NCBI GenBank assembly: GCA_017526785.1
Contig: JAFXQV010000031.1
Span: forward strand, 124,899-188,898
DNA: 64,000 nt
Direction: 5' to 3'
Origin: Oscillibacter sp.
Lineage (GTDB): Bacteria > Bacillota > Clostridia > Oscillospirales > Oscillospiraceae
Shown here: piece by piece, positions 1 through 64,000 of the stretch
Numbering within the stretch: position 1 is the first letter of the stretch
Layout of the letters: each line of letters begins with the position of its first letter
Made by a program: the position numbers and the translations under genes
The notes under the pieces: generated by a model
The model's database searches: none
Told to the model about the DNA's origin: nothing
Seen by the model: the letters and a program-made list of their open reading frames with translations, nothing else

Positions 1-828
1 CGTCAGGTAGTCCATGGCCGCGTCGTCGCAGAGTTTCTCGAAGGCGGTCAGGCTTGCGCCCTTGACGGCCTCCGCGCCGGACTCGGCGGCGGCGGCAAGC
101 GGCGTCGGGGCGTAGAGTTCCGGCAGGCTTCCGCCGTTGGCGACGGAAAGCACGCTGTCCGCGTCGAGTTCGCCGCCGTCCAGAAGCACACCTTTCAGAA
201 AGTCGGCGTTGCGCCCCATGCGGAGCGTACGGACAAGCGCCCGTAAATTTTCGGTGTCAATCATCAGGCGGACGTAGCCTTGCAGAAACGCGCTCCCGGT
301 GCCGTCGGCAATGGCGCACAAGTCGGCGTACATGTGGCGGTCAAGCGCGATATCGCTTAACTGCGGGTCGCGGGTGGTCTCCAGAATTTCCTTGGCCTCC
401 GCGACGGCCGCGCCCAGTTCGCCGGGCAGGCCGTCCGGGTCGCCCAAGAGTTCCTCCGCCGGGACGCGCCCCAGACCGCTGAACATCGTTTCGGGGTTCG
501 TGCCGAGCGCCGCCGCCTTGACGGCCGCTTTCGCGTTGTGGTAGTCGTACCGGACGCGGAAGAAGTCCAGATAACGCGTATCCGGCGCGCCGTCGGCGAG
601 GTCGCGGAACGTCTCCTCACGGATTGCGGCTATAGCCGCGTCCATGGCCTCCGGGCGGCTGGCGTCGAGGTCGGGGTATCCACTCTCCTGTAGAAGTTTC
701 GCGGTGTCCTCCCCGGTACGCGCCTCTAAAAGCTGTTCCATGCGCTCCCGGCTCAGCAGTCCGTTCTCCATTGCCCGGATACGGGTCGAAATCGCTAAAT
801 AGTCGGTGTCTCTGATACCTTTCGCCAT
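1..828 (-). CDS. ntpC: V-type ATP synthase subunit C, 3' end beyond window
   Basis: Central-stalk subunit that links the soluble rotor of a V/A-type ATPase to the membrane ring. The open frame runs from ATG at 826-828 to the left edge without a stop, giving 276 residues; the C-terminal part is missing because the window ends. The protein starts MAKGIRDTDYLAISTRIRAM, and a RYDYHNAKAAVKA segment near residue 95 is typical of the AC39/AtpC family, which normally has about 330 residues. It is the last visible gene of ntpF-I-K-E-C, 12 bases after ntpE, in the usual bacterial order. The F, A, B and D subunit genes would be expected further left. Identification rests on this motif and the gene order. 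Confidence 0.9.
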   Translation of the reverse strand, partial: MAKGIRDTDYLAISTRIRAMENGLLSRERMEQLLEARTGEDTAKLLQESGYPDLDASRPEAMDAAIAAIREETFRDLADGAPDTRYLDFFRVRYDYHNAKAAVKAAALGTNPETMFSGLGRVPAEELLGDPDGLPGELGAAVAEAKEILETTRDPQLSDIALDRHMYADLCAIADGTGSAFLQGYVRLMIDTENLRALVRTLRMGRNADFLKGVLLDGGELDADSVLSVANGGSLPELYAPTPLAAAAESGAEAVKGASLTAFEKLCDDAAMDYLT

Positions 829-840
829 AGCGTTTCCCCC

Positions 841-1458
841 TCACGAGGCCGACGCCTTGCGCAGTTCGGTTTTTTCCGGGAACAGCGTCCGCGCAACCGC
901 CCCGGCGGTTCCGGCGCGTTGCAGGCGAACCAGCGTCTCAAAGGTGCAGTTGACCTCCACGTTGCGGCCTTTCAGGATGAAGCCGCCCGCGATGTCGGCC
1001 GTGCTGTCGGACAGCCTGATGGACTTGCCATACTTCTTGTTGGCGGCGTCCACGGCCTTTTTCCCGACGCTGGCGCGGTCTTTCTTGGAGAAAACCGCTT
1101 CCTCTTCGCCGCCCGTCGACGCCTCCGCCATTAGCTTGGCAAGCACGTCAATGTAGACATGCTCGGGCATTTCGCGGAGCAGTTCCAACGCGCGCGCGTA
1201 CGCCGCCTCGACCATTTCCTGACGCGCCGCAAGCGTGACTTTCCGCGCCTCCATGTGCGCCATGCTCACGAGACGCTCTTCCCGTTCTGCGGCGGCCTTT
1301 TCGTTCTGTTCGGAAAGCGCCGTACGTTCGCGGTCGGCCTGCGCCCGGAAACGTTCCGTGATTTCGGTCGCCTCGTCGCGGCCTTTGCGGAGAATGTCGT
1401 TGACCTGTTCCTGCGCGTCCAGTGCGATACGCTGTGTGATGCGTTCAATTCCGTTCAT
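841..1458 (-). CDS. ntpE: V-type ATP synthase subunit E
   Basis: Peripheral-stalk subunit that pairs with the G/H-type coiled-coil subunit and holds the catalytic head still. It has 205 residues, within the family range. The first 100 residues or so are charged and helical (for example ITERFRAQADRERTAL), as expected for a coiled coil. The rest is a mixed globular domain containing a GGFILKGRNVEVNCTFETL segment, the most conserved part of subunit E. It lies between ntpK (26 bases upstream) and ntpC (12 bases downstream). No unusual features were seen. Confidence 0.92.
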   Translation of the reverse strand: MNGIERITQRIALDAQEQVNDILRKGRDEATEITERFRAQADRERTALSEQNEKAAAEREERLVSMAHMEARKVTLAARQEMVEAAYARALELLREMPEHVYIDVLAKLMAEASTGGEEEAVFSKKDRASVGKKAVDAANKKYGKSIRLSDSTADIAGGFILKGRNVEVNCTFETLVRLQRAGTAGAVARTLFPEKTELRKASAS

Positions 1459-1484
1459 CGTTGAACAACCCCTTTCTAACGGGG

Positions 1485-3984
<2,500 letters not shown>

Positions 3985-4299
3985 TCAGCGCCCCACGACC
4001 TTTCTGACAATGTAATCCGCGGCTTTGTTGAGGTTCTTCCGCGCCGCCTGACGGAGTTTGTCGCCCTCCGCCCGCGCCTCTTGGTCGATTTCCCGCGCCT
4101 TGACTTCGGCGCGTTCCTCCGCCTGACGCATGAGCTTTCTGCGTTCCTCCGCCGCGCCCGCCCGGACTTCCTTTATCAAGGCTTCGCCGTTCCTCTCGGC
4201 GTCGGCGAGGAGCTGGCGCGCCTCCGCTTGGGCGTCCGCAATCCGTTTTTGTCCTTCCTGTTCCGCGTCCGCCACTTTCTGGATTGCTTCCAAGGACAT
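3985..4299 (-). CDS. ntpF: V-type ATP synthase G/H-type stalk subunit
   Basis: Short peripheral-stalk coiled-coil protein, partner of subunit E. It has 104 residues, almost entirely Ala, Glu, Arg, Lys and Gln in heptad-like order (for example AEERRKLMRQAEERAEVK), and ends in AADYIVRKVVGR, a typical tail for this family. It is the first gene of the ATPase operon, about 100 bases after a good promoter, and is preceded by an AAGGTGA ribosome site. The name follows the E. hirae ntpF-I-K-E-C order; other databases call it subunit H or G. Confidence 0.88.
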   Translation of the reverse strand: MSLEAIQKVADAEQEGQKRIADAQAEARQLLADAERNGEALIKEVRAGAAEERRKLMRQAEERAEVKAREIDQEARAEGDKLRQAARKNLNKAADYIVRKVVGR

Positions 4300-4401
4300 C
4301 TTCTATCACCTTCTCTCCGGATTGTCCCTCCGGTTTTGACGTTCCGCCGCCCGTTTCCAGCGTTTTCCATGGGAAGTTGTCGAAAACGGACAGTCTAATC
4401 T

Positions 4402-4430
4402 ATTATAGGGGATATTCGCCCCACAAGCAA
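4402..4430 (-). promoter_or_regulatory. Sigma-A promoter of the V-ATPase operon
   Basis: On the minus strand the -35 is TTGCTT (4425-4430), the spacer 17 bases, and the -10 a perfect TATAAT (4402-4407). Transcription would start near 4395, giving a leader of about 95 bases before ntpF. In the rest of the gap 4300-4658 I see only this promoter and the terminator at 4601-4644. Confidence 0.8.
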
Positions 4431-4600
4431 GGAATTTCTGGATAACGCATGGATTTTCGTGTATTTGCACAATTTCCACGGCGTTTTTCCGACGTTTCCA
4501 CAATATCCGTACATTCTGTGGAAAACGTTCCGGCGGCGCGCAATCCAGTAAACATGCGACATTGGAAACCTTGGCGCATTCCGGAAGCGTACAGGCCTGA

Positions 4601-4644
4601 TAAAAACAAAAAGACGGCGCAATCCATTTCAAATTGCGCCGTCT
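4601..4644 (-). terminator. Rho-independent terminator after the PBECR-like gene
   Basis: A perfect 12-base-pair stem (arms 4612-4623 and 4633-4644, 9-base loop) is followed on the minus strand by TTTTTGTTTTTA. It lies 15 bases after the stop codon of the nuclease-like gene and separates that unit from the ATPase promoter. Confidence 0.9.
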
Positions 4645-4658
4645 ACGTAAGGAGTTTT

Positions 4659-5042
4659 TTAATAATGTTTTCGATTCTTAACCATACGCCGATATTCTTT
4701 TTCATGGATATGCCAGAATGTCATAATAGAATTGCGATATTCTGGAGGGAGTTCCGGCGTACGCAAACGTAAGACGAGGTTAAAATGCAACATTTCATTA
4801 TCGGCGGGAAATGCCTTGAGAAGATTTACAGTGTTGTGCGGATGGTCTCTATCTTCCAAAATATGTGCCGGATTAGATAAAATATCAGGAATAAATTCCT
4901 GATAAGCGTCAAAATCACCATGATGTCTTTTATTGATGTGAGCTATCCGCTCTTTGGTAATAATTACCTCGTCTGTATCAAGATTTGCCACAACCATTTG
5001 AAATCGCTCGACTTGGATTTTCCCCATTGTGAATACGGTCAT
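4659..5042 (-). CDS. PBECR-like nuclease-domain protein
   Basis: A 127-residue protein resembling the PBECR group (phage Barnase-EndoU-ColicinE5/D-RelE-like nucleases), small RNases found as toxins or phage and mobile-element effectors. Supporting segments are VIITKERIAHINKRHHGDF (about residues 27-45) with clustered histidines, ILSNPAHILEDRDHPH, LVLRLRTPE, and the terminal SIMTFWHIHEKEYRRMVKN. The start is ATG at 5040-5042, with AAGGAG eight bases upstream; an in-frame GTG three codons earlier overlaps that site. The gene is AT-richer than its neighbours, suggesting transfer. Upstream on the same strand lie a consensus promoter, a structured RNA and a terminator, so its expression probably depends on read-through. 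The family call is from memory of motifs. Confidence 0.62.
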   Translation of the reverse strand: MTVFTMGKIQVERFQMVVANLDTDEVIITKERIAHINKRHHGDFDAYQEFIPDILSNPAHILEDRDHPHNTVNLLKAFPADNEMLHFNLVLRLRTPELPPEYRNSIMTFWHIHEKEYRRMVKNRKHY

Positions 5043-5120
5043 GAAAATCACTCCTTCATTTTTGTTCAGTTGTCAAGGTACACATTCCACTCGGAAAATT
5101 CCGGGCGTTTCAGTGTTAGG

Positions 5121-5179
5121 GAAAAAGACCTCTTCTGAATACCTCCATGTAAACCATCATTCAGGTGTTGAATAGGTCT
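5121..5179 (-). terminator. Terminator between structured RNA and PBECR-like gene
   Basis: On the minus strand AGACCT (5174-5179) pairs with AGGTCT (5126-5131), and the nested CTGAAT (5159-5164) pairs with ATTCAG (5135-5140), followed by five T residues (5122-5126). An alternative small hairpin, ATTCA with TGAAT, uses part of the same 5' arm, so a competing fold that weakens the terminator is possible. The nuclease start lies about 80 bases downstream. Confidence 0.65.
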
Positions 5180-5301
5180 AAATAAAGGGAGCTTTGGCGG
5201 GCGTCCCCGTCTCCCGCATCTCTCAGGGTTTCCCCTTGTCATTACCAGCGGCGCGTGGTTGGGACGAAATTTACCACCTCAAAGCTCCCATTCATTTAAC
5301 A
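5121..5301 (-). ncRNA. Candidate structured RNA before the PBECR-like gene
   Basis: A transcript from the promoter at 5308-5336 would start near 5301. Its first segment, 5289 to 5187, is closed by a perfect 9-base-pair stem (GGGAGCTTT with AAAGCTCCC). Inside are at least three helices: GTGGT/ACCAC (5273-5277 with 5255-5259), an AGGG/CCCT stem capped by GAAA (5225-5236), and GCGGG/CCCGC (5213-5217 with 5197-5201). The GNRA-type GAAA loop exists only in minus-strand RNA, which supports this strand. A terminator at 5121-5179 ends it, giving about 180 bases. I do not recognise the family. It could be an RNA antitoxin, a riboswitch-like leader or an independent small RNA. Confidence 0.6.
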
Positions 5302-5307
5302 TAAACG

Positions 5308-5336
5308 ATTATAGCGCAAATATTCCTGCTTGTCAA
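5308..5336 (-). promoter_or_regulatory. Perfect consensus sigma-A promoter
   Basis: On the minus strand TTGACA (5331-5336), a 17-base spacer and TATAAT (5308-5313) match the consensus at all 12 positions. It would transcribe the structured RNA at 5301-5121 and, on read-through, the nuclease-like gene. The remaining plus-strand gap to 5420 holds only weak promoter-like sequence. Confidence 0.9.
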
Positions 5337-5420
5337 GAAATTTTTTGAGTTGATGATAAATATCTTGTAATTTGCCCTTTGATATGCCATGATGAACGCG
5401 AAGAAAGCGGGGTGGCGTGC

Positions 5421-5678
5421 ATGTTACAGCCGAAACTTGTCAGCGTGACGGCGGCGGAGCCGTTGACACTGCGCCTTGTATACGAGACCGGGGAGGTGAA
5501 ACTGTTCGACGTGTCGCCGTACGCCCGCGGCTCGTGGTACGGAGAGTTGAGAGACCCGGACTATTTCCGTACGGTACACCTTATCGGCGGCGGCACGGGT
5601 ATCGAGTGGGAACACGGGCAGGACATCGCGCCGCATGAACTCTATGAATTAAGCCGCGTCGGCGTATCGGACGCGTGA
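5421..5678 (+). CDS. DUF2442-family protein
   Basis: An 85-residue protein of the DUF2442 type, small proteins of unknown biochemical role often found near DUF4160 or other toxin-antitoxin-like genes. The pattern is typical: an N-terminal strand pair (LTLRLVYETGEVKLFDV), then Y-A-R-G-S-W-Y-G-EL, and a terminal IEWEHGQDIAPHELYEL. I chose ATG at 5421, preceded by GGGGTGG; in-frame GTG at 5412 and TTG at 5379 are possible but the conserved part begins at the ATG. It overlaps by four bases an upstream extension of the next frame. No DUF4160 partner is visible. Confidence 0.72.
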   Translation: MLQPKLVSVTAAEPLTLRLVYETGEVKLFDVSPYARGSWYGELRDPDYFRTVHLIGGGTGIEWEHGQDIAPHELYELSRVGVSDA

Positions 5679-5734
5679 AAACGGGCATACTGTGGGAGCG
5701 TCCCCGCGCGGGGACAGATTGGAGGTTTCCCATT

Positions 5735-5953
5735 ATGCTGGATAAACTCGCCATGACGCTGGCCATTATCGGCGCGTTAAACTGGGGCAGTATCGGGCTG
5801 TTTGGTTTCGACGCGGTAGGCTTCCTCTTTGGCGGACAGATGGCGGCGCTCTCCCGCGTGGTCTTCACGCTGGTTGGCCTCGCGGGGCTGTGGTGCATTA
5901 TGCTCCTGTTCCGCGACAGCGAGTCGCCGGAGGCACACCCCCATATGGCGTAA
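5735..5953 (+). CDS. DUF378 (YuzA-like) small membrane protein
   Basis: A 72-residue two-helix membrane protein. The N-terminal MLDKLAMTLAIIGALNWGSIGLFGFDAV is the hallmark of DUF378, seen in Bacillus YuzA. The second helix is VVFTLVGLAGLWCIMLLF. The start is ATG 5735, with GGAGG at 5721-5725; the longer frame upstream lacks a ribosome site and the family motif. The function of the family is unknown. A strong terminator follows immediately. Confidence 0.85.
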   Translation: MLDKLAMTLAIIGALNWGSIGLFGFDAVGFLFGGQMAALSRVVFTLVGLAGLWCIMLLFRDSESPEAHPHMA

Positions 5954-5963
5954 CTTCTCACCG

Positions 5964-6002
5964 CCCCCGGACGCCGCGCGCGTCCGGGGGAAAAGTTTTT
6001 TA
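5964..6002 (+). terminator. Rho-independent terminator
   Basis: An 11-base-pair GC stem (CCCCCGGACGC with GCGTCCGGGGG, 5964-5990) is followed by AAAAGTTTTTT. It closes the DUF2442-DUF378 unit just before the promoters of the flagellar operon. Confidence 0.92.
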
Positions 6003-6022
6003 TCGAATTTGTCGACGGAATC

Positions 6023-6051
6023 TTGCAAAGTTCGCGCGGACATAGTATAAT
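6023..6051 (+). promoter_or_regulatory. Upstream promoter of the flagellar operon
   Basis: TTGCAA (6023-6028), a 17-base spacer and a perfect TATAAT (6046-6051). It lies just after the DUF378 terminator and about 240 bases before flgB. With the second promoter at 6177-6205 it explains most of the 5954-6292 gap; no GCCGATAT-type sigma-28 site is seen there. Confidence 0.8.
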
Positions 6052-6176
6052 CCAAAACAAGAGGGATGGGGCGGGAGTGTCTGTCTTTGACGGATACTTC
6101 TGGAAGTGTTGCGCCCTTACGCGGCGGCCGGAATTTTCTGGAACGGAAAACATGCCACTTTTTGTCGTTTTGGGGA

Positions 6177-6205
6177 TTGCCAAGCGCGAAAAAATGTGTT
6201 ATAAA
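6177..6205 (+). promoter_or_regulatory. Downstream promoter of the flagellar operon
   Basis: TTGCCA (6177-6182), a 17-base spacer and TATAAA (6200-6205), preceded by TGTGT. Transcription would start near 6212, about 80 bases before flgB. It is a tandem partner of the promoter at 6023-6051. Confidence 0.72.
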
Positions 6206-6292
6206 GAAGGGTATGTATCGTTTTACCGGAATTCCGGGTGAAAAGTAGAAAATCGTGGAATTTCAGTGGAAAAATGGAAAGGGGTGGGCTTT

Positions 6293-6715
6293 GTGTCCTC
6301 CGTTCTGGCGTCGACCGCCACCAATATGACCAGTAACAGCCTCCGCATGATGGAGCGCTCCATGGACTTCCTCTGGGCGAAGCAGGCGGCACATCTGGAC
6401 AACGTCGCAAACGCCGAGACCCCCGGCTACAAGGTCAAGACCGTGACCTTTGAGGAGCGTTTCCGCGCGAAACTGCGTCAGGCGCGCGCCGAGGCCGTCC
6501 GCCTCCGCACAAACCCCCGCGCCGCGTACCGGAAAACCATTGAGGACACCGGATGGAGCGTCACGGAGGACGACGAAATCACCCGCATGGACGAAAACGG
6601 CGTCAACGTCACCGAGCAGAGCTTGGAGGCAATCCGGACGGCCTATCAAATGCAGTACACGCTACAGGCGATTTCCAGCGATTTAAGCACGCTCCGCGCC
6701 GCCATTACCGGGTAA
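6293..6715 (+). CDS. flgB: Flagellar proximal rod protein FlgB
   Basis: Component of the proximal rod inside the basal body, exported by the flagellar type III apparatus. It has 140 residues, the normal size. The segment MERSMDFLWAKQAAHLDNVANAETPGYK (about 19-46) contains the rod-family ANAETPGYK motif, and the C-terminal YQMQYTLQAISSDLSTLRAAI is the matching heptad helix. The start is GTG 6293 after AAAGGGGTG; ATG 6266 would add nine residues not seen in FlgB. It is the first gene of the flagellar operon. Confidence 0.92.
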   Translation: MSSVLASTATNMTSNSLRMMERSMDFLWAKQAAHLDNVANAETPGYKVKTVTFEERFRAKLRQARAEAVRLRTNPRAAYRKTIEDTGWSVTEDDEITRMDENGVNVTEQSLEAIRTAYQMQYTLQAISSDLSTLRAAITG

Positions 6716-6740
6716 GCGAACATAGGAAGGAGTTCCCGAC

Positions 6741-7211
6741 ATGGCTTTCCTGTCAACGCTCAACATCATCGGCTCCGGCATGACCGCCCAGCAGGTGCGG
6801 CTTGACGTGATTTCCGAGAACATCACCAACATGAACACCACCCGCACAGAGGACGGCGGCGCGTACCGCCGGAAAGTGGTCGTCATGCAGGCCGAGACCA
6901 ACAAGAACGGCTTCCGGCGGGCGCTCTCCCGCGCCGCCGTGGAGGGAAAAACCGCGTCGAGCCGACGCGTACGGCAGGCCGGGGGCGTCCGCGTGGCCGA
7001 AATCAACGACGACGAAGAGACCGACATGCCCTTTGTCTACGACCCCACCCACCCCGACGCCAACGAAGCCGGATACGTGCAAATGCCCAACGTCACGCTT
7101 GTCAAGGAGGTCACGGACGCCATGGCCGCCAGCCAGGCCTACAACGCCGACGTGACGCTCTTCAACACCTTTAAGCAGGTCGTGGCCAGAGGGCTGGAGA
7201 TGGGACAGTAG
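6741..7211 (+). CDS. flgC: Flagellar proximal rod protein FlgC
   Basis: Second proximal-rod protein, assembled next to FlgB. It has 156 residues. The N-terminal MAFLSTLNIIGSGMTAQQVRLDVISENITNMNTTRTEDGG carries the rod/hook signature (LDVISENITNMNTT, about 22-35). The C-terminal VTDAMAASQAYNADVTLFNTFKQV is the paired helix. GGAAGGAG precedes the ATG. The gap of 173 bases to fliE holds three similar hairpins. Confidence 0.94.
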   Translation: MAFLSTLNIIGSGMTAQQVRLDVISENITNMNTTRTEDGGAYRRKVVVMQAETNKNGFRRALSRAAVEGKTASSRRVRQAGGVRVAEINDDEETDMPFVYDPTHPDANEAGYVQMPNVTLVKEVTDAMAASQAYNADVTLFNTFKQVVARGLEMGQ

Positions 7212-7220
7212 CGAAACCTT

Positions 7221-7343
7221 GCCGCAGGGAAGCGGCATAAATTAAGCCGGCATGCCGTAAGGAAAGGGCGGAAAAACGGTTCTTTCAAGCGGTATCAAAG
7301 CCCGCCACAGGGAAGTGGCGGACGCGCCGAAAGGAAGCGGCGC
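7221..7343. repeat. Three similar GGAA-loop hairpins between flgC and fliE
   Basis: Three short perfect stems share an (A)GGGAA or AAGGAA loop: GCCGC/GCGGC at 7221-7236, CCGCCAC/GTGGCGG at 7302-7321, and GCGCCG/CGGCGC at 7324-7343. The intervening sequence is purine-rich and has no open frame. Roles in RNA processing or stability, or in changing expression between flgC and fliE, are possible but not shown. Confidence 0.6.
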
Positions 7344-7384
7344 AGACACTTTCCGTTTTTCCGTTTCACTTTCCGGGAGGCAGT

Positions 7385-7903
7385 ATGGACGTAATCAAAC
7401 CAATCTGGAACCAGTCACCGCTCAAAGCCATGTGGGACAAGATGCCCATTAACCCCTTACGCCAGTCCGGCGCGGAAAACGGGGGCAACCCCACCGGGCA
7501 GACACCCACCGCCGGGCAGATTCGCACCGCCGAGCAGACACAGTCCACGGCGTCCGCGCCCATTGACACATGGGCGGTCGACCGACAGGCCAACCCGTGG
7601 ACGGCCGACCGCGCCGCGCCGTCGTTCGGAGAAGTCTTTCAGGCCGCTTTGGAACGCTCGCCGGAACCCGTGGCGGACGTTATCAACCCCGTGACCGACA
7701 TCTTCGGCGCGGCCGTCGACGCCGTGAAGGAGACCGACGCCGCGAAAACACAAATGGAATACCTCATGGCCACAGGCCAGCTTGACAACCCCGCCCTGCT
7801 GACCATCGCTTCCACCAAGGCGCAGTTGTCCGTACAGCTCCTCGTACAGCTCCGCAACCGGGCGCTCGACGCCTACAACGAAATCATGCGAATCAGTATC
7901 TGA
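7385..7903 (+). CDS. fliE: Flagellar hook-basal body protein FliE, long N-terminus
   Basis: FliE joins the MS ring to the proximal rod. The C-terminal 90 residues fit the family: a PSFGEVFQAALE segment, then STKAQLSVQLLVQLRNRALDAYNEIMRISI (about 143-172), close to the usual ending VRDKVVEAYQEIMRM. The family norm is about 100 residues; this protein has 172. The extra 75 N-terminal residues are rich in Gln, Thr, Pro and Ala and probably disordered. The ATG follows GGGAGGC. Position between flgC and fliF is standard. Confidence 0.88.
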   Translation: MDVIKPIWNQSPLKAMWDKMPINPLRQSGAENGGNPTGQTPTAGQIRTAEQTQSTASAPIDTWAVDRQANPWTADRAAPSFGEVFQAALERSPEPVADVINPVTDIFGAAVDAVKETDAAKTQMEYLMATGQLDNPALLTIASTKAQLSVQLLVQLRNRALDAYNEIMRISI

Positions 7904-7934
7904 CTCGCGGGCATGACATAGAGAGGGGGTGACT

Positions 7935-9827
7935 GTGCGTTTGGTTGAACGAATCAAAAAAATATGGCAAAAAATCCGGGCGTTCTGGGTAAGTTTGAGC
8001 CTCCGGACGAAGGTGTTTGCCATGTTCGTGGCGGCCGTGACCGTGGTGGTCATCGGCGTCCTCATCGTGCATAGCGCGAACCACCGCTACGCCGTCCTGT
8101 TTACCGACCTGTCCGCCGAGGACCTGACGCAAGTCGTAAATTACCTGTCAACGAACAACATCACCGACTACAAAATAGAAAACAACAACCGGATTCTCGT
8201 CCCCGAGGGGCAGGAAGCCCGGCTGAAAATGAATATCCTGCTGGAGGGCTACCCCACATCCGGCTTTGGGTACAACATGTACCTGTCCAACATCGGCTCC
8301 CTTTCCTCCGACGCCGACAGGCAGTTACTCTGGCAGGCCGACTTACAAGACCGCTTGGCCGCCTGTATTACGTACATCCCCGGCGTCAGAAGCGCGAAAG
8401 TGTTCATCACCCGGGGCGAAGACCGCCGCTATATCCTCAGCACGGATGATGTCGTCAACGCCAGCGCGTCCGTCACCGTCGAGATGAGCGGCAACAAGAC
8501 CCTGACCGACCAGCAGGCCAACGCAATCCGCGCCCTCATCCGCGGCGCGGTGCAGGGGCTGGCCATTGAAGATGTCCAAATCATGGACACCGCCGGGAAC
8601 ACCTACACGGGCGAGGCCGATTCCCTCACCGCCTCCGACAGCGCCCAGCTCAAACTCGCGCTGGAATCGCAGGTAAACGCCTACCTCCGCAACAACGTTC
8701 TCCGCGTCCTCAATGACCTGTTCGGGGAGGGGAACTGCAGCGTCAGCGTCAGCAGTACCGTCAACGTCAACCGCACCTACGAGGACTCCATCATCTACGA
8801 GGAACCCGCGTGGGCGCAGAACGGCTCCTCGGAAGGGCGCGGTATCATCGGCCGCCGTCTGTGGGGGGACAGCATCGTACGCGACGACGGCGAGGGCGCG
8901 GGCGGCACCGTCGGCACCACCACCAACGCCGACTTAAACGAGTACGTCATCCGCGAAAGCGACCTCACCGGGAACGAGCGCGAAATCAACGCCTCCGGCG
9001 AAATCGATTACAACGTCACCCAGCACCACCGCCAGACGGAGTACCCCATCGGCGTCGTGGAAGATGTCATGGTCTCCGTGGCCATTAACAGTTCCGTTTT
9101 GGGCGACACCCCGCCCAACTTGGACACGCTGACGCAGGTCGTCGCGCGCGCCGCCGGTATCAACGTCACCACGGAGGCCGACCGTATCGCCATCATGGTG
9201 CATCCGTTCTACGTCACGCCGCCCACGCCCGAAGAGCCGCGCGTCGTCGAGCTTCTGCCCGGCCTTGAAATCCCCAACTGGGTACTCTATGCCGCCGTCG
9301 CGGGTCTGATTCTGTTCGCGATTCTGGTCATCGTGATTCTGCTCATCGTCAGGAATATCAGAAAGCGGCGCAAGGAGCGCGAGGAACGGGAGGCTTTGGA
9401 GGAGCAGAAACGCGCCGAAGAGCGCAGGGCGCTGGAAATCAAAGTCGAACAGAAGTTGCGCGAGAAACAGCCCGTTTCCGTCATTGTCCACGAGGACGGA
9501 ACTATCGAAGAAGTACCCGAAGGCACCCCCGGCTCGATTGTCGTCACCATGCCCGAGCCTACTGTGGACGTAAACGGCATAGTCATCATGCCCACGCTGC
9601 AGGACGCCGTACAGCAGGCGCAGGAGAAGGCCGTACAGGAGGCGCAGGCAGCCGAAGCCGCCGCCGAGGGCGAGGGCGAGGAGGAGACGGAAGGCGCGAA
9701 TATCATGGACATTCACTCCGAAGAGGACATGGAACTCAGAAAGAAAGTCCGCCTGTTCGTGGAGGAGAACCCCTCCATTGCCGCCCAGATGCTCAAGAGC
9801 TGGATAAGGGAAGGAGGCGAAGAGTAA
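7935..9827 (+). CDS. fliF: Flagellar MS-ring protein FliF
   Basis: Forms the MS ring, the membrane base on which rod and switch assemble. It has 630 residues. A first membrane helix lies near residues 26-46 (VFAMFVAAVTVVVIGVLIV) and a second near 448-470 (VLYAAVAGLILFAILVIVILL). The C-terminal LRKKVRLFVEENPSIAAQMLKSWI is the FliG-binding tail. The start is GTG 7935, with GAGGGGG at 7923-7929; GTG 7929 lies inside that site. A charged stretch of about 120 residues, rich in Glu and Ala, separates the second helix from the FliG tail. Confidence 0.96.
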   Translation: MRLVERIKKIWQKIRAFWVSLSLRTKVFAMFVAAVTVVVIGVLIVHSANHRYAVLFTDLSAEDLTQVVNYLSTNNITDYKIENNNRILVPEGQEARLKMNILLEGYPTSGFGYNMYLSNIGSLSSDADRQLLWQADLQDRLAACITYIPGVRSAKVFITRGEDRRYILSTDDVVNASASVTVEMSGNKTLTDQQANAIRALIRGAVQGLAIEDVQIMDTAGNTYTGEADSLTASDSAQLKLALESQVNAYLRNNVLRVLNDLFGEGNCSVSVSSTVNVNRTYEDSIIYEEPAWAQNGSSEGRGIIGRRLWGDSIVRDDGEGAGGTVGTTTNADLNEYVIRESDLTGNEREINASGEIDYNVTQHHRQTEYPIGVVEDVMVSVAINSSVLGDTPPNLDTLTQVVARAAGINVTTEADRIAIMVHPFYVTPPTPEEPRVVELLPGLEIPNWVLYAAVAGLILFAILVIVILLIVRNIRKRRKEREEREALEEQKRAEERRALEIKVEQKLREKQPVSVIVHEDGTIEEVPEGTPGSIVVTMPEPTVDVNGIVIMPTLQDAVQQAQEKAVQEAQAAEAAAEGEGEEETEGANIMDIHSEEDMELRKKVRLFVEENPSIAAQMLKSWIREGGEE

Positions 9828-9828
9828 C

Positions 9829-10983
9829 ATGCCTCGACTTAACCGTGCCAAGAAGGGCGCGCAGGAGAAGGAACCCGAAGCGGCGGCAACTCCGCCGGAA
9901 CAGCCGGAACAGCCGCAACAAAAGAACGCGAACATTTACACCCCCTACACCATGGAAGCGCCCACCCCGGAAGATATCCTCGCAAGAATGACCGGGATAG
10001 AGAAGGCCGCCGCCGTGATTGTCGCAATCGGTGCCGACAAGGCCTCCCTGATTTATCAGCACATGGACCCCGAAGACGTGGAACAGGTCACACTCGAAGT
10101 CGCAAAGCTCGGCTTCCTGTCCATGGATGTCAGCGAAGCCGTGCTGACCGAGTTCTACCAGATGTGCATGATGAACAAGGCGGTGTCGGAAGGCGGTCTG
10201 GAATACGCCCGCTCCGTACTCGAAAAGGCGTTCGGCAACGCCACCGCCGCCACGCTCCTTACCAAGATTACAAAGTCCCTCAAGAGCCGGGAGTTCGCTT
10301 TCCTCAACAAGGCCAACCCCAAAGACCTCTTCGCAATCTTGCAGAACGAGCGCGCGCAGATTATCTCCTTGGTACTCTCCTACGTCACCCCCGAACTCGC
10401 CGCCGGCGTCATCGAACAGTTGGAGGGACAGCAGCAAATTCGCGTCGTGGAGAATCTGGCTCTCATGGACAGTGCCTCCCCGGTGTACGTCAAACTGGTG
10501 GAAACCGAAATGGCAAGACGTTTCGACAACATTTTCCAGAGCGATTCCAACGTCAAGATGGGCGGTGTCGACTTCGTGGCCAGCGTCATGAACAACCTCG
10601 ACCGCGCAAGCGAAAAGTCTATCTTCGACGGCCTGTCCGTCACAAACGAGACACTCGCGCAGGAGATTCGCCAGCGTATGTTCGTGTTCGAGGACATTGT
10701 CACGATGGACGACCGCTCTATACAGCGCTTCCTCCGCGACGTCGACAGCAAGGACGTGGTGCTTTCCCTCAAGGCCGCGCCCGAGAGCGTGTCCAACAAG
10801 CTATTCGCGAACATGTCCACGCGTATGGCCGCCAGTATCCGCGACGACTTGGAGATTACAACCAATGTCCGCATGAAGGACGTGGGCGAGGCGCAACAGC
10901 GCATTGTGGACGTTATCCGCAGGCTCGAAGACCAAGGGGAGATTATCATCCTCAAAGGAGGCAAAGACGATATCATCGCCTAA
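9829..10983 (+). CDS. fliG: Flagellar motor switch protein FliG
   Basis: C-ring protein that receives torque from the stator. It has 384 residues; the first 40 or so are a Glu/Pro/Gln-rich extension before the family core (MTGIEKAAAVIVAIGADKAS). Middle-domain and C-terminal segments are intact, including MFVFEDIVTMDDRSIQRFLRDVDSKD, the torque-helix region that contacts MotA. The ATG follows AAGGAGG; it is one base after the fliF stop, so coupling is likely. Confidence 0.96.
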   Translation: MPRLNRAKKGAQEKEPEAAATPPEQPEQPQQKNANIYTPYTMEAPTPEDILARMTGIEKAAAVIVAIGADKASLIYQHMDPEDVEQVTLEVAKLGFLSMDVSEAVLTEFYQMCMMNKAVSEGGLEYARSVLEKAFGNATAATLLTKITKSLKSREFAFLNKANPKDLFAILQNERAQIISLVLSYVTPELAAGVIEQLEGQQQIRVVENLALMDSASPVYVKLVETEMARRFDNIFQSDSNVKMGGVDFVASVMNNLDRASEKSIFDGLSVTNETLAQEIRQRMFVFEDIVTMDDRSIQRFLRDVDSKDVVLSLKAAPESVSNKLFANMSTRMAASIRDDLEITTNVRMKDVGEAQQRIVDVIRRLEDQGEIIILKGGKDDIIA

Positions 10984-11001
10984 CGGAAGGAGCGGGGGAC
11001 T

Positions 11002-11943
11002 GTGGCCGTTGTCAAGAGAAACCGCAGAACGATGCAGGCGGACGCCTATGTACTCCGTCCGGCCGGGGAGTTGTTCGTCGGGGAGGACACCCCGAAGACG
11101 CCCCTGCCTGTCAGAGAGTATGCCAACATGGACTTGGACGGGGACGAGTTCCCGTCCGAATCCGGCGCGGAAGCGGAGGACGCCGCCGAGTTCGAGGAGG
11201 ACGGGGAGGAAGAGGAGCAGGAACCCACTCCCGAAACCGACCCCCTTGGATTCGCCCGCGTTCAAGCCGACGCCCTGTTACGGGACGCCCGGAAAGAGGC
11301 CGAGGATTATGTGGCGGCCTACAAACAGCAGGCAATCGCCGAGTTTGAATCCGAACTCGAACAGCAGAAGTTCCGCGCCCGGGAGGAGGGCTATAACGCC
11401 GGGTACGCCGCCGGGATGAACGAGGCCATGGCCGAGGCCAAAGTAGAGCGGAATAAACTGGCCGCCGAACAAATCCGCGACGTGACGGAATTTTTAGAGG
11501 CGGCGGCGCGGGCGCGTGACCGCCTCTTCGACGAGAACCGCGAGGAGATGAAAAACCTTGCCATGACCATTGCCGAGAAGGTCATACAGGTCAGCTTGAA
11601 GAACAGCAGTGACATCCTGCTCCGCATGGTCGACGCCGCGACCGACACCCATAAACGTTGCGAGTGGGCGCATATCTACGTGGCCGACTGCGACGTAAAG
11701 GGCAAGGCGTTCACGACGCCCGAACTGACCGCCGCGTTAGGCCACATCTCCGACCGCGTACGCGTCATTCCCATGGCCGACGACGAGTCCGGTACCTGTA
11801 TCGTCGAACTCCCGGACGCGATTTTGGACGCGAGCGTTTCGACACAGCTTGCCAACATCCGGGAGGTACTCGACAGCGTTGGAACCGACGACGATTCCCC
11901 GACCGTCTTTTACACGGGCAAAGCCCCGAAAAATTCCGGCTGA
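11002..11943 (+). CDS. fliH: Flagellar assembly protein FliH
   Basis: Negative regulator and partner of the export ATPase FliI. It has 313 residues. The first 90 are acidic (EEDGEEEEQE-type runs). The middle is a long Ala/Glu/Arg helix with small-residue repeats (EGYNAGYAAGMNEAMAEAK, near 130-150), recalling the GxxxG-like repeats of FliH. The C-terminus resembles the FliH/YscL family (MTIAEKVIQVSLKNSSDILLRMV). The start is GTG 11002 after AAGGAG. Gene order fliG-fliH-fliI is canonical. Confidence 0.88.
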   Translation: MAVVKRNRRTMQADAYVLRPAGELFVGEDTPKTPLPVREYANMDLDGDEFPSESGAEAEDAAEFEEDGEEEEQEPTPETDPLGFARVQADALLRDARKEAEDYVAAYKQQAIAEFESELEQQKFRAREEGYNAGYAAGMNEAMAEAKVERNKLAAEQIRDVTEFLEAAARARDRLFDENREEMKNLAMTIAEKVIQVSLKNSSDILLRMVDAATDTHKRCEWAHIYVADCDVKGKAFTTPELTAALGHISDRVRVIPMADDESGTCIVELPDAILDASVSTQLANIREVLDSVGTDDDSPTVFYTGKAPKNSG

Positions 11944-11950
11944 CGATACG

Positions 11951-11981
11951 CCCCCCTTTCGGGGGGAACTTAATAAGGGGG
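11951..11981 (+). promoter_or_regulatory. C6/G6 hairpin with overlapping ribosome-site pairing before fliI
   Basis: A CCCCCC-TTTC-GGGGGG hairpin (11951-11966) is followed nine bases later by the fliI ribosome site AAGGGGG (11975-11981). The 5' arm plus loop (CCCCCTTT) can pair either with the G6 arm or with the ribosome site, so the two folds exclude each other. The same arrangement occurs at 49989-50020. Confidence 0.6.
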
Positions 11982-11988
11982 TGGGTAC

Positions 11989-13305
11989 GTGTTCCAGAAC
12001 GCCATACGGCAAATCCGGCAGGCGGAGACCATCCGCCACACGGGCAAAATTGAAAACATCGTCGGCATGTCGATTGAGGCGTCCGGGAGCAAGGCCGCCG
12101 TCGGCGACATCTGCCGCATTTACAGCGACGAATCGAGCGGGCAGATTTCCGCCGAAGTCGTGGGCTTCAAGAACGACCGCCTCTTGCTTATGCCCTACGC
12201 CGAAATGAGCGGCATTTCCGCCGGGAACTTTGTCCGCAACACCGGACACCAGCTACAGTTGAAAGTGGGACCGTATCTCAAAGGCCGCATTATCAACGCA
12301 CTTGGACAGCCCATCGACGACAAGGGACCGCTTGAAGAGGGCGTACCCTACAACATCGGCGGCGGCTACATTAACCCGCTGACGCGCCCGCCCATCCGGG
12401 AAAAAATGGAGTTCGGCGTCAAGGCCATTGACGGCCTGCTGACTATCGGAAAGGGTCAGCGCATGGGCATTTTTGCGGGTTCCGGCGTCGGGAAAAGTAC
12501 CCTGCTGGGCATGATTGCGAAAAACGTTAAGGCCGATATCAACGTCATTGCGCTTGTGGGCGAACGCGGACGGGAAGTGTTGGAGTTCGTGCAGAAAGAC
12601 CTCGGAGAGGCCGGAATGGCGCGCTCGGTGCTTGTCGTGGCGACCTCCGACCAGCCCGCCATGCTGCGCATGAAATGCCCCGCCGTGGCGACGGGTATCG
12701 CGGAGTTTTTCCGCGACCAAGGCTACGACGTGCTTCTGATGATGGACTCCCTGACGCGCTTCGCCATGGCACAGCGCGAAATCGGGCTTGCAATCGGAGA
12801 GCCGCCCGTGGCGCGTGGCTATACGCCTTCGATTTACGCCGAACTCCCGAAACTCTTGGAGCGGAGCGGCAACTTCCAGACCGGCTCTATCACGGGCATT
12901 TACACGGTACTGGTCGAGGGCGACGACACCAACGAACCCATTGCCGACACCGTACGCGGCATTCTGGACGGTCACATTGTGCTGTCCCGGGCGCTTGCCG
13001 CCGCGAACCATTACCCCGCTATCAACATCGGCGCGAGTATCTCCCGCCTCATGGTCGAACTCGTCCCGCCGGAACATCGGCAACTCGCGTCACGTCTAAG
13101 GGATATCCTGAGCGTGTACGAGAAGAACGAGGACCTTGTATCCATCGGCGCGTACAAGGCCGGGAGCAACCCCAAACTCGACCAAGCCCTGAAACAGATT
13201 GACGCAATCAACGCCTTTCTGAAGCAGGGAATCAACGAATCTTTCAGCTACGAGGACTGTCTCAAACAAATGGCGGCCATTTTCAGTCAGACCCGCGCCG
13301 AGTGA
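11989..13305 (+). CDS. fliI: Flagellum-specific ATPase FliI
   Basis: Hexameric ATPase that unfolds and feeds substrates to the flagellar export gate; related to the F1 beta subunit. It has 438 residues. Walker A is GSGVGKST (164-171), and the Walker B region is VLLMMDSLTRFA (about 245). The PPVARGYTPSIYAELPKLLER segment is characteristic of FliI/YscN. The start is GTG 11989, seven bases after AAGGGGG. It follows fliH and precedes fliJ as usual. Confidence 0.97.
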   Translation: MFQNAIRQIRQAETIRHTGKIENIVGMSIEASGSKAAVGDICRIYSDESSGQISAEVVGFKNDRLLLMPYAEMSGISAGNFVRNTGHQLQLKVGPYLKGRIINALGQPIDDKGPLEEGVPYNIGGGYINPLTRPPIREKMEFGVKAIDGLLTIGKGQRMGIFAGSGVGKSTLLGMIAKNVKADINVIALVGERGREVLEFVQKDLGEAGMARSVLVVATSDQPAMLRMKCPAVATGIAEFFRDQGYDVLLMMDSLTRFAMAQREIGLAIGEPPVARGYTPSIYAELPKLLERSGNFQTGSITGIYTVLVEGDDTNEPIADTVRGILDGHIVLSRALAAANHYPAINIGASISRLMVELVPPEHRQLASRLRDILSVYEKNEDLVSIGAYKAGSNPKLDQALKQIDAINAFLKQGINESFSYEDCLKQMAAIFSQTRAE

Positions 13306-13328
13306 CCCGAAAGTGAGGTGTGTCCGTT

Positions 13329-13784
13329 TTGAAACGGTTTCAATTTCAATTGGAACCCGTCCTGAACTTCAAACAGCAGGGCTTGGACGCGTTAATGATA
13401 GAGTTATCCGCCATACAGGCGAGCGTGGCCGCGCAGGAGAACAGGCGGAGCGCGGCCTACCAGCGTCTGGCCGACTACGACGCCGAGAGCGTACGCAAGA
13501 ACGCCGAGGGCATGTCGGTCATTGAGGCGCTGGAGCGGCAGTCGTGCCAGCAGGTTTTGGCGCGGCGGGCGCGCAACGAGGACGACGAACTGGCGCGCTT
13601 GCGGCGCGAGGCCGAGAAGAAGCGCGCCGAGATTGTGGAGGCGCGGAAAGAGACGCATTCTCTGGAACGTCTGCGGGAGACGCGGCAATCGGAATTTAAC
13701 GCCGCGCTGGCCAAGGCCGAGGAAAAGGAACTCGACGATTTGACGGCCGCCCGCCGCGCTTCGGCCGCGAGCGCCGCCGGGTAA
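13329..13784 (+). CDS. fliJ: Flagellar export protein FliJ
   Basis: Coiled-coil stalk that sits inside the FliI hexamer and activates the export gate. It has 151 residues, starting MKRFQFQLEPVLNFKQQ, which matches the FliJ N-terminus. The rest is nearly all helix-forming charged residues. I chose TTG 13329, nine bases after GTGAGGTG; GTG 13320 overlaps that ribosome site. It follows fliI by 23 bases. A motE gene, which often follows fliJ in Firmicutes, is absent here. Confidence 0.88.
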   Translation: MKRFQFQLEPVLNFKQQGLDALMIELSAIQASVAAQENRRSAAYQRLADYDAESVRKNAEGMSVIEALERQSCQQVLARRARNEDDELARLRREAEKKRAEIVEARKETHSLERLRETRQSEFNAALAKAEEKELDDLTAARRASAASAAG

Positions 13785-13902
13785 ACTGATTCCGGTGTCC
13801 ATGAAACGCGGCCGCCGTCGTGCAAGCGGAACCCATGAAAGGAGGTGAGGCCGTAAAAAACGCGTACCCACAGCCCATATCATATGGAGGTGACATAAAT
13901 TC

Positions 13903-14976
13903 GTGGAAATGAGAAACACAGCGGCATTAGACCAGATTCTGACGGCGGCACCGTCCGGGCGCGGCGCTTCGCGGAGCAACGCGAAAGCGTCCGACGGTTC
14001 CGACTTCGGGAGCATGGTACGCCAGAAACAGCAGGACACCCGCGCAAATGACGGCAAGGACACGCCCGCGCAGACTTCCTCCGCGAAACCCAAGGACAAG
14101 CCCGACACGCCCACGCCACAGCAGAACGCCGACACGCCCGCCGAACAGTACGAAATCGCGGCGGCCATGATGATGCAGTCATGGTTACAGATGATTCCCG
14201 TCAATGTGACCCCGGAGGAAAACACGCTGGAAGTCGAAATCACCCCGGAGTTTCTCCCCGACATGCACACGGAAGCGGAAGTCGTCGCGCCGCTGGAACA
14301 GATTCAGGTCAGGCCGGAAGAAGTCGTGGAACACACGGAAATCCGAGAGTTCCGCGACGTGGTGGAGGAAGTCCGCACGGAAGTGCAGGACTTTTCGGAC
14401 AAGCCCGTGACCGAGGAGCAGACCGAGGAAGTAGAGGAAACGGTCGTCGTGGAAAATGTGAAGGTCGAGACCCCGGTTTTCGGCTACATGGACGCCGAAC
14501 CCGTGAAAGTGGCCACCGTACAGGAAAAGCCCGTCGAACTCGAAGCCCCCGACGGCTTGGAGCAGTTGCGCGGACGCGTTGAGGAATTTCTGACCGACGC
14601 CGAGGGCAACAGTTACGTGGAACTGACGCTTTCCCCGCCCGAACTCGGGAAAATTACGGTCTCGCTGACGCAGGCCGCCGACGGCGCGTTACACGTACAG
14701 CTCAGCGCAACGACCGTCCGCGCCGCCGAACTGCTCGAACGCAACACAAGCGGCTTGCAACAGCTTTTAGCGTCCACGTCCCGCCCGCAGGTGAAAGTGG
14801 AGATGACCGAAACCCAGAACAACCCCTACATTTTCATCAACCCCAATCAGGACAACGGGCAGAACCAGCAGCGCCAGCAGCAGAATCAGCAGAAGCGTGA
14901 CCGGGAACGCGGAGAACACGAGGACAGCGATTTCATACACCAGTTGCGGCTCGGACTGGTCGGAATCGGCGTCTGA
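13903..14976 (+). CDS. fliK: Flagellar hook-length control protein FliK
   Basis: Molecular ruler and substrate-specificity switch of the export gate. It has 357 residues. The N-terminal two thirds are low-complexity (Gln, Pro, Glu, Val). The C-terminal domain (about 225-300) has the FliK signature VELTLSPPELGKITVSL followed by VQLSATTVRAAELLERN. The tail is Gln-rich. The start is GTG 13903 after GGAGGTGACATAAATTC; a second GGAGGTGA about 45 bases upstream has no clear gene behind it. Order fliJ-fliK-flgD is standard. Confidence 0.9.
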   Translation: MEMRNTAALDQILTAAPSGRGASRSNAKASDGSDFGSMVRQKQQDTRANDGKDTPAQTSSAKPKDKPDTPTPQQNADTPAEQYEIAAAMMMQSWLQMIPVNVTPEENTLEVEITPEFLPDMHTEAEVVAPLEQIQVRPEEVVEHTEIREFRDVVEEVRTEVQDFSDKPVTEEQTEEVEETVVVENVKVETPVFGYMDAEPVKVATVQEKPVELEAPDGLEQLRGRVEEFLTDAEGNSYVELTLSPPELGKITVSLTQAADGALHVQLSATTVRAAELLERNTSGLQQLLASTSRPQVKVEMTETQNNPYIFINPNQDNGQNQQRQQQNQQKRDRERGEHEDSDFIHQLRLGLVGIGV

Positions 14977-14995
14977 CGCCCGGAAAGGAGTACAC

Positions 14996-15817
14996 ATGAG
15001 CAGTAACTATTACACAGACCTCAAGGGCATTGTGACGACGGGTCTGGAAGCGGCCTCCACCGTCGCGAAGCACAGCACCAGCACCAAGGCCGGAAAAGAC
15101 CTCCAAATGGAGGACTTCTTACAGTTGATGGTCGCCACGGTTCAGAACCAGACCATTGACAATCAGGCCGACATCAGCGACATGATGAACCAGATGGTTC
15201 AAATGTCCGTGGTGCAGGCGATTTCCAACATCAGCCAGTTGATTACCGACACCACCAGTCTGACCTACGCCGCCTCTCTGGTCGGGAAAGACGTTATCAT
15301 CGCCGAGAAAGTCGGAAACGAAACGATTCAGATTCCCGGCAAGGTCACGGGTACGGGTACGCTCGACGGAACCCCGGTCATTTTCGTGGGCGACAAGAGC
15401 TACTGGCTGTCGGACGTGCTGGCCGTCGGGGAGTTGCCGTCCAAGGAGTCGCAAGAGCAGAACGCGCAGGCGCTCCAGAACGACGAGGACTGGCTGTCCC
15501 AGCAGACCACATCCAGTTCCATGGACATGGCCGCCCGCGCCGCGCTCGACGACATTGCCAAGCTCCAGAGCGCCAAAGACGACACCGTGGACGCCCTCTT
15601 GGAAGCTATCAAGCCCTCCGACGACGACGACGACAAGCGCGCCAACGCCATTGCGGACTTTCTCGACCCGAACGCCAACAGGTATGACGCCGTGGTGAAT
15701 CTGCTGACCGCCGCCGGGAACAGCGCCGACGCCGCCGCGATTCTCAGCGCCCTTGGACACGACGATATCCCGCTGTCCGTCATTGAGGACGCCATGCAGG
15801 AAATCGGCGTCATTTGA
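14996..15817 (+). CDS. flgD: Flagellar hook cap protein FlgD
   Basis: Capping scaffold for hook growth. It has 273 residues. The N-terminal domain has KDLQMEDFLQLMVATVQNQT (about 34-53) and MMNQMVQMSVVQAISNISQL, the conserved LLxxQLxxQ-type region. A central domain follows, and a C-terminal, acidic, helical part (residues 150 onwards) is longer than in Bacillus. The start is ATG 14996 after AAAGGAG; a longer frame overlapping fliK is rejected. Confidence 0.92.
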   Translation: MSSNYYTDLKGIVTTGLEAASTVAKHSTSTKAGKDLQMEDFLQLMVATVQNQTIDNQADISDMMNQMVQMSVVQAISNISQLITDTTSLTYAASLVGKDVIIAEKVGNETIQIPGKVTGTGTLDGTPVIFVGDKSYWLSDVLAVGELPSKESQEQNAQALQNDEDWLSQQTTSSSMDMAARAALDDIAKLQSAKDDTVDALLEAIKPSDDDDDKRANAIADFLDPNANRYDAVVNLLTAAGNSADAAAILSALGHDDIPLSVIEDAMQEIGVI

Positions 15818-15841
15818 ACGCTTTCCGGAGGGGCAACGACG

Positions 15842-16198
15842 ATGATTGACAAATTGCACGGCGTCGCGCCGCCCACCCGTACGCAGACCACGGCCGCCGC
15901 GCGGACACAACCCGCGTTCGGTGCCATGCTTCGGCAGTGCGCGCAGACCGTCAACTTCTCCAAGCACGCGCTCGCCCGCGCCGAGGAACGCGGAATTGAA
16001 CTCACCCCCGACTTAATGGGCAAATTGGCCGATTCCGTCGAGAAAGCCCAAGAGAAGGGCGCGAAAAACATTCTTGCGTTCAGCGATTCGCAGGCCTTCA
16101 TTATCAACATCCCCTACGGGCGGGTCATTACCACCATGTCCGGGGAGGAAATGAAGCAGAACATCTTCACCAACATTGACGGGGCTGTACTGCTCTGA
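15842..16198 (+). CDS. Flagellar operon protein (TIGR02530 family)
   Basis: A 118-residue protein found between flgD and flgE in many Firmicutes and Thermotogae flagellar operons. Typical features are NFSKHALARAEERGIELTPDLMGKLADSVEKAQEKGAKN (about 38-76) and IINIPYGRVITTMSGEEMKQNIFTNIDGAVLL at the C-terminus. Its biochemical role is not established; the position suggests hook assembly. GGAGGGG-like sequence precedes the ATG. Confidence 0.88.
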   Translation: MIDKLHGVAPPTRTQTTAAARTQPAFGAMLRQCAQTVNFSKHALARAEERGIELTPDLMGKLADSVEKAQEKGAKNILAFSDSQAFIINIPYGRVITTMSGEEMKQNIFTNIDGAVLL

Positions 16199-16287
16199 CA
16201 GTACACGGCAGGTCCTCTACAGGATGTCGCGGGGCGTCGCCCGACTGGCGCGCCCCAACGCCCCCGCATGATATAAGGAGTTATCAC

Positions 16288-17385
16288 ATGACAAGTTCCA
16301 TGTACGCGGCTGTCGCGGGTCTCAAAACGCACATGAGCGCCCTCGGCGTCATCGGCAACAACGTCGCAAACGTCAACACATACGCCTACAAGGCTACCCG
16401 GTACACATTCGACGAAGCCCTGTACACCAACGTCCGCTCCGGCTCCAACGGCACGGAGGAAATCGGCGGCAACAACCCCGCGCAAATCGGCTTCGGCTGT
16501 ACGCTGGGGACTATCGACCTCGACATGGGTACCAAAATCTTCAACACCACGGGCAGAGGCATGGACTGCATGATAGACGGCGACGGCTTCTTTCTCGTCG
16601 GCGACAAAACCAAGCTCGGTATCAACACGCAGGCCGAACTCAACGGCATGTCGCTGAGCCGTCTGGGCAATTTCGAGTTCAACAGCGGCTATCTCACCGA
16701 CGGCGGCGGGAACATCGTCTACGGCTTTCTCAACGTCTCCAACCCCGACCAGAACGCGCAGTTCAGCACGCTCTTGACGCCGATTCGGCTTCCGTATTAT
16801 AATGAGGACACCAAGGAAATTCTCATGCCCCTTGAGAGCGACGACGAGGAGAACCCCGAACTCGTGGACAACGAGACCGCGCTGGAAGCTATCGCCGAGG
16901 CCAACGCCCCCGGACAGGAAGCCACCCACATCCCCTACAAGCGCCTCAACGTCGATACGCTCAGCGTCGACCGCGCCGGGGTCATTACCGCCGTCACTGC
17001 GGACGACATTCAGGTAGTCATCGGCGTCATCGCCGTGGCGAAGGCCGAGAACCCCAACGGCGTCACCCATACCGACGGGCGCTACTATACGGCTCTCGGC
17101 GGCGCGGGCAATCTCCGCCTGACGACCGTCGGCGGCACCGTCACCTACCCGGAAATCGGCATGGACGGCCAGCCCGTCAACCCCGGCGGCACCGACGCGA
17201 ACCGCCTCATCATCGAGAGTTCGGGTGACACGGAAATCCTCAACGGCGGCCTCGAATCCTCCGGCACCGACCTCGCCGACGAAATCACACACATGATTGT
17301 CATCCAGCGCGGCTATCAGGCCAACACCAGAATTGTCACCGTGACCGACTCCATGCTGGAAGAACTCGTCAACATGAAGCGGTAA
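16288..17385 (+). CDS. flgE: Flagellar hook protein FlgE
   Basis: Major subunit of the hook, the universal joint. It has 365 residues. The N-terminus MTSSMYAAVAGLKTHMSALGVIGNNVANVNTYAYK carries the rod/hook signature, GMDCMIDGDGFFLV (about 92-105) is the conserved FlgE/G core, and the C-terminal helix is ADEITHMIVIQRGYQANTRIVTVTDSMLEELVNMK. The ATG follows AAGGAG. It is between the TIGR02530 gene and flbD, as expected. Confidence 0.93.
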   Translation: MTSSMYAAVAGLKTHMSALGVIGNNVANVNTYAYKATRYTFDEALYTNVRSGSNGTEEIGGNNPAQIGFGCTLGTIDLDMGTKIFNTTGRGMDCMIDGDGFFLVGDKTKLGINTQAELNGMSLSRLGNFEFNSGYLTDGGGNIVYGFLNVSNPDQNAQFSTLLTPIRLPYYNEDTKEILMPLESDDEENPELVDNETALEAIAEANAPGQEATHIPYKRLNVDTLSVDRAGVITAVTADDIQVVIGVIAVAKAENPNGVTHTDGRYYTALGGAGNLRLTTVGGTVTYPEIGMDGQPVNPGGTDANRLIIESSGDTEILNGGLESSGTDLADEITHMIVIQRGYQANTRIVTVTDSMLEELVNMKR

Positions 17386-17448
17386 TTCTCCGGGCGTCGG
17401 GGGATACCCTCCCCCGCGCCCCTCCGGCGCAGAAAGGAACAGTGTACC

Positions 17449-17676
17449 ATGATTGTACTAACCAAAGTCTCCAAGGAAAAGTTCCTGCTCAACCATAACC
17501 AGATTGAGTGTATCGAGACCATCCCGGAAACCCGCGTCGTCATGATGAACCATGACTATTACCTCGTGCAGGAGACCATACAGGATATCATCCGCAAAAT
17601 CGCGGAGTACAACGCGAAAGTTCTCGACATCCACCGCCAGATTGCCGTGACCGACAAAGCCGACAAGAGGAAATAG
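17449..17676 (+). CDS. flbD: Flagellar protein FlbD
   Basis: A small (75-residue) protein conserved between flgE and motA in many flagellar operons; also called YlzI or SwrD, linked in Bacillus to motor torque. The pattern MIVLTKVSKEKFLLNHNQIECIETIPETRV and VMMNHDYYLVQETIQDIIRKI matches the family. AAAGGA precedes the ATG. No odd features. Confidence 0.92.
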   Translation: MIVLTKVSKEKFLLNHNQIECIETIPETRVVMMNHDYYLVQETIQDIIRKIAEYNAKVLDIHRQIAVTDKADKRK

Positions 17677-17727
17677 CCGGGAACCCCCGCGCAAGAACGA
17701 ACGATAAGAAACGGAGCGGAAATTTTT

Positions 17728-18525
17728 ATGAATATTGCGTACGTCGTGGGACTGCTTCTGTCTTTCGCGTTTATCCTGCTGGGAATGCTGGGCTTCCCGA
17801 AAATCGACTTTAACAAGTTAATGAACTTCGTCGACATGCCCAGCGTCCTCATCGTGGTGGGCTGTACGTTCGCGGTCGTGGCGGCCAGTATGCCGACATC
17901 CGTGCTGAAATCCATTCCCAAGCATTTCGGGCTGGTCATGAATACCAAGAAGTTCGACCCCATGAGCATTATCGACCAGTTGACCGAAATCGCCAACAAG
18001 GCGCGTAAAGACGGCCTGCTGTCGCTGGAAGGCATGGCCTCCGAGCAGAAGGACCCCTTTTTCAAACAGGCTATCATGCTTCTGGTCGACGGCAACGACG
18101 CCGACCGCGTCCGGCTCGTGCTGGAAACCGATATCGAGCAAATGGCGGCGCGGCACGAGTCCGGCGCGGCGCTCTACGACAAGGCCTCCGCAATGGCACC
18201 CGCGTTCGGCATGGTCGGCACGCTCTGCGGCCTTATCAACATGTGCAAAGGCCTGAACATGTCCGACGGCTCCTCCTCCCTCGGCGACGACATGGGTACC
18301 GCCATGATTACGACCATGTACGGCTGTATGCTGGCGCACCAAGTATTCGGCCCCATTGCGACTCACCTGCGGACACGCGGAGACGAGGAAATCTTGTGCA
18401 AGATGATTATCGTCGAGGGCATTACGGGCATTCAGTCCGGGGAAAACCCCAAGTTTCTCCGGGAACGCCTCCTGACGTTCGTCTCTCAAAACGCCCGCGA
18501 AAAGGCCACCGCCGGTAACGAATAA
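17728..18525 (+). CDS. motA: Flagellar motor stator protein MotA
   Basis: Membrane stator subunit that converts ion flow into torque. It has 265 residues with four helices: two near the N-terminus (VGLLLSFAFILLGMLGF and VLIVVGCTFAVVAAS) and two near 150-210 (APAFGMVGTLCGLINMC and an IGTAM-like region). The cytoplasmic loop carries the residues that contact FliG. It precedes motB by 60 bases. The coupling ion cannot be read from the sequence with confidence. Confidence 0.94.
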   Translation: MNIAYVVGLLLSFAFILLGMLGFPKIDFNKLMNFVDMPSVLIVVGCTFAVVAASMPTSVLKSIPKHFGLVMNTKKFDPMSIIDQLTEIANKARKDGLLSLEGMASEQKDPFFKQAIMLLVDGNDADRVRLVLETDIEQMAARHESGAALYDKASAMAPAFGMVGTLCGLINMCKGLNMSDGSSSLGDDMGTAMITTMYGCMLAHQVFGPIATHLRTRGDEEILCKMIIVEGITGIQSGENPKFLRERLLTFVSQNAREKATAGNE

Positions 18526-18585
18526 GACAGAACCGCTTTTCCGTCCCGGAATAGCGGGAACATGAAGGGAGGAAGCGACCTCTTT

Positions 18586-19452
18586 ATGGCAATCAAGAAG
18601 AAAAGCAGCGGTGGCGGCGGCGCGAACTGGATGGACACCTACGGCGACATGGTGACGCTGTTGCTCTGCTTCTTCGTCCTGCTCTACTCCATGTCGACTA
18701 TCAGTGAGGAGAAGTTCAAGGCCATTGTGCAGAGCTTCAACCCGTCGTCGCTGGAAACCAGCACCATGACTTCCGGCAGTGAAGGCCCCCTTGCCGACCC
18801 GTCCGAGGGTATCGGCTCCGACTACGGCCTCTCCCCGCCCACAGAGGACGCAATGGAACAGACCGACATCGACGATTTGCTGGAACAACTCGCGCAGATG
18901 CTAAAGGAAGTTGCCGCCGATAGCGGACAGGCCGAAAACATCGAAGTCACCAAGGGTGACGGCTATGTGTTCGTGTCGTTCAACGACGCCGTGTTTTTCA
19001 TGGGCGACAGCCCGACCATCACCGTGGAGGGCGAGCGTATCCTGAACGTCGTGGCCGACGCGCTCAACCACGCCGCCCGCGCCGTGGACGAACTGCGCGT
19101 TATGGGGCATACCGCGCAGGCGTCGCCCGACCGCCCCAACAACGTCGACAACGACCGCCGTCTGGCCTCCAACCGCGCAACCAACGTGACGATTTACCTA
19201 CAGAAGCGCGTGGAAATCTCCCCGGCGCGTATCGTCAGCGTCGGGTACGGCCAGCACAGACCCGTCGACACCAACAGCACCCGCGAGGGGCGCGCCCACA
19301 ACCGCCGCGTGGAGATGATTATCACGGGCAAGAACCTCTACAGCGAACTCGGCGACGCCCTCCAGCAGTACCAGACGCTCCGCACGGGGGACGCCCCTGC
19401 GGAAGTCTCCGAGGAATTTTACGCGGAAGACGCCGGAGCCCCTTTAGAATAA
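18586..19452 (+). CDS. motB: Flagellar motor stator protein MotB
   Basis: Stator partner of MotA that binds peptidoglycan. It has 288 residues from ATG 18586. A single N-terminal helix (GDMVTLLLCFFVLLYSMS) carries the essential ion-binding aspartate, D21. A plug-like linker follows, and an OmpA-type peptidoglycan domain occupies the C-terminal half (ELRVMGHTA, NDRRLASNRATNVTIYL, GYGQHRPVDTNSTREGRAHNRRVEM). ATG 18562 would add eight residues, but the GGGAGG lies after it. fliL, often next, is absent. Confidence 0.93.
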   Translation: MAIKKKSSGGGGANWMDTYGDMVTLLLCFFVLLYSMSTISEEKFKAIVQSFNPSSLETSTMTSGSEGPLADPSEGIGSDYGLSPPTEDAMEQTDIDDLLEQLAQMLKEVAADSGQAENIEVTKGDGYVFVSFNDAVFFMGDSPTITVEGERILNVVADALNHAARAVDELRVMGHTAQASPDRPNNVDNDRRLASNRATNVTIYLQKRVEISPARIVSVGYGQHRPVDTNSTREGRAHNRRVEMIITGKNLYSELGDALQQYQTLRTGDAPAEVSEEFYAEDAGAPLE

Positions 19453-19483
19453 ATGTGCGCGGCTGACAGGAAATGAGGTGCCT

Positions 19484-20482
19484 ATGGCTGAAGTATTGTC
19501 ACAAAGTCAGATTGACGCGCTTCTGCAAGCCGCGTTTAATCCGGAACCCGATAAACAGGAACCCAAGGAACGATATCAGAAGTACGACTTTCGCAGTCCG
19601 AGAAAGTACACCAAGGAGCGCCTGAAAATGCTGAACGGCGTCTTTGATAACTACGTCAAGGTACTGACGACCCGGATTAACGCGCTTGTCCACGCCACTT
19701 GTGAAGTTTCTGTTGACACCGTGGACGAACAGAGGTATTATGAGTTCTCGAACGCGCTCTTGGAGGGTTCGGTCGTGTCGCTGGCCTACCTGCGCCTCGA
19801 CGGACAGCGCGAGGATACCCCGGTCATCATCTGCGCCACGCCCAGTATCATGATTAGCATGTTTGACCGCCTCTGCGGCGGTACCGGGAACGTGGACGAC
19901 CTCCCCTCCGACTACGCCTACACCAACGTCGACCTGAGCCTGTACGCGCACCTTATCTCTGAGTTTATCTCCCTTTTGAGCGGAAGCTGGGAAAATTACC
20001 TGCACCTGAATTTCGAGTTCGGGCGCGTGGAGACCAACCCGACCCTTGTGCAGTTAATCGGGCTGGAAGAGACCGTCGTCGTGGTCAGTATCGACGTGAA
20101 CTTTGCCAACGCCTCCGGGCGCTTCGACATCTGTCTGGCCGACGAGGTACTCAACCGAATCTTCGAGGGTATCGCAAAGCAAAACCGCGCCATGCGCAGA
20201 CAGTTAGAGGACCATTCCGAGGAGATTTACAGTCACTTGGAGGACACCGACCTTGTCATCACCGCCGAGCTTGGGCGTACCTGGCTTCGGCTTCGGGATA
20301 TATACACGCTCAACGTGGGGGATGTCATTGACATGAACATCAAGGCGGACTCGGCCGTGTCGCTCTGGATTGGGGAGCGGCAGTGGTTCTCCGGCCTGAT
20401 GGGCGTTGATGAAAAGCATGTGGCAGTAAAAATCAGAGACGTACATCACATAGAGGGAGGGAGCGAGCAGGAAGATGAGTAA
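19484..20482 (+). CDS. fliM: Flagellar motor switch protein FliM
   Basis: C-ring protein that binds CheY-P and passes the signal to FliG. It has 332 residues from ATG 19484 (GAGG upstream; GTG 19478 overlaps it). The N-terminal AEVLSQSQIDALLQAAF is the standard CheY-P docking peptide. A CheC-like middle domain follows, and the C-terminal SpoA/FliN-like domain is near 250-325 (TAELGRTWLRLRDIYTLNVGDVI). It overlaps fliY by eight bases, so the two are probably translationally coupled. Confidence 0.96.
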   Translation: MAEVLSQSQIDALLQAAFNPEPDKQEPKERYQKYDFRSPRKYTKERLKMLNGVFDNYVKVLTTRINALVHATCEVSVDTVDEQRYYEFSNALLEGSVVSLAYLRLDGQREDTPVIICATPSIMISMFDRLCGGTGNVDDLPSDYAYTNVDLSLYAHLISEFISLLSGSWENYLHLNFEFGRVETNPTLVQLIGLEETVVVVSIDVNFANASGRFDICLADEVLNRIFEGIAKQNRAMRRQLEDHSEEIYSHLEDTDLVITAELGRTWLRLRDIYTLNVGDVIDMNIKADSAVSLWIGERQWFSGLMGVDEKHVAVKIRDVHHIEGGSEQEDE

Positions 20483-21893
20483 TCTGTTTTCACCGATGGA
20501 GATTGACGCCATTGGCGAGATTATGAACATCAGCCTTGGCTCATCGGCTACGGCGGTTTCCAACCTGCTGGACCACAGAGTCGATATCACGACGCCGCGT
20601 GTTTCGATTGTGAACGCGGAGGAGTTTTCGCTGGGCGACCTTGACCCCGCAATCGGCGTGGAAATCAAATACGTTGCGGGTCTGACGGGCAGTAACATCA
20701 TGCTTTTGAAAATGCACGATGTAAAAATCATCGTGGATATTCTCATGGGCATGGAGACGCCGGAAGAGGAATTCGAGCTCAACGAGCTGACGCTCAGCGC
20801 GGTCTGCGAAGTCATGAACCAGATGATGGGAGCCTCGTCCACGGCGCTGTCGGACTTCCTCGGGCGCGTGGTCAACATCTCCACGCCGGAGACGTTCGAC
20901 GGCTCCAACGTCGACGACCTGCGGGGACAGTGGCTCCCGGTCAGCCATGGGCCGATTGTGGTTGTGCAGTTCGCGTTGAGCATTGAGGACGCCGTGCAGA
21001 GCGAGTTTATCAACGTCATGTCCGTGGAACTGGCCAAGGAGATGATTTCCGGCTTCGGCCTCGGCGACGGGGAGGACGCGTCCGCCGCGCTGGACAACGC
21101 CGCCCAGCCGGAGGGCAGCCGGAATCTCAATCAGGCGCAAATCGAGGCCATGATGGCACAGCAAAGCACCCCGGCACCGTCCGGCGGCGGCATGATGAGC
21201 CAAGAGGAAATCGAGCGCATGATGTCCGGCATGGCGGCACCTACCCCGCCCCCGGCACCGTCGGGAGGTGGCGGCATGATGAGCCAAGAGGAAATCGAGC
21301 GCATGATGTCCGGCATGGCGGCACCCACCCCGCCCCCGGCACCGTCGGGAGGCGGCGGCATGATGAGCCAAGAGGAAATCGAGCGCATGATGTCCGGCGT
21401 GTCCGCGCCGCAAGCCGCGCCCACACCCGCGCCCGCGCAGCAGCCCGCCGCGCAATATCCGCCGTTTTACGGCTGGCCGACCGGCTCCGACGGAAAGCCC
21501 ATGCCGTACCCGCCCTATTACGCGTGGCCGTCCGCCCCGATGGGCGAGACCCGCAAGCCCGACCAGAAAGTCATTCAGACGACCCCGGTCTCCATGCCCA
21601 GACTGCAGGACGGCACCGAGCTGACCGAAGAGCAGGCGCACAACCTTGACCTGATTATGAGTGTGCCGCTGGAAATCTCCGTGGAAATCGGGCGCACGCG
21701 CAAGAAGGTGCAGGAAATCGTGTCGCTCTCCAAGGGTTCTCTGGTGGTGCTGGACAAACTCGCCGGAGACCAAGTGGACATTTACGTAAACGGCAAGTGT
21801 ATCGCGCAAGGCGATGTCGTGGTCATTGACGACAATTTCGGAATCCGGATTACGGAAATCCTCCGCCGCCCGGGTCTGGAAGACCTGCTGTAA
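20475..21893 (+). CDS. fliY: Flagellar switch phosphatase FliY with CheY-docking repeats
   Basis: Fusion of a CheC-type CheY-P phosphatase and a FliN-type C-ring domain. It has 472 residues. The phosphatase domain (about 1-195) keeps both ExxN sites, E15-N18 (GEIMN) and E112-N115 (CEVMN). The FliN domain is about 385-472 (VPLEISVEIGRTRKKVQEIV). Between them is a Pro/Gly/Met-rich linker with four copies of a FliM-like docking motif at about 218-228, 241-251, 269-279 and 297-307; the last three are in near-identical 28-residue repeats. Bacillus FliY has one such motif at its N-terminus; here the N-terminus starts directly with the phosphatase domain. Confidence 0.95.
   Translation: MSNLFSPMEIDAIGEIMNISLGSSATAVSNLLDHRVDITTPRVSIVNAEEFSLGDLDPAIGVEIKYVAGLTGSNIMLLKMHDVKIIVDILMGMETPEEEFELNELTLSAVCEVMNQMMGASSTALSDFLGRVVNISTPETFDGSNVDDLRGQWLPVSHGPIVVVQFALSIEDAVQSEFINVMSVELAKEMISGFGLGDGEDASAALDNAAQPEGSRNLNQAQIEAMMAQQSTPAPSGGGMMSQEEIERMMSGMAAPTPPPAPSGGGGMMSQEEIERMMSGMAAPTPPPAPSGGGGMMSQEEIERMMSGVSAPQAAPTPAPAQQPAAQYPPFYGWPTGSDGKPMPYPPYYAWPSAPMGETRKPDQKVIQTTPVSMPRLQDGTELTEEQAHNLDLIMSVPLEISVEIGRTRKKVQEIVSLSKGSLVVLDKLAGDQVDIYVNGKCIAQGDVVVIDDNFGIRITEILRRPGLEDLL
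21182..21400 (+). repeat. 84-base tandem repeats in the fliY linker
   Basis: Two full near-identical 84-base units begin at 21191 and 21275, and a third unit begins at 21359 and diverges after about 21400. Each encodes MMSQEEIERMM plus a GMAAPTPPPAPSGG-type linker. Near-identity at DNA level implies recent expansion or active homogenisation and possible copy-number variation between strains. Confidence 0.95.
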
Positions 21894-21970
21894 ATTTCCC
21901 GCCCCGGCTTCTCCGGACGCGGTTGCATATAACGCACATTTTGTATTGTTTTGGAAAGGAAGATGGACAA

Positions 21971-22336
21971 ATGGCAAAAATCTTAATGGCTGACGACGCG
22001 GCCTTTATGAGAAAAGTCATTAAGGACACCCTCAGCAAGAACGGGTTCACCGACTTGCACGAAGCGGTCGACGGCGCGGACGCCGTGGCCAAGTATGACG
22101 AAATACAGCCCGACCTCGTCATTCTTGATATCACCATGCCGAACATGGACGGACTCGAGGCGCTCAAGGCAATCAAGGGCAAGAACCCCGCCGCCAACGT
22201 CATTATGTGTTCCGCCATGGGGCAGGAGGCGATGGTCATGGACGCGATTAAGTCCGGCGCCAAGGACTTTATCGTCAAGCCCTTCAAGCCCGACCGGATT
22301 ATGAAGACCGTAACGGCGATTCTGGGCGCGCCCTGA
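21971..22336 (+). CDS. cheY: Chemotaxis response regulator CheY
   Basis: Single-domain receiver that carries the chemotaxis signal to the switch. It has 121 residues from ATG 21971 (GGAAAGGAAG upstream). All receiver landmarks are present: ADDAAFMRK with the acidic pair near residues 8-9, the phospho-acceptor D in LVILDITMPNMDG (about 53), the Ser/Ala switch in MCSAMGQ, and the Lys in FIVKPFKPDRI. It lies immediately after fliY, the phosphatase and probable docking site for it. Confidence 0.96.
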   Translation: MAKILMADDAAFMRKVIKDTLSKNGFTDLHEAVDGADAVAKYDEIQPDLVILDITMPNMDGLEALKAIKGKNPAANVIMCSAMGQEAMVMDAIKSGAKDFIVKPFKPDRIMKTVTAILGAP

Positions 22337-22339
22337 CGC

Positions 22340-22705
22340 ATGGCCGGCACTCTCTGGCACGCCCTCGGAATGCTCTTTACCACGATTCTGATACTGGCGC
22401 TGGCGTACCTGACAAGCCGCTGGATTGCCACGCACGGCGCACCGGGCGGAACTTCGTGGACGGGCGGCGGCGAAAATTTCCGCGTGCTGACCCGAATCGG
22501 CGTGGGGCGTGACGCGTCCCTGCTGGTTCTCTACGCGCGCGGGCGGTGCCTGTTGCTGGGCGTGACCGAACACAACATAACCCTGTTGAAAGAGTGGGAG
22601 GGCGAGGACGCGGAGGCGTGGCTTTCGGACGCGCCGACCGACGCCGGATTCTTGGGCGTCCTGCGCGAAACCCTCAACCGTCCCCGGAGGAATGACCATG
22701 GCTGA
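22340..22705 (+). CDS. fliO: Flagellar biosynthetic protein FliO/FliZ
   Basis: Small membrane chaperone that helps assemble FliP in the export gate. It has 121 residues: one N-terminal helix (ALGMLFTTILILALAYLTSRWI), then a conserved small domain NFRVLTRIGVGRDASLLVLYARGRCLLLGVTEHNITLLKEW (about 50-90) typical of FliO. It begins three bases after cheY and overlaps fliP by eight bases. Confidence 0.85.
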   Translation: MAGTLWHALGMLFTTILILALAYLTSRWIATHGAPGGTSWTGGGENFRVLTRIGVGRDASLLVLYARGRCLLLGVTEHNITLLKEWEGEDAEAWLSDAPTDAGFLGVLRETLNRPRRNDHG

Positions 22706-23381
22706 CGGCATTATCAATATCAACGGCGACAGCGTCCAGACGCTGGAGATAATTTATCTCATGGCGCTGTTCACGCTCCTGCCCTCGGCGGTCATCCTCA
22801 TGACTTCGTTCACGCGGTACGTGATTTCGCTTTCGTTCCTGCGCAACGCGATGGGTACACAGCAGGTGCCGCCGAATATGGTGCTTGTGGGGCTGTCGCT
22901 GTTCCTGACGCTCTTCACCATGGGGCCGGTCGTGCGGGAAATCAGCGCGACGGCCTATCAGCCCTATGTCGCCGGGGAAATCGACCAGTCCGCGTTTTTC
23001 GACCGCGCCCAACTGCCCCTGAAAAATTTCATGGTGCAGAACTCCGAAATTTCCACAATCCGGATGTTCTGCGACATGGACCCCGCTATTGAAATGCCGG
23101 ATTCCCTCGAAACGGCGCGGGTTCTGCCGTTGCGCGTCATTGTCCCGGCCTTCGCCACGAGCGAACTCCGCCGCGCCTTTGAAATCGGGCTGTACCTCTA
23201 CATCCCCTTCCTGCTCATTGACATTATCGTGTCAACGGTGCTGATGTCCATGGGCATGATTATGCTGCCGCCGTCGATGATTTCCACGCCGTTCAAGCTG
23301 TTGCTGTTCGTGTCGCTCAACGGCTGGGAACTGGTTTTCACGTCTCTGGTGCGCGGCTTCCAGTACACGCCGCTGACATGA
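22698..23381 (+). CDS. fliP: Flagellar export gate protein FliP
   Basis: Core protein of the FliP5-FliQ4-FliR1 export gate. It has 227 residues from ATG 22698, seven or so bases after GGAGG; ATG 22692 is too close to it. Family segments are LMALFTLLPSAVILMTSFTRYVI, FLRNAMGTQQVPPNMVLVGL and LLIDIIVSTVLMSMGMIMLPP. It lacks the cleavable N-terminal signal seen in some FliP proteins. Order fliO-P-Q-R is standard. Confidence 0.95.
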   Translation: MADGIININGDSVQTLEIIYLMALFTLLPSAVILMTSFTRYVISLSFLRNAMGTQQVPPNMVLVGLSLFLTLFTMGPVVREISATAYQPYVAGEIDQSAFFDRAQLPLKNFMVQNSEISTIRMFCDMDPAIEMPDSLETARVLPLRVIVPAFATSELRRAFEIGLYLYIPFLLIDIIVSTVLMSMGMIMLPPSMISTPFKLLLFVSLNGWELVFTSLVRGFQYTPLT

Positions 23382-23397
23382 AACGAGGTGAAACGCG

Positions 23398-23655
23398 ATG
23401 AATAGCGCGGATGTCGCCGTGATTTTCGGCGACGGGCTGGGCGTGGCGATTCGTCTGGGCGGCCCCATTCTGCTGATGTGCATGCTCGTGGGCGTCGTGG
23501 TGGCGATTCTGCAGGCCGTGACGCAGATTCACGAACAGTCCATAGCGTTCCTGTTGAAGCTGATAGTCGTGATACTGTTCCTGATTCTGGGCGGGAACTG
23601 GATGCTTCGGATTCTACAGGAGTACACGTACAAGCTCTTTGACCTCATGGTTTAG
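23398..23655 (+). CDS. fliQ: Flagellar export gate protein FliQ
   Basis: Two-helix gate subunit. It has 85 residues, the usual length, with helices around GGPILLMCMLVGVVVAILQAVTQIHEQ (about 21-47) and LLKLIVVILFLILGGNWML. The TQIHEQSIAFLLK loop is highly typical. The ATG follows GAGGTGAAACGCG. Confidence 0.95.
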   Translation: MNSADVAVIFGDGLGVAIRLGGPILLMCMLVGVVVAILQAVTQIHEQSIAFLLKLIVVILFLILGGNWMLRILQEYTYKLFDLMV

Positions 23656-23713
23656 AGTAATCCGGGTTTTGTCATAATCATTGCGTTCTAAAGATGATTA
23701 TGTGAGTTGAAAT

Positions 23714-24487
23714 ATGTTCAATTGGAGCGCGTTCACGCTTTTTCTCTACATTTTTATGAGAATGTCGGGCTTTGTGCTGTTCAGCCCGTTCTTCGGGCGC
23801 AACGGGGTTCCGGCGTTCTTCCAAAGCGGCCTCGTGCTGTGCTTCTCTATCGCGGCCTACGCCGCCTGTGAACAGGTCGCGGCGGTTCCCGGAACGCTCA
23901 TTGAACTGGCCGTACGGCTGTTTCTGGAACTCGGCATTGGCTTCTTTATTAACATGCTGATACGCTTCCTGCTCTACGTCCCCGAACAGGCCGGGGAAAT
24001 CATCGACACCCAAATGGGCATGAGTATGGCGCGGTCGTACGACCCAAGCGCCCAATCTTCCATGACGAGTACGGCGAACCTGCTCAACCTCATGACGCAA
24101 CTGCTGTTTTTCCTCTCCAACGGCCATGTGACGCTGATTCGGCTTGTGCTGTCGTCGGGGGACGTGGTGCCGTTCGGGGGCGCGGCGTTCGGGAATATGG
24201 CCGCCAATCACATGGTTGCGTTCTTCTCGGACTGCGTGCTGTTGTCCTTCAAGCTAAGCCTCCCGATTCTGGGGGCGGAGCTTCTGGGTCAAATGGGCAT
24301 GGGAATTCTCATGAAAGCGATTCCACAAATTAACGTTTTCGCCATTAACATTGAACTGAAAGTGATTGTCGGAATGCTCATGCTTTCGGTGTTACTGGCT
24401 CCCATGAGTAACTTTCTTCTGGAAACGGAGTCGGTCATGCTGGGTTCGATACGGGACGTGCTGACGCTCTTTGTGACCGGAGAATAA
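23714..24487 (+). CDS. fliR: Flagellar export gate protein FliR
   Basis: Third subunit of the export gate. It has 257 residues with about six hydrophobic segments. Recognisable parts are MRMSGFVLFSPFFGRNGVPAF (about 16-36), LELGIGFFINMLIRFLLYVPEQAGEIIDTQMG, and NVFAINIELKVIVGMLMLSVLL. It lies between fliQ (58 bases) and flhB (51 bases). Confidence 0.94.
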   Translation: MFNWSAFTLFLYIFMRMSGFVLFSPFFGRNGVPAFFQSGLVLCFSIAAYAACEQVAAVPGTLIELAVRLFLELGIGFFINMLIRFLLYVPEQAGEIIDTQMGMSMARSYDPSAQSSMTSTANLLNLMTQLLFFLSNGHVTLIRLVLSSGDVVPFGGAAFGNMAANHMVAFFSDCVLLSFKLSLPILGAELLGQMGMGILMKAIPQINVFAINIELKVIVGMLMLSVLLAPMSNFLLETESVMLGSIRDVLTLFVTGE

Positions 24488-24538
24488 CGGATTCACGGCG
24501 GCACGCCGTGAAACGCCCCGCAAGCGAGGTGGTGCGCG

Positions 24539-25591
24539 GTGGGCGACAACGATTCCAAAACCGAAAAGGCAACCCCAAAAAAGCGACGGGACGAACGAAA
24601 GAAAGGCCATGTCTTTCTGAGCAGGGACGCCGTTTCCGTGGCGTCGCTGTTCGGCAGTATCATCGTCATGCGAATCACGTTCGCGGGGGCGCTGTCGGCG
24701 GTGGGCGCGTTCATGGTCTACTGTATCCGGCTGATACAGGGCGGCGGAATGCCCGACCAGACCATGTTACTGCGCTGTGTGTCGCTGATAGGGGAAGTCG
24801 CGGGGCCGTTTCTGGCGGTGGCGGCACTGCTGTCGATTGCCGCCACGTTCGCACAGACCCGGCTACTGGTCAGTTTCGAGTTGATTAAACCCAAGTTCGA
24901 GAAAATCAACCCCTTAAAGGGCTTCCAAAATCTGTTCTCCATGCGGAGCGTGGTCGAAGCCCTCAAAAATCTGCTGAAAGTCGTTATTTTACTGTTCCTG
25001 ATTTATTCCAGCCTCCGCGACCTGATGGGGATTTCGGAGCGGTACCTGTACGCCGACCTCGGCGGGGCGTCTGAACATCTGTTCGGCGCGATATTCTCCA
25101 TGCTGGTCAAGGTGGCCATGGCGTTTCTGGCGCTGGCGGGTCTCGACTTCTTCTACCAGTGGTGGGACTACGAAAAGCAGATGAGAATGACCAAGCAGGA
25201 AATTAAAGAGGAGTACAAGCAGACCGAAGGAGACCCGCAAATCAAGGGCAAAATCAAGGAGTTACAGCGCCGCGCCGCACAACAGCGCATGATGCAACAG
25301 GTTCCGAAAGCCGATGTTATCGTCCGTAACCCGGAACACGTCGCGGTTGCGCTGCGCTACAAGCCCTATGTCGACGAAGCGCCGCTTGTGCTGGCGAAGG
25401 GTCTGGACGCGCTGGCGCTCCGCATTGTCGCGGTAGCCGAGGCGCACGACATTACCGTGGTTGAAAACGTGTCCTTAGCCCGGTCTCTGTACGCGAAAGC
25501 GGAACTTTACCACTCCATCCCGCCCGACCTCTACGAGGATGTCGCGGAAATCATGGTGTATCTCTACAAGCTCGGACGCGTGAAAGCGTAA
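24539..25591 (+). CDS. flhB: Flagellar export switch protein FlhB
   Basis: Substrate-specificity switch of the export gate. It has 350 residues: N-terminal KTEKATPKKRRDERKKGHVFLS, four membrane helices (about 30-205), and a cytoplasmic domain from about 210. The auto-cleavage motif, usually NPTH, is here NPEH (N264-P265-E266-H267) followed by VAVALRY. Asn, Pro and His, which matter most for cleavage, are kept, while Thr is replaced by Glu. The start is GTG 24539 after GAGGTGG. Confidence 0.95.
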   Translation: MGDNDSKTEKATPKKRRDERKKGHVFLSRDAVSVASLFGSIIVMRITFAGALSAVGAFMVYCIRLIQGGGMPDQTMLLRCVSLIGEVAGPFLAVAALLSIAATFAQTRLLVSFELIKPKFEKINPLKGFQNLFSMRSVVEALKNLLKVVILLFLIYSSLRDLMGISERYLYADLGGASEHLFGAIFSMLVKVAMAFLALAGLDFFYQWWDYEKQMRMTKQEIKEEYKQTEGDPQIKGKIKELQRRAAQQRMMQQVPKADVIVRNPEHVAVALRYKPYVDEAPLVLAKGLDALALRIVAVAEAHDITVVENVSLARSLYAKAELYHSIPPDLYEDVAEIMVYLYKLGRVKA

Positions 25592-25608
25592 CGGAAAGGT
25601 ATCAGCGC

Positions 25609-27711
25609 ATGAGACGACTTATCGAAAATAACGCGGTCACGCTGTTTGTGGTTGTGGTCGTCCTGTTCATGATTATTCCGATTCCGCCGCAGTTGCTGGA
25701 CATTCTGCTGGTGCTGAACCTGTCCCTGTCGGTCATTATTCTGGTCATCACGATGAACATCTCCGAGGCGCTGGAATTTTCGATTTTCCCGTCTCTGTTG
25801 CTCATCACGACCCTGTTCCGGCTGGGCATGAACGTGTCCTCAACGCGCCTGATTCTCTCGAACGGCGGCTACGCCGGGGAGGTTATCAACGCGTTCAGCC
25901 AGTTGATTACGGCCGGGAACGTGGTCATAGGCTTTATCATTTTCGTGATTATCGTCTTAGTACAGTTAATCGTCATCACGCGGGGCGCGGAACGCGTGGC
26001 CGAAGTCGCGGCGCGTTTCACGCTCGACGCCATGCCCGGAAAGCAAATGGCAATCGACGCCGACCTGAATACCGGAATCATCAACGAACAGGAGGCGCGG
26101 GAGCGCCGCGCCAAGGTTCAGCGTGAGTCCGACTTCTACGGCGCTATGGACGGTGCCACGAAGATTGTCAAGGGCGACTCGACCATGTCCATTATCCTGA
26201 CGGCCGTCAACCTCATTGGGGGCGTCGTCATCGGAATGCTCATGGGCGGGCAGGACTTCTCGACGGTGTTGCAGGTCTACTCCCGCGCCACGGTCGGCGA
26301 CGGCCTTGTGTCACAGCTTCCCGCGCTGATGATTTCCACCGCCACGGGCATGATTGTCACGCGTTCGGTCTCGGAAGGCAGTCTCGGCGAAGACATGCGT
26401 TCACAGTTTCTGGCACAGCCCACGGCGATTATCGTCGCGGGCGGCGCGATGATTTTTCTGGGCATTCTGCCGCATACGCCGCATGTGTCGCTCTTTATTG
26501 TGGGCATTGCCTTAGCCGTTGCGGGCTGGTTCCTGTTCCGCCGCGCCAGTGCGGCGGAGGCCGAAGCCGCCGCAGAGGCCGAAGCCGCCACCGAAGAGGG
26601 CGAAGAGGAAATCCCCACCGCCGCTGATTACTACAAGGATATCAGCAACGTTTATTCCTTATTGACCGTTGAACCGATTGAAATGGAAGTCGGCTACAGT
26701 CTGATTCCGCTGGTGGACGAGCGGAGCGGCGGCAAGCTGATTAACCGGATAGTCATTTTCCGGCGGCAGTACGCGCAGGAAATGGGCTTTGTCATTCCGA
26801 CGGTTCGCCTGCACGACGGCTCCATGCTTGGGACGAACCAGTACATCATCTACATCAAGGGAGAGGAAGTGGCGCGGGGCGAAATCCTCATGGACTACTA
26901 CCTCGCCCTCGAACCCGTGAACCCCGTCAAGGACATTGACGGTATCGAGACCGTCGAACCCGCGTACGGAATCCCGGCGCGCTGGATTCTCCCCGAAAAC
27001 AAGGAAATGGCCGAAATCTACGGCTACACAGTCATTGACCCGCTCTCGGTCATGGTGACGCACCTTTCGGAGACCATCCGCCAGCACGCCTACGAACTCC
27101 TCAGCCGGAGCGAGACGATACAGCTTGTGGAGAACCTGAAAAAGACCGCCCCCGAACTCGTGCAGGAAGTCTGCCCGGCGGTCGTGTCCTACGCCCTGCT
27201 GGAGAAGATTCTGCGGAACCTCCTCATGGAGGGCGTGCCAATCCGCGACCTCGGGACGATTCTGGAAACCGCCGTCGACGCGCTCGGCAACACCCGCGAC
27301 CCCGACACCATCACCGAAAGCGTACGCGGCGCGTTGAGCCGTACGATTACGCGCCAGTTCTGCGAGAACGGCCAGCTCCGCGCCATTACGCTGGACGGCG
27401 AAGTGGAACGCCGGATTGTGGCTTCTCTCACCCGCAACGAGCGCGGCATTTACCTTGCCATGGGGCCGGAACTCATTCAGCCGCTGATTTCGCAGTTAGC
27501 GGAGAACATCCGCAAGTTCCAAGAACTCGGGCAGAATCCCGTTCTGCTGACAAGTCAGGTTATCCGCGTATATTTAAGCCGCCTGTTGTCCCAGTATTTC
27601 CCGAATCTCTACGTACTCTCCTTTACGGAAATCGTCGGCACGGTGCAGATACAATCCATTGGCAACATTACCATGTCGGCGTCTGACGAGAAAAGGACGG
27701 TCGGAGCATGA
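25609..27711 (+). CDS. flhA: Flagellar export protein FlhA
   Basis: Large export-gate protein forming the nonameric cytoplasmic ring. It has 700 residues: about eight N-terminal membrane helices, a FHIPEP-type region (FSIFPSLLLITTLFRLGMNVSSTRLIL, about 61-87), a conserved charged loop (RFTLDAMPGKQMAIDADLN, about 135), an Ala/Glu-rich linker near 315-335, and a C-terminal chaperone-binding domain. It overlaps fliA by four bases (ATGA). flhF and flhG, which usually follow flhA in Firmicutes, are missing. Confidence 0.97.
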   Translation: MRRLIENNAVTLFVVVVVLFMIIPIPPQLLDILLVLNLSLSVIILVITMNISEALEFSIFPSLLLITTLFRLGMNVSSTRLILSNGGYAGEVINAFSQLITAGNVVIGFIIFVIIVLVQLIVITRGAERVAEVAARFTLDAMPGKQMAIDADLNTGIINEQEARERRAKVQRESDFYGAMDGATKIVKGDSTMSIILTAVNLIGGVVIGMLMGGQDFSTVLQVYSRATVGDGLVSQLPALMISTATGMIVTRSVSEGSLGEDMRSQFLAQPTAIIVAGGAMIFLGILPHTPHVSLFIVGIALAVAGWFLFRRASAAEAEAAAEAEAATEEGEEEIPTAADYYKDISNVYSLLTVEPIEMEVGYSLIPLVDERSGGKLINRIVIFRRQYAQEMGFVIPTVRLHDGSMLGTNQYIIYIKGEEVARGEILMDYYLALEPVNPVKDIDGIETVEPAYGIPARWILPENKEMAEIYGYTVIDPLSVMVTHLSETIRQHAYELLSRSETIQLVENLKKTAPELVQEVCPAVVSYALLEKILRNLLMEGVPIRDLGTILETAVDALGNTRDPDTITESVRGALSRTITRQFCENGQLRAITLDGEVERRIVASLTRNERGIYLAMGPELIQPLISQLAENIRKFQELGQNPVLLTSQVIRVYLSRLLSQYFPNLYVLSFTEIVGTVQIQSIGNITMSASDEKRTVGA

Positions 27712-28466
27712 AACACGATGACTACGAGAAAATGACGACGGAGGAACTCTTTCAGGAGTATCGGCGCAACCCGTCGGAGGAACTGAAATGGGAAATCGTC
27801 ATGCGCCACACCGGAACCATCCGCAATATCGCCTTGCAGATTCAGGGCGTCTACAGCAGTTTCGCACAGCTTGACGACATCATCAACGAAGGTCTGATTG
27901 TCCTTTCCCGCGCCGTCGACAAGTACGACCCCTCTATAGGCAAGTTTGAAACCTACGTTGCAAAGCGTATCCGGGGCATGATTATCGACCTCGCCCGCCA
28001 GCAGGACTGGGTTCCGCGCCCGATTCGGCGGCGCGCCCGCGAAATTGAGCAGGTCAACGCCGAACTCTACAGCAAGTTAGGCCGTTTCCCCACGGAACAC
28101 GAAATAGCCGAACATCTCCACATCTCCGACGAAGAGTATCAGGAAAGCATGGTCAACGCGTCGGTGTACAGCGTGGTCTCGCTGGAGGAGACGTTAGAGG
28201 GCTGCGACCAGTTGTCGAACCATGACCGCGCGTCCCCGGAATCCTCCCCGGACGAGGTGGTAGAGCGTCAAGAACTGCTCGAAACCCTCTCGAAAGCCAT
28301 TTCCACGCTCCGCGAGAACGAGCAGATTGTTTTGTCACTCTACTACCAGAAAAACATGAAGATGAAGGATATCGCGGCGGTGTTGGGCGTCAGCCACGCC
28401 CGCGCCTCCCAGATTCACACCCGCGCCTTGCAGAAACTAAAGGTGCTTCTCTCCGATTCCATCTGA
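27708..28466 (+). CDS. fliA: Flagellar sigma factor sigma-28
   Basis: Sigma factor (FliA/SigD/WhiG type) for late flagellar and motility genes. It has 252 residues. Region 2 spans about 30-95 (AQLDDIINEGLIVLSRAVDKYDP, FETYVAKRIRGMIIDLAR), region 3 lies near 100-150, and region 4 ends the protein (MKMKDIAAVLGVSHARASQIHTRALQKL). It overlaps flhA and precedes the rod genes. A target-like site lies at 36492-36517 in this window. Confidence 0.95.
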   Translation: MKHDDYEKMTTEELFQEYRRNPSEELKWEIVMRHTGTIRNIALQIQGVYSSFAQLDDIINEGLIVLSRAVDKYDPSIGKFETYVAKRIRGMIIDLARQQDWVPRPIRRRAREIEQVNAELYSKLGRFPTEHEIAEHLHISDEEYQESMVNASVYSVVSLEETLEGCDQLSNHDRASPESSPDEVVERQELLETLSKAISTLRENEQIVLSLYYQKNMKMKDIAAVLGVSHARASQIHTRALQKLKVLLSDSI

Positions 28467-28484
28467 CGCGGAAAGGTTGGTTTT

Positions 28485-29348
28485 ATGGTCAAGGGCTTCT
28501 ACAATCTCACGTCCGCCATGCTGACGCACGGGCGACATCTGGACGTGATTTCCAACAACATGGCGAACGCCGCCACGGCGGGATTCAAGGCCGACCGCTT
28601 CACAGGTTCCACCTTTGAGAATGTCATGTGGGAACTCGTCGGCAACAAGACAAAGACCTACGAGGAAATCGGCGAACAGAGCTGGATTACCGCGCCCCGC
28701 CAGCTCTACACGGACTATACACAGGGCAGTCTCGACAATACCACGTTGCCGCTTGATTTCGCTATCAACGGTTCCGGCTACTTCGCAATCCAGACCGGGG
28801 AACCCGAGGCCGCCGAAAATCCGGAGAACCCGGAGAACCCGGAAGCCGTCGAAAACCCGGAAGCCGCCCAACCCGAAGGCCGGGGATATCCGGAGGACTG
28901 GCCGAGTGTGCGGCGCGGGATTGTCTACACCCGCGCGGGCAGTTTCTCGCTCGACAACGAGGGATATCTGACACTCCCGAACCAAGGCCGCGTGTTAAGT
29001 CAGACGCTGGAGCCTATCCGGCTTGTTACCGACCAGTTCGACACGGACGGCTACGGCGGACTGTTCACGAAAGGCGGCGGATTTTTGGGGCGTATCGGCG
29101 TTTTCACGTTCGAGGACGACGCCGCGCTGGAAAAGGACGATTACGGCACGTTCACCACGGAGGCCGAGGCACAGCCCGCCACAACATCCGTACTCAACGG
29201 CTGGCTGGAACGCGCCAACATCGATTGGGTCAAGGAAATGACGGAGATGATTTCCACCCAGCGCGTTTACCAGAGCGCCGCCGAGGCCATCAAGATTTAT
29301 GACAACGTACTCAACCGCGTGACGCAGGAAGTCGGGCGGCTGTCGTAA
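28485..29348 (+). CDS. flgF: Flagellar rod protein FlgF/FlgG type, first copy
   Basis: Distal-rod protein. It has 287 residues. The N-terminus has MVKGFYNLTSAMLTHGRHLDVISNNMANAATAGFK, the core PLDFAINGSGYFAIQT (about 86-101), and the C-terminal helix EMTEMISTQRVYQSAAEAIKIYD. A low-complexity insert of Glu, Asn, Pro and Ala (ENPENPENPEAV-type) occupies about residues 104-130. I call it FlgF because it precedes a second FlgG-like gene; FlgG or FlhO is possible. Confidence 0.85.
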   Translation: MVKGFYNLTSAMLTHGRHLDVISNNMANAATAGFKADRFTGSTFENVMWELVGNKTKTYEEIGEQSWITAPRQLYTDYTQGSLDNTTLPLDFAINGSGYFAIQTGEPEAAENPENPENPEAVENPEAAQPEGRGYPEDWPSVRRGIVYTRAGSFSLDNEGYLTLPNQGRVLSQTLEPIRLVTDQFDTDGYGGLFTKGGGFLGRIGVFTFEDDAALEKDDYGTFTTEAEAQPATTSVLNGWLERANIDWVKEMTEMISTQRVYQSAAEAIKIYDNVLNRVTQEVGRLS

Positions 29349-29360
29349 GGGGGAATCCTT

Positions 29361-30146
29361 GTGGATGTTTCTTTCTACACCGCCGCCGTCGGCGCGCAAC
29401 AACAGCAAATGCGGCTGGACGTACACGCCAACAATATCGCCAACGTCAACAACTACGGCTTCCGGGCGCGGCGTCCGAACTTCCAGACCCTCATGACCGG
29501 AGCCGTGCGCGGCATCGACGAGACGCTGCAGCGCGGCGTGGGTTCCCGGCTCGAAGGCGACCAAGCGGACTTCTCCCCGACCAGCTTTTTGGAGACGGGA
29601 CGCGGCCTTGACTACTGCATTTCCGGTGACGGCTTTTTCGCCCTCTACAACCCCACGACCGGGGAGTACACCTACACGCGGGAAGGTTCCTTTACGCTCT
29701 CGAACGTCGTGGAGACCACCCAGCCCGAAGCCCCCGAGGACGCCGAACCCGGCACCGAAGCCCCACAGCCCGAAAGCAACACGACATGGTATCTCTCCGA
29801 CGGAAGCGGGCGTTACGTCATCGGCACGGACGGGCGTCCCATCACCGTGGCCGACCCCGTGAATGACATTGCCGTGGGCGTGCCGCTCCCCATCGGCGTT
29901 TTCGACTTCATCAACCACGACGGCATGCAGAGCGAAGGCCTGAGCGGCTTTATCCCCGTGGAGAAGAACGGGAACCCGTCTCTCGTCACGGAGAGCCGTC
30001 TGATACAGGGCTATATCGAACTCTCGAACGTCGATTACGCCTACGAGCTGGCCAAGGTCATTGAATCCCAGCGTTCTTTCCAGTACATGCTCCGCATGGT
30101 GCAGACATCCGACGAAATCACAACCACGGTCAACGGCCTGCGCTGA
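29361..30146 (+). CDS. flgG: Flagellar distal rod protein FlgG type, second copy
   Basis: Distal-rod protein, last gene of the long flagellar block. It has 261 residues. The N-terminus is MDVSFYTAAVGAQQQQMRLDVHANNIANVNNYGFR, the core GLDYCISGDGFFALYN (about 82-97), and the C-terminus YELAKVIESQRSFQYMLRMVQTSDEITTTVNGLR. An acidic Pro-rich insert (about 117-136) parallels that in the previous gene. The start is GTG 29361. The downstream 100 bases lead into the TnpB element with no clear terminator. Confidence 0.87.
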   Translation: MDVSFYTAAVGAQQQQMRLDVHANNIANVNNYGFRARRPNFQTLMTGAVRGIDETLQRGVGSRLEGDQADFSPTSFLETGRGLDYCISGDGFFALYNPTTGEYTYTREGSFTLSNVVETTQPEAPEDAEPGTEAPQPESNTTWYLSDGSGRYVIGTDGRPITVADPVNDIAVGVPLPIGVFDFINHDGMQSEGLSGFIPVEKNGNPSLVTESRLIQGYIELSNVDYAYELAKVIESQRSFQYMLRMVQTSDEITTTVNGLR

Positions 30147-30246
30147 CCACGCAACACAGAAATGAGGTGATGTTAAGCAATCAAAAACATGAACAAATGT
30201 GGGCTTAAATATTCAGGTGTATTCACTAATAATGGAGGTGAAAGAC

Positions 30247-31410
30247 TTGTTAAAGAGCCTGAAAACAGAGATTAAGCCCACGCCGGAACAGCGCCTCACT
30301 CTGTTAAAGGCAATCGGGACTTGCAGATTTGTCTACAACCTGTTTTTATCGGAAGCGGATAAACGTTATCGGAACGGACAGCGGTATATGTCGGCTTACG
30401 ATTTCTCCGTATGGCTGAATCACGAGTATCTTTCCGAAAACTCGGATAAGCTATGGATTAAAGAAACGAACGCCAAAGCGGTAAAACAGGCAATAATTAA
30501 CGCAAATTCGGCGTATCAGCGCTTCTTCAAGGGGCTTGCCGCTCATCCGAACTTCAAGAAGAAAGGCGTCAATGAACCGTCTTACTACTTTGTAAGAAAC
30601 GGCGCGAAACAGCCAATTGTCTGCGAACGGCACAAAATCAAAGTGCCCGGCCTTGGATGGGTCGCGCTGAAAGAGTACGGATACTTTCCAACGGAAGCAA
30701 ATGTCATTCATTCCGGCAGTATTTCTCTCCACGCGGGACGTTTTTTCTGCTCCGTACTGGTGGAAATCCCAGACCCGGAATCCGTGAAACCGAAAACAAA
30801 GGGAATCGGCGTGGATTTGGGAATTAAGTCTTTCGCGGTTGTCAGTGACGGGCGGGAATTTCCCAACATCAATCACACACGCAAAGTCCGAAAACTGGAA
30901 AAGAAGCTCAAACGGGAACAGCGGAGGCTTTCGAGAAAACGCGAAAGTCAAAAGAAAAATTCTAAGAAAGGAAATGATTCAAGCAAACGGTATCAAAACC
31001 AGCGGTTGAAAGTTCAAAAACTCTATTATCGCCTTGACTGTATCCGTAAGGATTATCTGCGGCAGACAGTTGCCGCTCTGGTGAAAGCCAAGCCGGAGTT
31101 TATAGCGGTTGAGGATTTGAACGTATCGGGTATGATGAAGAACCGCCATTTGTCAAAAGCGGTGGCGCAACAGAATTTCTATGGATTCCGCGATTTTCTT
31201 ACATGGAAATGCAAGCTCCACGGGATTCCGCTCCGCATTGTTGACAGATGGTGTCCAAGCTCAAAAACCTGCCATTTCTGCGGAACACTGAAAGCGGACT
31301 TGAAACTGTCTGAACGCTCTTATGTCTGCGAATATTGTGGGAAACTGATTGACAGGGACTTGAACGCGGCTTTGAACATACGCGATACGACGCAGTACGT
31401 TTTCGCTTAG
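30247..31410 (+). CDS. tnpB: TnpB RNA-guided nuclease (IS200/IS605, OrfB type)
   Basis: Transposon-encoded RuvC nuclease, the ancestor group of Cas12. It has 387 residues from TTG 30247, which follows GGAGGTGAAAGAC. The catalytic triad is intact: D190 (GVDLGIKSF), E289 (AVEDLNVSG) and D371 (DRDLNAALN). The zinc ribbon has C342/C345 and C361/C364. Codon use and AT content differ clearly from the flagellar genes. No tnpA is present, so this is a solitary (IS1341-type) element. It sits between flgG and cheC. Confidence 0.95.
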   Translation: MLKSLKTEIKPTPEQRLTLLKAIGTCRFVYNLFLSEADKRYRNGQRYMSAYDFSVWLNHEYLSENSDKLWIKETNAKAVKQAIINANSAYQRFFKGLAAHPNFKKKGVNEPSYYFVRNGAKQPIVCERHKIKVPGLGWVALKEYGYFPTEANVIHSGSISLHAGRFFCSVLVEIPDPESVKPKTKGIGVDLGIKSFAVVSDGREFPNINHTRKVRKLEKKLKREQRRLSRKRESQKKNSKKGNDSSKRYQNQRLKVQKLYYRLDCIRKDYLRQTVAALVKAKPEFIAVEDLNVSGMMKNRHLSKAVAQQNFYGFRDFLTWKCKLHGIPLRIVDRWCPSSKTCHFCGTLKADLKLSERSYVCEYCGKLIDRDLNAALNIRDTTQYVFA

Positions 31411-31525
31411 TACCGATGGATTGTCGGGAATTTACGCCCGTGGACTGTTACACAAACCGGACTACTGTGAAGGCGACTTTCGGGAAACGGGACAGGTTTG
31501 AAGCGGGAAAAAGCAAAAACGTATT
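31411..31525 (+). ncRNA. Putative omega RNA / right-end region of the TnpB element
   Basis: TnpB guide RNAs derive from the 3' end of the gene and the right end of the element. This segment folds: AAACC with GGTTT, and CTGT with ACAG, enclose a GGCGACTTTCGGGAAACGGG segment (about 31455-31500), then GAAGCGGG. It carries no open frame of note. The true end of the element and the guide start cannot be fixed without comparison to other copies. Confidence 0.55.
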
Positions 31526-31578
31526 CATTGGGTATATTTTATATCGTTTGACTACGTTTTTTGAATCAGGTGGGACAT

Positions 31579-32202
31579 TTGGAAATCAAAAGTTATGACC
31601 AGTTGACAAGCATGGAAATTGATACCCTCCGCGAAATCGGGAGTATCGGAACCGGGAACGCCGCCGCCGCCCTTTCCGTCATGCTGGGGCGCAATGTCCG
31701 AATCACACTGCCCGAAGTCCGGATTATGGGCTACAACGAGGCCATTGAATGGATTGGAGGCCCCGAGGCCATCACCGCCGGCGTCATGGTGGGCATCAGC
31801 GGACAAATGAACGGAATCATGCTCGCCGTGCAGTCGATAGAATTCGTGAATCTCGCGCTGAGTAGCATGCTCTCCGAGGAAATCCACGACTACGGAGACT
31901 TAAAAGACCTTGAACGCTCCGCGCTGATTGAAATCGGAAACATCATGATTTCCACGTTTATCAACGCGCTTTCCGGTCTGGCGGACATTTCCGTGAACTT
32001 GACCGTCCCGAGCCTGTCCGTGGACATGCAGGGCGCGATTCTGACCGTACCCATGGCCGAATACGGCGGCCAGTCCGACTACCTCATGACCATCGGCGGG
32101 AATTTTATGTGCGACAATCAGGAGGTGCCGTGCCGTCTCCTGCTCTCGCCGGATGTCCGCTCGCTGAACTTCCTGTTGAGAAAGCTGGGCGTGTTGGAAT
32201 GA
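31579..32202 (+). CDS. cheC: CheY-P phosphatase CheC
   Basis: Chemotaxis adaptation protein that dephosphorylates CheY-P and binds CheD. It has 207 residues from TTG 31579 (AGGTGG upstream; earlier TTG 31561 overlaps that site). Of the two ExxN sites, the second is intact (E118-N121, IEIGNIM) while the first reads EIGS (E19, S22), so only one site may be active. It overlaps cheD by four bases. It follows the TnpB element directly. Confidence 0.92.
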   Translation: MEIKSYDQLTSMEIDTLREIGSIGTGNAAAALSVMLGRNVRITLPEVRIMGYNEAIEWIGGPEAITAGVMVGISGQMNGIMLAVQSIEFVNLALSSMLSEEIHDYGDLKDLERSALIEIGNIMISTFINALSGLADISVNLTVPSLSVDMQGAILTVPMAEYGGQSDYLMTIGGNFMCDNQEVPCRLLLSPDVRSLNFLLRKLGVLE

Positions 32203-32693
32203 TGAATCAGGCACCACAGAAACTGACCGTCGGAATCGCCGACATGAAAATTTTGCAATGGGACGGCGAACTGATTACGTACGCGCTGGGTTCCTGTATC
32301 GGTATCTGCCTGTATGACCCCGCCGTGAAGCTGGCCGCGCTCATCCACATTATGCTACCCATTAACATGGAGGCCGGGCGCAAGAACACCATGAAGTACG
32401 CAGACACCGGAATCCGGGAGACCCTCAAGCAGTTGGAGGCGCGGGGGGCGCGGAAACCCCGGCTCGTCGCCAAAATCGCCGGGGGGGCGAAGATGTTCGA
32501 GGTCTCCGGCTCCTCCGGGCTCGGCAACATCGGACAGCGCAACATCGAGAGCGTACACATGAACCTCCGCCGCGAGGGAATCCGCATTATCGCCGAAAAC
32601 GTGGGCGGCAGTGTGGCGCGTACGCTGTCCTTTTTCCCGGGAACCGGGCAGGGGCAAATCCGCGCCTACGGCCAGCCGCTGATTATCCTGTGA
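32199..32693 (+). CDS. cheD: Chemoreceptor glutamine deamidase CheD
   Basis: Deamidates receptor glutamines and stimulates CheC. It has 164 residues. The catalytic Cys and His are present: C33 in YALGSCIGICLYD and H50 in ALIHIMLP. A conserved GGAKMF segment (near 95) and the RNIESVHMNLRREGI region also fit. The start is ATG 32199 or the next codon, ATG 32202, within cheC's end, so translation is coupled. Confidence 0.94.
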   Translation: MMNQAPQKLTVGIADMKILQWDGELITYALGSCIGICLYDPAVKLAALIHIMLPINMEAGRKNTMKYADTGIRETLKQLEARGARKPRLVAKIAGGAKMFEVSGSSGLGNIGQRNIESVHMNLRREGIRIIAENVGGSVARTLSFFPGTGQGQIRAYGQPLIIL

Positions 32694-32716
32694 CGCACAA
32701 GAAGGAGTGAGATTTT

Positions 32717-33646
32717 ATGGCAAGCTCTGACAAAAACGACAAGAACGAAATCCTGCTGGAGTCCGGCACCAACGAAATTGAAATCATGGAGTTCACCATT
32801 GCCGGGAACCTCTACGGAATCAACGTGGCCAAGGTCAACGAGATTATTCTGTCCGTCCACGTCAAGTCCATGCCGCACACGCACCCCGCCGTCGAGGGAA
32901 TCATCAAGCCCCGCGACACCGTGATTACGGTCGTCAACCTCCCGCGGTATCTGGGTCACGACGGCGAACCCGGGGAAAAAGACCTCTTCATCATTACGAA
33001 CTTTAACCGCATGACGATTGCCTTCCGCGTGCATACGGTCATCGGAATCAGCCGCATTTCGTGGACGGACATCCAGAAGCCGGACAAGGCCATCAGCGGT
33101 TCCGGGGAGAGCGTGGCGACGGGTATCGCGCAGTGCAACAACCAGCTTGTGACGATTCTGGACTTTGAGCGCATTGTCGCCGAAATCGCCCCCGAAACGT
33201 CCGTGCGGGTCGAGGAAATCGACCAGTTGGGCGAACGCGCGCGGAGAGACTGTCCCGTTCTGATTGCGGAGGATTCCGCGCTTCTCTCCAAGCTCATCCG
33301 GGAGGCGCTCCTGAGAGCCGGCTACACCAACCTGCACATGTTCAGCAACGGCCTCGACCTCTGGGAGTACGTCACGAAGCTGAAAAAGGCCGACAAACTC
33401 GACGGCAACGTATCCCTTATCATCACCGACATCGAAATGCCGCAGATGGACGGACACCGCCTGACGAAACTTGTCAAGAGCGACATGCAGTTAAAGCATA
33501 TTCCCGTCGTGATTTTCTCGTCCCTGATTACCGAGGAAATGCGGGTGAAGGGGCGCGAACTGGGTGCCGACGAACAGCTCAGCAAGCCCGAAATCGGCAA
33601 CCTTGTCGCCGTCATCGACGAACTGCTGGGCGACAAGAAAAGTTGA
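32717..33646 (+). CDS. cheV: Chemotaxis protein CheV
   Basis: CheW-like adaptor fused to a receiver domain. It has 309 residues. The CheW domain is about 20-160 (GNLYGINVAKVNEII, HPAVEGIIKPRDTVITVVNLPRYLG). The receiver domain is about 175-305, with IAEDSALLSKL, the phospho-acceptor in LIITDIEMPQMDG and the Lys in QLSKPEIGN. The ATG follows AAGGAG. It can couple receptors to CheA, although neither is in this window. Confidence 0.94.
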   Translation: MASSDKNDKNEILLESGTNEIEIMEFTIAGNLYGINVAKVNEIILSVHVKSMPHTHPAVEGIIKPRDTVITVVNLPRYLGHDGEPGEKDLFIITNFNRMTIAFRVHTVIGISRISWTDIQKPDKAISGSGESVATGIAQCNNQLVTILDFERIVAEIAPETSVRVEEIDQLGERARRDCPVLIAEDSALLSKLIREALLRAGYTNLHMFSNGLDLWEYVTKLKKADKLDGNVSLIITDIEMPQMDGHRLTKLVKSDMQLKHIPVVIFSSLITEEMRVKGRELGADEQLSKPEIGNLVAVIDELLGDKKS

Positions 33647-33676
33647 GACCGGATAAACCCGGGCGGGAGGGACAAT

Positions 33677-34939
33677 ATGGCAACCAATAACTATATCGTC
33701 AGACAGCCCATTAAAAACACGAAAAGTCAGGTTATCGGGCATGAAATCCTCTACTACGGGGAAGACGAACTCTACGGCGGTCTGGGCGCTTCCGCCGCCT
33801 CCAACGAGTTCGCCGTTGCCGACGCTATCTACAATTTCCTCACGCAAAATTCCGAAAAAGCCCTGAAAGGCTCCCTGAACTTCATGACCTTTACCACCAC
33901 GCTGTTGATGAAAAAGGTTCCGCGCCTGTTCGCCCCCCTTGACCTCGTCATCCAGATTGACGACAGCGTGATTGTACACCCGCTGGCCATGCACTTTGTG
34001 CAGATGTACCAGAAGGAGGGCTACCGGATTGCCGTCAATGAGTTCCAGTTCGCCCCGCGCTATCTGGACATTCTGGACAGCATCGACTACCTCCGCCTCA
34101 ACATGCACACCCTCTCCGACGAGAGCTTGCGCAACATCATCGAAATCGCCGGGAGCATGGGCAAGCACTGTATCGCGACCGGAATCGACAGCGACGAACT
34201 CTATCAGAAGGCCGTCGACGCCGGGGTACACGCCTTCGAGGGACCCGCCGTCGCCGAGCGCCTCGCCACGAAAGCACATTCCAGCAGTTATCTGCAGAGC
34301 AGTTTCTTTACGCTGATGATTGCCGTCACCCGCGAGGAACCCAATATGGCGGAAATCGAGCAGATTATCTCCGCCGACGCTTCCTTGACCTACGCGTTAC
34401 TCCGCGTCGCCAACTCCGTGCAGTACGCCTCCCGCAACCGTACGACCTCCGTACAGCAGGCCATTATGAAACTCGGAATCGAGCAGTTGAAGCAGTGGAT
34501 TTACCTGCTCAGCGCGGGCAGCGGCAGTGACGGCCGGGGAATCGACCCGTTCTTTGAGGAGTTCCTGAAGCTGTCCCTGATTCGGGCGCATTTTTGCAGT
34601 GAACTCATCAACCATACGCAGGTCGTGCCGCTCTCGCGCGGGGAGGCCTATCTGCTGGGCATGTTCTCCACGCTCCAGTTTCTGATTGACGCGCCGCTGG
34701 CCGACATTCTGGACGCGCTCCCGATTGCCGACGAAATCCGGAACGCGCTCTTGTACCAGCAGGGGGCGTCGGGGGCGCTCTATCGGCTGATTCTCAGCTA
34801 CGAGAACGCCGACTGGAACACCGTCAGCGCGCTGGCCGCACAGTTGCAGATTCCCGCCGGAATTCTGACAGACCTTTACTTCGAGGCCATGGAGAACGCC
34901 GACGCCCTCTGGAAGAGCTTGCAGGAGATACAATCGTAA
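33677..34939 (+). CDS. HDOD/degenerate-EAL signalling protein
   Basis: A 420-residue YuxH-like protein. The N-terminal half (about 1-190) has EAL-like architecture, but the signature at residues 19-23 is reduced to GHEIL and metal ligands are not evident, so phosphodiesterase activity is unlikely. The C-terminal half is an HDOD domain (INADxxL-like [17 protein letters not shown], about 234-255; [17 protein letters not shown]). It follows cheV by 30 bases, suggesting a regulatory role in motility, but no partner is known from the sequence. Confidence 0.85.
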
Positions 34940-34947
34940 TCCGGCGG

Positions 34948-34988
34948 GGCGTGGTTGTCACGCCCTGTCGGCGTTCCGCGACAGGAGG
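34948..34988 (+). promoter_or_regulatory. Two hairpins overlapping the glpK ribosome site
   Basis: GGCGTG/CACGCC (34948-34964) is followed by CCTGTCG/CGACAGG (34964-34985). The second 3' arm overlaps the first bases of AGGAGG (34983-34988), the glpK ribosome site. This may reduce translation or act as a weak transcription brake after the HDOD gene. No promoter is seen here. Confidence 0.45.
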
Positions 34989-34994
34989 CCGCGC

Positions 34995-36494
34995 ATGAGC
35001 GAAAAAAAGTACGTCCTCGCGTTAGACCAAGGCACCACGAGCAGTCGCTGTATTCTCTTTGACCGCGGCCAGACTATGGTATCCGTCGCGCAGAGGGAGT
35101 TTACACAGCACTACCCCCGCCCCGGCTGGGTCGAGCATGACCCCATGGAAATTTACTCCAGCCAGTACGGGGTACTCCACGAAGTGCTTGCGCAAAGCGG
35201 CGTCGACGCCCGCGAAATCGCCGCCATCGGCATTACGAACCAGCGGGAGACGACCATTTTGTGGGACAGGCAGACCGGGAAGCCCGTCTGTAACGCAATT
35301 GTCTGGCAGTGCCGCCGCACGGCCGCGCAGTGCGAGGCGCTACAGAAAGACGCCGCTTTCGCGGCGTACGTCCGCGAACACACCGGGCTTTTGATTGACG
35401 CCTACTTCTCCGCGACGAAAATTCAGTGGATTCTTGACAACGTTCCCGGGGCGCGGCAAAAGGCCGAGAACGGCCAACTGCTCTTCGGCACCGTCGACAC
35501 ATGGCTTGTCTGGAAGCTGACCGGGGGCGCGGTTCACGTCACAGATTACACTAACGCAAGCCGTACCATGTTGTACGATATCGGGAATTTGTGCTGGGAC
35601 AAGACCATCTGCGACCGCCTCAATATTCCCATGTCGATACTCCCGGAGGTGCGCCCGTCCAGCGAGATTTACGGCACGGTTCGCGTACAGGGCGCGGAGA
35701 TTCCCATTGCCGGAATCGCCGGAGACCAGCAGGCCGCGCTTTTCGGGCAGACCTGCTTTGAAGAGGGACAGGCCAAGAACACCTACGGCACGGGCTGTTT
35801 CCTGCTCATGAACACGGGTTCAAGGCGCGTGAGAAGTCAGCGCGGCCTCATTACTACGATTGCCGTCGGTCTGGGCGGCGAAATTCAGTACGCTTTGGAG
35901 GGTAGCGTATTCATCGGCGGGGCGGCCGTGCAGTGGCTCCGCGACGAACTCCATTTTATCCACGACGCCGCCGACACCGAATACTTTGCCAGTAAAGTTC
36001 CCGACAGCGGCGGCGTGTACGTCGTCCCGGCGTTCACGGGTCTGGGCGCGCCCTACTGGGACATGTACGCCCGGGGCGTCATCGTCGGCCTGACGCGCGG
36101 CGCGGGGCGTAACCACATTATCCGCGCTACGCTGGAATCCATCGCCTACCAGACCGCCGACGTACTCCACGCCATGGAGCAGGACACGGGGATTACGTTC
36201 CCGGAACTCCGCGTGGACGGCGGCGCGTCCGCGAACCGCTTTCTCATGCAGTTTCAGGCCGACATCATCGGCCGCCGGATTCTGCGCCCCCGCGTGCAGG
36301 AGACGACCGCGCTGGGCGCGGCGTGTCTGGCGGGGCTGGCCGTCGGGTTCTGGGAGAACCGCGACGACCTCCGCAAGCATTGGACAATCGACGCCTGTTA
36401 TGAGCCGCAAATGTCCGCGCAAGAGCGTGAATCGCTTGTACACGGCTGGCAGAAGGCCGTGACACGCGCCATGTCGTGGGACGACGCCCCTTAA
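34995..36494 (+). CDS. glpK: Glycerol kinase
   Basis: Phosphorylates glycerol to glycerol-3-phosphate with ATP. It has 499 residues, full length. FGGY-family landmarks are [16 protein letters not shown] (8-23), [14 protein letters not shown] (79-92), [15 protein letters not shown] (about 238-252), [15 protein letters not shown] and [10 protein letters not shown]. The activation segment at about 229-235 reads VRVQGAE and lacks the His (HFFG-type) phosphorylated by HPr in many Firmicutes GlpKs. No glpF, glpD or glpP is adjacent. Confidence 0.97.
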
Positions 36495-36517
36495 TTTTCC
36501 GCGCCGTCTGCCGATAT
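36492..36517 (+). promoter_or_regulatory. Sigma-28-type promoter
   Basis: TAAT (36492-36495), a 14-base spacer, then GCCGATAT (36510-36517), against the Bacillus sigma-D consensus TAAA-N14-16-GCCGATAT. It starts at the glpK stop codon and would begin a transcript about 33 bases before the small motility-like gene. This fits regulation by the FliA encoded at 27708-28466. Confidence 0.75.
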
Positions 36518-36557
36518 TCTTTATGAAGCGGTTCGCAACGGACGGAAGGAGATTATT

Positions 36558-36740
36558 ATGGACGCCTTAATGAACACAGTCGCCTATCAAAGTATCAGCA
36601 TGAAGGCCGACACGCTGGAACAGGCCTATTCCACGCGCCTTGCCAAGGAGGCCATGACCATGGACGCCAAAATGGCGCTGAACGAGCTGGAAATGTTGCC
36701 GCAAGTCCCCAAGGGGCAGTATGTCGACGTGTACGCCTGA
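36558..36740 (+). CDS. YjfB-like putative motility protein
   Basis: A 60-residue protein: MDALMNTVAYQSISMKADTL, then EQAYSTRLAKEAMTMDAKMALNELEMLP. Size and the amphipathic helical pattern resemble the YjfB family, which is sigma-D controlled in Bacillus. The function of the family is not established. AAGGAGATTATT precedes the ATG. A sigma-28-type promoter upstream supports a motility link; family membership itself is tentative. Confidence 0.6.
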   Translation: MDALMNTVAYQSISMKADTLEQAYSTRLAKEAMTMDAKMALNELEMLPQVPKGQYVDVYA

Positions 36741-36750
36741 ACGCAAAAGA

Positions 36751-36779
36751 CGGCGGCTCCGTTTCGGGGACGCCGTTTT
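36751..36779 (+). terminator. Short terminator after the small motility gene
   Basis: CGGCG (36751-36755) and CGCCG (36771-36775) can pair, with a loop partly able to pair within itself, followed by TTTTCGTT. Rather weak, but placed directly after the stop codon. Confidence 0.5.
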
Positions 36780-36815
36780 CGTTGCCCGAGAAATCCAACC
36801 GAAAGGAAATCCGCC

Positions 36816-37949
36816 ATGCTTGAATTTTTACAGGACGAGGAACGGAAGGTAGAGTACATCGAGCTTATCTATGACCTGATTTTCGTCCACACGCTGAGCC
36901 GTTGCGGCTCCCTGCTGAATCTGGAAGAGGGCGCGCCGGGCGTCGCCGCCTATATGACATTCCTGCTCTTTTCCATGAGTTCTCTTGAAATCTGGTACCT
37001 GTCGGTACTCTTCATCAACCGTTTCCCGCAGTTCCCGAAACAGCGCAACCTCTGCATTTTTATCAACATGTATCTGTTGTACTATCTCGCGGCGGGTATC
37101 CGCGACGACTGGCGCGACTACTACACACAGATTAACGTCGCCGGGGCGGCGATTCTCCTGCACTTGGCCTTTCAATACTGGTTCGCGCTCCGCAAGGCGT
37201 CGGGATACAAGACGTACCGGGAGTACATGAATAAAGAGCCGTATCTTCTGGTAATCGAAGCGGCGATTATTCTGGCGTCCATCCCGGTTTTCAACGCGAC
37301 CGGACTGCCGCTGTCGCCGCTGTTCATGGTCGTGAGTATCGGCGCGGGCGTCGGCGGCCAGAAGGACAAGACATTGCACGTCGACTTCCCACACCTCGCC
37401 GAGCGCGTCATGCTGTACGTCGTGTTCTCGTTCGGGGAAATGATTGTCGAACTGTCCGGGTTTTTCGACGAACCCATTACTCTGGAGGGAATCAGCCACT
37501 CTCTGCTTGCGTTCGCGTTCGCGTCGGGGCTGTTCCTGAACTACGGCTACGCCTACGACCACATCATTGACCGCGAGCGCAAGTCGTTGAGCGACAGTTA
37601 CTACCTGTTCCTGCATATGTTTCTGATAATCTCCCTGAACTATCTGACGCAGGTCATGGAAATGCTCCGCAACGAAACGGCCAGTCAGGACTTCAAAATC
37701 ATCTCGCTGTCGGTGTGGGTGATTGTCTACGTGCTGTTCCTGTCCCTGCTGGAACGCTACGCCAAGGAACGCGCCGGGACGCGGTACTATCTGCGACTGA
37801 TTCAGCTTAGCGCGGGTTACGTGTTCCTGCTTGTGGCCACGCGCTGGTATCCCGTGATGAACTTTACGATGTCCGTGGGGTACGTCTACTGCGTCCACTG
37901 GTCTATGAGGCTGTTCCGCCGACGCAAACTCGCGGCAAAGGCAACCTAA
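36816..37949 (+). CDS. Low-temperature-requirement A (LtrA) family membrane protein
   Basis: A 377-residue multi-helix membrane protein. The N-terminus VEYIELIYDLIFVHTLSR (about 11-28) matches the LtrA opening (VELFFDLVFVFAI-type), and FPHLAERVMLYVVFSFGEMIVE (about 191-212) matches its H-x-x-ER...GE core. About ten hydrophobic segments follow. LtrA was named from a Listeria growth phenotype; its biochemical role is unknown. Preceded by AAAGGAAA. It is flanked by terminators on both sides. Confidence 0.82.
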   Translation: MLEFLQDEERKVEYIELIYDLIFVHTLSRCGSLLNLEEGAPGVAAYMTFLLFSMSSLEIWYLSVLFINRFPQFPKQRNLCIFINMYLLYYLAAGIRDDWRDYYTQINVAGAAILLHLAFQYWFALRKASGYKTYREYMNKEPYLLVIEAAIILASIPVFNATGLPLSPLFMVVSIGAGVGGQKDKTLHVDFPHLAERVMLYVVFSFGEMIVELSGFFDEPITLEGISHSLLAFAFASGLFLNYGYAYDHIIDRERKSLSDSYYLFLHMFLIISLNYLTQVMEMLRNETASQDFKIISLSVWVIVYVLFLSLLERYAKERAGTRYYLRLIQLSAGYVFLLVATRWYPVMNFTMSVGYVYCVHWSMRLFRRRKLAAKAT

Positions 37950-37951
37950 CA

Positions 37952-37984
37952 AGCCCCTCTCCCGTCCGGCGGGGGAGGGCTTTT
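37952..37984 (+). terminator. Terminator after ltrA-like gene
   Basis: AGCCCCTCTCCC with GGGGGAGGGCT-type pairing (37952-37981) and a TTTT tail. Confidence 0.8.
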
Positions 37985-38017
37985 CGCGTGAAAAAACACT
38001 GTACTTTTCCGGCGGAA

Positions 38018-38028
38018 CGTGGTATAAT
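38018..38028 (+). promoter_or_regulatory. Extended -10 promoter before the DUF4230 pair
   Basis: The element TGGTATAAT (TATAAT at 38023-38028) has the TGn extension. The -35 region is weak (CTGTAC near 37999). It lies after the ltrA terminator and 60 bases before the first DUF4230 gene. Confidence 0.65.
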
Positions 38029-38088
38029 GCCGCAAAGTCCCGGAGAACGTATGCGGCGTCCGTTGCCGGACGAAAGAAAGGGCTACCT

Positions 38089-38760
38089 ATGAGCGAACAA
38101 CTGCAAACCGTCCGGGAACCGGGCGGACGTACCAAGCGAAAACAAATCTTCCGTGACCGGATGTTTCAGGGCTTCCTTCTGGCGGTGGCGATACTGGCCG
38201 CGATACTCGTCGCGGCGATTGCCTCGCAGGCCGACATGGTGCCGCCCGAGCCCGGTATCACCAGTGAACTGCTCCGCGAACAATTAGAATACGTCCGCGA
38301 CCTCGTGACCGTCGAGTACCACTACACCGACGCCGACAAGCAGGAACTCCCCGGAAAAAAGCTGTTCAACACGATTCCGATTCCGTTTACCAAAAAGGCG
38401 TTCATCATCTCCTACGACGGCGTGATTAAGTACGGCGTGGACATCAGTCAGGTGGGGCTTTCGGTCAATGGGATTTCCAAAATTGTCACGGTCGAGATAC
38501 CCCGCGCCAAAATCATTTCCCACGAAATCCCCGAAGAGGGCTTCCGCGTCCTCTACGAGTCCAACGGGCTGTTCAACAAAATCCGTATCGACGACGTGAC
38601 CGCCTTCCGCGTCACGCAGAAAGACAAGATGGAACACCGCGCCGCGGAGTTGGAAATGCCGCAGAAAGCACAGGAGCAGTCCGGCGAAGCAATCTCCGCG
38701 CTCTTGCGCGCCGTCCCCGGAATGGAGGAGTATACCCTTGAAGTCGAATACGAAAAGTAA
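38089..38760 (+). CDS. DUF4230-family membrane-anchored protein, copy 1
   Basis: A 223-residue protein with one N-terminal helix (FLLAVAILAAILVAAIA, about 29-45) and an extracytoplasmic domain of the DUF4230 type: LEYVRDLVTVEYHYTDADK (about 65-83), FTKKAFIISYDGVIKYGVD, VTVEIPRAKIISHEIPEEGF, and an Asn-Gly-Leu-Phe-Asn loop. The function is unknown. It overlaps the next gene by 23 bases; the two products are about half identical, a tandem duplication. Confidence 0.85.
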   Translation: MSEQLQTVREPGGRTKRKQIFRDRMFQGFLLAVAILAAILVAAIASQADMVPPEPGITSELLREQLEYVRDLVTVEYHYTDADKQELPGKKLFNTIPIPFTKKAFIISYDGVIKYGVDISQVGLSVNGISKIVTVEIPRAKIISHEIPEEGFRVLYESNGLFNKIRIDDVTAFRVTQKDKMEHRAAELEMPQKAQEQSGEAISALLRAVPGMEEYTLEVEYEK

Positions 38761-39409
38761 AGCCGACGACGAGACAGAGGAACGCGTCGAGAAGAAGCGG
38801 AAACGCGGCGTGTCGCGCGTCAAGGTGTTTCTGTTCGCGCTGATACTGGGCGCGGCGCTGGCCTTCTGCGCCGTAGGCTATCTGGACGTTGCCCCGCCCG
38901 ACGCCCCCAAAATTACCAGTTCCATACTCAAAGAGGAATTGAAATACGTAAAAGACCTCGTGACGGTCGAGTACCACTACACCAACGCCGACAAGGCCGA
39001 GTTTCCGGGGCATGTTCTGTTCGGGCAGAGCGTACCCTTTACGGGGAAAAGTTTCATCGTGTCCTATGACGGCGTGATTAAGTACGGCGTGGACTTAAGC
39101 GCGGTGGAAATCCGGGTCAATGAGGGCGCGAAGACGGTCACGGTCACGATACCGCCAAGCAAGGTCATTTCCCACGAGATACCCGAATCTGGCTTCCGCG
39201 CCCTCGACGAGAAAAACGGCCTCTTCAACCGGATTCACATTGACGACGTGACGGAGTTCCGGCAGAACCAAAAGGCCGCCATGGAGGCCAAAGCCGTGGA
39301 GTTAGGCCTGCCGCGTCAGGCGCAGGAGCAGAGCGGCACCGCCATTGAGGCCTTGCTAAGCGCCACGCCCGGCATGGACGAATACTACTTAAAAATACAG
39401 TACGAGTGA
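38738..39409 (+). CDS. DUF4230-family membrane-anchored protein, copy 2
   Basis: A 223-residue paralogue of the preceding gene. It starts at TTG 38738, seven bases after GGAGGAG inside the previous gene. It has a charged N-terminus (EERVEKKRKRG), one helix (VFLFALILGAALAFCAVGYL) and the same domain (VKDLVTVEYHYTNADK, FIVSYDGVIKYGVD, SHEIPESGF, NGLFNRIHIDDVTEF). Paired and overlapping copies suggest a hetero-complex at the cell surface, but no function is known. Confidence 0.85.
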   Translation: MKSNTKSKADDETEERVEKKRKRGVSRVKVFLFALILGAALAFCAVGYLDVAPPDAPKITSSILKEELKYVKDLVTVEYHYTNADKAEFPGHVLFGQSVPFTGKSFIVSYDGVIKYGVDLSAVEIRVNEGAKTVTVTIPPSKVISHEIPESGFRALDEKNGLFNRIHIDDVTEFRQNQKAAMEAKAVELGLPRQAQEQSGTAIEALLSATPGMDEYYLKIQYE

Positions 39410-39440
39410 ACCGATGGGACGTTACAGGAAGGACAAACCA

Positions 39441-40364
39441 ATGTGGATTGCGGACAAATGGAAAGATTATGAATTGATTGACTGTAGCGGCGGGGAACGC
39501 CTCGAACGCTGGGGCGGTGAAATCCTTATCCGCCCCGACCCGCAGGTAATTTGGAACACGCCCCGGAACAATTTACTCTGGCAACAGGCCGGGGCGCGTT
39601 ACCACCGTTCGCAGAGCGGCGGCGGACACTGGGAGGCCAACGACCTGCCGGAAAGCTGGCCTGTCACGTATCGGGACTTGACCTTTCACATCAAGCCCAT
39701 GAATTTCAAGCATACGGGACTTTTCCCCGAACAGGCCGCAAACTGGGACTTTGCCCGTGAACAGATAGCGCGTGTCCCCGCGCCGGAGGCGGAAAAGAGT
39801 GCCGGACTGTTTTCCGGGCTGTTCCCGCGCAACGGCGACGGCGTACGCGTGTTGAACCTGTTCGCGTACACGGGCGGCGCTACCGTGGCGTGTGCGAAGG
39901 CGGGCGCGAGTGTGTGCCACGTCGACGCCGCCAAGGGTATGGTCGCGTGGGCGCGGGAGAACGCCCGCTTATCGGGACTGGAAAAGGCTCCCATTCGCTG
40001 GATTGTCGACGACTGCGCCAAGTTCGTGGAACGCGAAATACGCCGCGGACGCCGCTATGACGCCGTTATCATGGACCCGCCAAGTTACGGGCGGGGTCCC
40101 GGCGGCGAACTCTGGAAGATTGAGGAACAGTTATATGAACTCGTCAAGCTGTGCGTGGGCGCGCTGTCCGACCGCCCCCTGTTCTTCCTGATTAGCTCCT
40201 ACACAACCGGGCTTGCGCCGTCCGTGACGGGCTACCTGTTGAGTACGCTGTTAAAGCCGCGCTTCGGCGGGACGGTCACTTGGGACGAACTCGGTTTACC
40301 CGTGACGGAATCGGGGCTTGCCCTGCCCTGCGGCGCGGCCGGGCGCTGGACGGCCGAACCCTGA
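39441..40364 (+). CDS. SAM-dependent methyltransferase (RlmI/RlmK-like)
   Basis: A 307-residue class I methyltransferase of the group that includes the rRNA m5C enzyme RlmI. SAM motif I is LNLFAYTGGATVACAKAGA (about 139-157), and motif IV is AVIMDPPSYGRGP (about 211-223). The N-terminal PUA domain typical of RlmI is absent; instead a short domain with WNTPRNNLLWQQ precedes the core, so the substrate is uncertain. The start is ATG 39441 after AGGAAGGA. Confidence 0.82.
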   Translation: MWIADKWKDYELIDCSGGERLERWGGEILIRPDPQVIWNTPRNNLLWQQAGARYHRSQSGGGHWEANDLPESWPVTYRDLTFHIKPMNFKHTGLFPEQAANWDFAREQIARVPAPEAEKSAGLFSGLFPRNGDGVRVLNLFAYTGGATVACAKAGASVCHVDAAKGMVAWARENARLSGLEKAPIRWIVDDCAKFVEREIRRGRRYDAVIMDPPSYGRGPGGELWKIEEQLYELVKLCVGALSDRPLFFLISSYTTGLAPSVTGYLLSTLLKPRFGGTVTWDELGLPVTESGLALPCGAAGRWTAEP

Positions 40365-40424
40365 AAGAAATTTAAAAAGCTCCCATGTATCCGCGATAAC
40401 AGGAACTGTGAAAGGAATCTGTCA

Positions 40425-41267
40425 ATGTCCGTGATGATAGAGGCGGAGAACGTCCGCTTTACGTATCCGGGGGCGGCGTCCCCCGCGCTGGACGGCGTCA
40501 GCGTCGCCATTGAGCGCGGGGCGTTCACCGTTGTGTTAGGCCACAACGGCTCCGGGAAGTCGACCTTTGCCAAGATGTGCAACGCGGTACTGTTGCCCGA
40601 CGAGGGTTCCGTATCCGTCGAGGGCATGGACACCCGGAACGAGGAATTGTTACTTGCAATCCGCCAGCGCGTCGGGATGGTGTTCCAGAACCCCGACAAC
40701 CAGATTGTGGCGAATGTCGTGGAGGAAGACGTAGCCTTCGCGCCGGAAAATCTGGGCGTGCCGCCGGACGAAATCCGGCGGCGCGTCGACGCGTCGTTAC
40801 ACGCCGTAGGTATGGACGAATTTGTGACCCACGCGCCGCATTTGCTCTCCGGCGGGCAAAAGCAACGTATCGCAATTGCGGGCGTGCTGGCCATGCGCCC
40901 GGACTGTATCGTACTCGACGAGGCCACCGCCATGTTAGACCCCATGGGACGCCGGGAGGTGCTGTCGACCGTCCGACGCCTCAACCGCGAACAGGGGATT
41001 ACAGTCCTGCTCATCACGCACCACATGAACGAGGCCGAGGACGCCGACCGCGTGCTTGTCATGGACGACGGCCGCATTGTCATGGACGGCACGCCGAAAG
41101 AGGTCTTTTCCCGCGTCGAACAGCTCCGCGACACCGGGCTGACCGTCCCGGAGACCGTGGAACTGCTTGACCGCCTCTGTCAGGACGGAATGCCCATGCC
41201 GCTGGACGCGCTCTCCGTCGACGAGTGCGCCGACGCCATTGCCAACGCGCTTGCGCGGAAAGGATAA
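40425..41267 (+). CDS. ecfA1: Energy-coupling factor transporter ATPase EcfA1
   Basis: One of two ATPases of a vitamin/metal ECF transporter core. It has 280 residues: Walker A GHNGSGKST (about 39-47), Q-loop GMVFQNPDNQIV, signature LSGGQKQR (about 140-147), Walker B CIVLDEAT and switch His in LITHHMNEA. It is followed four bases later by ecfA2. Substrate-binding S subunits would be encoded elsewhere. Confidence 0.93.
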   Translation: MSVMIEAENVRFTYPGAASPALDGVSVAIERGAFTVVLGHNGSGKSTFAKMCNAVLLPDEGSVSVEGMDTRNEELLLAIRQRVGMVFQNPDNQIVANVVEEDVAFAPENLGVPPDEIRRRVDASLHAVGMDEFVTHAPHLLSGGQKQRIAIAGVLAMRPDCIVLDEATAMLDPMGRREVLSTVRRLNREQGITVLLITHHMNEAEDADRVLVMDDGRIVMDGTPKEVFSRVEQLRDTGLTVPETVELLDRLCQDGMPMPLDALSVDECADAIANALARKG

Positions 41268-41271
41268 CGCT

Positions 41272-42138
41272 TTGGAATCCATTTTACAAATCCGGCACCT
41301 GACCCACACATACAGTATCGGTACGCCGTTCGAGCGCGACGCCGTGCGGGATGTCAGCTTTGAAGTGGGCAGGGGGGAGTTTCTGGGAATCATCGGGCAT
41401 ACGGGCTCCGGGAAGTCCACGCTCATCCAGCACTTAAACGGGCTTCTCCGCCCCACAGAGGGACAGGTTCTGCTCAGCGGCAGGGATATCTGGGCGGAGC
41501 CGAAAAAAATTCGGGATGTCCGTTTCCGCGTGGGACTGGTGTTTCAGTATCCGGAGTACCAGCTTTTCGAGGAGACGGTCTATAAAGATATCGCTTTTGG
41601 CCCCGTGAATCAGGGCAGGCAGGGCGCGGAATTAGACCGTTGTGTACGCGACGCCGCCCGCCTTGTCGGACTGCGGGAAGACCAACTGGACAAATCCCCG
41701 TTTGAACTCTCCGGGGGGCAGAAGCGCCGCGCCGCGCTGGCGGGCGTTCTGGCCATGGAGCCGGACGTGTTAATCTTGGACGAACCCACCGCCGGACTTG
41801 ACCCCGTGGGACGTGAAACGCTCATGGAGAATATCCGCGCCTATCACCGCGAACAGGGAAAGACAATCCTGCTTGTCAGTCACAGCATGGACGAAATCGC
41901 CCGGAACGTTGACCGGATACTCGTCATGAAGTCGGCGCGGATTCTGATGGACGGCACGCCGCCGGAGGTTTTTTCGCGTTCGGAGGAACTGCTTTCGGCG
42001 GGGCTGGACATTCCCCACGCCGCCCGGATTGCGATTGCCTTACGTCGGCGCGGTCTGGACATTCCCCCCGACGTGTACACCGTGGACGCCCTCGAACGCG
42101 AAATTCTGCGCCTGCGAAAGGAGACCGTCCCATGCTGA
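41272..42138 (+). CDS. ecfA2: Energy-coupling factor transporter ATPase EcfA2
   Basis: Second ECF ATPase. It has 288 residues from TTG 41272, preceded by GGAAAGGATAACGC. It has Walker A GHTGSGKST, Q-loop GLVFQYPEYQLFEETVYKDIAFGP, signature LSGGQKRR, Walker B VLILDEPTAGLDP and LLVSHSMDEI. It overlaps ecfT by seven bases. The longer frame upstream lies inside ecfA1 and is rejected. Confidence 0.93.
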   Translation: MESILQIRHLTHTYSIGTPFERDAVRDVSFEVGRGEFLGIIGHTGSGKSTLIQHLNGLLRPTEGQVLLSGRDIWAEPKKIRDVRFRVGLVFQYPEYQLFEETVYKDIAFGPVNQGRQGAELDRCVRDAARLVGLREDQLDKSPFELSGGQKRRAALAGVLAMEPDVLILDEPTAGLDPVGRETLMENIRAYHREQGKTILLVSHSMDEIARNVDRILVMKSARILMDGTPPEVFSRSEELLSAGLDIPHAARIAIALRRRGLDIPPDVYTVDALEREILRLRKETVPC

Positions 42139-42938
42139 AAGATATCACGCTCGGACAGTATTTCCCCGGCGATACTATCGCGCACCGCCTCGACCCGCGT
42201 ACCAAAATTTTATTGACCACGCTTTATATTGTCGCGCTGTTCAGCGCCAACGGCTTTGTGTCCTACGCCGTCATGATTGCGTGTTTGATTCTGTCCGTGC
42301 GACTGGCAAATGTCCCGCCCCGCGCCATGGTACGCGGACTCCGCCCGGTACTGTTCATCATCGTGTTTACGGCGGTTCTGAATCTGTTCTTCACGCCCGG
42401 CGGACGCGAGTTTTTCCGCTGGGGCTTCCTCACGGTCACCGAAACCGGAATCAAAACCGCGCTTTTCATGGTTCTGCGAATCATGCTCTTGATTATGGGG
42501 ACGTTCCTCATGACCTACACGACAAGCCCTATCAGTTTAACGGACGCCCTCGAAAGCCTGCTCAACGGCCTGAAACGCTTCCGCGTCCCCGTCCACGAAC
42601 TGTCCATGATGATGTCTATCGCGCTTCGGTTCATTCCGACGCTGATTGAAGAGACCGACAAAATCATGTCGGCGCAAAAGGCGCGGGGCGCGGATTTGGA
42701 GGGCGGAAACCTCATGCAACGCGCTAAGGCTATGATTCCGATTTTAGTGCCGCTGTTTGTCAGCGCGTTTCGGCGCGCCGACGAACTCGCCACGGCGATG
42801 GAGTGCCGCTGTTACCACGGCGGCGAAGGCCGGACACGCCTGCACGTCTTACGCTATCAGCGCCGGGATTACAACGCCTTGGCTATCGGCGGCGTGATAT
42901 GCGTCTGTGTGTTCGTGCTGGGGCGGCTCGGGTGGTAG
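42132..42938 (+). CDS. ecfT: Energy-coupling factor transporter membrane protein EcfT
   Basis: Membrane scaffold of the ECF transporter. It has 268 residues with about five helices and the conserved cytoplasmic coupling motifs of EcfT: SAQKARGADLEGGNL (about 177-191, containing the A-R-G signature) and ADELATAMECRCYHGGEGR (about 217-235, second A-R-G-like motif). N-terminal GQYFPGDTIAHRLDPRTKILLT is typical. truA usually follows directly in Firmicutes but is here displaced by two inserted genes. Confidence 0.93.
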   Translation: MLKDITLGQYFPGDTIAHRLDPRTKILLTTLYIVALFSANGFVSYAVMIACLILSVRLANVPPRAMVRGLRPVLFIIVFTAVLNLFFTPGGREFFRWGFLTVTETGIKTALFMVLRIMLLIMGTFLMTYTTSPISLTDALESLLNGLKRFRVPVHELSMMMSIALRFIPTLIEETDKIMSAQKARGADLEGGNLMQRAKAMIPILVPLFVSAFRRADELATAMECRCYHGGEGRTRLHVLRYQRRDYNALAIGGVICVCVFVLGRLGW

Positions 42939-42977
42939 TTCGCGCTTTTCCAAAAGAAACAGAGGTGAATATATTTC

Positions 42978-43523
42978 ATGTCTGACGAGATATCAAAAAG
43001 GAAAAAAATAGCGCATACCCTGAAAGAACTATATCCGTATCCGACAAATCAAGTAAAAAGCGTGGCATGTGGTCTGGTCTGGCTTCTGTCCTTTCTTATG
43101 GGTGTCATTTGGCCTTACTTTTTCGCCGCGACTGATACAACGGATACAACGGCGTTAGGCGGCGCGTGTCTGATGTTCGCGGTGTCTATGTGGATTGAGT
43201 TCTACCCTGAAAATGCCGGACAGTATCGAGAGGATTTTATCGCGTGGGCGTTTCATGGTATATTCCTGTCAATTATGCTTGCTATGGGAATCCATGCCGC
43301 ATTTCTTATGCTTATCCACTCCTATCATAAACCAGATGGAATGCTCCTGTTTTATACGGCGGCAGTAGGGCTTAGAATGGGAATCGGAATGCTTTTCGCG
43401 GCGTTTTCGTTGCCTAAGCGTATCTATGACGCGGAAGCCGAGGAAAAGGTCGACCATCAACAGTTACGGAAGCTCTTCACGGATAACGCGGAGGGTTTCC
43501 GGAAAGGAGGAGATGAAACATGA
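42978..43523 (+). CDS. Uncharacterised four-helix membrane protein
   Basis: I do not recognise this 181-residue protein. It has a charged N-terminus, four hydrophobic segments (GLVWLLSFLMGVIWPYFFA, LGGACLMFAVSMWIEF, AFHGIFLSIMLAMGIHAAFLML, LFYTAAVGLRMGIGMLFAAF) and a charged tail. AGAGGTG precedes the ATG. It ends with an ATGA overlap onto the ParA-like gene, so the two are probably translated together. Codon use is AT-richer than in the flanking ecfT and truA genes, suggesting insertion. Confidence 0.75.
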   Translation: MSDEISKRKKIAHTLKELYPYPTNQVKSVACGLVWLLSFLMGVIWPYFFAATDTTDTTALGGACLMFAVSMWIEFYPENAGQYREDFIAWAFHGIFLSIMLAMGIHAAFLMLIHSYHKPDGMLLFYTAAVGLRMGIGMLFAAFSLPKRIYDAEAEEKVDHQQLRKLFTDNAEGFRKGGDET

Positions 43524-44809
43524 GTACGACAATCGCCTTTTTGAGCGGCAAGGGCGGAAGCGGAAAAACCACGCTGGCACTCAGCGCGGCGGATTTGCTG
43601 TGCCGTTGCGGTGTGCGTACGCTTCTGACTGACTGTGACTTAAGCACAAACGGCGCGACGTACTTCTATGAGGGGCAACTGTCCGACCACAGTCAGGACA
43701 ACGAACCCGGCCTTTTCTCGTTCAGTGACTTGTTTCGCGGTCAGGCGGAAGCGGAACGCCACCCCTTGACTATCCGCCCCGGTCTGGATTTCATGCCCTC
43801 TATTCCCGCGATTTCCGACCAGTATTTCACGGAACGGAGCCTCACCCCGGAGAATGGAACCCTGAAAACAATCCTCGGCGGTTACATGGAGTGGGCGCGG
43901 AAAAACTATGACGTGATTCTGTTCGACTGTCAGGCGGGTTACGCCGATTTCATGCCGGAACTTCTGCCGTTAATGGATGTCAATTTATTTGTGCTGGAAC
44001 CGGACAGTATCAGCGCGTCGGCCATGCGCAATCTGCATTTGAAAATCGGACGGTATCTTGGCCGGAAGCCTTACCAGATTTTCAATAAGGCCACGCCGGA
44101 GGAATATGAAATCTACTCCAAGATTGAAGGCACGTTCTTTACCAATATCGGGACACTATTATTTGACTGGAAAATCCGTCAGGCCTTTTCACGTTCCAGA
44201 ATCCCCGATTTGGAGAACGCCAGCGCGAAATACGGCGCGGAACTGTGCGATATCTGCCAAATCATCCTGAAAGATGATAAGGCGGTTATGAAAAAGCTGA
44301 ACCGTTTTTCCAATACGCTGAAAAGGCGCAAACTGGAAGAACACGCGGCAGAACTTGCTCAAAAGCGATACAAGTCAGAATTGGAACTGGGCGAACTGAT
44401 TTCTTCTCGAAAAGGTATTCTGACTCAAGCGAAACCTTTTGCTTTTATTTTCTCTGTCTTAGCATTAGCCTCGGTATTCTCCTTGCTGTTTCTGCCAAGC
44501 GATATCATTGCTAAAATACGGGAGCTTGGAGAAGACGGTTTTATCCCGAAAATATTTATGGCTGTGTGGATAGTAGCAGCACTTTTGGGAGTAGCCTTTC
44601 TGCAATTATCAGCGACGGAGAAGGGGTTTCTCTCATGGGTTTTTGACCGCAATTTAAATAAAAAAGAAATTGAGCAGGCGCGGCAGTCTTATGAGGACTA
44701 TGGACGCTCGCTGGATGAACTGCGGACAGAAATCAAAAAACTTGACCGTCAGATTTCCGCCGGAACAGACGATATCAACGGAACGTCGCAAACGCCCACG
44801 GAATCATGA
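43520..44809 (+). CDS. ParA/MinD-like ATPase with C-terminal membrane helices
   Basis: A 429-residue protein. The N-terminal ~265 residues form a SIMIBI ATPase: deviant Walker A GKGGSGKTT (about 10-18), switch region TDCDLSTNGAT (about 37-47) and DVILFDCQAGYADFMPEL (about 131-148). A charged, probably coiled segment follows (about 255-310), then two hydrophobic helices (FAFIFSVLALASVFSLLF and FMAVWIVAALLGVAFLQL) and a second charged coil. Membrane helices at this position are unusual for ParA, MinD or FlhG. It is coupled to the membrane gene upstream. A partition, surface or defence role is possible; none is shown. Confidence 0.75.
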   Translation: MSTTIAFLSGKGGSGKTTLALSAADLLCRCGVRTLLTDCDLSTNGATYFYEGQLSDHSQDNEPGLFSFSDLFRGQAEAERHPLTIRPGLDFMPSIPAISDQYFTERSLTPENGTLKTILGGYMEWARKNYDVILFDCQAGYADFMPELLPLMDVNLFVLEPDSISASAMRNLHLKIGRYLGRKPYQIFNKATPEEYEIYSKIEGTFFTNIGTLLFDWKIRQAFSRSRIPDLENASAKYGAELCDICQIILKDDKAVMKKLNRFSNTLKRRKLEEHAAELAQKRYKSELELGELISSRKGILTQAKPFAFIFSVLALASVFSLLFLPSDIIAKIRELGEDGFIPKIFMAVWIVAALLGVAFLQLSATEKGFLSWVFDRNLNKKEIEQARQSYEDYGRSLDELRTEIKKLDRQISAGTDDINGTSQTPTES

Positions 44810-44844
44810 CACCGGGACGGTATCCGAACGAGAGGGGGCGGAAT

Positions 44845-45600
44845 ATGCGAAACATTGCCTTGAAACTCATGTACAATGGGACCGCCTACCACGGCTGGCA
44901 AGTCCAGAAGAACGCGGTTTCGGTCTGCGCCACGCTGGAAAAAGCATTAGGCAAAATCACGGGCGAACGCGTACACGTCACGGGCTGCGGGCGTACGGAC
45001 GCCGGGGTACACGCTGAGCGCTACGTGGCGAACTTCCGCACAGAATCCCGGATACCCGTCGACCGTCTCCCGCTGGCGGTCAACACGCACACCCCCGACG
45101 ATATCGCCGTCCGGGAGGCGCTGGAAGTCGCGCCGGACTTCAACGCGATAACGTCCTGTCTGCGCAAGGAGTACACGTACCGGATTTATAACTCGCGTAT
45201 CCGGAACCCGTTTTTTGTCAACCGGGCGTGTTTCTACGCGAAACATCTGGACGAAACGCTCATGAACCGCGCCGCGAACATGTTCGAGGGAACCCACGAT
45301 TTCCGCGCCGTCCGCTCGGTCGGCACGGAGACCCGGACGACCGTCCGGCACGTCTACTGGTGCAACGTCACGCGTACGGGCGAACTGCTGGAACTGCGCG
45401 TATGCGCCGACGGCTTCCTGTACAACATGGTACGCGCTATCACGGGTACGGTACTCTACGCGGCGGAGGGGAAACTTTCGCCGGAGGACATACCCGGCAT
45501 TTTAGAGCGTGGAGACCGTTCCGCCGCCGGCCCCACGGTTCCCCCCGGCGGGCTGTACCTGACACGACTTTGGTATGAGGATAAACGCCTAAATGAATGA
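44845..45600 (+). CDS. truA: tRNA pseudouridine synthase A
   Basis: Makes pseudouridine at positions 38-40 of tRNA. It has 251 residues from ATG 44845 (GAGGGGG upstream). The catalytic aspartate lies in GCGRTDAGVHA (about 51-61). LRKEYTYRIYN and RVCADGFLYNMVRAITGT are further family landmarks. ATG 44806 overlaps the preceding gene and adds non-conserved residues. It overlaps the next gene by eight bases. Confidence 0.95.
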   Translation: MRNIALKLMYNGTAYHGWQVQKNAVSVCATLEKALGKITGERVHVTGCGRTDAGVHAERYVANFRTESRIPVDRLPLAVNTHTPDDIAVREALEVAPDFNAITSCLRKEYTYRIYNSRIRNPFFVNRACFYAKHLDETLMNRAANMFEGTHDFRAVRSVGTETRTTVRHVYWCNVTRTGELLELRVCADGFLYNMVRAITGTVLYAAEGKLSPEDIPGILERGDRSAAGPTVPPGGLYLTRLWYEDKRLNE

Positions 45601-46825
45601 CTTTCACGATGACGAATTCCACTGGGAGGACTTCCCCGACAACGACATGGACGTGCAACTCCCCGCCGACGCCGCCTTACATCAGACCCGGCACCCGTTC
45701 CAGCGCCCTTGGACGCTCCCCGAACGCGTGGCTGTGCTGGTCGTGCTTTGGCTCGCGCTGGGCGCGGCGCTCCTGTCCACACTCGGACACGGTACGGGTC
45801 TTGACGCCGTGCGGCGCTACCTGCGCTACGGAAGCCGCGACAACACCGATAAATTGTACGCGTATCCCTCTTCGGCGCTCTCCCGCTTCGCTTCGATGGG
45901 CGACAAGCTGGTTGTGCTGACAGATACCAGTCTCCGCCTTTTGGGCGGCGACGGAGAAGAAATCTGGTCACAGCCCGTGCGCATGACCACGCCCGCGCTG
46001 TCCGCCAACGGCAACCGCGTCGCGGTCTGGGACGTGGGCGGCTCCGAATTGTACGTGCTGGGCGAGAGCGGCCCCATTCTGTCCCTGACCTCCGACAACG
46101 ACGGGCCGTTTTTGTCGGCGCGGCTGAACAAAAACGGCTGGCTCGCCGTCACGGCCGGGCGGCACGGCTACAAGGGTGCCGTGCGCGTCTACGACATGCG
46201 CATGAAACCCGTTTTCGAGTTCCACTCGTCGCGCCGCTTCGTGATTGACGCCTGCGTGCTGGACGACAACAGCCGCGTGGCCGCCGTCACGCTCGGACAG
46301 CGGGACAGCGTTTTCGTCAGCGACATTTTATACTACCGCCTCGACGAAAAGGAACCGGAGGCGGAGTGCAACCTTCCGGACGCGCTGACGCTGGAAGTAC
46401 GCCAGCGGGGTTCCGGGCTGACCGCCATGTGTGACAGTTGCGTGGTCGGCGTCGCGGCGGACGGCGAAATCAGCACGCGTTACGACTACGGGGACGCGTG
46501 GCTTCGGGAGTACGATTTGGGCGGGGACGGCTTCGCCGCGCTCTATTTGAGCCGCTACCAGTCGGGAAGCGTCGGACGCCTTGTCACCGTCGACGACTCC
46601 GGGGAAGAACTGGGGTCTGTGGACGTGCTGGAAGAAATCGTCGACATTTCCGCCGCCGGACGCTACGTCGCGGCTCTTTACACGGACAGACTTGTAGTGT
46701 ATAATCTGGCGTTAGGGGTCTACGCGTCCCTCAGCGGCACGGAGAACATACAAAATGTACTCATGCGCCCGGACGGCTCCGCGTTGCTGTTGGGCGGCTC
46801 CTCCGCGCAACTGTTCCTGCCCTGA
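45593..46825 (+). CDS. DUF5711-family protein
   Basis: A 410-residue protein with an acidic N-terminus, one membrane helix (about 45-65, VAVLVVLWLALGAALLSTLG) and an extracytoplasmic beta-propeller-like domain made of short strand repeats (for example LSRFASMGDKLVVLTDTSLRLL and LSANGNRVAVWDV). This matches DUF5711, a Clostridia family of unknown function that commonly neighbours cvpA. It overlaps truA and precedes cvpA. Confidence 0.75.
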   Translation: MNDFHDDEFHWEDFPDNDMDVQLPADAALHQTRHPFQRPWTLPERVAVLVVLWLALGAALLSTLGHGTGLDAVRRYLRYGSRDNTDKLYAYPSSALSRFASMGDKLVVLTDTSLRLLGGDGEEIWSQPVRMTTPALSANGNRVAVWDVGGSELYVLGESGPILSLTSDNDGPFLSARLNKNGWLAVTAGRHGYKGAVRVYDMRMKPVFEFHSSRRFVIDACVLDDNSRVAAVTLGQRDSVFVSDILYYRLDEKEPEAECNLPDALTLEVRQRGSGLTAMCDSCVVGVAADGEISTRYDYGDAWLREYDLGGDGFAALYLSRYQSGSVGRLVTVDDSGEELGSVDVLEEIVDISAAGRYVAALYTDRLVVYNLALGVYASLSGTENIQNVLMRPDGSALLLGGSSAQLFLP

Positions 46826-46852
46826 ATCCGACAGGAAAGAAGATGAACTCTC

Positions 46853-47632
46853 ATGACAGAAATGACAGGCTTTACTCTAAGAGATATTATCGACATCGGC
46901 GCGGTTCTGCTGGTTCTTGTGTGCGCGCTGATTGGCTCCTATCGCGGCATGATTCGCATGCTCTCCGGCTTGGCGGTGCTGATTCTGGCCGTGGTGGGCG
47001 CGTCGTTCGTCACGGCGCAGTTCACCGACCAAGTCACGGACATAGTCACGTCTATGCTGGAATCCCGCGTGACGGGTGCCGTCGAGGAGGCCATGGACGG
47101 GCAGAGCCTAAGCAAACTCATCGGCGGCTACGTCGAGACAGAGGCCGACGCCGCCTTGCAGGACACTTTGGACGAAACCAGCTTCAGCGCCTTGCGCTTC
47201 GACTATCTCTCCGAACTCTTTGAGCGCTTGCAGTCCGAAAACAAACTCCCGAAACCCGTTACCGATTCCTTACAGGAACGCTTCGAGGACATGCGCAAGT
47301 CCTTCACGGGGACGGCCTCACAGGCTATCGCCAAAGTTCTGCGGGATGTCGTGCGCCCGATTGTCTACGGCGTGCTGTACGTGATTTCGTTCCTTGTGCT
47401 GACGCTCGTGCTGAAAATCGTGTTCAGCTCGCTGGACACCGTGAAAGCGATTCCGGGTCTTCGTTCCGTCAACGCCGCGGGCGGACTGGTTCTCGGACTG
47501 ATACAGGGTATCGTGTTCGTGACCGTGGCGGCGTTTCTGTTACGGTTCGTGTTCGCGGACGTGGAGGGCGTGTCCGACAGCCGCGCCTTGAAAGTTCTGT
47601 CCCTGTTCTTCCCGGCGCTGTCCTTCCGGTGA
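46853..47632 (+). CDS. CvpA-family membrane protein
   Basis: A 259-residue protein. The N-terminal DIIDIGAVLLVLVCALIGSYRGMIRMLSGLAVLILAVV (about 10-47) is the CvpA signature (a YRG loop between two helices). Two further helices occur after residue 170 (VIYGVLYVISFLVLTLVLKIVF) and near 215-235. CvpA was named from colicin V production; related proteins are linked to envelope stability. It precedes the clp gene by 60 bases. Confidence 0.82.
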   Translation: MTEMTGFTLRDIIDIGAVLLVLVCALIGSYRGMIRMLSGLAVLILAVVGASFVTAQFTDQVTDIVTSMLESRVTGAVEEAMDGQSLSKLIGGYVETEADAALQDTLDETSFSALRFDYLSELFERLQSENKLPKPVTDSLQERFEDMRKSFTGTASQAIAKVLRDVVRPIVYGVLYVISFLVLTLVLKIVFSSLDTVKAIPGLRSVNAAGGLVLGLIQGIVFVTVAAFLLRFVFADVEGVSDSRALKVLSLFFPALSFR

Positions 47633-47692
47633 CAGGACGCCGGAGTATTCCAATTATCATTGCGGCGGGACGCGCCGTCGCGGGAGGTTACA

Positions 47693-49981
47693 ATGCAGCC
47701 AACTCTTTGCAGTAGATGTAAGAAAAATGTCGCCGTGGTTTTCATCTCGAAGTTGGAGGGCGACAAGACGACCAGTGAGGGATTGTGCCTGAGCTGTGCG
47801 CGGAAAGTCGGTCTGCCGCAGGTCGATGAGATGATGAAGCGCATGGGCATTTCCGACGAGGACTTGGAAGCCCTCAGCACGGACATGTTCTCCGCCATGC
47901 AGGACATGGAGGAGATGAACGCGTCCGACGACGACGAGGAGGAGGAAGAACAGGGGCATACCGCCACATTCCCCTTTATGAACCGCCTGTTTTCCAATTC
48001 CGGCAACGACCGCAACCCCGCCCCCACGCCGCCGCCCAAAAGCGCCAAAGCCCGCACCCCCGGCCGGAAATTCCTTAACAATTACTGTATCTGTCTGACG
48101 GAGCGGGCGAAAGAGGGCAAACTTGACCCCGTAATCGGGCGTGAAGAGGAAATCGAGCGCGTTGTGCAGATTCTGAACCGACGCCAGAAAAACAACCCCT
48201 GCCTTATCGGCGAGCCGGGCGTCGGCAAGACCGCAATCGCGGAGGGTCTGGCACAGCGGATTGTGCGCGGAGACGTGCCGTTTAAGCTGCGCGAAAAGGA
48301 GGTACACCTTCTCGACCTCACGGCGCTTGTGGCGGGGACGCAGTTCCGGGGACAGTTTGAAAGCCGCATGAAAGGCCTGATTAACGAAATCCGGGCGCTT
48401 GGCAACATCATTCTCATGATTGACGAGGTGCATAATCTGGCCGGAGCCGGGGACGCAGAGGGAAGCATGAACGCCGCCAACATCCTGAAACCCGCGCTTT
48501 CCCGCGGGGAGATACAGGTTATCGGCGCGACGACGTTCAACGAATACCGCCGTTCCATCGAAAAGGATACCGCATTGGAGCGCCGTTTCCAGCCCGTGAC
48601 CGTCAATGAGCCATCCATAGAGGATTCCGTGAAGATTCTCAAAGGCCTTGCCCCGCGCTACGAGGCTTTCCACGGCGTCAAGCTCTCCGACGGCATTTTG
48701 CGGCAGGCGGTCGTACTGTCGGAGCGCTATATCACAGACCGCTTTCTCCCCGACAAGGCCATTGACCTTATCGACGAAGCCTGCTCCGACCTGAACCTGA
48801 AAGACAAGAACATCTCCCGCCGCATGCAGATTCAACGCGAACTGGACGATTACGAGAAAGAGCGGAACCTTATCGAAGAGCGCCGCGCGCAGGGACAGGA
48901 ACCCGATTATGAACGCTTAGCGTTCCTGAAAAGTCAGGAAATCAATTTGCACGCGGAATTAGACCGCCTCTTGGAAATCGGAGACCCCCAACTGACCATG
49001 GACAATCTCGCGCATGTTATCGAGCTGTGGACGAAAATCCCGGCGTCCAAAATCCGTGAGCAGGAGTTCCAGCGCCTGAGCCAGTTGGAAGAGCGCCTCA
49101 AAACGCACATCATCGGGCAGGATGAGGCCGTGTCGGCTGTGGCGGCCGCCGTACGCCGGAACCGCGTCGGAATCAGCCCGAAGCATAAGCCCGTGAGTTT
49201 TATTTTCGTGGGACCGACGGGCGTCGGCAAGACCGAACTCGTCAAACAGCTTGCCAGCGACCTGTTCAACACGCCGGACTCCCTCATCCGGCTGGACATG
49301 TCGGAGTTCATGGAAAAGCACTCCGTGTCCCGAATCGTGGGTTCCCCGCCGGGCTACGTCGGCTACGACGAGGCCGGACAGCTCACCGAGAAAATACGCC
49401 GCAAGCCCTACGCCGTGGTTCTCTTCGACGAAATCGAGAAGGCACACCCCGACGTTTTGAATGTCCTGTTGCAGATTCTGGACGACGGCGAAATCACCGA
49501 CGCCCACGGCCGCAAGGTCAACTTTGAGAATACCATCATCGTCATGACCTCCAACGCCGGGAGCGCCACGAAAGAGGGTACAGTAGGCTTTGGGCGTACC
49601 GCAAACGAACAGGACAGAGACCGCGCCATGAAGGCCTTAGAGCAGTTCCTCCGCCCGGAGTTCATCAACCGCGTGGACGCCGTGATTACGTTCAACCGCC
49701 TTTCGGAAGAGAACTTCGGCAACATCGCCCGAATCATGCTCAACGAACTGCGCGATTCCCTCCGCGAAAAGGGCATCACGTTCGACTACGACGACGCGCT
49801 TGTGGCGTATCTGACCAAGAAATCGTACTCCCGGACGTACGGGGCGCGGAACCTCCGCCGCACGATTCAGAAAGACCTCGAGGACGAGTTGGCGTCCCGC
49901 ATTATCGACAGCTACGACCACCCCATTTCACAGGTCAAGGCCACCGCCACGGGGGACGCCATCGAAATTATCGCCATGTGA
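47693..49981 (+). CDS. clpE: ClpE/ClpC-type AAA+ unfoldase
   Basis: Protein-unfolding ATPase of the Clp protease. It has 762 residues from ATG 47693 (GGGAGG upstream). The N-terminus is a zinc finger (C6-C9 and C32-C35) rather than the ClpC N-domain, hence ClpE-like. Two AAA+ modules carry GEPGVGKTA (about 182) and GPTGVGKTE (about 507), with Walker B MIDEVHNL and [11 protein letters not shown] coiled middle domain separates them. The VGF loop (TVGFGRT) that docks ClpP is present. ClpP is not in the window. Confidence 0.92.
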
Positions 49982-49988
49982 CAAACTG

Positions 49989-50020
49989 CCCCCCTTTCGG
50001 GGGGCGACGTATTAGGGGGG
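49989..50020 (+). promoter_or_regulatory. C6/G6 hairpin with overlapping ribosome-site pairing, second copy
   Basis: CCCCCC-TTTC-GGGGGG (49989-50004) is followed nine bases later by the ribosome site AGGGGGG (50014-50020) of the next gene. It matches the cassette before fliI (11951-11981) in hairpin, spacing and ribosome site. It may also act as a partial terminator after clpE. Confidence 0.6.
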
Positions 50021-50026
50021 ATTGGT

Positions 50027-50236
50027 ATGTTATTCCGGCGTGATATCGAGCCGCACTGCGCCTACTGCGAACACGCGGCACTTGTCAATAACGCGGAACT
50101 CGTCTGCGCGAAACATGGTACCGTGTCGCCGGAACACCACTGTAAGGCGTTCCGTTACGACCCCTTAAAGCGTGTTCCGCCGCGCCCCGTGTCAATGCGC
50201 CCGGGAAAGTTCAAGGCGTCCGACTTTGCCCTGTAG
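50027..50236 (+). CDS. Small Cys-rich conserved protein
   Basis: A 69-residue protein with MLFRRDIEPHCAYCEHA, a second cysteine pair spread over VCAKHG and HHCKAFRYDP, and a basic proline-rich ending. The C-x2-C...C...C pattern suggests metal binding. Similar short proteins, recalled from memory, occur in Clostridia, but I know no function. The ATG follows AGGGGGG by six bases. It lies between clpE and the EFR1 gene. Confidence 0.7.
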   Translation: MLFRRDIEPHCAYCEHAALVNNAELVCAKHGTVSPEHHCKAFRYDPLKRVPPRPVSMRPGKFKASDFAL

Positions 50237-50247
50237 GAGACTTTTTC

Positions 50248-51075
50248 ATGGAAATCAAAACAGTACGGGCGTTATGGTTCAGCCCCACCGGCAACGCCGA
50301 ACGAATCGCCGTGGCGGCGGCGCGTACGCTGTCGGAACGCTTCCCGGCACCGATGGACACGCTCAGCCTGAACCGCCCGGAAGCCCGCAAACACGAATAC
50401 GCGTTCACGCCCACGGACTTTGTTGTGTTCGCGTGTCCGGTGTACGCCGGGAGACTGCCTAACAAGATTCTGCCGGATATCAAGGCCTGTCTGCGCGGCG
50501 ACAACACCCCGGCGGCGGCGCTTGTCACGTTCGGCAACCGCGCCTTTGACAACGCCCTTGCGGAGTTGGTGTCCGTGCTGACGGACAACGGTTTCCGGGT
50601 CGTCGGCGCGGGGGCGGTTGTCGGGGAACACGCTTTCACGGACAAATTAGGCGGCGGGCGTCCCGGCGTAACGGACTTGCGGGCGCTGCGTACGTTCGCC
50701 GAAACTATCGCCGACGCCGTGCGCAACGGCACCGCGTCCGGCATGACCGTCCCCGGAGACCCCGCCGCGCCGTACTACGTCCCGAAAGGCGCGGACGGCC
50801 TCCCCGCCAGATTCCTGAAAGCAAAGCCGAAAGTCGATTTGTCGCGCTGTCACAACTGCGGGACGTGTGCGCGTGCGTGTCCGATGGGCGCGATTGACCC
50901 CGGCAACGTGTCGGACGTGCCGGGGACTTGTATCAAGTGTCAGGCTTGCGTGTCGCGCTGTACGCGCCGGGCGCGCTTCTTCGACGACCCCGCGTTTCTG
51001 TCCCACGTTGCCATGCTCGAACGAACGTTCACAGAGCCAAAAGAAAACGCCTTCTTCTACGGCAGACTTACTTGA
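50248..51075 (+). CDS. EFR1-family flavodoxin-ferredoxin protein
   Basis: A 275-residue putative electron carrier: an N-terminal flavodoxin-like domain (about 1-160; FSPTGNAERIAVAAA near 11-25 is the phosphate-binding loop) and a C-terminal two-cluster ferredoxin domain with CHNCGTCARACP and CIKCQACVSRC. This is the EFR1 layout (flavodoxin domain plus 4Fe-4S domain). Its partner is unknown. Its 3' end overlaps the convergent rhomboid-like gene by eight bases. Confidence 0.88.
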   Translation: MEIKTVRALWFSPTGNAERIAVAAARTLSERFPAPMDTLSLNRPEARKHEYAFTPTDFVVFACPVYAGRLPNKILPDIKACLRGDNTPAAALVTFGNRAFDNALAELVSVLTDNGFRVVGAGAVVGEHAFTDKLGGGRPGVTDLRALRTFAETIADAVRNGTASGMTVPGDPAAPYYVPKGADGLPARFLKAKPKVDLSRCHNCGTCARACPMGAIDPGNVSDVPGTCIKCQACVSRCTRRARFFDDPAFLSHVAMLERTFTEPKENAFFYGRLT

Positions 51076-51931
51076 AATGTTCGTGGGTGAAAATGTGGTC
51101 TTGGCAGAAGCAGTGGTAGCCCGCGCAGCGGGAGCAGTAGCGGAATTGCAAATCGGGGAAGTCGGCGTCGGTGCGTCCGCAGACTTCGCACTTGTGGCGG
51201 TAGCCCTGTTGCGCCTCTTTGCGCTTCCGCTGGCGGGCGGCGTCGCGGAAATGAATCGTTTTCGGGGAAGTCTGGTGCTGTACGCGCTGGCGGTGGTAGA
51301 TGACCCAGTCCGAGATATCCGGCCAGAAGAACACGAAAAAGTTGAGAATCGCAATCAGCGGGAGCAACGCCCCGACTAAGTCTAAGTGTAACAAGCTGGT
51401 GAGAATCGAGAAGCCGAAAATTGCGGCGTCGAACCACGCCAGCCATTTGACTTTCACGGGGATGATAAGGAACACAAGAAACTGCATGTCGGGGTAGAGC
51501 ATGGCGAACGCGAAAAACATGGACAGGTTGATAAAGTCCGTGCCGCTAATCCACGCGTCCCCCACAATCAGCCCCGCCACAATCCCGACGGCGATTGTCA
51601 GCGCGACGCCGGAGGCGTAGTAGAGGTTGAATTTCGCGGTACCCCAGTCGCGTTCGAGGGTCGTACCAATCATGTAGTACAGGTAAAGAATAAACACCAT
51701 CCAGATAGAATTGCTGGTGGGCATGAAGATAAAGGTCACAAGGCGCCAGATTTCGCCGTGCAAAATCTCCTGCCAGTGGAACGCCAGAAAATTTGTGGCG
51801 GTGGCGCTGGAAAACACCGTCAGGACGTACACGACGGCCTGCGCGACGACGATGTAGCGCATGAGGCCGGGCAGGCCGAAGTCCGGGTAACGCCGGACAA
51901 AACGCTCGGAGAGTTCATGTAGCTTGTTCAA
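51068..51931 (-). CDS. Rhomboid-like membrane protein with zinc-ribbon tail
   Basis: A 287-residue protein with about six helices in a rhomboid-like arrangement. The segment EILHGEIWRLVTFIFMP (about 55-71) matches the rhomboid H-x-E-x-W-R-L-x-T region. The catalytic GxSG serine motif is not evident (TDFINLSMFFAFA there), so it is probably a pseudoprotease. The C-terminal 50 residues carry C-x2-C, C-x2-C and several His/Cys (CEVCGRTD, YCSRCAGYHCFCQDH), a likely zinc-binding module. GGAGGCGAGACGTTT precedes the start. Confidence 0.75.
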   Translation of the reverse strand: MNKLHELSERFVRRYPDFGLPGLMRYIVVAQAVVYVLTVFSSATATNFLAFHWQEILHGEIWRLVTFIFMPTSNSIWMVFILYLYYMIGTTLERDWGTAKFNLYYASGVALTIAVGIVAGLIVGDAWISGTDFINLSMFFAFAMLYPDMQFLVFLIIPVKVKWLAWFDAAIFGFSILTSLLHLDLVGALLPLIAILNFFVFFWPDISDWVIYHRQRVQHQTSPKTIHFRDAARQRKRKEAQQGYRHKCEVCGRTDADFPDLQFRYCSRCAGYHCFCQDHIFTHEHFK

Positions 51932-51982
51932 AACGTCTCGCCTCCTTGAAAGTACGCGGCGGGTGATTGCCTGTCACGGGCT

Positions 51983-52011
51983 ATTATACCTGTCCGGGCG
52001 CGAAAAGTCAC
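51983..52011 (-). promoter_or_regulatory. Promoter of the rhomboid-like gene
   Basis: On the minus strand GTGACT (52006-52011), 17 bases and TATAAT (51983-51988). The -35 is only partial. It is placed about 50 bases before the start codon. Confidence 0.6.
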
Positions 52012-52082
52012 GCGTTATTTGCGAAAATCCCTGAATTTTTGCGGCGGCACGCGCCGCTTGACCGGAATTGACAATTTCTGCC

Positions 52083-52111
52083 TTGTAATTCCTCCGTTCG
52101 CGCGCTATAAT
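52083..52111 (+). promoter_or_regulatory. Promoter of the PAP2-ACT unit
   Basis: TTGTAA (52083-52088), 17 bases and TATAAT (52106-52111). A second TATAAT at 52125-52130 lacks a good -35. It faces away from the rhomboid-like promoter, so the 218-base gap is a divergent control region. Confidence 0.75.
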
Positions 52112-52149
52112 CCTATCCGCGCTCTATAATCATACGAAAGGGTGACAGC

Positions 52150-52806
52150 ATGAAAGAAAAAGGGAAACAGGCTCTCAAATTAGGCGGCGTTCTTCTGGCC
52201 GTGTTCGCGCTCTGGACGGTACTCATACAGTGCGTGGACGTGCGTCCGGCGGGGCAGAACGGCACAAATATCGGCTTCGCGGCCTTAAATGTCTGGTTCC
52301 ACGAACTGACGGGCGTTCACATGGCGCTCTACACCGTCACGGACTGGCTCGGGCTGGTGCCGATAGCGATTTGTCTGGGCTTCGGCGTTCTGGGACTGCT
52401 CCAACTGGTCAAGCGCCGGAGTTTCGTAAAAGTCGACACAGACCTTATCCTGCTGGGCGTCTACTATGTCGTGGTGATATTCGCGTACCTGTTCTTCGAG
52501 ATGGTGCCGATAAACTACCGCCCGATACTCATTGACGGCGTCATGGAGGCGTCCTACCCGTCGTCGACGACACTGCTTGTGCTGAGCGTCCTGCCGACGC
52601 TGAAATTTCAGGTCGACCGCAGAGCGAACCGCGCAAGCGTCAAGCGGGCTGTCGACGGCTTTGTGATAGCGTTTTCGGCGTTTATGGTTGCCGGGCGTCT
52701 GGTGTCGGGCGTCCACTGGCTGACGGACATTGCCGGGGCGGTGTTCCTGAGCGCGGGACTGTTCCTGCTGTACGCCGCCGCCGTCGCGCTGACGGACAAG
52801 GAGTAA
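52150..52806 (+). CDS. PAP2-family phosphatase
   Basis: A 218-residue membrane phosphatase, probably acting on lipid phosphates. It has about six helices and the catalytic motifs YRP (about 119), YPSSTT (about 136-141), and GRLVSGVHWLTD (about 178-189) with the nucleophile-assisting His. The Lys-rich part of the first motif is less clear. The substrate cannot be predicted. It is followed four bases later by the ACT gene. Confidence 0.88.
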   Translation: MKEKGKQALKLGGVLLAVFALWTVLIQCVDVRPAGQNGTNIGFAALNVWFHELTGVHMALYTVTDWLGLVPIAICLGFGVLGLLQLVKRRSFVKVDTDLILLGVYYVVVIFAYLFFEMVPINYRPILIDGVMEASYPSSTTLLVLSVLPTLKFQVDRRANRASVKRAVDGFVIAFSAFMVAGRLVSGVHWLTDIAGAVFLSAGLFLLYAAAVALTDKE

Positions 52807-52810
52807 CGGC

Positions 52811-53179
52811 GTGGTCATAGAGAAACTGCCGTACGCCTTGACCGTCTGCAAGCTGTCAAGCGTCGCCGACGTGGATTGGGACGCGGCGTTTTACTTTGTC
52901 GCCCGAACCGATGAGGAGCTGTCACTGGTGTGCAAAACGGCGGACACCCCCGCCGCCGCGACGGCGCGTGACGACGGCTGGCGCGGCTTCCGCGTACAGG
53001 GCGTGTTGGACTTCTCGCTTGTCGGGATTCTGTCCAAGCTGTCGGGCGTCCTCGCGGAGCGCGGAATTGGCCTTTTCGCCGTCTCCACCTACAATACGGA
53101 CTACATTCTTGTGAAAGCCGAAAACTTCGACCGGGCAACGGACGCGCTCTCCGGCGCGGGCTACACGGTGATACCATAA
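52811..53179 (+). CDS. ACT-domain protein
   Basis: A 122-residue protein made of a tandem ACT-like fold: FYFVARTDEELSLVCK (about 26-41) and VGILSKLSGVLAERGIGLFAVSTYNTDYILVK (about 71-102). ACT domains usually bind amino acids; a regulatory or sensing role is inferred only. The start is GTG 52811. It lies in an apparent operon with PAP2 and is closed by a strong terminator. Confidence 0.82.
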   Translation: MVIEKLPYALTVCKLSSVADVDWDAAFYFVARTDEELSLVCKTADTPAAATARDDGWRGFRVQGVLDFSLVGILSKLSGVLAERGIGLFAVSTYNTDYILVKAENFDRATDALSGAGYTVIP

Positions 53180-53183
53180 CGCG

Positions 53184-53223
53184 ACAGGGAACCGGACAAA
53201 AATGCCCGGTTCCCTGTTTTTTT
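53184..53223 (+). terminator. Strong terminator, first of a near-identical pair
   Basis: A perfect 12-base-pair stem (ACAGGGAACCGG, 53184-53195, with CCGGTTCCCTGT, 53205-53216), followed by seven T. It is almost identical to the terminator at 54897-54934 on the other side of the nifS-iscU unit. Confidence 0.95.
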
Positions 53224-53246
53224 AAAAGTTCTCATCATATAGCCTA

Positions 53247-53275
53247 TTGACATGGTTGGTAAATTGGTATATGAT
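53247..53275 (+). promoter_or_regulatory. Promoter of nifS-iscU
   Basis: TTGACA (53247-53252), 17 bases and TATGAT (53270-53275): a near-consensus sigma-A promoter. It sits 28 bases before the nifS ATG and directly after the preceding terminator. Confidence 0.9.
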
Positions 53276-53302
53276 AGCAACTGTTGGAAGGAGGCCGAAC
53301 CC

Positions 53303-54490
53303 ATGAGAATTTACGCCGACAACGCGGCCACCACAAAGCCCAGCCGCGCCGCCATAGACGCAATGCTTCCCTTTCTGGAAGAGGAATACGGCAACCCGTC
53401 CAGTCTCTATTCCCTCGGACAGCGGGCGAAGGAGGCGTTGGAGCGGGCGCGGGAGGAAGTCGCCGCCGTGATTCACGCCAACCCCAAAGAAATTGTCTTT
53501 ACTTCCGGCGGCAGTGAGGCGGACAATCAGGCGATTTTGTCCGCGGCCGAAACCGGACGCAAGGCGGGGAAACGCCACATTATCTCCACGGCGTTTGAAC
53601 ACCACGCGGTCTTGCACACGCTCAGCAAACTGGAAAAAGACGGCTTTGACGTGACGCTGTTGGACGTACACGAAAACGGCGTTGTCCGCGCCGACGAACT
53701 GGAAGCCGCGATTCGGGGCGACACCTGTCTTGTTACGGTCATGTCCGCCAACAACGAGATAGGCACGATACAGCCGATACGGGAATTAGGCGCGATTTGC
53801 AAAGAGCGCGGCGTGACGTTCCACACCGACGCCGTACAGGCCGTGGGACACTTGCCCGTTGACGTGGACGCGGACAATATCGACCTGCTGTCGGCCTCGG
53901 CGCACAAATTCCACGGGGTGAAGGGCACAGGCTTTCTGTACGTCCGCAACGGCGTGAGGCTTTCCAATCTCATTGAGGGCGGCGCGCAGGAGCGCGGCAA
54001 ACGCGCCGGCACGGAAAACGTTCCCGGCATTGTGGCAATGGCGGCGGCGCTGAAAGAGTCCGCCGGGCGCATGGACAAAGACGCGGAGCGTATGCGCGTT
54101 TTGCGCGACCGCTTGATTGCGGGCTTGCGGGAAATCCCGCATTCCGCGCTGAACGGAGACGCCGCGCAACGTCTCCCCGGTAATGTCAACTTCTGCTTTG
54201 AGGGAATAGAGGGGGAGGCGTTACTGCTTCACTTGGACGACCGCGGAATCTGCGCCTCGTCGGGAAGCGCCTGCACGTCCGGTTCTCTCGACCCCAGCCA
54301 CGTACTGCTTGCCATCGGGCGCGTACACGACGTGGCGCACGGTTCCTTACGGCTGAGTATCGGGGAGGACGCCACCGAAGAAGAAATTGACTATATCATC
54401 CGCAATGTCCGGGAAGTCGTGGAGTATCTGCGCGGATTCTCCCCGGTATGGCGGGACTTGACGGCCGGAAAGGCGCAATTCATTCTGTGA
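53303..54490 (+). CDS. nifS: Cysteine desulfurase (NifS/IscS type)
   Basis: PLP enzyme that delivers sulfur from cysteine for Fe-S cluster assembly. It has 395 residues from ATG 53303 (GGAAGGAGG upstream). The family opening is YADNAATTKPS; the PLP lysine is in SASAHKFHGVKGTGF (about 199-213) and the catalytic cysteine in SSGSACTSGSLDPSH (about 322-336). The Cys loop is short, as in group I (NifS/IscS) enzymes. iscU follows 13 bases later. No iscR is adjacent. Confidence 0.95.
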   Translation: MRIYADNAATTKPSRAAIDAMLPFLEEEYGNPSSLYSLGQRAKEALERAREEVAAVIHANPKEIVFTSGGSEADNQAILSAAETGRKAGKRHIISTAFEHHAVLHTLSKLEKDGFDVTLLDVHENGVVRADELEAAIRGDTCLVTVMSANNEIGTIQPIRELGAICKERGVTFHTDAVQAVGHLPVDVDADNIDLLSASAHKFHGVKGTGFLYVRNGVRLSNLIEGGAQERGKRAGTENVPGIVAMAAALKESAGRMDKDAERMRVLRDRLIAGLREIPHSALNGDAAQRLPGNVNFCFEGIEGEALLLHLDDRGICASSGSACTSGSLDPSHVLLAIGRVHDVAHGSLRLSIGEDATEEEIDYIIRNVREVVEYLRGFSPVWRDLTAGKAQFIL

Positions 54491-54503
54491 GGAGGCCGAG
54501 ATT

Positions 54504-54890
54504 ATGGCATTGTACAGCGAAAAGGTAATGGAGCATTTCCGCAACCCCCGGAACGTCGGCGTGATTGAGGACGCGGACGGCGTCGGCGAGGTGGGGAACG
54601 CGAAATGTGGCGACATTATGAAGATGTACCTGAAAATCAGGGACGACGTTGTGGAAGACGTGAAATTCGAGACGTTCGGCTGTGGGAGCGCGATTGCGTC
54701 CAGTTCCATGGCAACGGAACTGATTAAGGGCAAGCCCGTCGCGGACGCCATGAAGCTGACCAACAAGGCCGTGGCGGAGGCGCTGGACGGGCTTCCCGCC
54801 TACAAAATGCACTGTTCCGTCTTGGCGGAGGAGGCCATCCAATCGGCACTTGCGGACTACTACGAGAGGCACCCGGAGAAAAAGCCGTAA
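54504..54890 (+). CDS. iscU: Fe-S cluster scaffold IscU/NifU-like
   Basis: Scaffold on which Fe-S clusters are built. It has 128 residues. It has the three ligand cysteines: NAKCGDIM (about 33-40, with the following Asp), FGCGSAIASSS (about 57-67) and HCSVLAEEAI (about 103-112). GGAGGCCGAG precedes the ATG. It is paired with nifS and ended by a terminator nearly identical to the one before nifS. Confidence 0.94.
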   Translation: MALYSEKVMEHFRNPRNVGVIEDADGVGEVGNAKCGDIMKMYLKIRDDVVEDVKFETFGCGSAIASSSMATELIKGKPVADAMKLTNKAVAEALDGLPAYKMHCSVLAEEAIQSALADYYERHPEKKP

Positions 54891-54896
54891 AACGCG

Positions 54897-54934
54897 ACAG
54901 GGAACCGGACAAAATGCCCGGTTCCCTGTTTTCA
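54897..54934. terminator. Terminator, second of a near-identical pair
   Basis: Same 12-base-pair stem as at 53184 (arms 54897-54908 and 54917-54928) with a shorter TTTT tail on the plus strand. On the minus strand the stem is followed by CGCGTTTT, so it may also help end the convergent mtlA gene. Confidence 0.85.
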
Positions 54935-54965
54935 GATTAGGCGGTTCGGGAACGCACAGACGGAA

Positions 54966-56861
54966 TCAATCTTTAATCCCGTTGAGCGTCTTGTAGAGAG
55001 CTTCGACGTTGCCGACTTTCACTAACGCGTCGGTATCCTCTTCGGTCTCGGCCGCCTCCGCGATTGCGCCCAACACGTCCACATGGTCGCCGCCGTCCTT
55101 GACCGCGATGCCGACGACGAGTTTCACCGTGTCCTCGTCCCACTGGATTCCCTCGGGGTACGTCATGCACACAAGGCCGTTGTGAATGATATACTTCCGG
55201 GCTTCGTTGGTGCCGTGGGGAATGGCGACATGGTTGCCAATGGCTACCGGGAACTCCTTATTTCGCGCAATCATGCCCTCGATGTAGCCTTCCTCGACGA
55301 TTCCGGCGTCCACCATCATGCGGCCGCAGTCGCGGATAGCCTGCTCGGGGGAGACGGGCTTGCAGCCCAGACGGATATTTTCCTTTTTCAGCAGGATTTC
55401 GCCCTTTTGCACGCGGTCGGAGGCGTCGGCCTTGACGCTGGCCGCGCTCTTCGCGCTGGCCGCGCCGCGCCCCTCCACCATTTCGGTCACAAGCGCGTCG
55501 TACTCGGGAGCGCCCATGAAATTCTTAATGGGGATAATCCGGACGCCGGGGTTATCGTTCGCGGCACGCGACGAAAGTTCGTGGTGCGTGACGATAATCT
55601 GGCAGTCCCGCGGCACTTCGGAAACAGGCGCGTGGACTACCGCAATGTCCGTGATACCCGCGCCCTTGAGCTTGTTCCGCAACATCGTCGCGCCCATGGC
55701 CGACGAACCCATGCCCGCGTCGCAGGCAAAGACAATCTTCTTAACGTCCTTCGGGTCTACGTACACGCCGCCGGCCTTCGGGGCGGTGATACCCTTCGCC
55801 GCCGCCTTGGCCTCCGCCATTGCCGCTTGTGCCGCCTCCAAATCGCCCTCACTCTCGCGGACGAACAGCTTCATCAGTGTGATTGTCACGACAAAGCTGA
55901 CCGCGCACGCGACGCCGATACCGCAGATGTTCGCGAAATACGCGCCCTTGGGGGTCATGAGCAGTTCGGCGATAATCGAGCCGGGGGACGCCGCCGCCTT
56001 CAGGCCGCCGCCCAACATCGAAAGTACGATAATCGCCACAAAGTTACCCGTCATGGGGCCTAAAATCAGGATGGGGTTCATGAGTACGAACGGGAAATAC
56101 AGTTCGTGAATGCCGCCGACAAACTGGATGAACGCCGCGCCGGCCGCCGAGGACTTCGACGAGCCTTTCCCGGCGATGCAGTACGCCAACAACAGTCCGA
56201 GGCCGGGGCCGGGGTTCGACTCAATCATGAACAGGATGGATTTCCCGAGTTCCTGCGCCTGCTGTACGCCGATGGGCGTAAACACGCCGTGGTTAATGGC
56301 GTTGTTGAGAAACAGCACCTTCGCGGGTTCCACGAGAATCGCCGTGAACGGTAACAGACCGTGGTCGACAAGGAAGCCCACGCCCGCGCCCAACGCGCCT
56401 GTCAGCACCTGACACGCCGGCCCGATGATGAACATTGCCACGATTGACATTGCCCCGCCGATAATGCCCACGGAGAAGTTGTTGACGAGCATTTCAAACC
56501 CGGCGGGTACGTGTCCGTCCATGGCCTCGTCGAACTTCTTGATAGCGTAGCCGCCCAGCGGCCCCATAATCATGGCACCGATGAACATGGGGATTCCCGC
56601 GCCGACAATCACGCCCAGTGTGGCGATTGCGCCCGCTACCGCGCCCTTCTGGTCGGCAATTATGCGGCCTCCGGTGTAGCCGATGAGAATCGGCAGGAGA
56701 TAGTTCAGCATGGGGCTGACCATCTCGTTGATTCTCTCGTTCGGAAGCCAGCCGTCCGGGATGAACAGAGCCGTGATGAAGCCCCACGCGATGAACGCCC
56801 CGATGTTCGGCATGACCATGCCGCTCAGGAAGCGCCCGAATTTCTGTACCCGTTCTTTCAT
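54966..56861 (-). CDS. mtlA: Mannitol-specific PTS transporter IICBA
   Basis: Takes up and phosphorylates mannitol. It has 631 residues, as in E. coli MtlA, with domains C-B-A. IIC (about 1-340) has eight or so helices and the GGIHELYFPFV motif (249-259). IIB has the phospho-cysteine C380 in VFACDAGMGSS. IIA has the phospho-histidine H549 in IPHGTNEARKY. All three active parts are intact, so it should be functional. mtlD and mtlR are not in the window. GGGAGG precedes the ATG. Confidence 0.96.
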   Translation of the reverse strand: MKERVQKFGRFLSGMVMPNIGAFIAWGFITALFIPDGWLPNERINEMVSPMLNYLLPILIGYTGGRIIADQKGAVAGAIATLGVIVGAGIPMFIGAMIMGPLGGYAIKKFDEAMDGHVPAGFEMLVNNFSVGIIGGAMSIVAMFIIGPACQVLTGALGAGVGFLVDHGLLPFTAILVEPAKVLFLNNAINHGVFTPIGVQQAQELGKSILFMIESNPGPGLGLLLAYCIAGKGSSKSSAAGAAFIQFVGGIHELYFPFVLMNPILILGPMTGNFVAIIVLSMLGGGLKAAASPGSIIAELLMTPKGAYFANICGIGVACAVSFVVTITLMKLFVRESEGDLEAAQAAMAEAKAAAKGITAPKAGGVYVDPKDVKKIVFACDAGMGSSAMGATMLRNKLKGAGITDIAVVHAPVSEVPRDCQIIVTHHELSSRAANDNPGVRIIPIKNFMGAPEYDALVTEMVEGRGAASAKSAASVKADASDRVQKGEILLKKENIRLGCKPVSPEQAIRDCGRMMVDAGIVEEGYIEGMIARNKEFPVAIGNHVAIPHGTNEARKYIIHNGLVCMTYPEGIQWDEDTVKLVVGIAVKDGGDHVDVLGAIAEAAETEEDTDALVKVGNVEALYKTLNGIKD

Positions 56862-56904
56862 ACGCTTTCCCTCCCTTTCTATATTTCCGGTTGCCCGGAA
56901 ACAG

Positions 56905-56943
56905 AAGCGAAACCGTTTGTCAGATGTTCAAACAGGTTCGCTT
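56905..56943 (-). promoter_or_regulatory. Inverted repeat in the mtlA leader
   Basis: Arms of 15 bases (56905-56919 and 56929-56943) match at 13 positions across a 9-base centre. The repeat lies just downstream of the mtlA -10 and could be a repressor or activator operator, or a leader hairpin of the antiterminator type. Confidence 0.6.
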
Positions 56944-56949
56944 TCGTGC

Positions 56950-56978
56950 ATTGTAACAGATTTGTAACGGCTTGTCAA
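56950..56978 (-). promoter_or_regulatory. Promoter of mtlA
   Basis: On the minus strand TTGACA (56973-56978), 17 bases and TACAAT (56950-56955). The leader to the ATG is about 80 bases. Confidence 0.9.
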
Positions 56979-57136
56979 TCCGGTTTCTGTGGCATATCCA
57001 CGAATCTATGTGCAAAGGAATCGTCGGCGGGGTGCGATGTTTCGCCGCCTTCGTCACGCGGGAGATAGAACAAATTTTCTATTACGCCCCTGAAAAAGTC
57101 GGTCGGTCTTTCTGACACTTTTTTTCGGAAAAAGTC

Positions 57137-57165
57137 TTGACAAGGCACGGAAAGGCGGATATAAT
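57137..57165 (+). promoter_or_regulatory. Perfect consensus promoter upstream of the CRISPR array
   Basis: TTGACA (57137-57142), 17 bases and TATAAT (57160-57165). It faces the CRISPR array, whose first repeat is about 210 bases downstream, and could drive the array, a small RNA ending near 57325, or both. A 57113-57136 inverted repeat precedes it. Confidence 0.88.
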
Positions 57166-57171
57166 GGCTTC

Positions 57172-57325
57172 ACTTTGAAAGAAACCTTTGCCGCTGTAAA
57201 CGGATTTTGACCGAAAATCGCCGGAAAAGTCGGTCGATGTCGATTCCAGTTTCTGGAATTGACAAGAATGCCGTCACCAAGCGGGTTTGCGCGGTGTTCG
57301 GTTTCCGGCACCGACCGACTTTTTG
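57172..57325 (+). ncRNA. Candidate inverted-repeat RNA or CRISPR leader
   Basis: From the consensus promoter a transcript would contain AAAAGTCGGTCG (57225-57236) and its perfect complement CGACCGACTTTT (57312-57323), followed by T residues. Inside are a 7-base-pair hairpin, ATTCCAG/CTGGAAT (57243-57259), and a CGGTG/CACCG helix. A third copy of AAAGTCGGTCG lies at about 57095-57105. No credible open frame covers this stretch. It may be an independent small RNA or the array leader. Confidence 0.5.
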
Positions 57326-57383
57326 ACCATGAAAGGGGCTGACCGCGCAAGTTTTCGCCTTTACACCCCGCGTAACTACTGTT

Positions 57384-57705
57384 GTTCATACCTTCCCTAT
57401 GAGGGATTAAAACTGGACAGAGCGTCATAGAGATGAGTTATCTGCTGGGGTTCATACCTTCCCTATGAGGGATTAAAACTTCTTATCCGTCACTGTTCTT
57501 ATACAGCGATGAGTTTTCTTTTTTGTTCATACCTTCCCTATGAGGGATTAAAACGATGACCAGCACAGCCATGACCAGAGCTGTGAGTTTCTTATTCTTG
57601 CGAGTTCATACCTTCCCTATGAGGGATTAAAACGCTTTTCAAAACGGCGGACGTCTCCGCATTTGAGACACGTTAGTTCATACCTTCCCTATGAGGGCTA
57701 CAAAC
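57384..57705 (+). CRISPR. CRISPR array, five repeats, no cas genes in window
   Basis: Five 30-base repeats at 57384-57413, 57450-57479, 57525-57554, 57604-57633 and 57676-57705. The first four are identical, beginning GTTCATACC and ending GGGATTAAAAC; the last differs near its 3' end (GGGCTACAAAC), which marks the trailer side. Spacers are 36, 45, 49 and 42 bases, unusually variable. The ATTAAAAC end resembles ATTGAAAC-type repeats of type I-B or III systems. No cas gene is in the window. The leader is on the left. Confidence 0.9.
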
Positions 57706-57707
57706 AA

Positions 57708-57745
57708 AAAGCGTCCCGTCCCCGTTTCAAAGGACAGGACGCTTT
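57708..57745. terminator. Hairpin terminator after the CRISPR array
   Basis: AAAGCGTCC-c-GTCC (57708-57721) pairs with GGAC-a-GGACGCTTT (57732-57745). On the plus strand the tail is CTTGTT, which is weak; on the minus strand it is TTTTTGTTTG, which is good. It starts three bases after the last repeat. Confidence 0.6.
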
Positions 57746-57799
57746 CTTGTTCCCACACCGGCGCGGCAAAACGAACCTTGCCAACGCTTCCCGCGGCGC

Positions 57800-57828
57800 T
57801 TGACTTTTCAGTGCTTGTGTGCTATCAT
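57800..57828 (+). promoter_or_regulatory. Promoter of the aminotransferase gene
   Basis: TTGACT (57800-57805), 17 bases and TATCAT (57823-57828). It starts 65 bases before the ATG. No T-box or other leader structure is evident. Confidence 0.8.
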
Positions 57829-57892
57829 TCCGCTGACAATTCCCGGCCGGACGGAACCCCGTCAGGCCGCCAGAAAAGGAGCGCGTAATTAC

Positions 57893-58969
57893 ATGCTGGA
57901 CATCAAAATCACCAGAACCACCACCCCGAAAGCCTTACCTACGGATGAAAATCATCTCGGTTTCGGGAAAATTTTCACCGACCACATGTTTCTCATGGAC
58001 TACAACATCGACAGGGGCTGGTACAATCCGCGTATTGTCCCCTATGCGCCGTTTGAGCTTGACCCGGCTTGTGTGGTGTTCCACTACGCGCAGGAGCTTT
58101 TCGAGGGCATGAAGGCCTACCGCACCGCCGATAACACGATTCAGCTTTTCCGCCCCGACTGCAACGCCAAGCGCATGCAGGATTCTTGCGACAGAATGTG
58201 TGTGCCGCTGGTGCCGGAAGAGGACTTCGTGCAGGCCGTCAAGGCGCTTGTGGAAGTCGACAAGGCGTGGGTGCCGCACACCGACGGCGCGTCGCTGTAT
58301 ATCCGGCCGTTCGTGTTCGCGTCGGACGTGGGCATGGGCGTACACGCAAGCCACAATTACATTTTCTGTATCATCTGCGCCCCGTCCGGCGCATACTATA
58401 AAGAGGGTCTCGACCCCGTGCGGATTTACGTGGAGGACGACTACATCCGCGCCGCGCCGGGTCTGACGGGCTTCACGAAATGCGGCGGCAACTACGCCGC
58501 GTCCATCAAGGCCGGGGCGCTGGCCGAGGAGAAGGGCTTCGCGCAAGTTCTGTGGCTTGACGGCGTGGAAAAGAAGTACGTGGAAGAAGTCGGGAGCATG
58601 AATATCATGTTCATGATTGACGGCAAGGTGTACACGGCGGCCTGCACGGGTACGGTACTCCCCGGCGTGACGCGCCGGAGCTGTATGGAACTCCTCCGCG
58701 ACTGGGGCTACGAGGTCATCGAGGGCAAGCTGGCAATCGCCGACGTGATGAAGGCCGGGCATGACGGAACCTTGCAAGAGGTATTCGGCACGGGTACGGC
58801 GGCGGTCGTCTCGCCCGTCAAGGAGCTTTACTGGAAGGGCGACACGGTGCAAATCGGCAACGGCCACATTGGCCCCGTCACGCAGAGGCTCTACGACACG
58901 CTCACGGGCATTCAGTGGGGGCGTCTGCCCGACGACAAGGGCTGGATTGCGCCTGTCTGCAAAGGATAA
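57893..58969 (+). CDS. ilvE: Branched-chain amino acid aminotransferase
   Basis: Transfers the amino group for Leu, Ile and Val synthesis or breakdown. It has 358 residues from ATG 57893 (AAAAGGAGCG upstream), the size of the eukaryote-like BCAT class. It contains VVFHYAQELFEGMKAYR (about 62-78), YIRPFVFASDVGMGVH, the PLP lysine in FTKCGGNYAASIKA (about 198-211), and EEVGSMNIMFMI. It has its own promoter and is not linked to other ilv genes here. Confidence 0.94.
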   Translation: MLDIKITRTTTPKALPTDENHLGFGKIFTDHMFLMDYNIDRGWYNPRIVPYAPFELDPACVVFHYAQELFEGMKAYRTADNTIQLFRPDCNAKRMQDSCDRMCVPLVPEEDFVQAVKALVEVDKAWVPHTDGASLYIRPFVFASDVGMGVHASHNYIFCIICAPSGAYYKEGLDPVRIYVEDDYIRAAPGLTGFTKCGGNYAASIKAGALAEEKGFAQVLWLDGVEKKYVEEVGSMNIMFMIDGKVYTAACTGTVLPGVTRRSCMELLRDWGYEVIEGKLAIADVMKAGHDGTLQEVFGTGTAAVVSPVKELYWKGDTVQIGNGHIGPVTQRLYDTLTGIQWGRLPDDKGWIAPVCKG

Positions 58970-59009
58970 GGCGCGCCGTGCGGCGTTGTTTTCGGACTTG
59001 GGCAGTTGA

Positions 59010-59106
59010 AGCCCCCTCTGTCGCCTTGCGGCGGCAAGCATACCGACGTGGCCTCCCGCCCTCCCCCTCTGGGGGAGGGTGGCGCGTCAGCGCCGGGTGG
59101 GGGCGA
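59010..59106. repeat. GC-rich intergenic repeat element
   Basis: A block with inverted and palindromic parts: CCCTCCCCCTCTGGGGGAGGG (59069-59089, hairpin) and GGCGCGTCAGCGCC. From memory it resembles short interspersed elements common between genes in gut Clostridia. The 58970-59488 gap contains this, a promoter at 59174-59202, and otherwise only short frames I do not trust. Confidence 0.55.
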
Positions 59107-59173
59107 CAATGTTTCCCGCGGTGACATGTCGCTTTCCACAAAAAAGCGCGGTCATTTTTGGCGTCGGGGTCAG

Positions 59174-59202
59174 TTGATTTTTGGCGGAAAAGCGCGTAAA
59201 AT
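59174..59202 (+). promoter_or_regulatory. Promoter of the ABC ATPase gene
   Basis: TTGATT (59174-59179), 17 bases and TAAAAT (59197-59202). The leader to the ATG at 59489 is about 280 bases and contains several GC stems (for example GGGG-TCT-CCCC near 59221), so leader control is possible. Confidence 0.7.
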
Positions 59203-59488
59203 ACAGGTGTCTGTCTGTAAAGGGGTCTCCCCTTTGCGATATATTCCCCGGCGGCGTCCACTCCACTTTTCTGGATTCCGGACGGGAAACAAGGAGGAAA
59301 TCGGATTTCCGCAAGGCTCGCGGTGCGGCAGTGTGGAGACCTGTCGTAATGCGGCGCGTTCTGAGGGCAAATCACGGTTCGGAAGCCCCGGAAACATTCG
59401 GGGCAAATGCCAGCCGGACGGCGCTTTGTTCCGATACGGACGCCCGCGAGGGTAACGGGCGGAGGCGCGTTATTCAGAGCCGGCAAGC

Positions 59489-60652
59489 ATGGCAGAGGTA
59501 TTGATTCAAAATCTCAAAAAGGTCTACGACAACAAGGTGACGGCCGTCCATGACGTGAACCTGCACATCAAAGACAAGGAATTTATCGTGTTAGTCGGCC
59601 CGTCGGGCTGCGGCAAGTCCACCACGCTCCGCATGGTCGCGGGTCTGGAGGACATCTCCGGCGGCGAGCTCTACATCGACGGCAAACTCTGCAACGACAT
59701 CGCCCCCAAAGACCGGGATATCGCAATGGTGTTCCAGAACTACGCCCTGTATCCCCATATGTCCGTCTACGACAATATGGCCTTCGCGCTCAAACTCAAA
59801 AAGACGCCCAAGGACGTTATCGACAAGAAAGTGCGGGAAGTCGCCGCGATTCTGGACATCACGCAGTATCTCGAACGCAAGCCCAAGGCGCTCTCCGGCG
59901 GCCAGCGTCAGCGCGTGGCCATTGGCCGCGCCATGGTGCGTGACCCCAAAGTGTTCCTGATGGACGAACCGCTCTCGAACCTCGACGCGAAGCTCCGCAA
60001 CCAGATGCGCGCCGAAATTATCAAGCTCCGCCAGAGAATCAACACTACGTTTATGTACGTAACCCACGACCAGACGGAGGCCATGACGCTTGGTGACAGA
60101 ATCGTTATCATGAAAGACGGCTTTGTCAACCAGATTGGCGCGCCGCAGGATTTGTTCAACTGCCCGGTGAACCTGTTCGTCGCGGGCTTTATCGGCATGC
60201 CCGTCATGAACTTCTTTGACAACAGCAAGCTGTTACTCGAAAACGGCGTCTACTACGCGCAGGTCAAGGGCGCGAAGTTCAAACTCGACAGTTTCCAGCA
60301 GGCTGCGCTTAAACAGAACAATCAACAGCCGTGCGACATCGTGGTGGGCATTCGTCCCCAGCACCTGTCCGTCGGGGAAGGCGAACTGCAGGGCAAGATT
60401 GAAGTGTCCGAAATGCTCGGCTCCGAAGTCAACCTCCACGCCGATTGTCAGGGCGATGAAGTCGTCATGGTCATTCCGACGATGGGACTTAACGAGGATG
60501 TGTCCGTGGGCAGTACGGTCAAGTTCAACGCCCCGCCGCTGACTATGCAGCTCTTCGACAAGGCTACCTCTAACAACCTGCTCTGGTTCGATGAGAAGTC
60601 TTTCAAGGAAAACGCCCCGGTCTGCAAGACCTACGACGGCCTGAAAAAGTAA
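59489..60652 (+). CDS. ABC transporter ATPase, MsmK/UgpC (sugar) type
   Basis: ATP-binding subunit that probably energises sugar or glycerol-phosphate importers. It has 387 residues. Walker A is GPSGCGKST (about 38-46), Q-loop [20 protein letters not shown], signature LSGGQRQR (about 135-142), Walker [17 protein letters not shown], switch [11 protein letters not shown]-terminal TOBE regulatory domain spans about 235-370. No permease or binding-protein genes are adjacent, as is usual for shared ATPases of this type. Confidence 0.92.
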
Positions 60653-60667
60653 TCCGTATATCCAACG

Positions 60668-60697
60668 CCGCCCCGCTGTCAAAAGCGGGGCGGTTTC
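60668..60697 (+). terminator. Terminator after the ABC ATPase
   Basis: CCGCCCCGCT (60668-60677) pairs with AGCGGGGCGG (60684-60693), with a TTTC tail. Confidence 0.8.
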
Positions 60698-60744
60698 AAG
60701 TTTATGACATCTCTTTTCAGCACACAAGCCGAAATTTTGCGGCG

Positions 60745-63564
60745 TCAGCCGCCGGGCAGGATATCCGTTATCAGATTCCAGATTTCCGGGAACTTGTCCG
60801 GGAAATTCGCCGCCACGATAAGCAACGTAAGCCCCACGCCCAAAAACACGCCCAGAATCCCAACGTATAGCATATGTTTCCATTTGTTTTCCTGACGCTT
60901 TCCGGCAAGTTCCTCTTTTTGTAAGAGAACCTCCGTTTCCTGCTTGTCCCGTTCAAGTTGTTGGAGTTCTTTGTCAACGGGGCTTTCCGTGGGGCGCGTG
61001 TCGCGGTAGCCGCGCTCCCACTCCATGCGGTAACGCTTCAGCTCCCGCTCCACGTCCACATAAATTTCCTTCAGCAAATCCACGGGCGACACGAACGCGT
61101 CAATATTGGCAAGGTAAATTTCCTCTTTGCGGTGGTACAGGTGGCTCAGCGCCGCTTGATACGATACACGCCCTTCCCGGCCGTTCACCGTGTGGCAGAT
61201 GATTTCCGACACTTCTTTCAGGTTCAACTTCGACAAAATGTCCTGAATCTCGACGCGGAATGTCTCCATGTACTGGCGGCAGTCGCGCCCCGGCGTCACG
61301 TACACGTCAAGGGCTTTCTCGTTCATCTGCGCGAGTGCCTCACAGTCGCCGCGGCGGAAATGCCCGCCCGTACGCCACACACAAGCAATGTCCAGTTCCG
61401 GGAACTTGCGGATTAACAGACGGTGTATCAGATTGCTTGGCAGGTACATACCCTCCCAGCGCAGATGTAACGCGTCCGCCGTGCGGAACTGTTCCACGCT
61501 TTCCGGGGGCGTCTTTTGCATTTTCAGCGGAATCATCTCGACGCCGCCGCCGATGTCGTGCGAAATCTCAAAGCAGCGCATGACATGCAAAATGTACTCC
61601 GTTTCTTCGGGCGTGTACGTAATCTCCCGGTGAACGTCCCCGGCGTGGGTCGCCCGCAACGTCTCCTTGATTTCGGCGTGTTGCAGGAAACCGTCCTCCC
61701 GCGTACGCAGAATCAGGCGGTAAATGCCGTTCGTCAGCCATTCGGGATTCAGCACGCGGACGCTCTCCAGACGCGTGTCCAGAGACGGCGTTTCGTAGTA
61801 GTACGCCACGCCCAAGTCACGGAAAAAGCCCAACAGGGAGTATTGCAGTTTCTTGTCCGTGATATGATTTCCGTTGCAGATTTCCCGGTAGCGCTCCGAG
61901 GTGATGTAGCCGGTGCCTTCCTGTTGCCGCATGTCCTCCAAGGCCTGTTTGACGCGCAACATGTCCACGTTGACCTTGTACTGGTTGACCGCGCCGGGGA
62001 TTTGCTTCCGGATGGCGCGTATCAGTTCGCTGACGCCGTAATCGTCATCCGGTTTCAAGGCGGCCGACGTGCGCAGGACGCGCTTTAACGCCGGATTCCG
62101 TTCTCTCAGGTCACGCTCATTGACAGACGCGTTGGGGTTCAGGTCGGCCTTGTTCAAGGCCAGAATCACGGGGCAGTCCGGCGCGAACGCCTTGACGCTC
62201 TCCAGCCAATACGACGCGATATCGTCTATTTTCTCGTCGTCGCGGCTGTCGCAGACCACGACATAGACCGTGTGCGCCGTCAAAAAACAGCGGTGCGCGG
62301 CGTGCATGATTTCCTGTCCGCCGAAATCCAGAAAGCGTACCGTAAACGGCGCGTCGTCCACCGTGGTCTCCCACTCCGTCGCCTTGACGGACATGTACCA
62401 TTTTGTCACTTCGATTCCGTCCGTGGGCGGCGTCCCCGGCGTAAAGGTGCCGTTTACGATACGCTCAATCAGGGACGTTTTGCCCACCGCGCCGTCACCA
62501 AGGAATATGACCTTGCACTCCCGGAGCGTTTGCGTCTGTCCCCGGTAGTACGCCTCTATCACGTCCCGCGGTTGCGCGAACAGTTGCAGGTCTCCCTCGT
62601 CCAGTTCGACGCCCGTCAGATTGATAGAGTTTTGAATAGAATACTTATCATCTATAACAAACGGCAGTCCCAGCGTTACCAGAGCGTACGGAATCGCTTT
62701 CAGGTGACAGTTGCACAAATCCAGTCTGCTCAGATTTTTTAACTTTCCGATGGTTTCCGGCACTTCCCGAATTTGGGTGTTGTACAAATCCAGCGATTGC
62801 AGACTGGACAGGCGCGTGATGGTTTCCGGCACTTCGCTAATTTTGGTGTAGCCCAAATACAGCATTTGCAGACTGGACAGGCGCGTGATGGTTTCCGGCA
62901 CTGCCCGAATTTGGGTGTTGCTCAAATTCAGCGCTTTTAGACTGGACAGGTTTCCGATGGTTTCCGGCACTGTGCTAATGTTGGTGTCTCTCAAATCCAG
63001 CTCTTGCAGACTGGACAGGTTTCCGATGGTTTCCGGCACTTCCCGAATTGGGGTGTTGTACAAATACAGCGTTTGCAGACTGGACAGGCGCGTGATGGTT
63101 TCCGGCACTTCGCTAATTTTGGTGTAGCCCAAATACAGCATTTGCAGACTGGACAGGCGCGTGATGGTTTCCGGCACTGCGCTAATATTGGTGCGGCTCA
63201 AATCCAGCGCTTTTAGACTGGACAGGTTTCCGATGGTTTCCGGCACTGTGCTAATGTTGGTGTCTCTCAAATCCAGCTCTTGCAGACTGGACAGGTTTCC
63301 GATGGTTTCCGGCACTTCCCGAATTTGGGTGAAGCCCAAATCCAGCGTTTGCAGACTGGACAGGCGCGTGATGGATTCCGGCACTTCGCTAATGTTGGTG
63401 TTGCTCAAATCCAGCACTTTCCATTGTTGCGCTTCGGCGTCCCGGAGCAGTTCCGACAGTTGTTCCGGTGTGAGTTCACGATACAGCCGCTTGTATGGCA
63501 TATTGCCCCACGCTTGCGGCCTTGACGGGTCATAATCCGGATTCGGTTCCCATAATTTCGGCAT
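60745..63564 (-). CDS. LRR-Roc-COR (Roco) protein with C-terminal membrane helix
   Basis: A 939-residue multidomain GTPase. Eleven 23-residue leucine-rich repeats span about 48-300. The Roc GTPase domain has G1 GDGAVGKTS (356-364), G3 DFGGQE (413-418) and G4 NKAD (471-474), all intact. A COR-like region follows (about 540-760). A charged helical segment and one membrane helix (about 897-920) end the protein, so it is likely anchored with the sensor in the cytoplasm. The start is ATG 63562-63564 after AAGGGGG; the longer frame upstream is read through tRNA genes. The function of bacterial Roco proteins is poorly known. It has its own promoter. Confidence 0.9.
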   Translation of the reverse strand: MPKLWEPNPDYDPSRPQAWGNMPYKRLYRELTPEQLSELLRDAEAQQWKVLDLSNTNISEVPESITRLSSLQTLDLGFTQIREVPETIGNLSSLQELDLRDTNISTVPETIGNLSSLKALDLSRTNISAVPETITRLSSLQMLYLGYTKISEVPETITRLSSLQTLYLYNTPIREVPETIGNLSSLQELDLRDTNISTVPETIGNLSSLKALNLSNTQIRAVPETITRLSSLQMLYLGYTKISEVPETITRLSSLQSLDLYNTQIREVPETIGKLKNLSRLDLCNCHLKAIPYALVTLGLPFVIDDKYSIQNSINLTGVELDEGDLQLFAQPRDVIEAYYRGQTQTLRECKVIFLGDGAVGKTSLIERIVNGTFTPGTPPTDGIEVTKWYMSVKATEWETTVDDAPFTVRFLDFGGQEIMHAAHRCFLTAHTVYVVVCDSRDDEKIDDIASYWLESVKAFAPDCPVILALNKADLNPNASVNERDLRERNPALKRVLRTSAALKPDDDYGVSELIRAIRKQIPGAVNQYKVNVDMLRVKQALEDMRQQEGTGYITSERYREICNGNHITDKKLQYSLLGFFRDLGVAYYYETPSLDTRLESVRVLNPEWLTNGIYRLILRTREDGFLQHAEIKETLRATHAGDVHREITYTPEETEYILHVMRCFEISHDIGGGVEMIPLKMQKTPPESVEQFRTADALHLRWEGMYLPSNLIHRLLIRKFPELDIACVWRTGGHFRRGDCEALAQMNEKALDVYVTPGRDCRQYMETFRVEIQDILSKLNLKEVSEIICHTVNGREGRVSYQAALSHLYHRKEEIYLANIDAFVSPVDLLKEIYVDVERELKRYRMEWERGYRDTRPTESPVDKELQQLERDKQETEVLLQKEELAGKRQENKWKHMLYVGILGVFLGVGLTLLIVAANFPDKFPEIWNLITDILPGG
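62665..63423 (-). repeat. 69-base LRR repeats with a 276-base duplicated block
   Basis: Eleven in-frame 69-base units encode LxLxxTxIxxVPExI-type repeats. Units 2-5 (63079-63354) and 6-9 (62803-63078) form two consecutive 276-base blocks with matching order and highly similar sequence. Changes concentrate at the x positions that face the ligand side of an LRR arc. Confidence 0.9.
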
Positions 63565-63593
63565 ACCGCCGCCCCCTTTCGCGTCACGCCGAC

Positions 63594-63622
63594 AGTTTAC
63601 CACAATTTCCCCCGTGACGCAA
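63594..63622 (-). promoter_or_regulatory. Promoter of the Roco gene
   Basis: On the minus strand TTGCGT (63617-63622), 17 bases and TAAACT (63594-63599), about 30 bases before the ATG. It diverges from the tRNA promoter at 63677-63705. Confidence 0.6.
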
Positions 63623-63676
63623 CCGCGTTCGACGGCGGCGGTACGCAAAAATCGTGAAAAAATCCGCAAGAAGTCC

Positions 63677-63705
63677 TTGACAAGCGCCCGAAATCCTGCT
63701 ATGAT
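63677..63705 (+). promoter_or_regulatory. Promoter of the tRNA cluster
   Basis: TTGACA (63677-63682), 17 bases and TATGAT (63700-63705), 28 bases before the first tRNA. Confidence 0.88.
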
Positions 63706-63733
63706 AGGTAAGCTGACGTACCGGACAGGTCGC

Positions 63734-63808
63734 GCAGGTGTAGCACAATGGTCAGGGCACCAGCCTTCCAAGCTGGGGATGCGAGTTCGATTCTCGTCAC
63801 CTGCTCCA
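63734..63808 (+). tRNA. tRNA-Gly (anticodon TCC)
   Basis: Acceptor GCAGGTG/CACCTGC, anticodon loop CTTCCAA with TCC, GTTCGAT T loop, discriminator T and an encoded CCA (63806-63808). First of three tRNA genes in line. Confidence 0.95.
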
Positions 63809-63813
63809 AATCC

Positions 63814-63890
63814 GCGCCAGTAGCTCATCCGGATAGAGCAACTGCCTTCTAAGCAGTAGGTAGGGGGTTCGAGTCCCTTCTGGCGTACCA
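63814..63890 (+). tRNA. tRNA-Arg (anticodon TCT)
   Basis: Acceptor GCGCCAG with CTGGCGT (one G-T pair at the end), anticodon loop CTTCTAA with TCT, GTTCGAG T loop, discriminator A and encoded CCA. Confidence 0.94.
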
Positions 63891-63922
63891 TTCCCCCCTG
63901 TCGGGGCGTTTCAGTGCCATAT

Positions 63923-63999
63923 GGTGGGTGTAGTTCAATTGGCAGAGCACCGGATTGTGGTTCCGGGCGTTGTGGGTTCAAGTCCCATCACCCACCCCA
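63923..63999 (+). tRNA. tRNA-His (anticodon GTG)
   Basis: Acceptor GTGGGTG/CACCCAC with the extra G-1 (63923) facing discriminator C (63996), the histidine identity pair. The anticodon loop TTGTGGT holds GTG. CCA is encoded (63997-63999). It ends one base before the window edge. Confidence 0.95.
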
Positions 64000-64000
64000 C

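What the first reader, a model, noticed from the sequence alone, without database searches (positions are those of the whole stretch)
4601..5336. RNA-terminator-nuclease unit resembling a type III toxin-antitoxin layout with a non-ToxN toxin
On the minus strand the order is: perfect TTGACA-17-TATAAT promoter (5308-5336), a compact multi-helix RNA closed by a 9-base-pair stem (5187-5289), a terminator (5121-5179), a ribosome site, a 127-residue PBECR-like nuclease-fold gene (4659-5042) and a strong final terminator (4601-4644). Type III systems (ToxIN, CptIN, TenpIN) use exactly this promoter, RNA, leaky terminator, toxin order, but their RNAs are tandem repeats and their toxins are ToxN-fold. 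Here the RNA is a single four-helix element and the protein looks PBECR-like. A riboswitch-like leader or an unrelated small RNA is the main alternative. The unit is AT-richer than its surroundings, fitting transfer.
Basis: partly seen in the sequence, partly recalled or inferred. Interest (0 to 1): 0.85.

Follow-up and report, generated by a model that had tools for sequence, protein, structure and literature searches.

The report
Orphan RNA paired with phage RNase
A small structured RNA of unknown purpose sits beside one family of predicted phage-type RNA-cutting enzymes so regularly that it is probably the antidote to that enzyme.

Summary
The RNA (5189-5287, minus) is Rfam RF02924 "skipping-rope", an orphan family with a known pseudoknot; the protein (4662-5042) is a PBECR2/3 predicted RNase. 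Their pairing is general: in 295 genomes of the order all 13 small PBECR3 frames and 17 of 18 PBECR2 matches have the RNA beside them (the 18th is at a contig end); so do 79 of 79 fetched relatives in named genomes and 28 of 30 in viral contigs. The usual layout reverses the window's: gene, then a near-consensus promoter overlapping the gene's end, then the RNA. In phages PBECR is often the tail of the MuF head protein. The window was the only intact locus seen with the RNA on the 5' side alone, a ToxIN-like order. Small intact genes without a nearby RNA were not seen in these sets, except where an IS or contig end intervened; RNAs without the gene are common (28 of 59). In tandem RNAs the gene-proximal one usually matches the toxin's subtype. 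Best reading: an RNA antitoxin (immunity RNA) for an RNase, working like type III but with a different toxin, mostly one RNA copy and usually another order. Toxicity and binding are untested; no structure prediction ran.

The parts
5308..5336 (-). sigma-70 type promoter, TTGACA-17-TATAAT
   Evidence: 12 of 12 consensus positions
5187..5289 (-). skipping-rope RNA (Rfam match 5189-5287; closing stem reaches 5187 and 5289)
   Evidence: RF02924, 52.5 bits; covariation of the family
5261..5266 (-). 5' arm of the pseudoknot, CGUCCC
   Evidence: pairs with 5202-5207; all six pairs in 56 of 56 aligned RNAs
5202..5207 (-). 3' arm of the pseudoknot, GGGACG
5122..5179 (-). terminator-like hairpin with T-run between RNA and gene
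   Evidence: fold and sequence; not listed by the scan
5051..5056 (-). ribosome binding site AAGGAG
   Evidence: sequence
4659..5042 (-). PBECR-family predicted RNase, 127 aa (stop included in coordinates)
   Evidence: Pfam PF18812 and PF18810, phrog_29609
4612..4644 (-). intrinsic terminator after the gene
   Evidence: 15-pair stem and T-rich tail

Best explanation
A toxin/antitoxin (toxin/immunity) module. The PBECR protein is a BECR-fold RNase; the skipping-rope RNA is a pseudoknotted RNA made from a strong promoter that binds its cognate RNase and blocks it, acting like a type III antitoxin. In the window one promoter makes the RNA, most transcripts stop at the terminator, and read-through supplies a little RNase. 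In most relatives the gene comes first, standalone or as the C-terminal domain of the phage head protein MuF, and the RNA is transcribed from its own promoter overlapping the gene's last codons. Shown: pairing, anatomy, RNA structure, phage context, asymmetry of loss. Inferred: RNase activity, toxicity, direct binding, neutralisation, read-through.
For: RNA beside 13 of 13 small PBECR3 frames and 17 of 18 PBECR2 places in 295 genomes; downstream of 79 of 79 and 28 of 30 loci. Against this, 28 of 59 RNAs have no PBECR match within 1.5 kb and 5 have only fragments: the RNA outlives the gene. Position varies: 3' same strand, 5' (window), convergent (L062), so the RNA product rather than its place seems to matter. 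A promoter-like site scoring 10 or more of 12 precedes 104 of 107 RNAs against 17 of 1070 random windows. Where an IS separates gene and RNA the RNA promoter stretch is present on the RNA side (L173). RNA helices and pseudoknot covary. In 11 tandem loci the proximal RNA fits the toxin subtype better in 10. No antisense preference. No other recurrent small gene behind the toxin. Precedent: RCd22, carrying the Rfam abiF motif, neutralises AbiF by binding it (PMC12373285, abstract and passages).
Against: No toxicity, RNase or binding data. About half of the RNAs stand alone, which an independent sRNA would also give. Of those lone RNAs only 11 of 28 have a promoter score of 10 or more, against 26 of 31 with PBECR, so some lone RNAs may be dead relics. 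Large PBECR proteins lack the RNA (0 of 13 loci) and so either need no antidote or use another. The catalytic-type His is not universal: L063 and L066, both RNA-adjacent, have Tyr there, and a simple H[IML]xx[RKH][HR] motif is in 96 of 107. Co-inheritance of tightly linked parts explains part of the RNA-protein correlation. MuF toxins are reported to be followed mostly by small ORFs thought to encode immunity proteins (PMC5576092, passages).
Confidence: 0.66

Rival explanations
1. The RNA is a cofactor, substrate or guide of the PBECR enzyme: together they form an active ribonucleoprotein rather than an inhibited one.
For: The pairing and subtype matching would look the same; ToxN processes its own antitoxin (PMC4627078, passages).
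Against: An RNA needed only as cofactor should vanish with the gene, yet 28 of 59 RNAs stand without it. Large PBECR proteins do without it.
Confidence: 0.14
2. The RNA is an independent small RNA of phages and hosts that regulates other genes and travels with the PBECR gene by linkage.
For: Rfam types it as sRNA; skipping-rope RNAs are among phage ncRNAs in one survey (PMC8501573, one passage); many RNAs lack the gene.
Against: Near-perfect presence at small PBECR genes over 70 clusters at 80% protein identity, in chromosomes, phages and Fusobacterium plasmids, and cognate matching of the proximal RNA.
Confidence: 0.12
3. In the window the RNA is a cis-acting leader (riboswitch or attenuator) of the gene behind it.
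For: RNA, terminator-like hairpin, then gene.
Against: In relatives the RNA lies downstream or convergent and cannot be that gene's leader. It may attenuate in addition: RCd22 acts in cis and in trans (PMC12373285, passages).
Confidence: 0.03
4. The RNA is a type I antisense antitoxin that pairs with the PBECR mRNA.
For: Type I antitoxins are small RNAs with their own promoters (general knowledge).
Against: Same strand and non-overlapping in nearly all loci; cognate RNA:mRNA-start pairing is no better than non-cognate (mean rank 0.52 of 60 tested from 99 unique pairs).
Confidence: 0.02
5. The stretch encodes a small immunity protein rather than an RNA.
For: A sense frame is open through the RNA in 79 of 107 RNAs, and translated RNA stretches cluster in 57 of 103 loci.
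Against: The clustered frames differ and have no common start; RNA lengths differ by non-multiples of three; the window's RNA is closed in the two frames seen open elsewhere (read by eye); helices change on both sides.
Confidence: 0.03

Closest known systems
Type III toxin-antitoxin systems ToxIN and CptIN (PMC4627078, passages; PMC5772629, listing)
   Same: RNase-type toxin, pseudoknotted RNA; in the window also the order promoter, RNA, terminator, toxin
   Different: PBECR instead of the ToxN fold; RNA of about 80-115 nt, mostly single, with another architecture; usually gene first and a separate RNA promoter; binding untested
AbiF-RCd22 of a Clostridioides difficile prophage (PMC12373285, abstract and passages)
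   Same: An Rfam orphan motif (RF03085) next to a phage-borne toxin that proved to be its RNA antitoxin
   Different: Abi_2/HEPN-type protein (the HEPN label is recalled), two small hairpin motifs, RNA upstream
MuF polymorphic toxins (PMC5576092, passages)
   Same: C-terminal toxin domain on the phage MuF protein, next to the portal gene; immunity element directly downstream
   Different: There the immunity elements were taken to be small proteins; here the element is an RNA. The window's own gene is standalone
AvcID (PMC10511110, search listing only)
   Same: Type III-style RNA antitoxin with a non-ToxN toxin
   Different: The toxin is a deoxycytidylate deaminase
Skipping-rope RNA, RF02924 (PMC7779021, one figure legend passage)
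   Same: The window RNA is a member; the pseudoknot was already known
   Different: No function or partner gene was given in what I could read
PBECR domains (PMC5512222, passages)
   Same: The protein is a member with His and Ser kept
   Different: The passages seen discuss polyvalent, MuF and solo forms and mention no associated RNA

Membership tests
Rfam RF02924 skipping-rope | Score above the family's gathering threshold over the full model | tested here: met
   52.5 against 36.7 bits, model 1-80 of 80
PBECR nuclease family (Pfam) | Score above the curated cut-off | tested here: met
   PBECR3 36.9/30, PBECR2 27.2/27.1
[quoted passage not shown]
   His35 and Ser105 of the window protein invariant in the 37 rows of A7; A7 leaves out the three most divergent rows of A1
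PBECR nuclease family (Pfam) | BECR fold | not tested
   Structure prediction never accepted (13 calls, machine busy); no solved relative by sequence
Type III toxin-antitoxin system | RNA antitoxin neutralises the protein toxin by direct binding | not testable with these tools
   Needs experiment
Type III toxin-antitoxin system | Toxin of the ToxN/CptN/TenpN fold family | tested here: not met
   Only PBECR models match in Pfam, by sequence; fold itself not compared
Type III toxin-antitoxin system | Antitoxin RNA in tandem repeats (called a key feature in PMC12373285, passages) | tested here: not met
   One copy in the window, none other even with filters off; more than one RNA in 12 of 79 and 4 of 30 fetched loci, often of different subtypes
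Type III toxin-antitoxin system | Order promoter, RNA, terminator, toxin | tested here: met
   Met in the window; not met in the relatives, where the gene comes first
Type III toxin-antitoxin system | Pseudoknotted antitoxin RNA | tested here: met
   Six pairs in 56 of 56; not the small H-type fold described for CptI
Type I toxin-antitoxin system | RNA antisense to the toxin mRNA | tested here: not met
   Same strand, and no cognate preference
MuF polymorphic toxin | MuF domain plus C-terminal toxin domain, next to the portal gene | tested here: not met
   Not met by the window's standalone gene; met by relatives: PF04233 plus PBECR2 in L070, PF04233 in L010, portal-MuF-PBECR order in L194

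The most novel reading that the evidence does not exclude
Skipping-rope RNAs are immunity RNAs against RNase effectors that temperate phages carry on their MuF head protein and deliver on infection. Each RNA subtype neutralises its own PBECR subtype; lone and tandem RNAs in bacterial genomes are stockpiled antidotes against foreign phages: a polymorphic-toxin immunity system whose immunity determinant is RNA rather than protein.
Probability: 0.42. Interest if true: 0.92.

Novelty: new variant of a known kind. Interest (0 to 1): 0.82.

Why it matters
It would give a partner and a likely function to an orphan Rfam family, add to the few RNA-antitoxin systems whose toxin is not of the ToxN kind, and explain how phages with MuF-PBECR RNases avoid poisoning their own lysogens. 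The prediction (cognate RNA rescues, non-cognate does not) can be tested with two plasmids.

Tried and rejected
Riboswitch or leader as the general role: the RNA is downstream or convergent in relatives. Antisense type I: no cognate preference (the absolute energies there look too strong to be taken literally, only ranks are used). Chance neighbourhood: against it stand the Pfam-seeded counts. A small immunity protein behind the toxin: in 103 loci with room, the only cluster of small ORFs present in more than 4 loci is made of translations of the RNA stretch itself in differing frames. The window protein alone found nothing in viral contigs, one phage record and no plasmid. No solved relative (best E 0.23, a ribosomal protein). 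PADLOC gave only an E 0.028 match to WH_III-A over residues 2-38, taken as chance. NCBIfam gave nothing. Empty site: in G695 and G689 similarity ends near window 4506 and 4503, and in four same-genus genomes nothing matches the gene or the RNA (one 48-base match at window 4572-4619 in G695), but the flanks there are rearranged, so no clean empty site was shown. Structure prediction could not be run.

Full report
WHAT IS THERE. On the minus strand a consensus promoter (5336-5308) precedes a structured RNA, a terminator-like hairpin, a ribosome site, a 127-codon gene and a terminator. The RNA is Rfam RF02924, skipping-rope (52.5 bits against 36.7), one copy in the genome. The protein matches PBECR3 and, just at the cut-off, PBECR2, and phrog_29609. 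The unit is A+T-rich, lies between V-ATPase-like genes and DUF2442/DUF378/flagellar genes (the flagellar and V-ATPase names rest partly on reading the ORFs), and its RNA and gene have no match in four same-genus genomes. It looks accessory and acquired, though no clean empty site was found.

THE RNA SIDE. RF02924 was sought in 295 genomes of the order (27 hit) and 398 of the phylum (28 hit; the window's genome is in both). Of 68 distinct places 59 became loci; two of the 59 (L028, L085) score just under the Rfam cut-off. A PBECR profile grown from five seeds hits 31 of 59 within 1.5 kb at E < 1e-3. By my reading 26 of these are intact: 24 with the gene upstream on the same strand, one downstream (the window), one convergent (L062). 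Five are fragments. Twenty-eight have none; for one of these (G661) a PBECR frame lies 1.8 kb off with a transposase-like ORF between. A relic of the gene's last codons was flagged in 3 of 28 (L019, L027 and, less clearly, L068). Promoter scores of 10 or more of 12 precede 26 of 31 RNAs with PBECR and 11 of 28 without.

THE PROTEIN SIDE. In the same 295 genomes PF18812 gave 27 places. All 13 in small frames (118-167 aa) have the RNA beside them. Of the 14 in frames of 304 aa or more, 13 loci were scanned and none has it (flanks of 1.5 kb may not reach the ends of the largest frames). PF18810 gave 18 places; comparing coordinates have the RNA, and the last is at a contig end. The window protein in 398 genomes gave 7 places: 6 with an adjacent RNA, counting the window and one truncated frame (G564), and G661.

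With a closer alignment as query, 79 named-genome loci (the best 80 of 196 relatives were kept) and 30 viral loci were fetched. My covariance model R1 finds the RNA downstream in 79 of 79, starting 32-53 nt past the protein match, and in 28 of 30. The two exceptions are a contig end (L196) and an insertion: in L173 a 623-aa transposase-like ORF lies between gene and RNA, and a stretch of over 60 bases with the RNA's promoter is present on both sides. Caveats: the query was seeded from RNA-adjacent proteins, some of these loci also fed R1, and relatives share descent, though the 99 unique pairs still fall into 70 clusters at 80% protein identity. Rfam's own model found the RNA in 8 of 9 loci given to it; the ninth, L223, is the G661 case.

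ANATOMY OF THE COMMON FORM. In 107 pairs the RNA starts a median of about 31 nt after the stop codon; the -35 is TTTACA in 101, the spacer 17 in 106, the -10 TATAAT in 73, and the -35 begins before the end of the stop codon in 105 of 107. Promoter scores of 10 or more of 12 occur in 104 of 107 against 17 of 1070 random windows from the same loci. Gene lengths are bimodal: at most 180 aa in 59 of 79 genome loci and 5 of 28 viral loci, 390 aa or more in 13 of 79 and 22 of 28. Of three longer proteins given to Pfam two carry Phage_Mu_F, one of them with PBECR2 above its cut-off; the third (L009, 255-aa frame) has only a PBECR2 match below cut-off. In L194 the order is terminase, portal, minor head protein ending in phrog_29609, RNA, scaffold, major head protein. 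The pairing also occurs in a human faecal phage record and in two Fusobacterium plasmids whose record says 'PBECR2 nuclease fold domain-containing protein', there 116 nt after the gene: another phylum.

THE RNA'S SHAPE. In 56 aligned RNAs of one subtype, window included, 99.3% of cells pair, 19 of 25 pairs have changes on both sides, 0 of 500 shuffles reach any of the measures, and slid controls pair in 30-43% of cells. The pseudoknot forms all six pairs in 56 of 56 with 12 sequence combinations; shuffled rows average 78%. The pseudoknot itself is not new: the Rfam 14 paper shows it (PMC7779021, figure legend).

COGNATE PAIRING. Protein and RNA distances correlate: r 0.40 over 99 unique pairs, r 0.31 over 70 representatives with 0 of 5000 permutations as high. 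Linkage explains part of that. In 11 loci with two RNAs within 400 nt behind one gene, the proximal RNA resembles the RNAs of the three nearest toxins more than the distal one does in 10 of 11; L149 goes the other way, L099 and L187 are near ties, and L139 and L174 are near-duplicates. RNA and mRNA start show no cognate preference. No other recurrent small ORF lies behind the gene; a sense frame is open through 79 of 107 RNAs, but in differing frames.

HOW IT MOST LIKELY WORKS. A small gene family not seen intact without a nearby RNA in these sets, an RNA often seen without the gene, indifference to relative position, a strong separate promoter and subtype matching together look like a toxin with an antidote acting in trans. 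As the product is a structured RNA without antisense match, binding the protein is the likeliest action, as RCd22 does for AbiF (PMC12373285, abstract and passages) and ToxI and CptI do for their toxins (PMC4627078, passages). MuF toxins are hypothesised to be loaded in the head and delivered with the DNA (PMC5576092, passages), so the RNA would protect the lysogen and lone RNAs would protect bystanders. In the window the RNA is first and no second RNA lies behind the gene, so expression of the gene probably rests on read-through. Against the reading: no functional data; lone RNAs with poor promoters; large PBECR proteins without the RNA; Tyr in place of the His in L063 and L066; and the reported small ORFs behind most MuF toxins.

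MEMBERSHIP. The parts belong to RF02924 and PBECR. The system works like a type III toxin-antitoxin system but is not filed as one: the toxin family and the repeats are not met, the usual order of relatives differs, and binding is untested.

NOVELTY. Searches for skipping-rope, PBECR, the 224-RNA title, MuF polymorphic toxins, type III antitoxins, combined names, abiF-type RNAs, RNA antitoxin with polymorphic toxin and structured RNA with toxin-antitoxin listed no paper that I could see linking this RNA to PBECR; only listings and the passages named were read. One survey lists skipping-rope RNAs among phage ncRNAs (PMC8501573, passage). The 2017 paper that I recall as introducing skipping-rope RNA is not held, so I cannot say whether it noted the neighbour.

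Noticed in passing
window 31437-31509 (+): RAGATH-18 RNA (RF03064, 47.1 against 44.9 bits) 26 bases after the end of a 403-aa ORF (30199-31410) that reads like a TnpB/OrfB transposon protein (name by eye, no family search).
   Followed up: partly
window 59243-59494 (+): malK-I RNA (RF03069, 115.3 bits), a known cis-regulatory family.
   Followed up: no
window 5379-5953 (+): DUF2442 and DUF378 genes between the unit and the flagellar genes; in the same-genus genome G695 matches to this stretch lie on two other contigs.
   Followed up: no
L173 6370-8640: Transposase-like ORF (623 aa) inserted between a MuF-PBECR gene and its RNA, with over 60 bases repeated on both sides, which leaves the RNA with its promoter.
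   Followed up: partly
L228 (G001:C7) 644-2345 and L229 (G280:C25) 600-796: Tandem skipping-rope RNAs of different subtypes; G001 carries only PBECR fragments nearby and none was found by G280's pair: possible stocks of lone antidote RNAs.
   Followed up: partly
   Followed up: partly
L217 2932-3489 and L218 (Fusobacterium plasmids): The PBECR2 gene and RNA lie on small plasmids of about 10.6 and 10.8 kb, 116 nt apart.
   Followed up: partly
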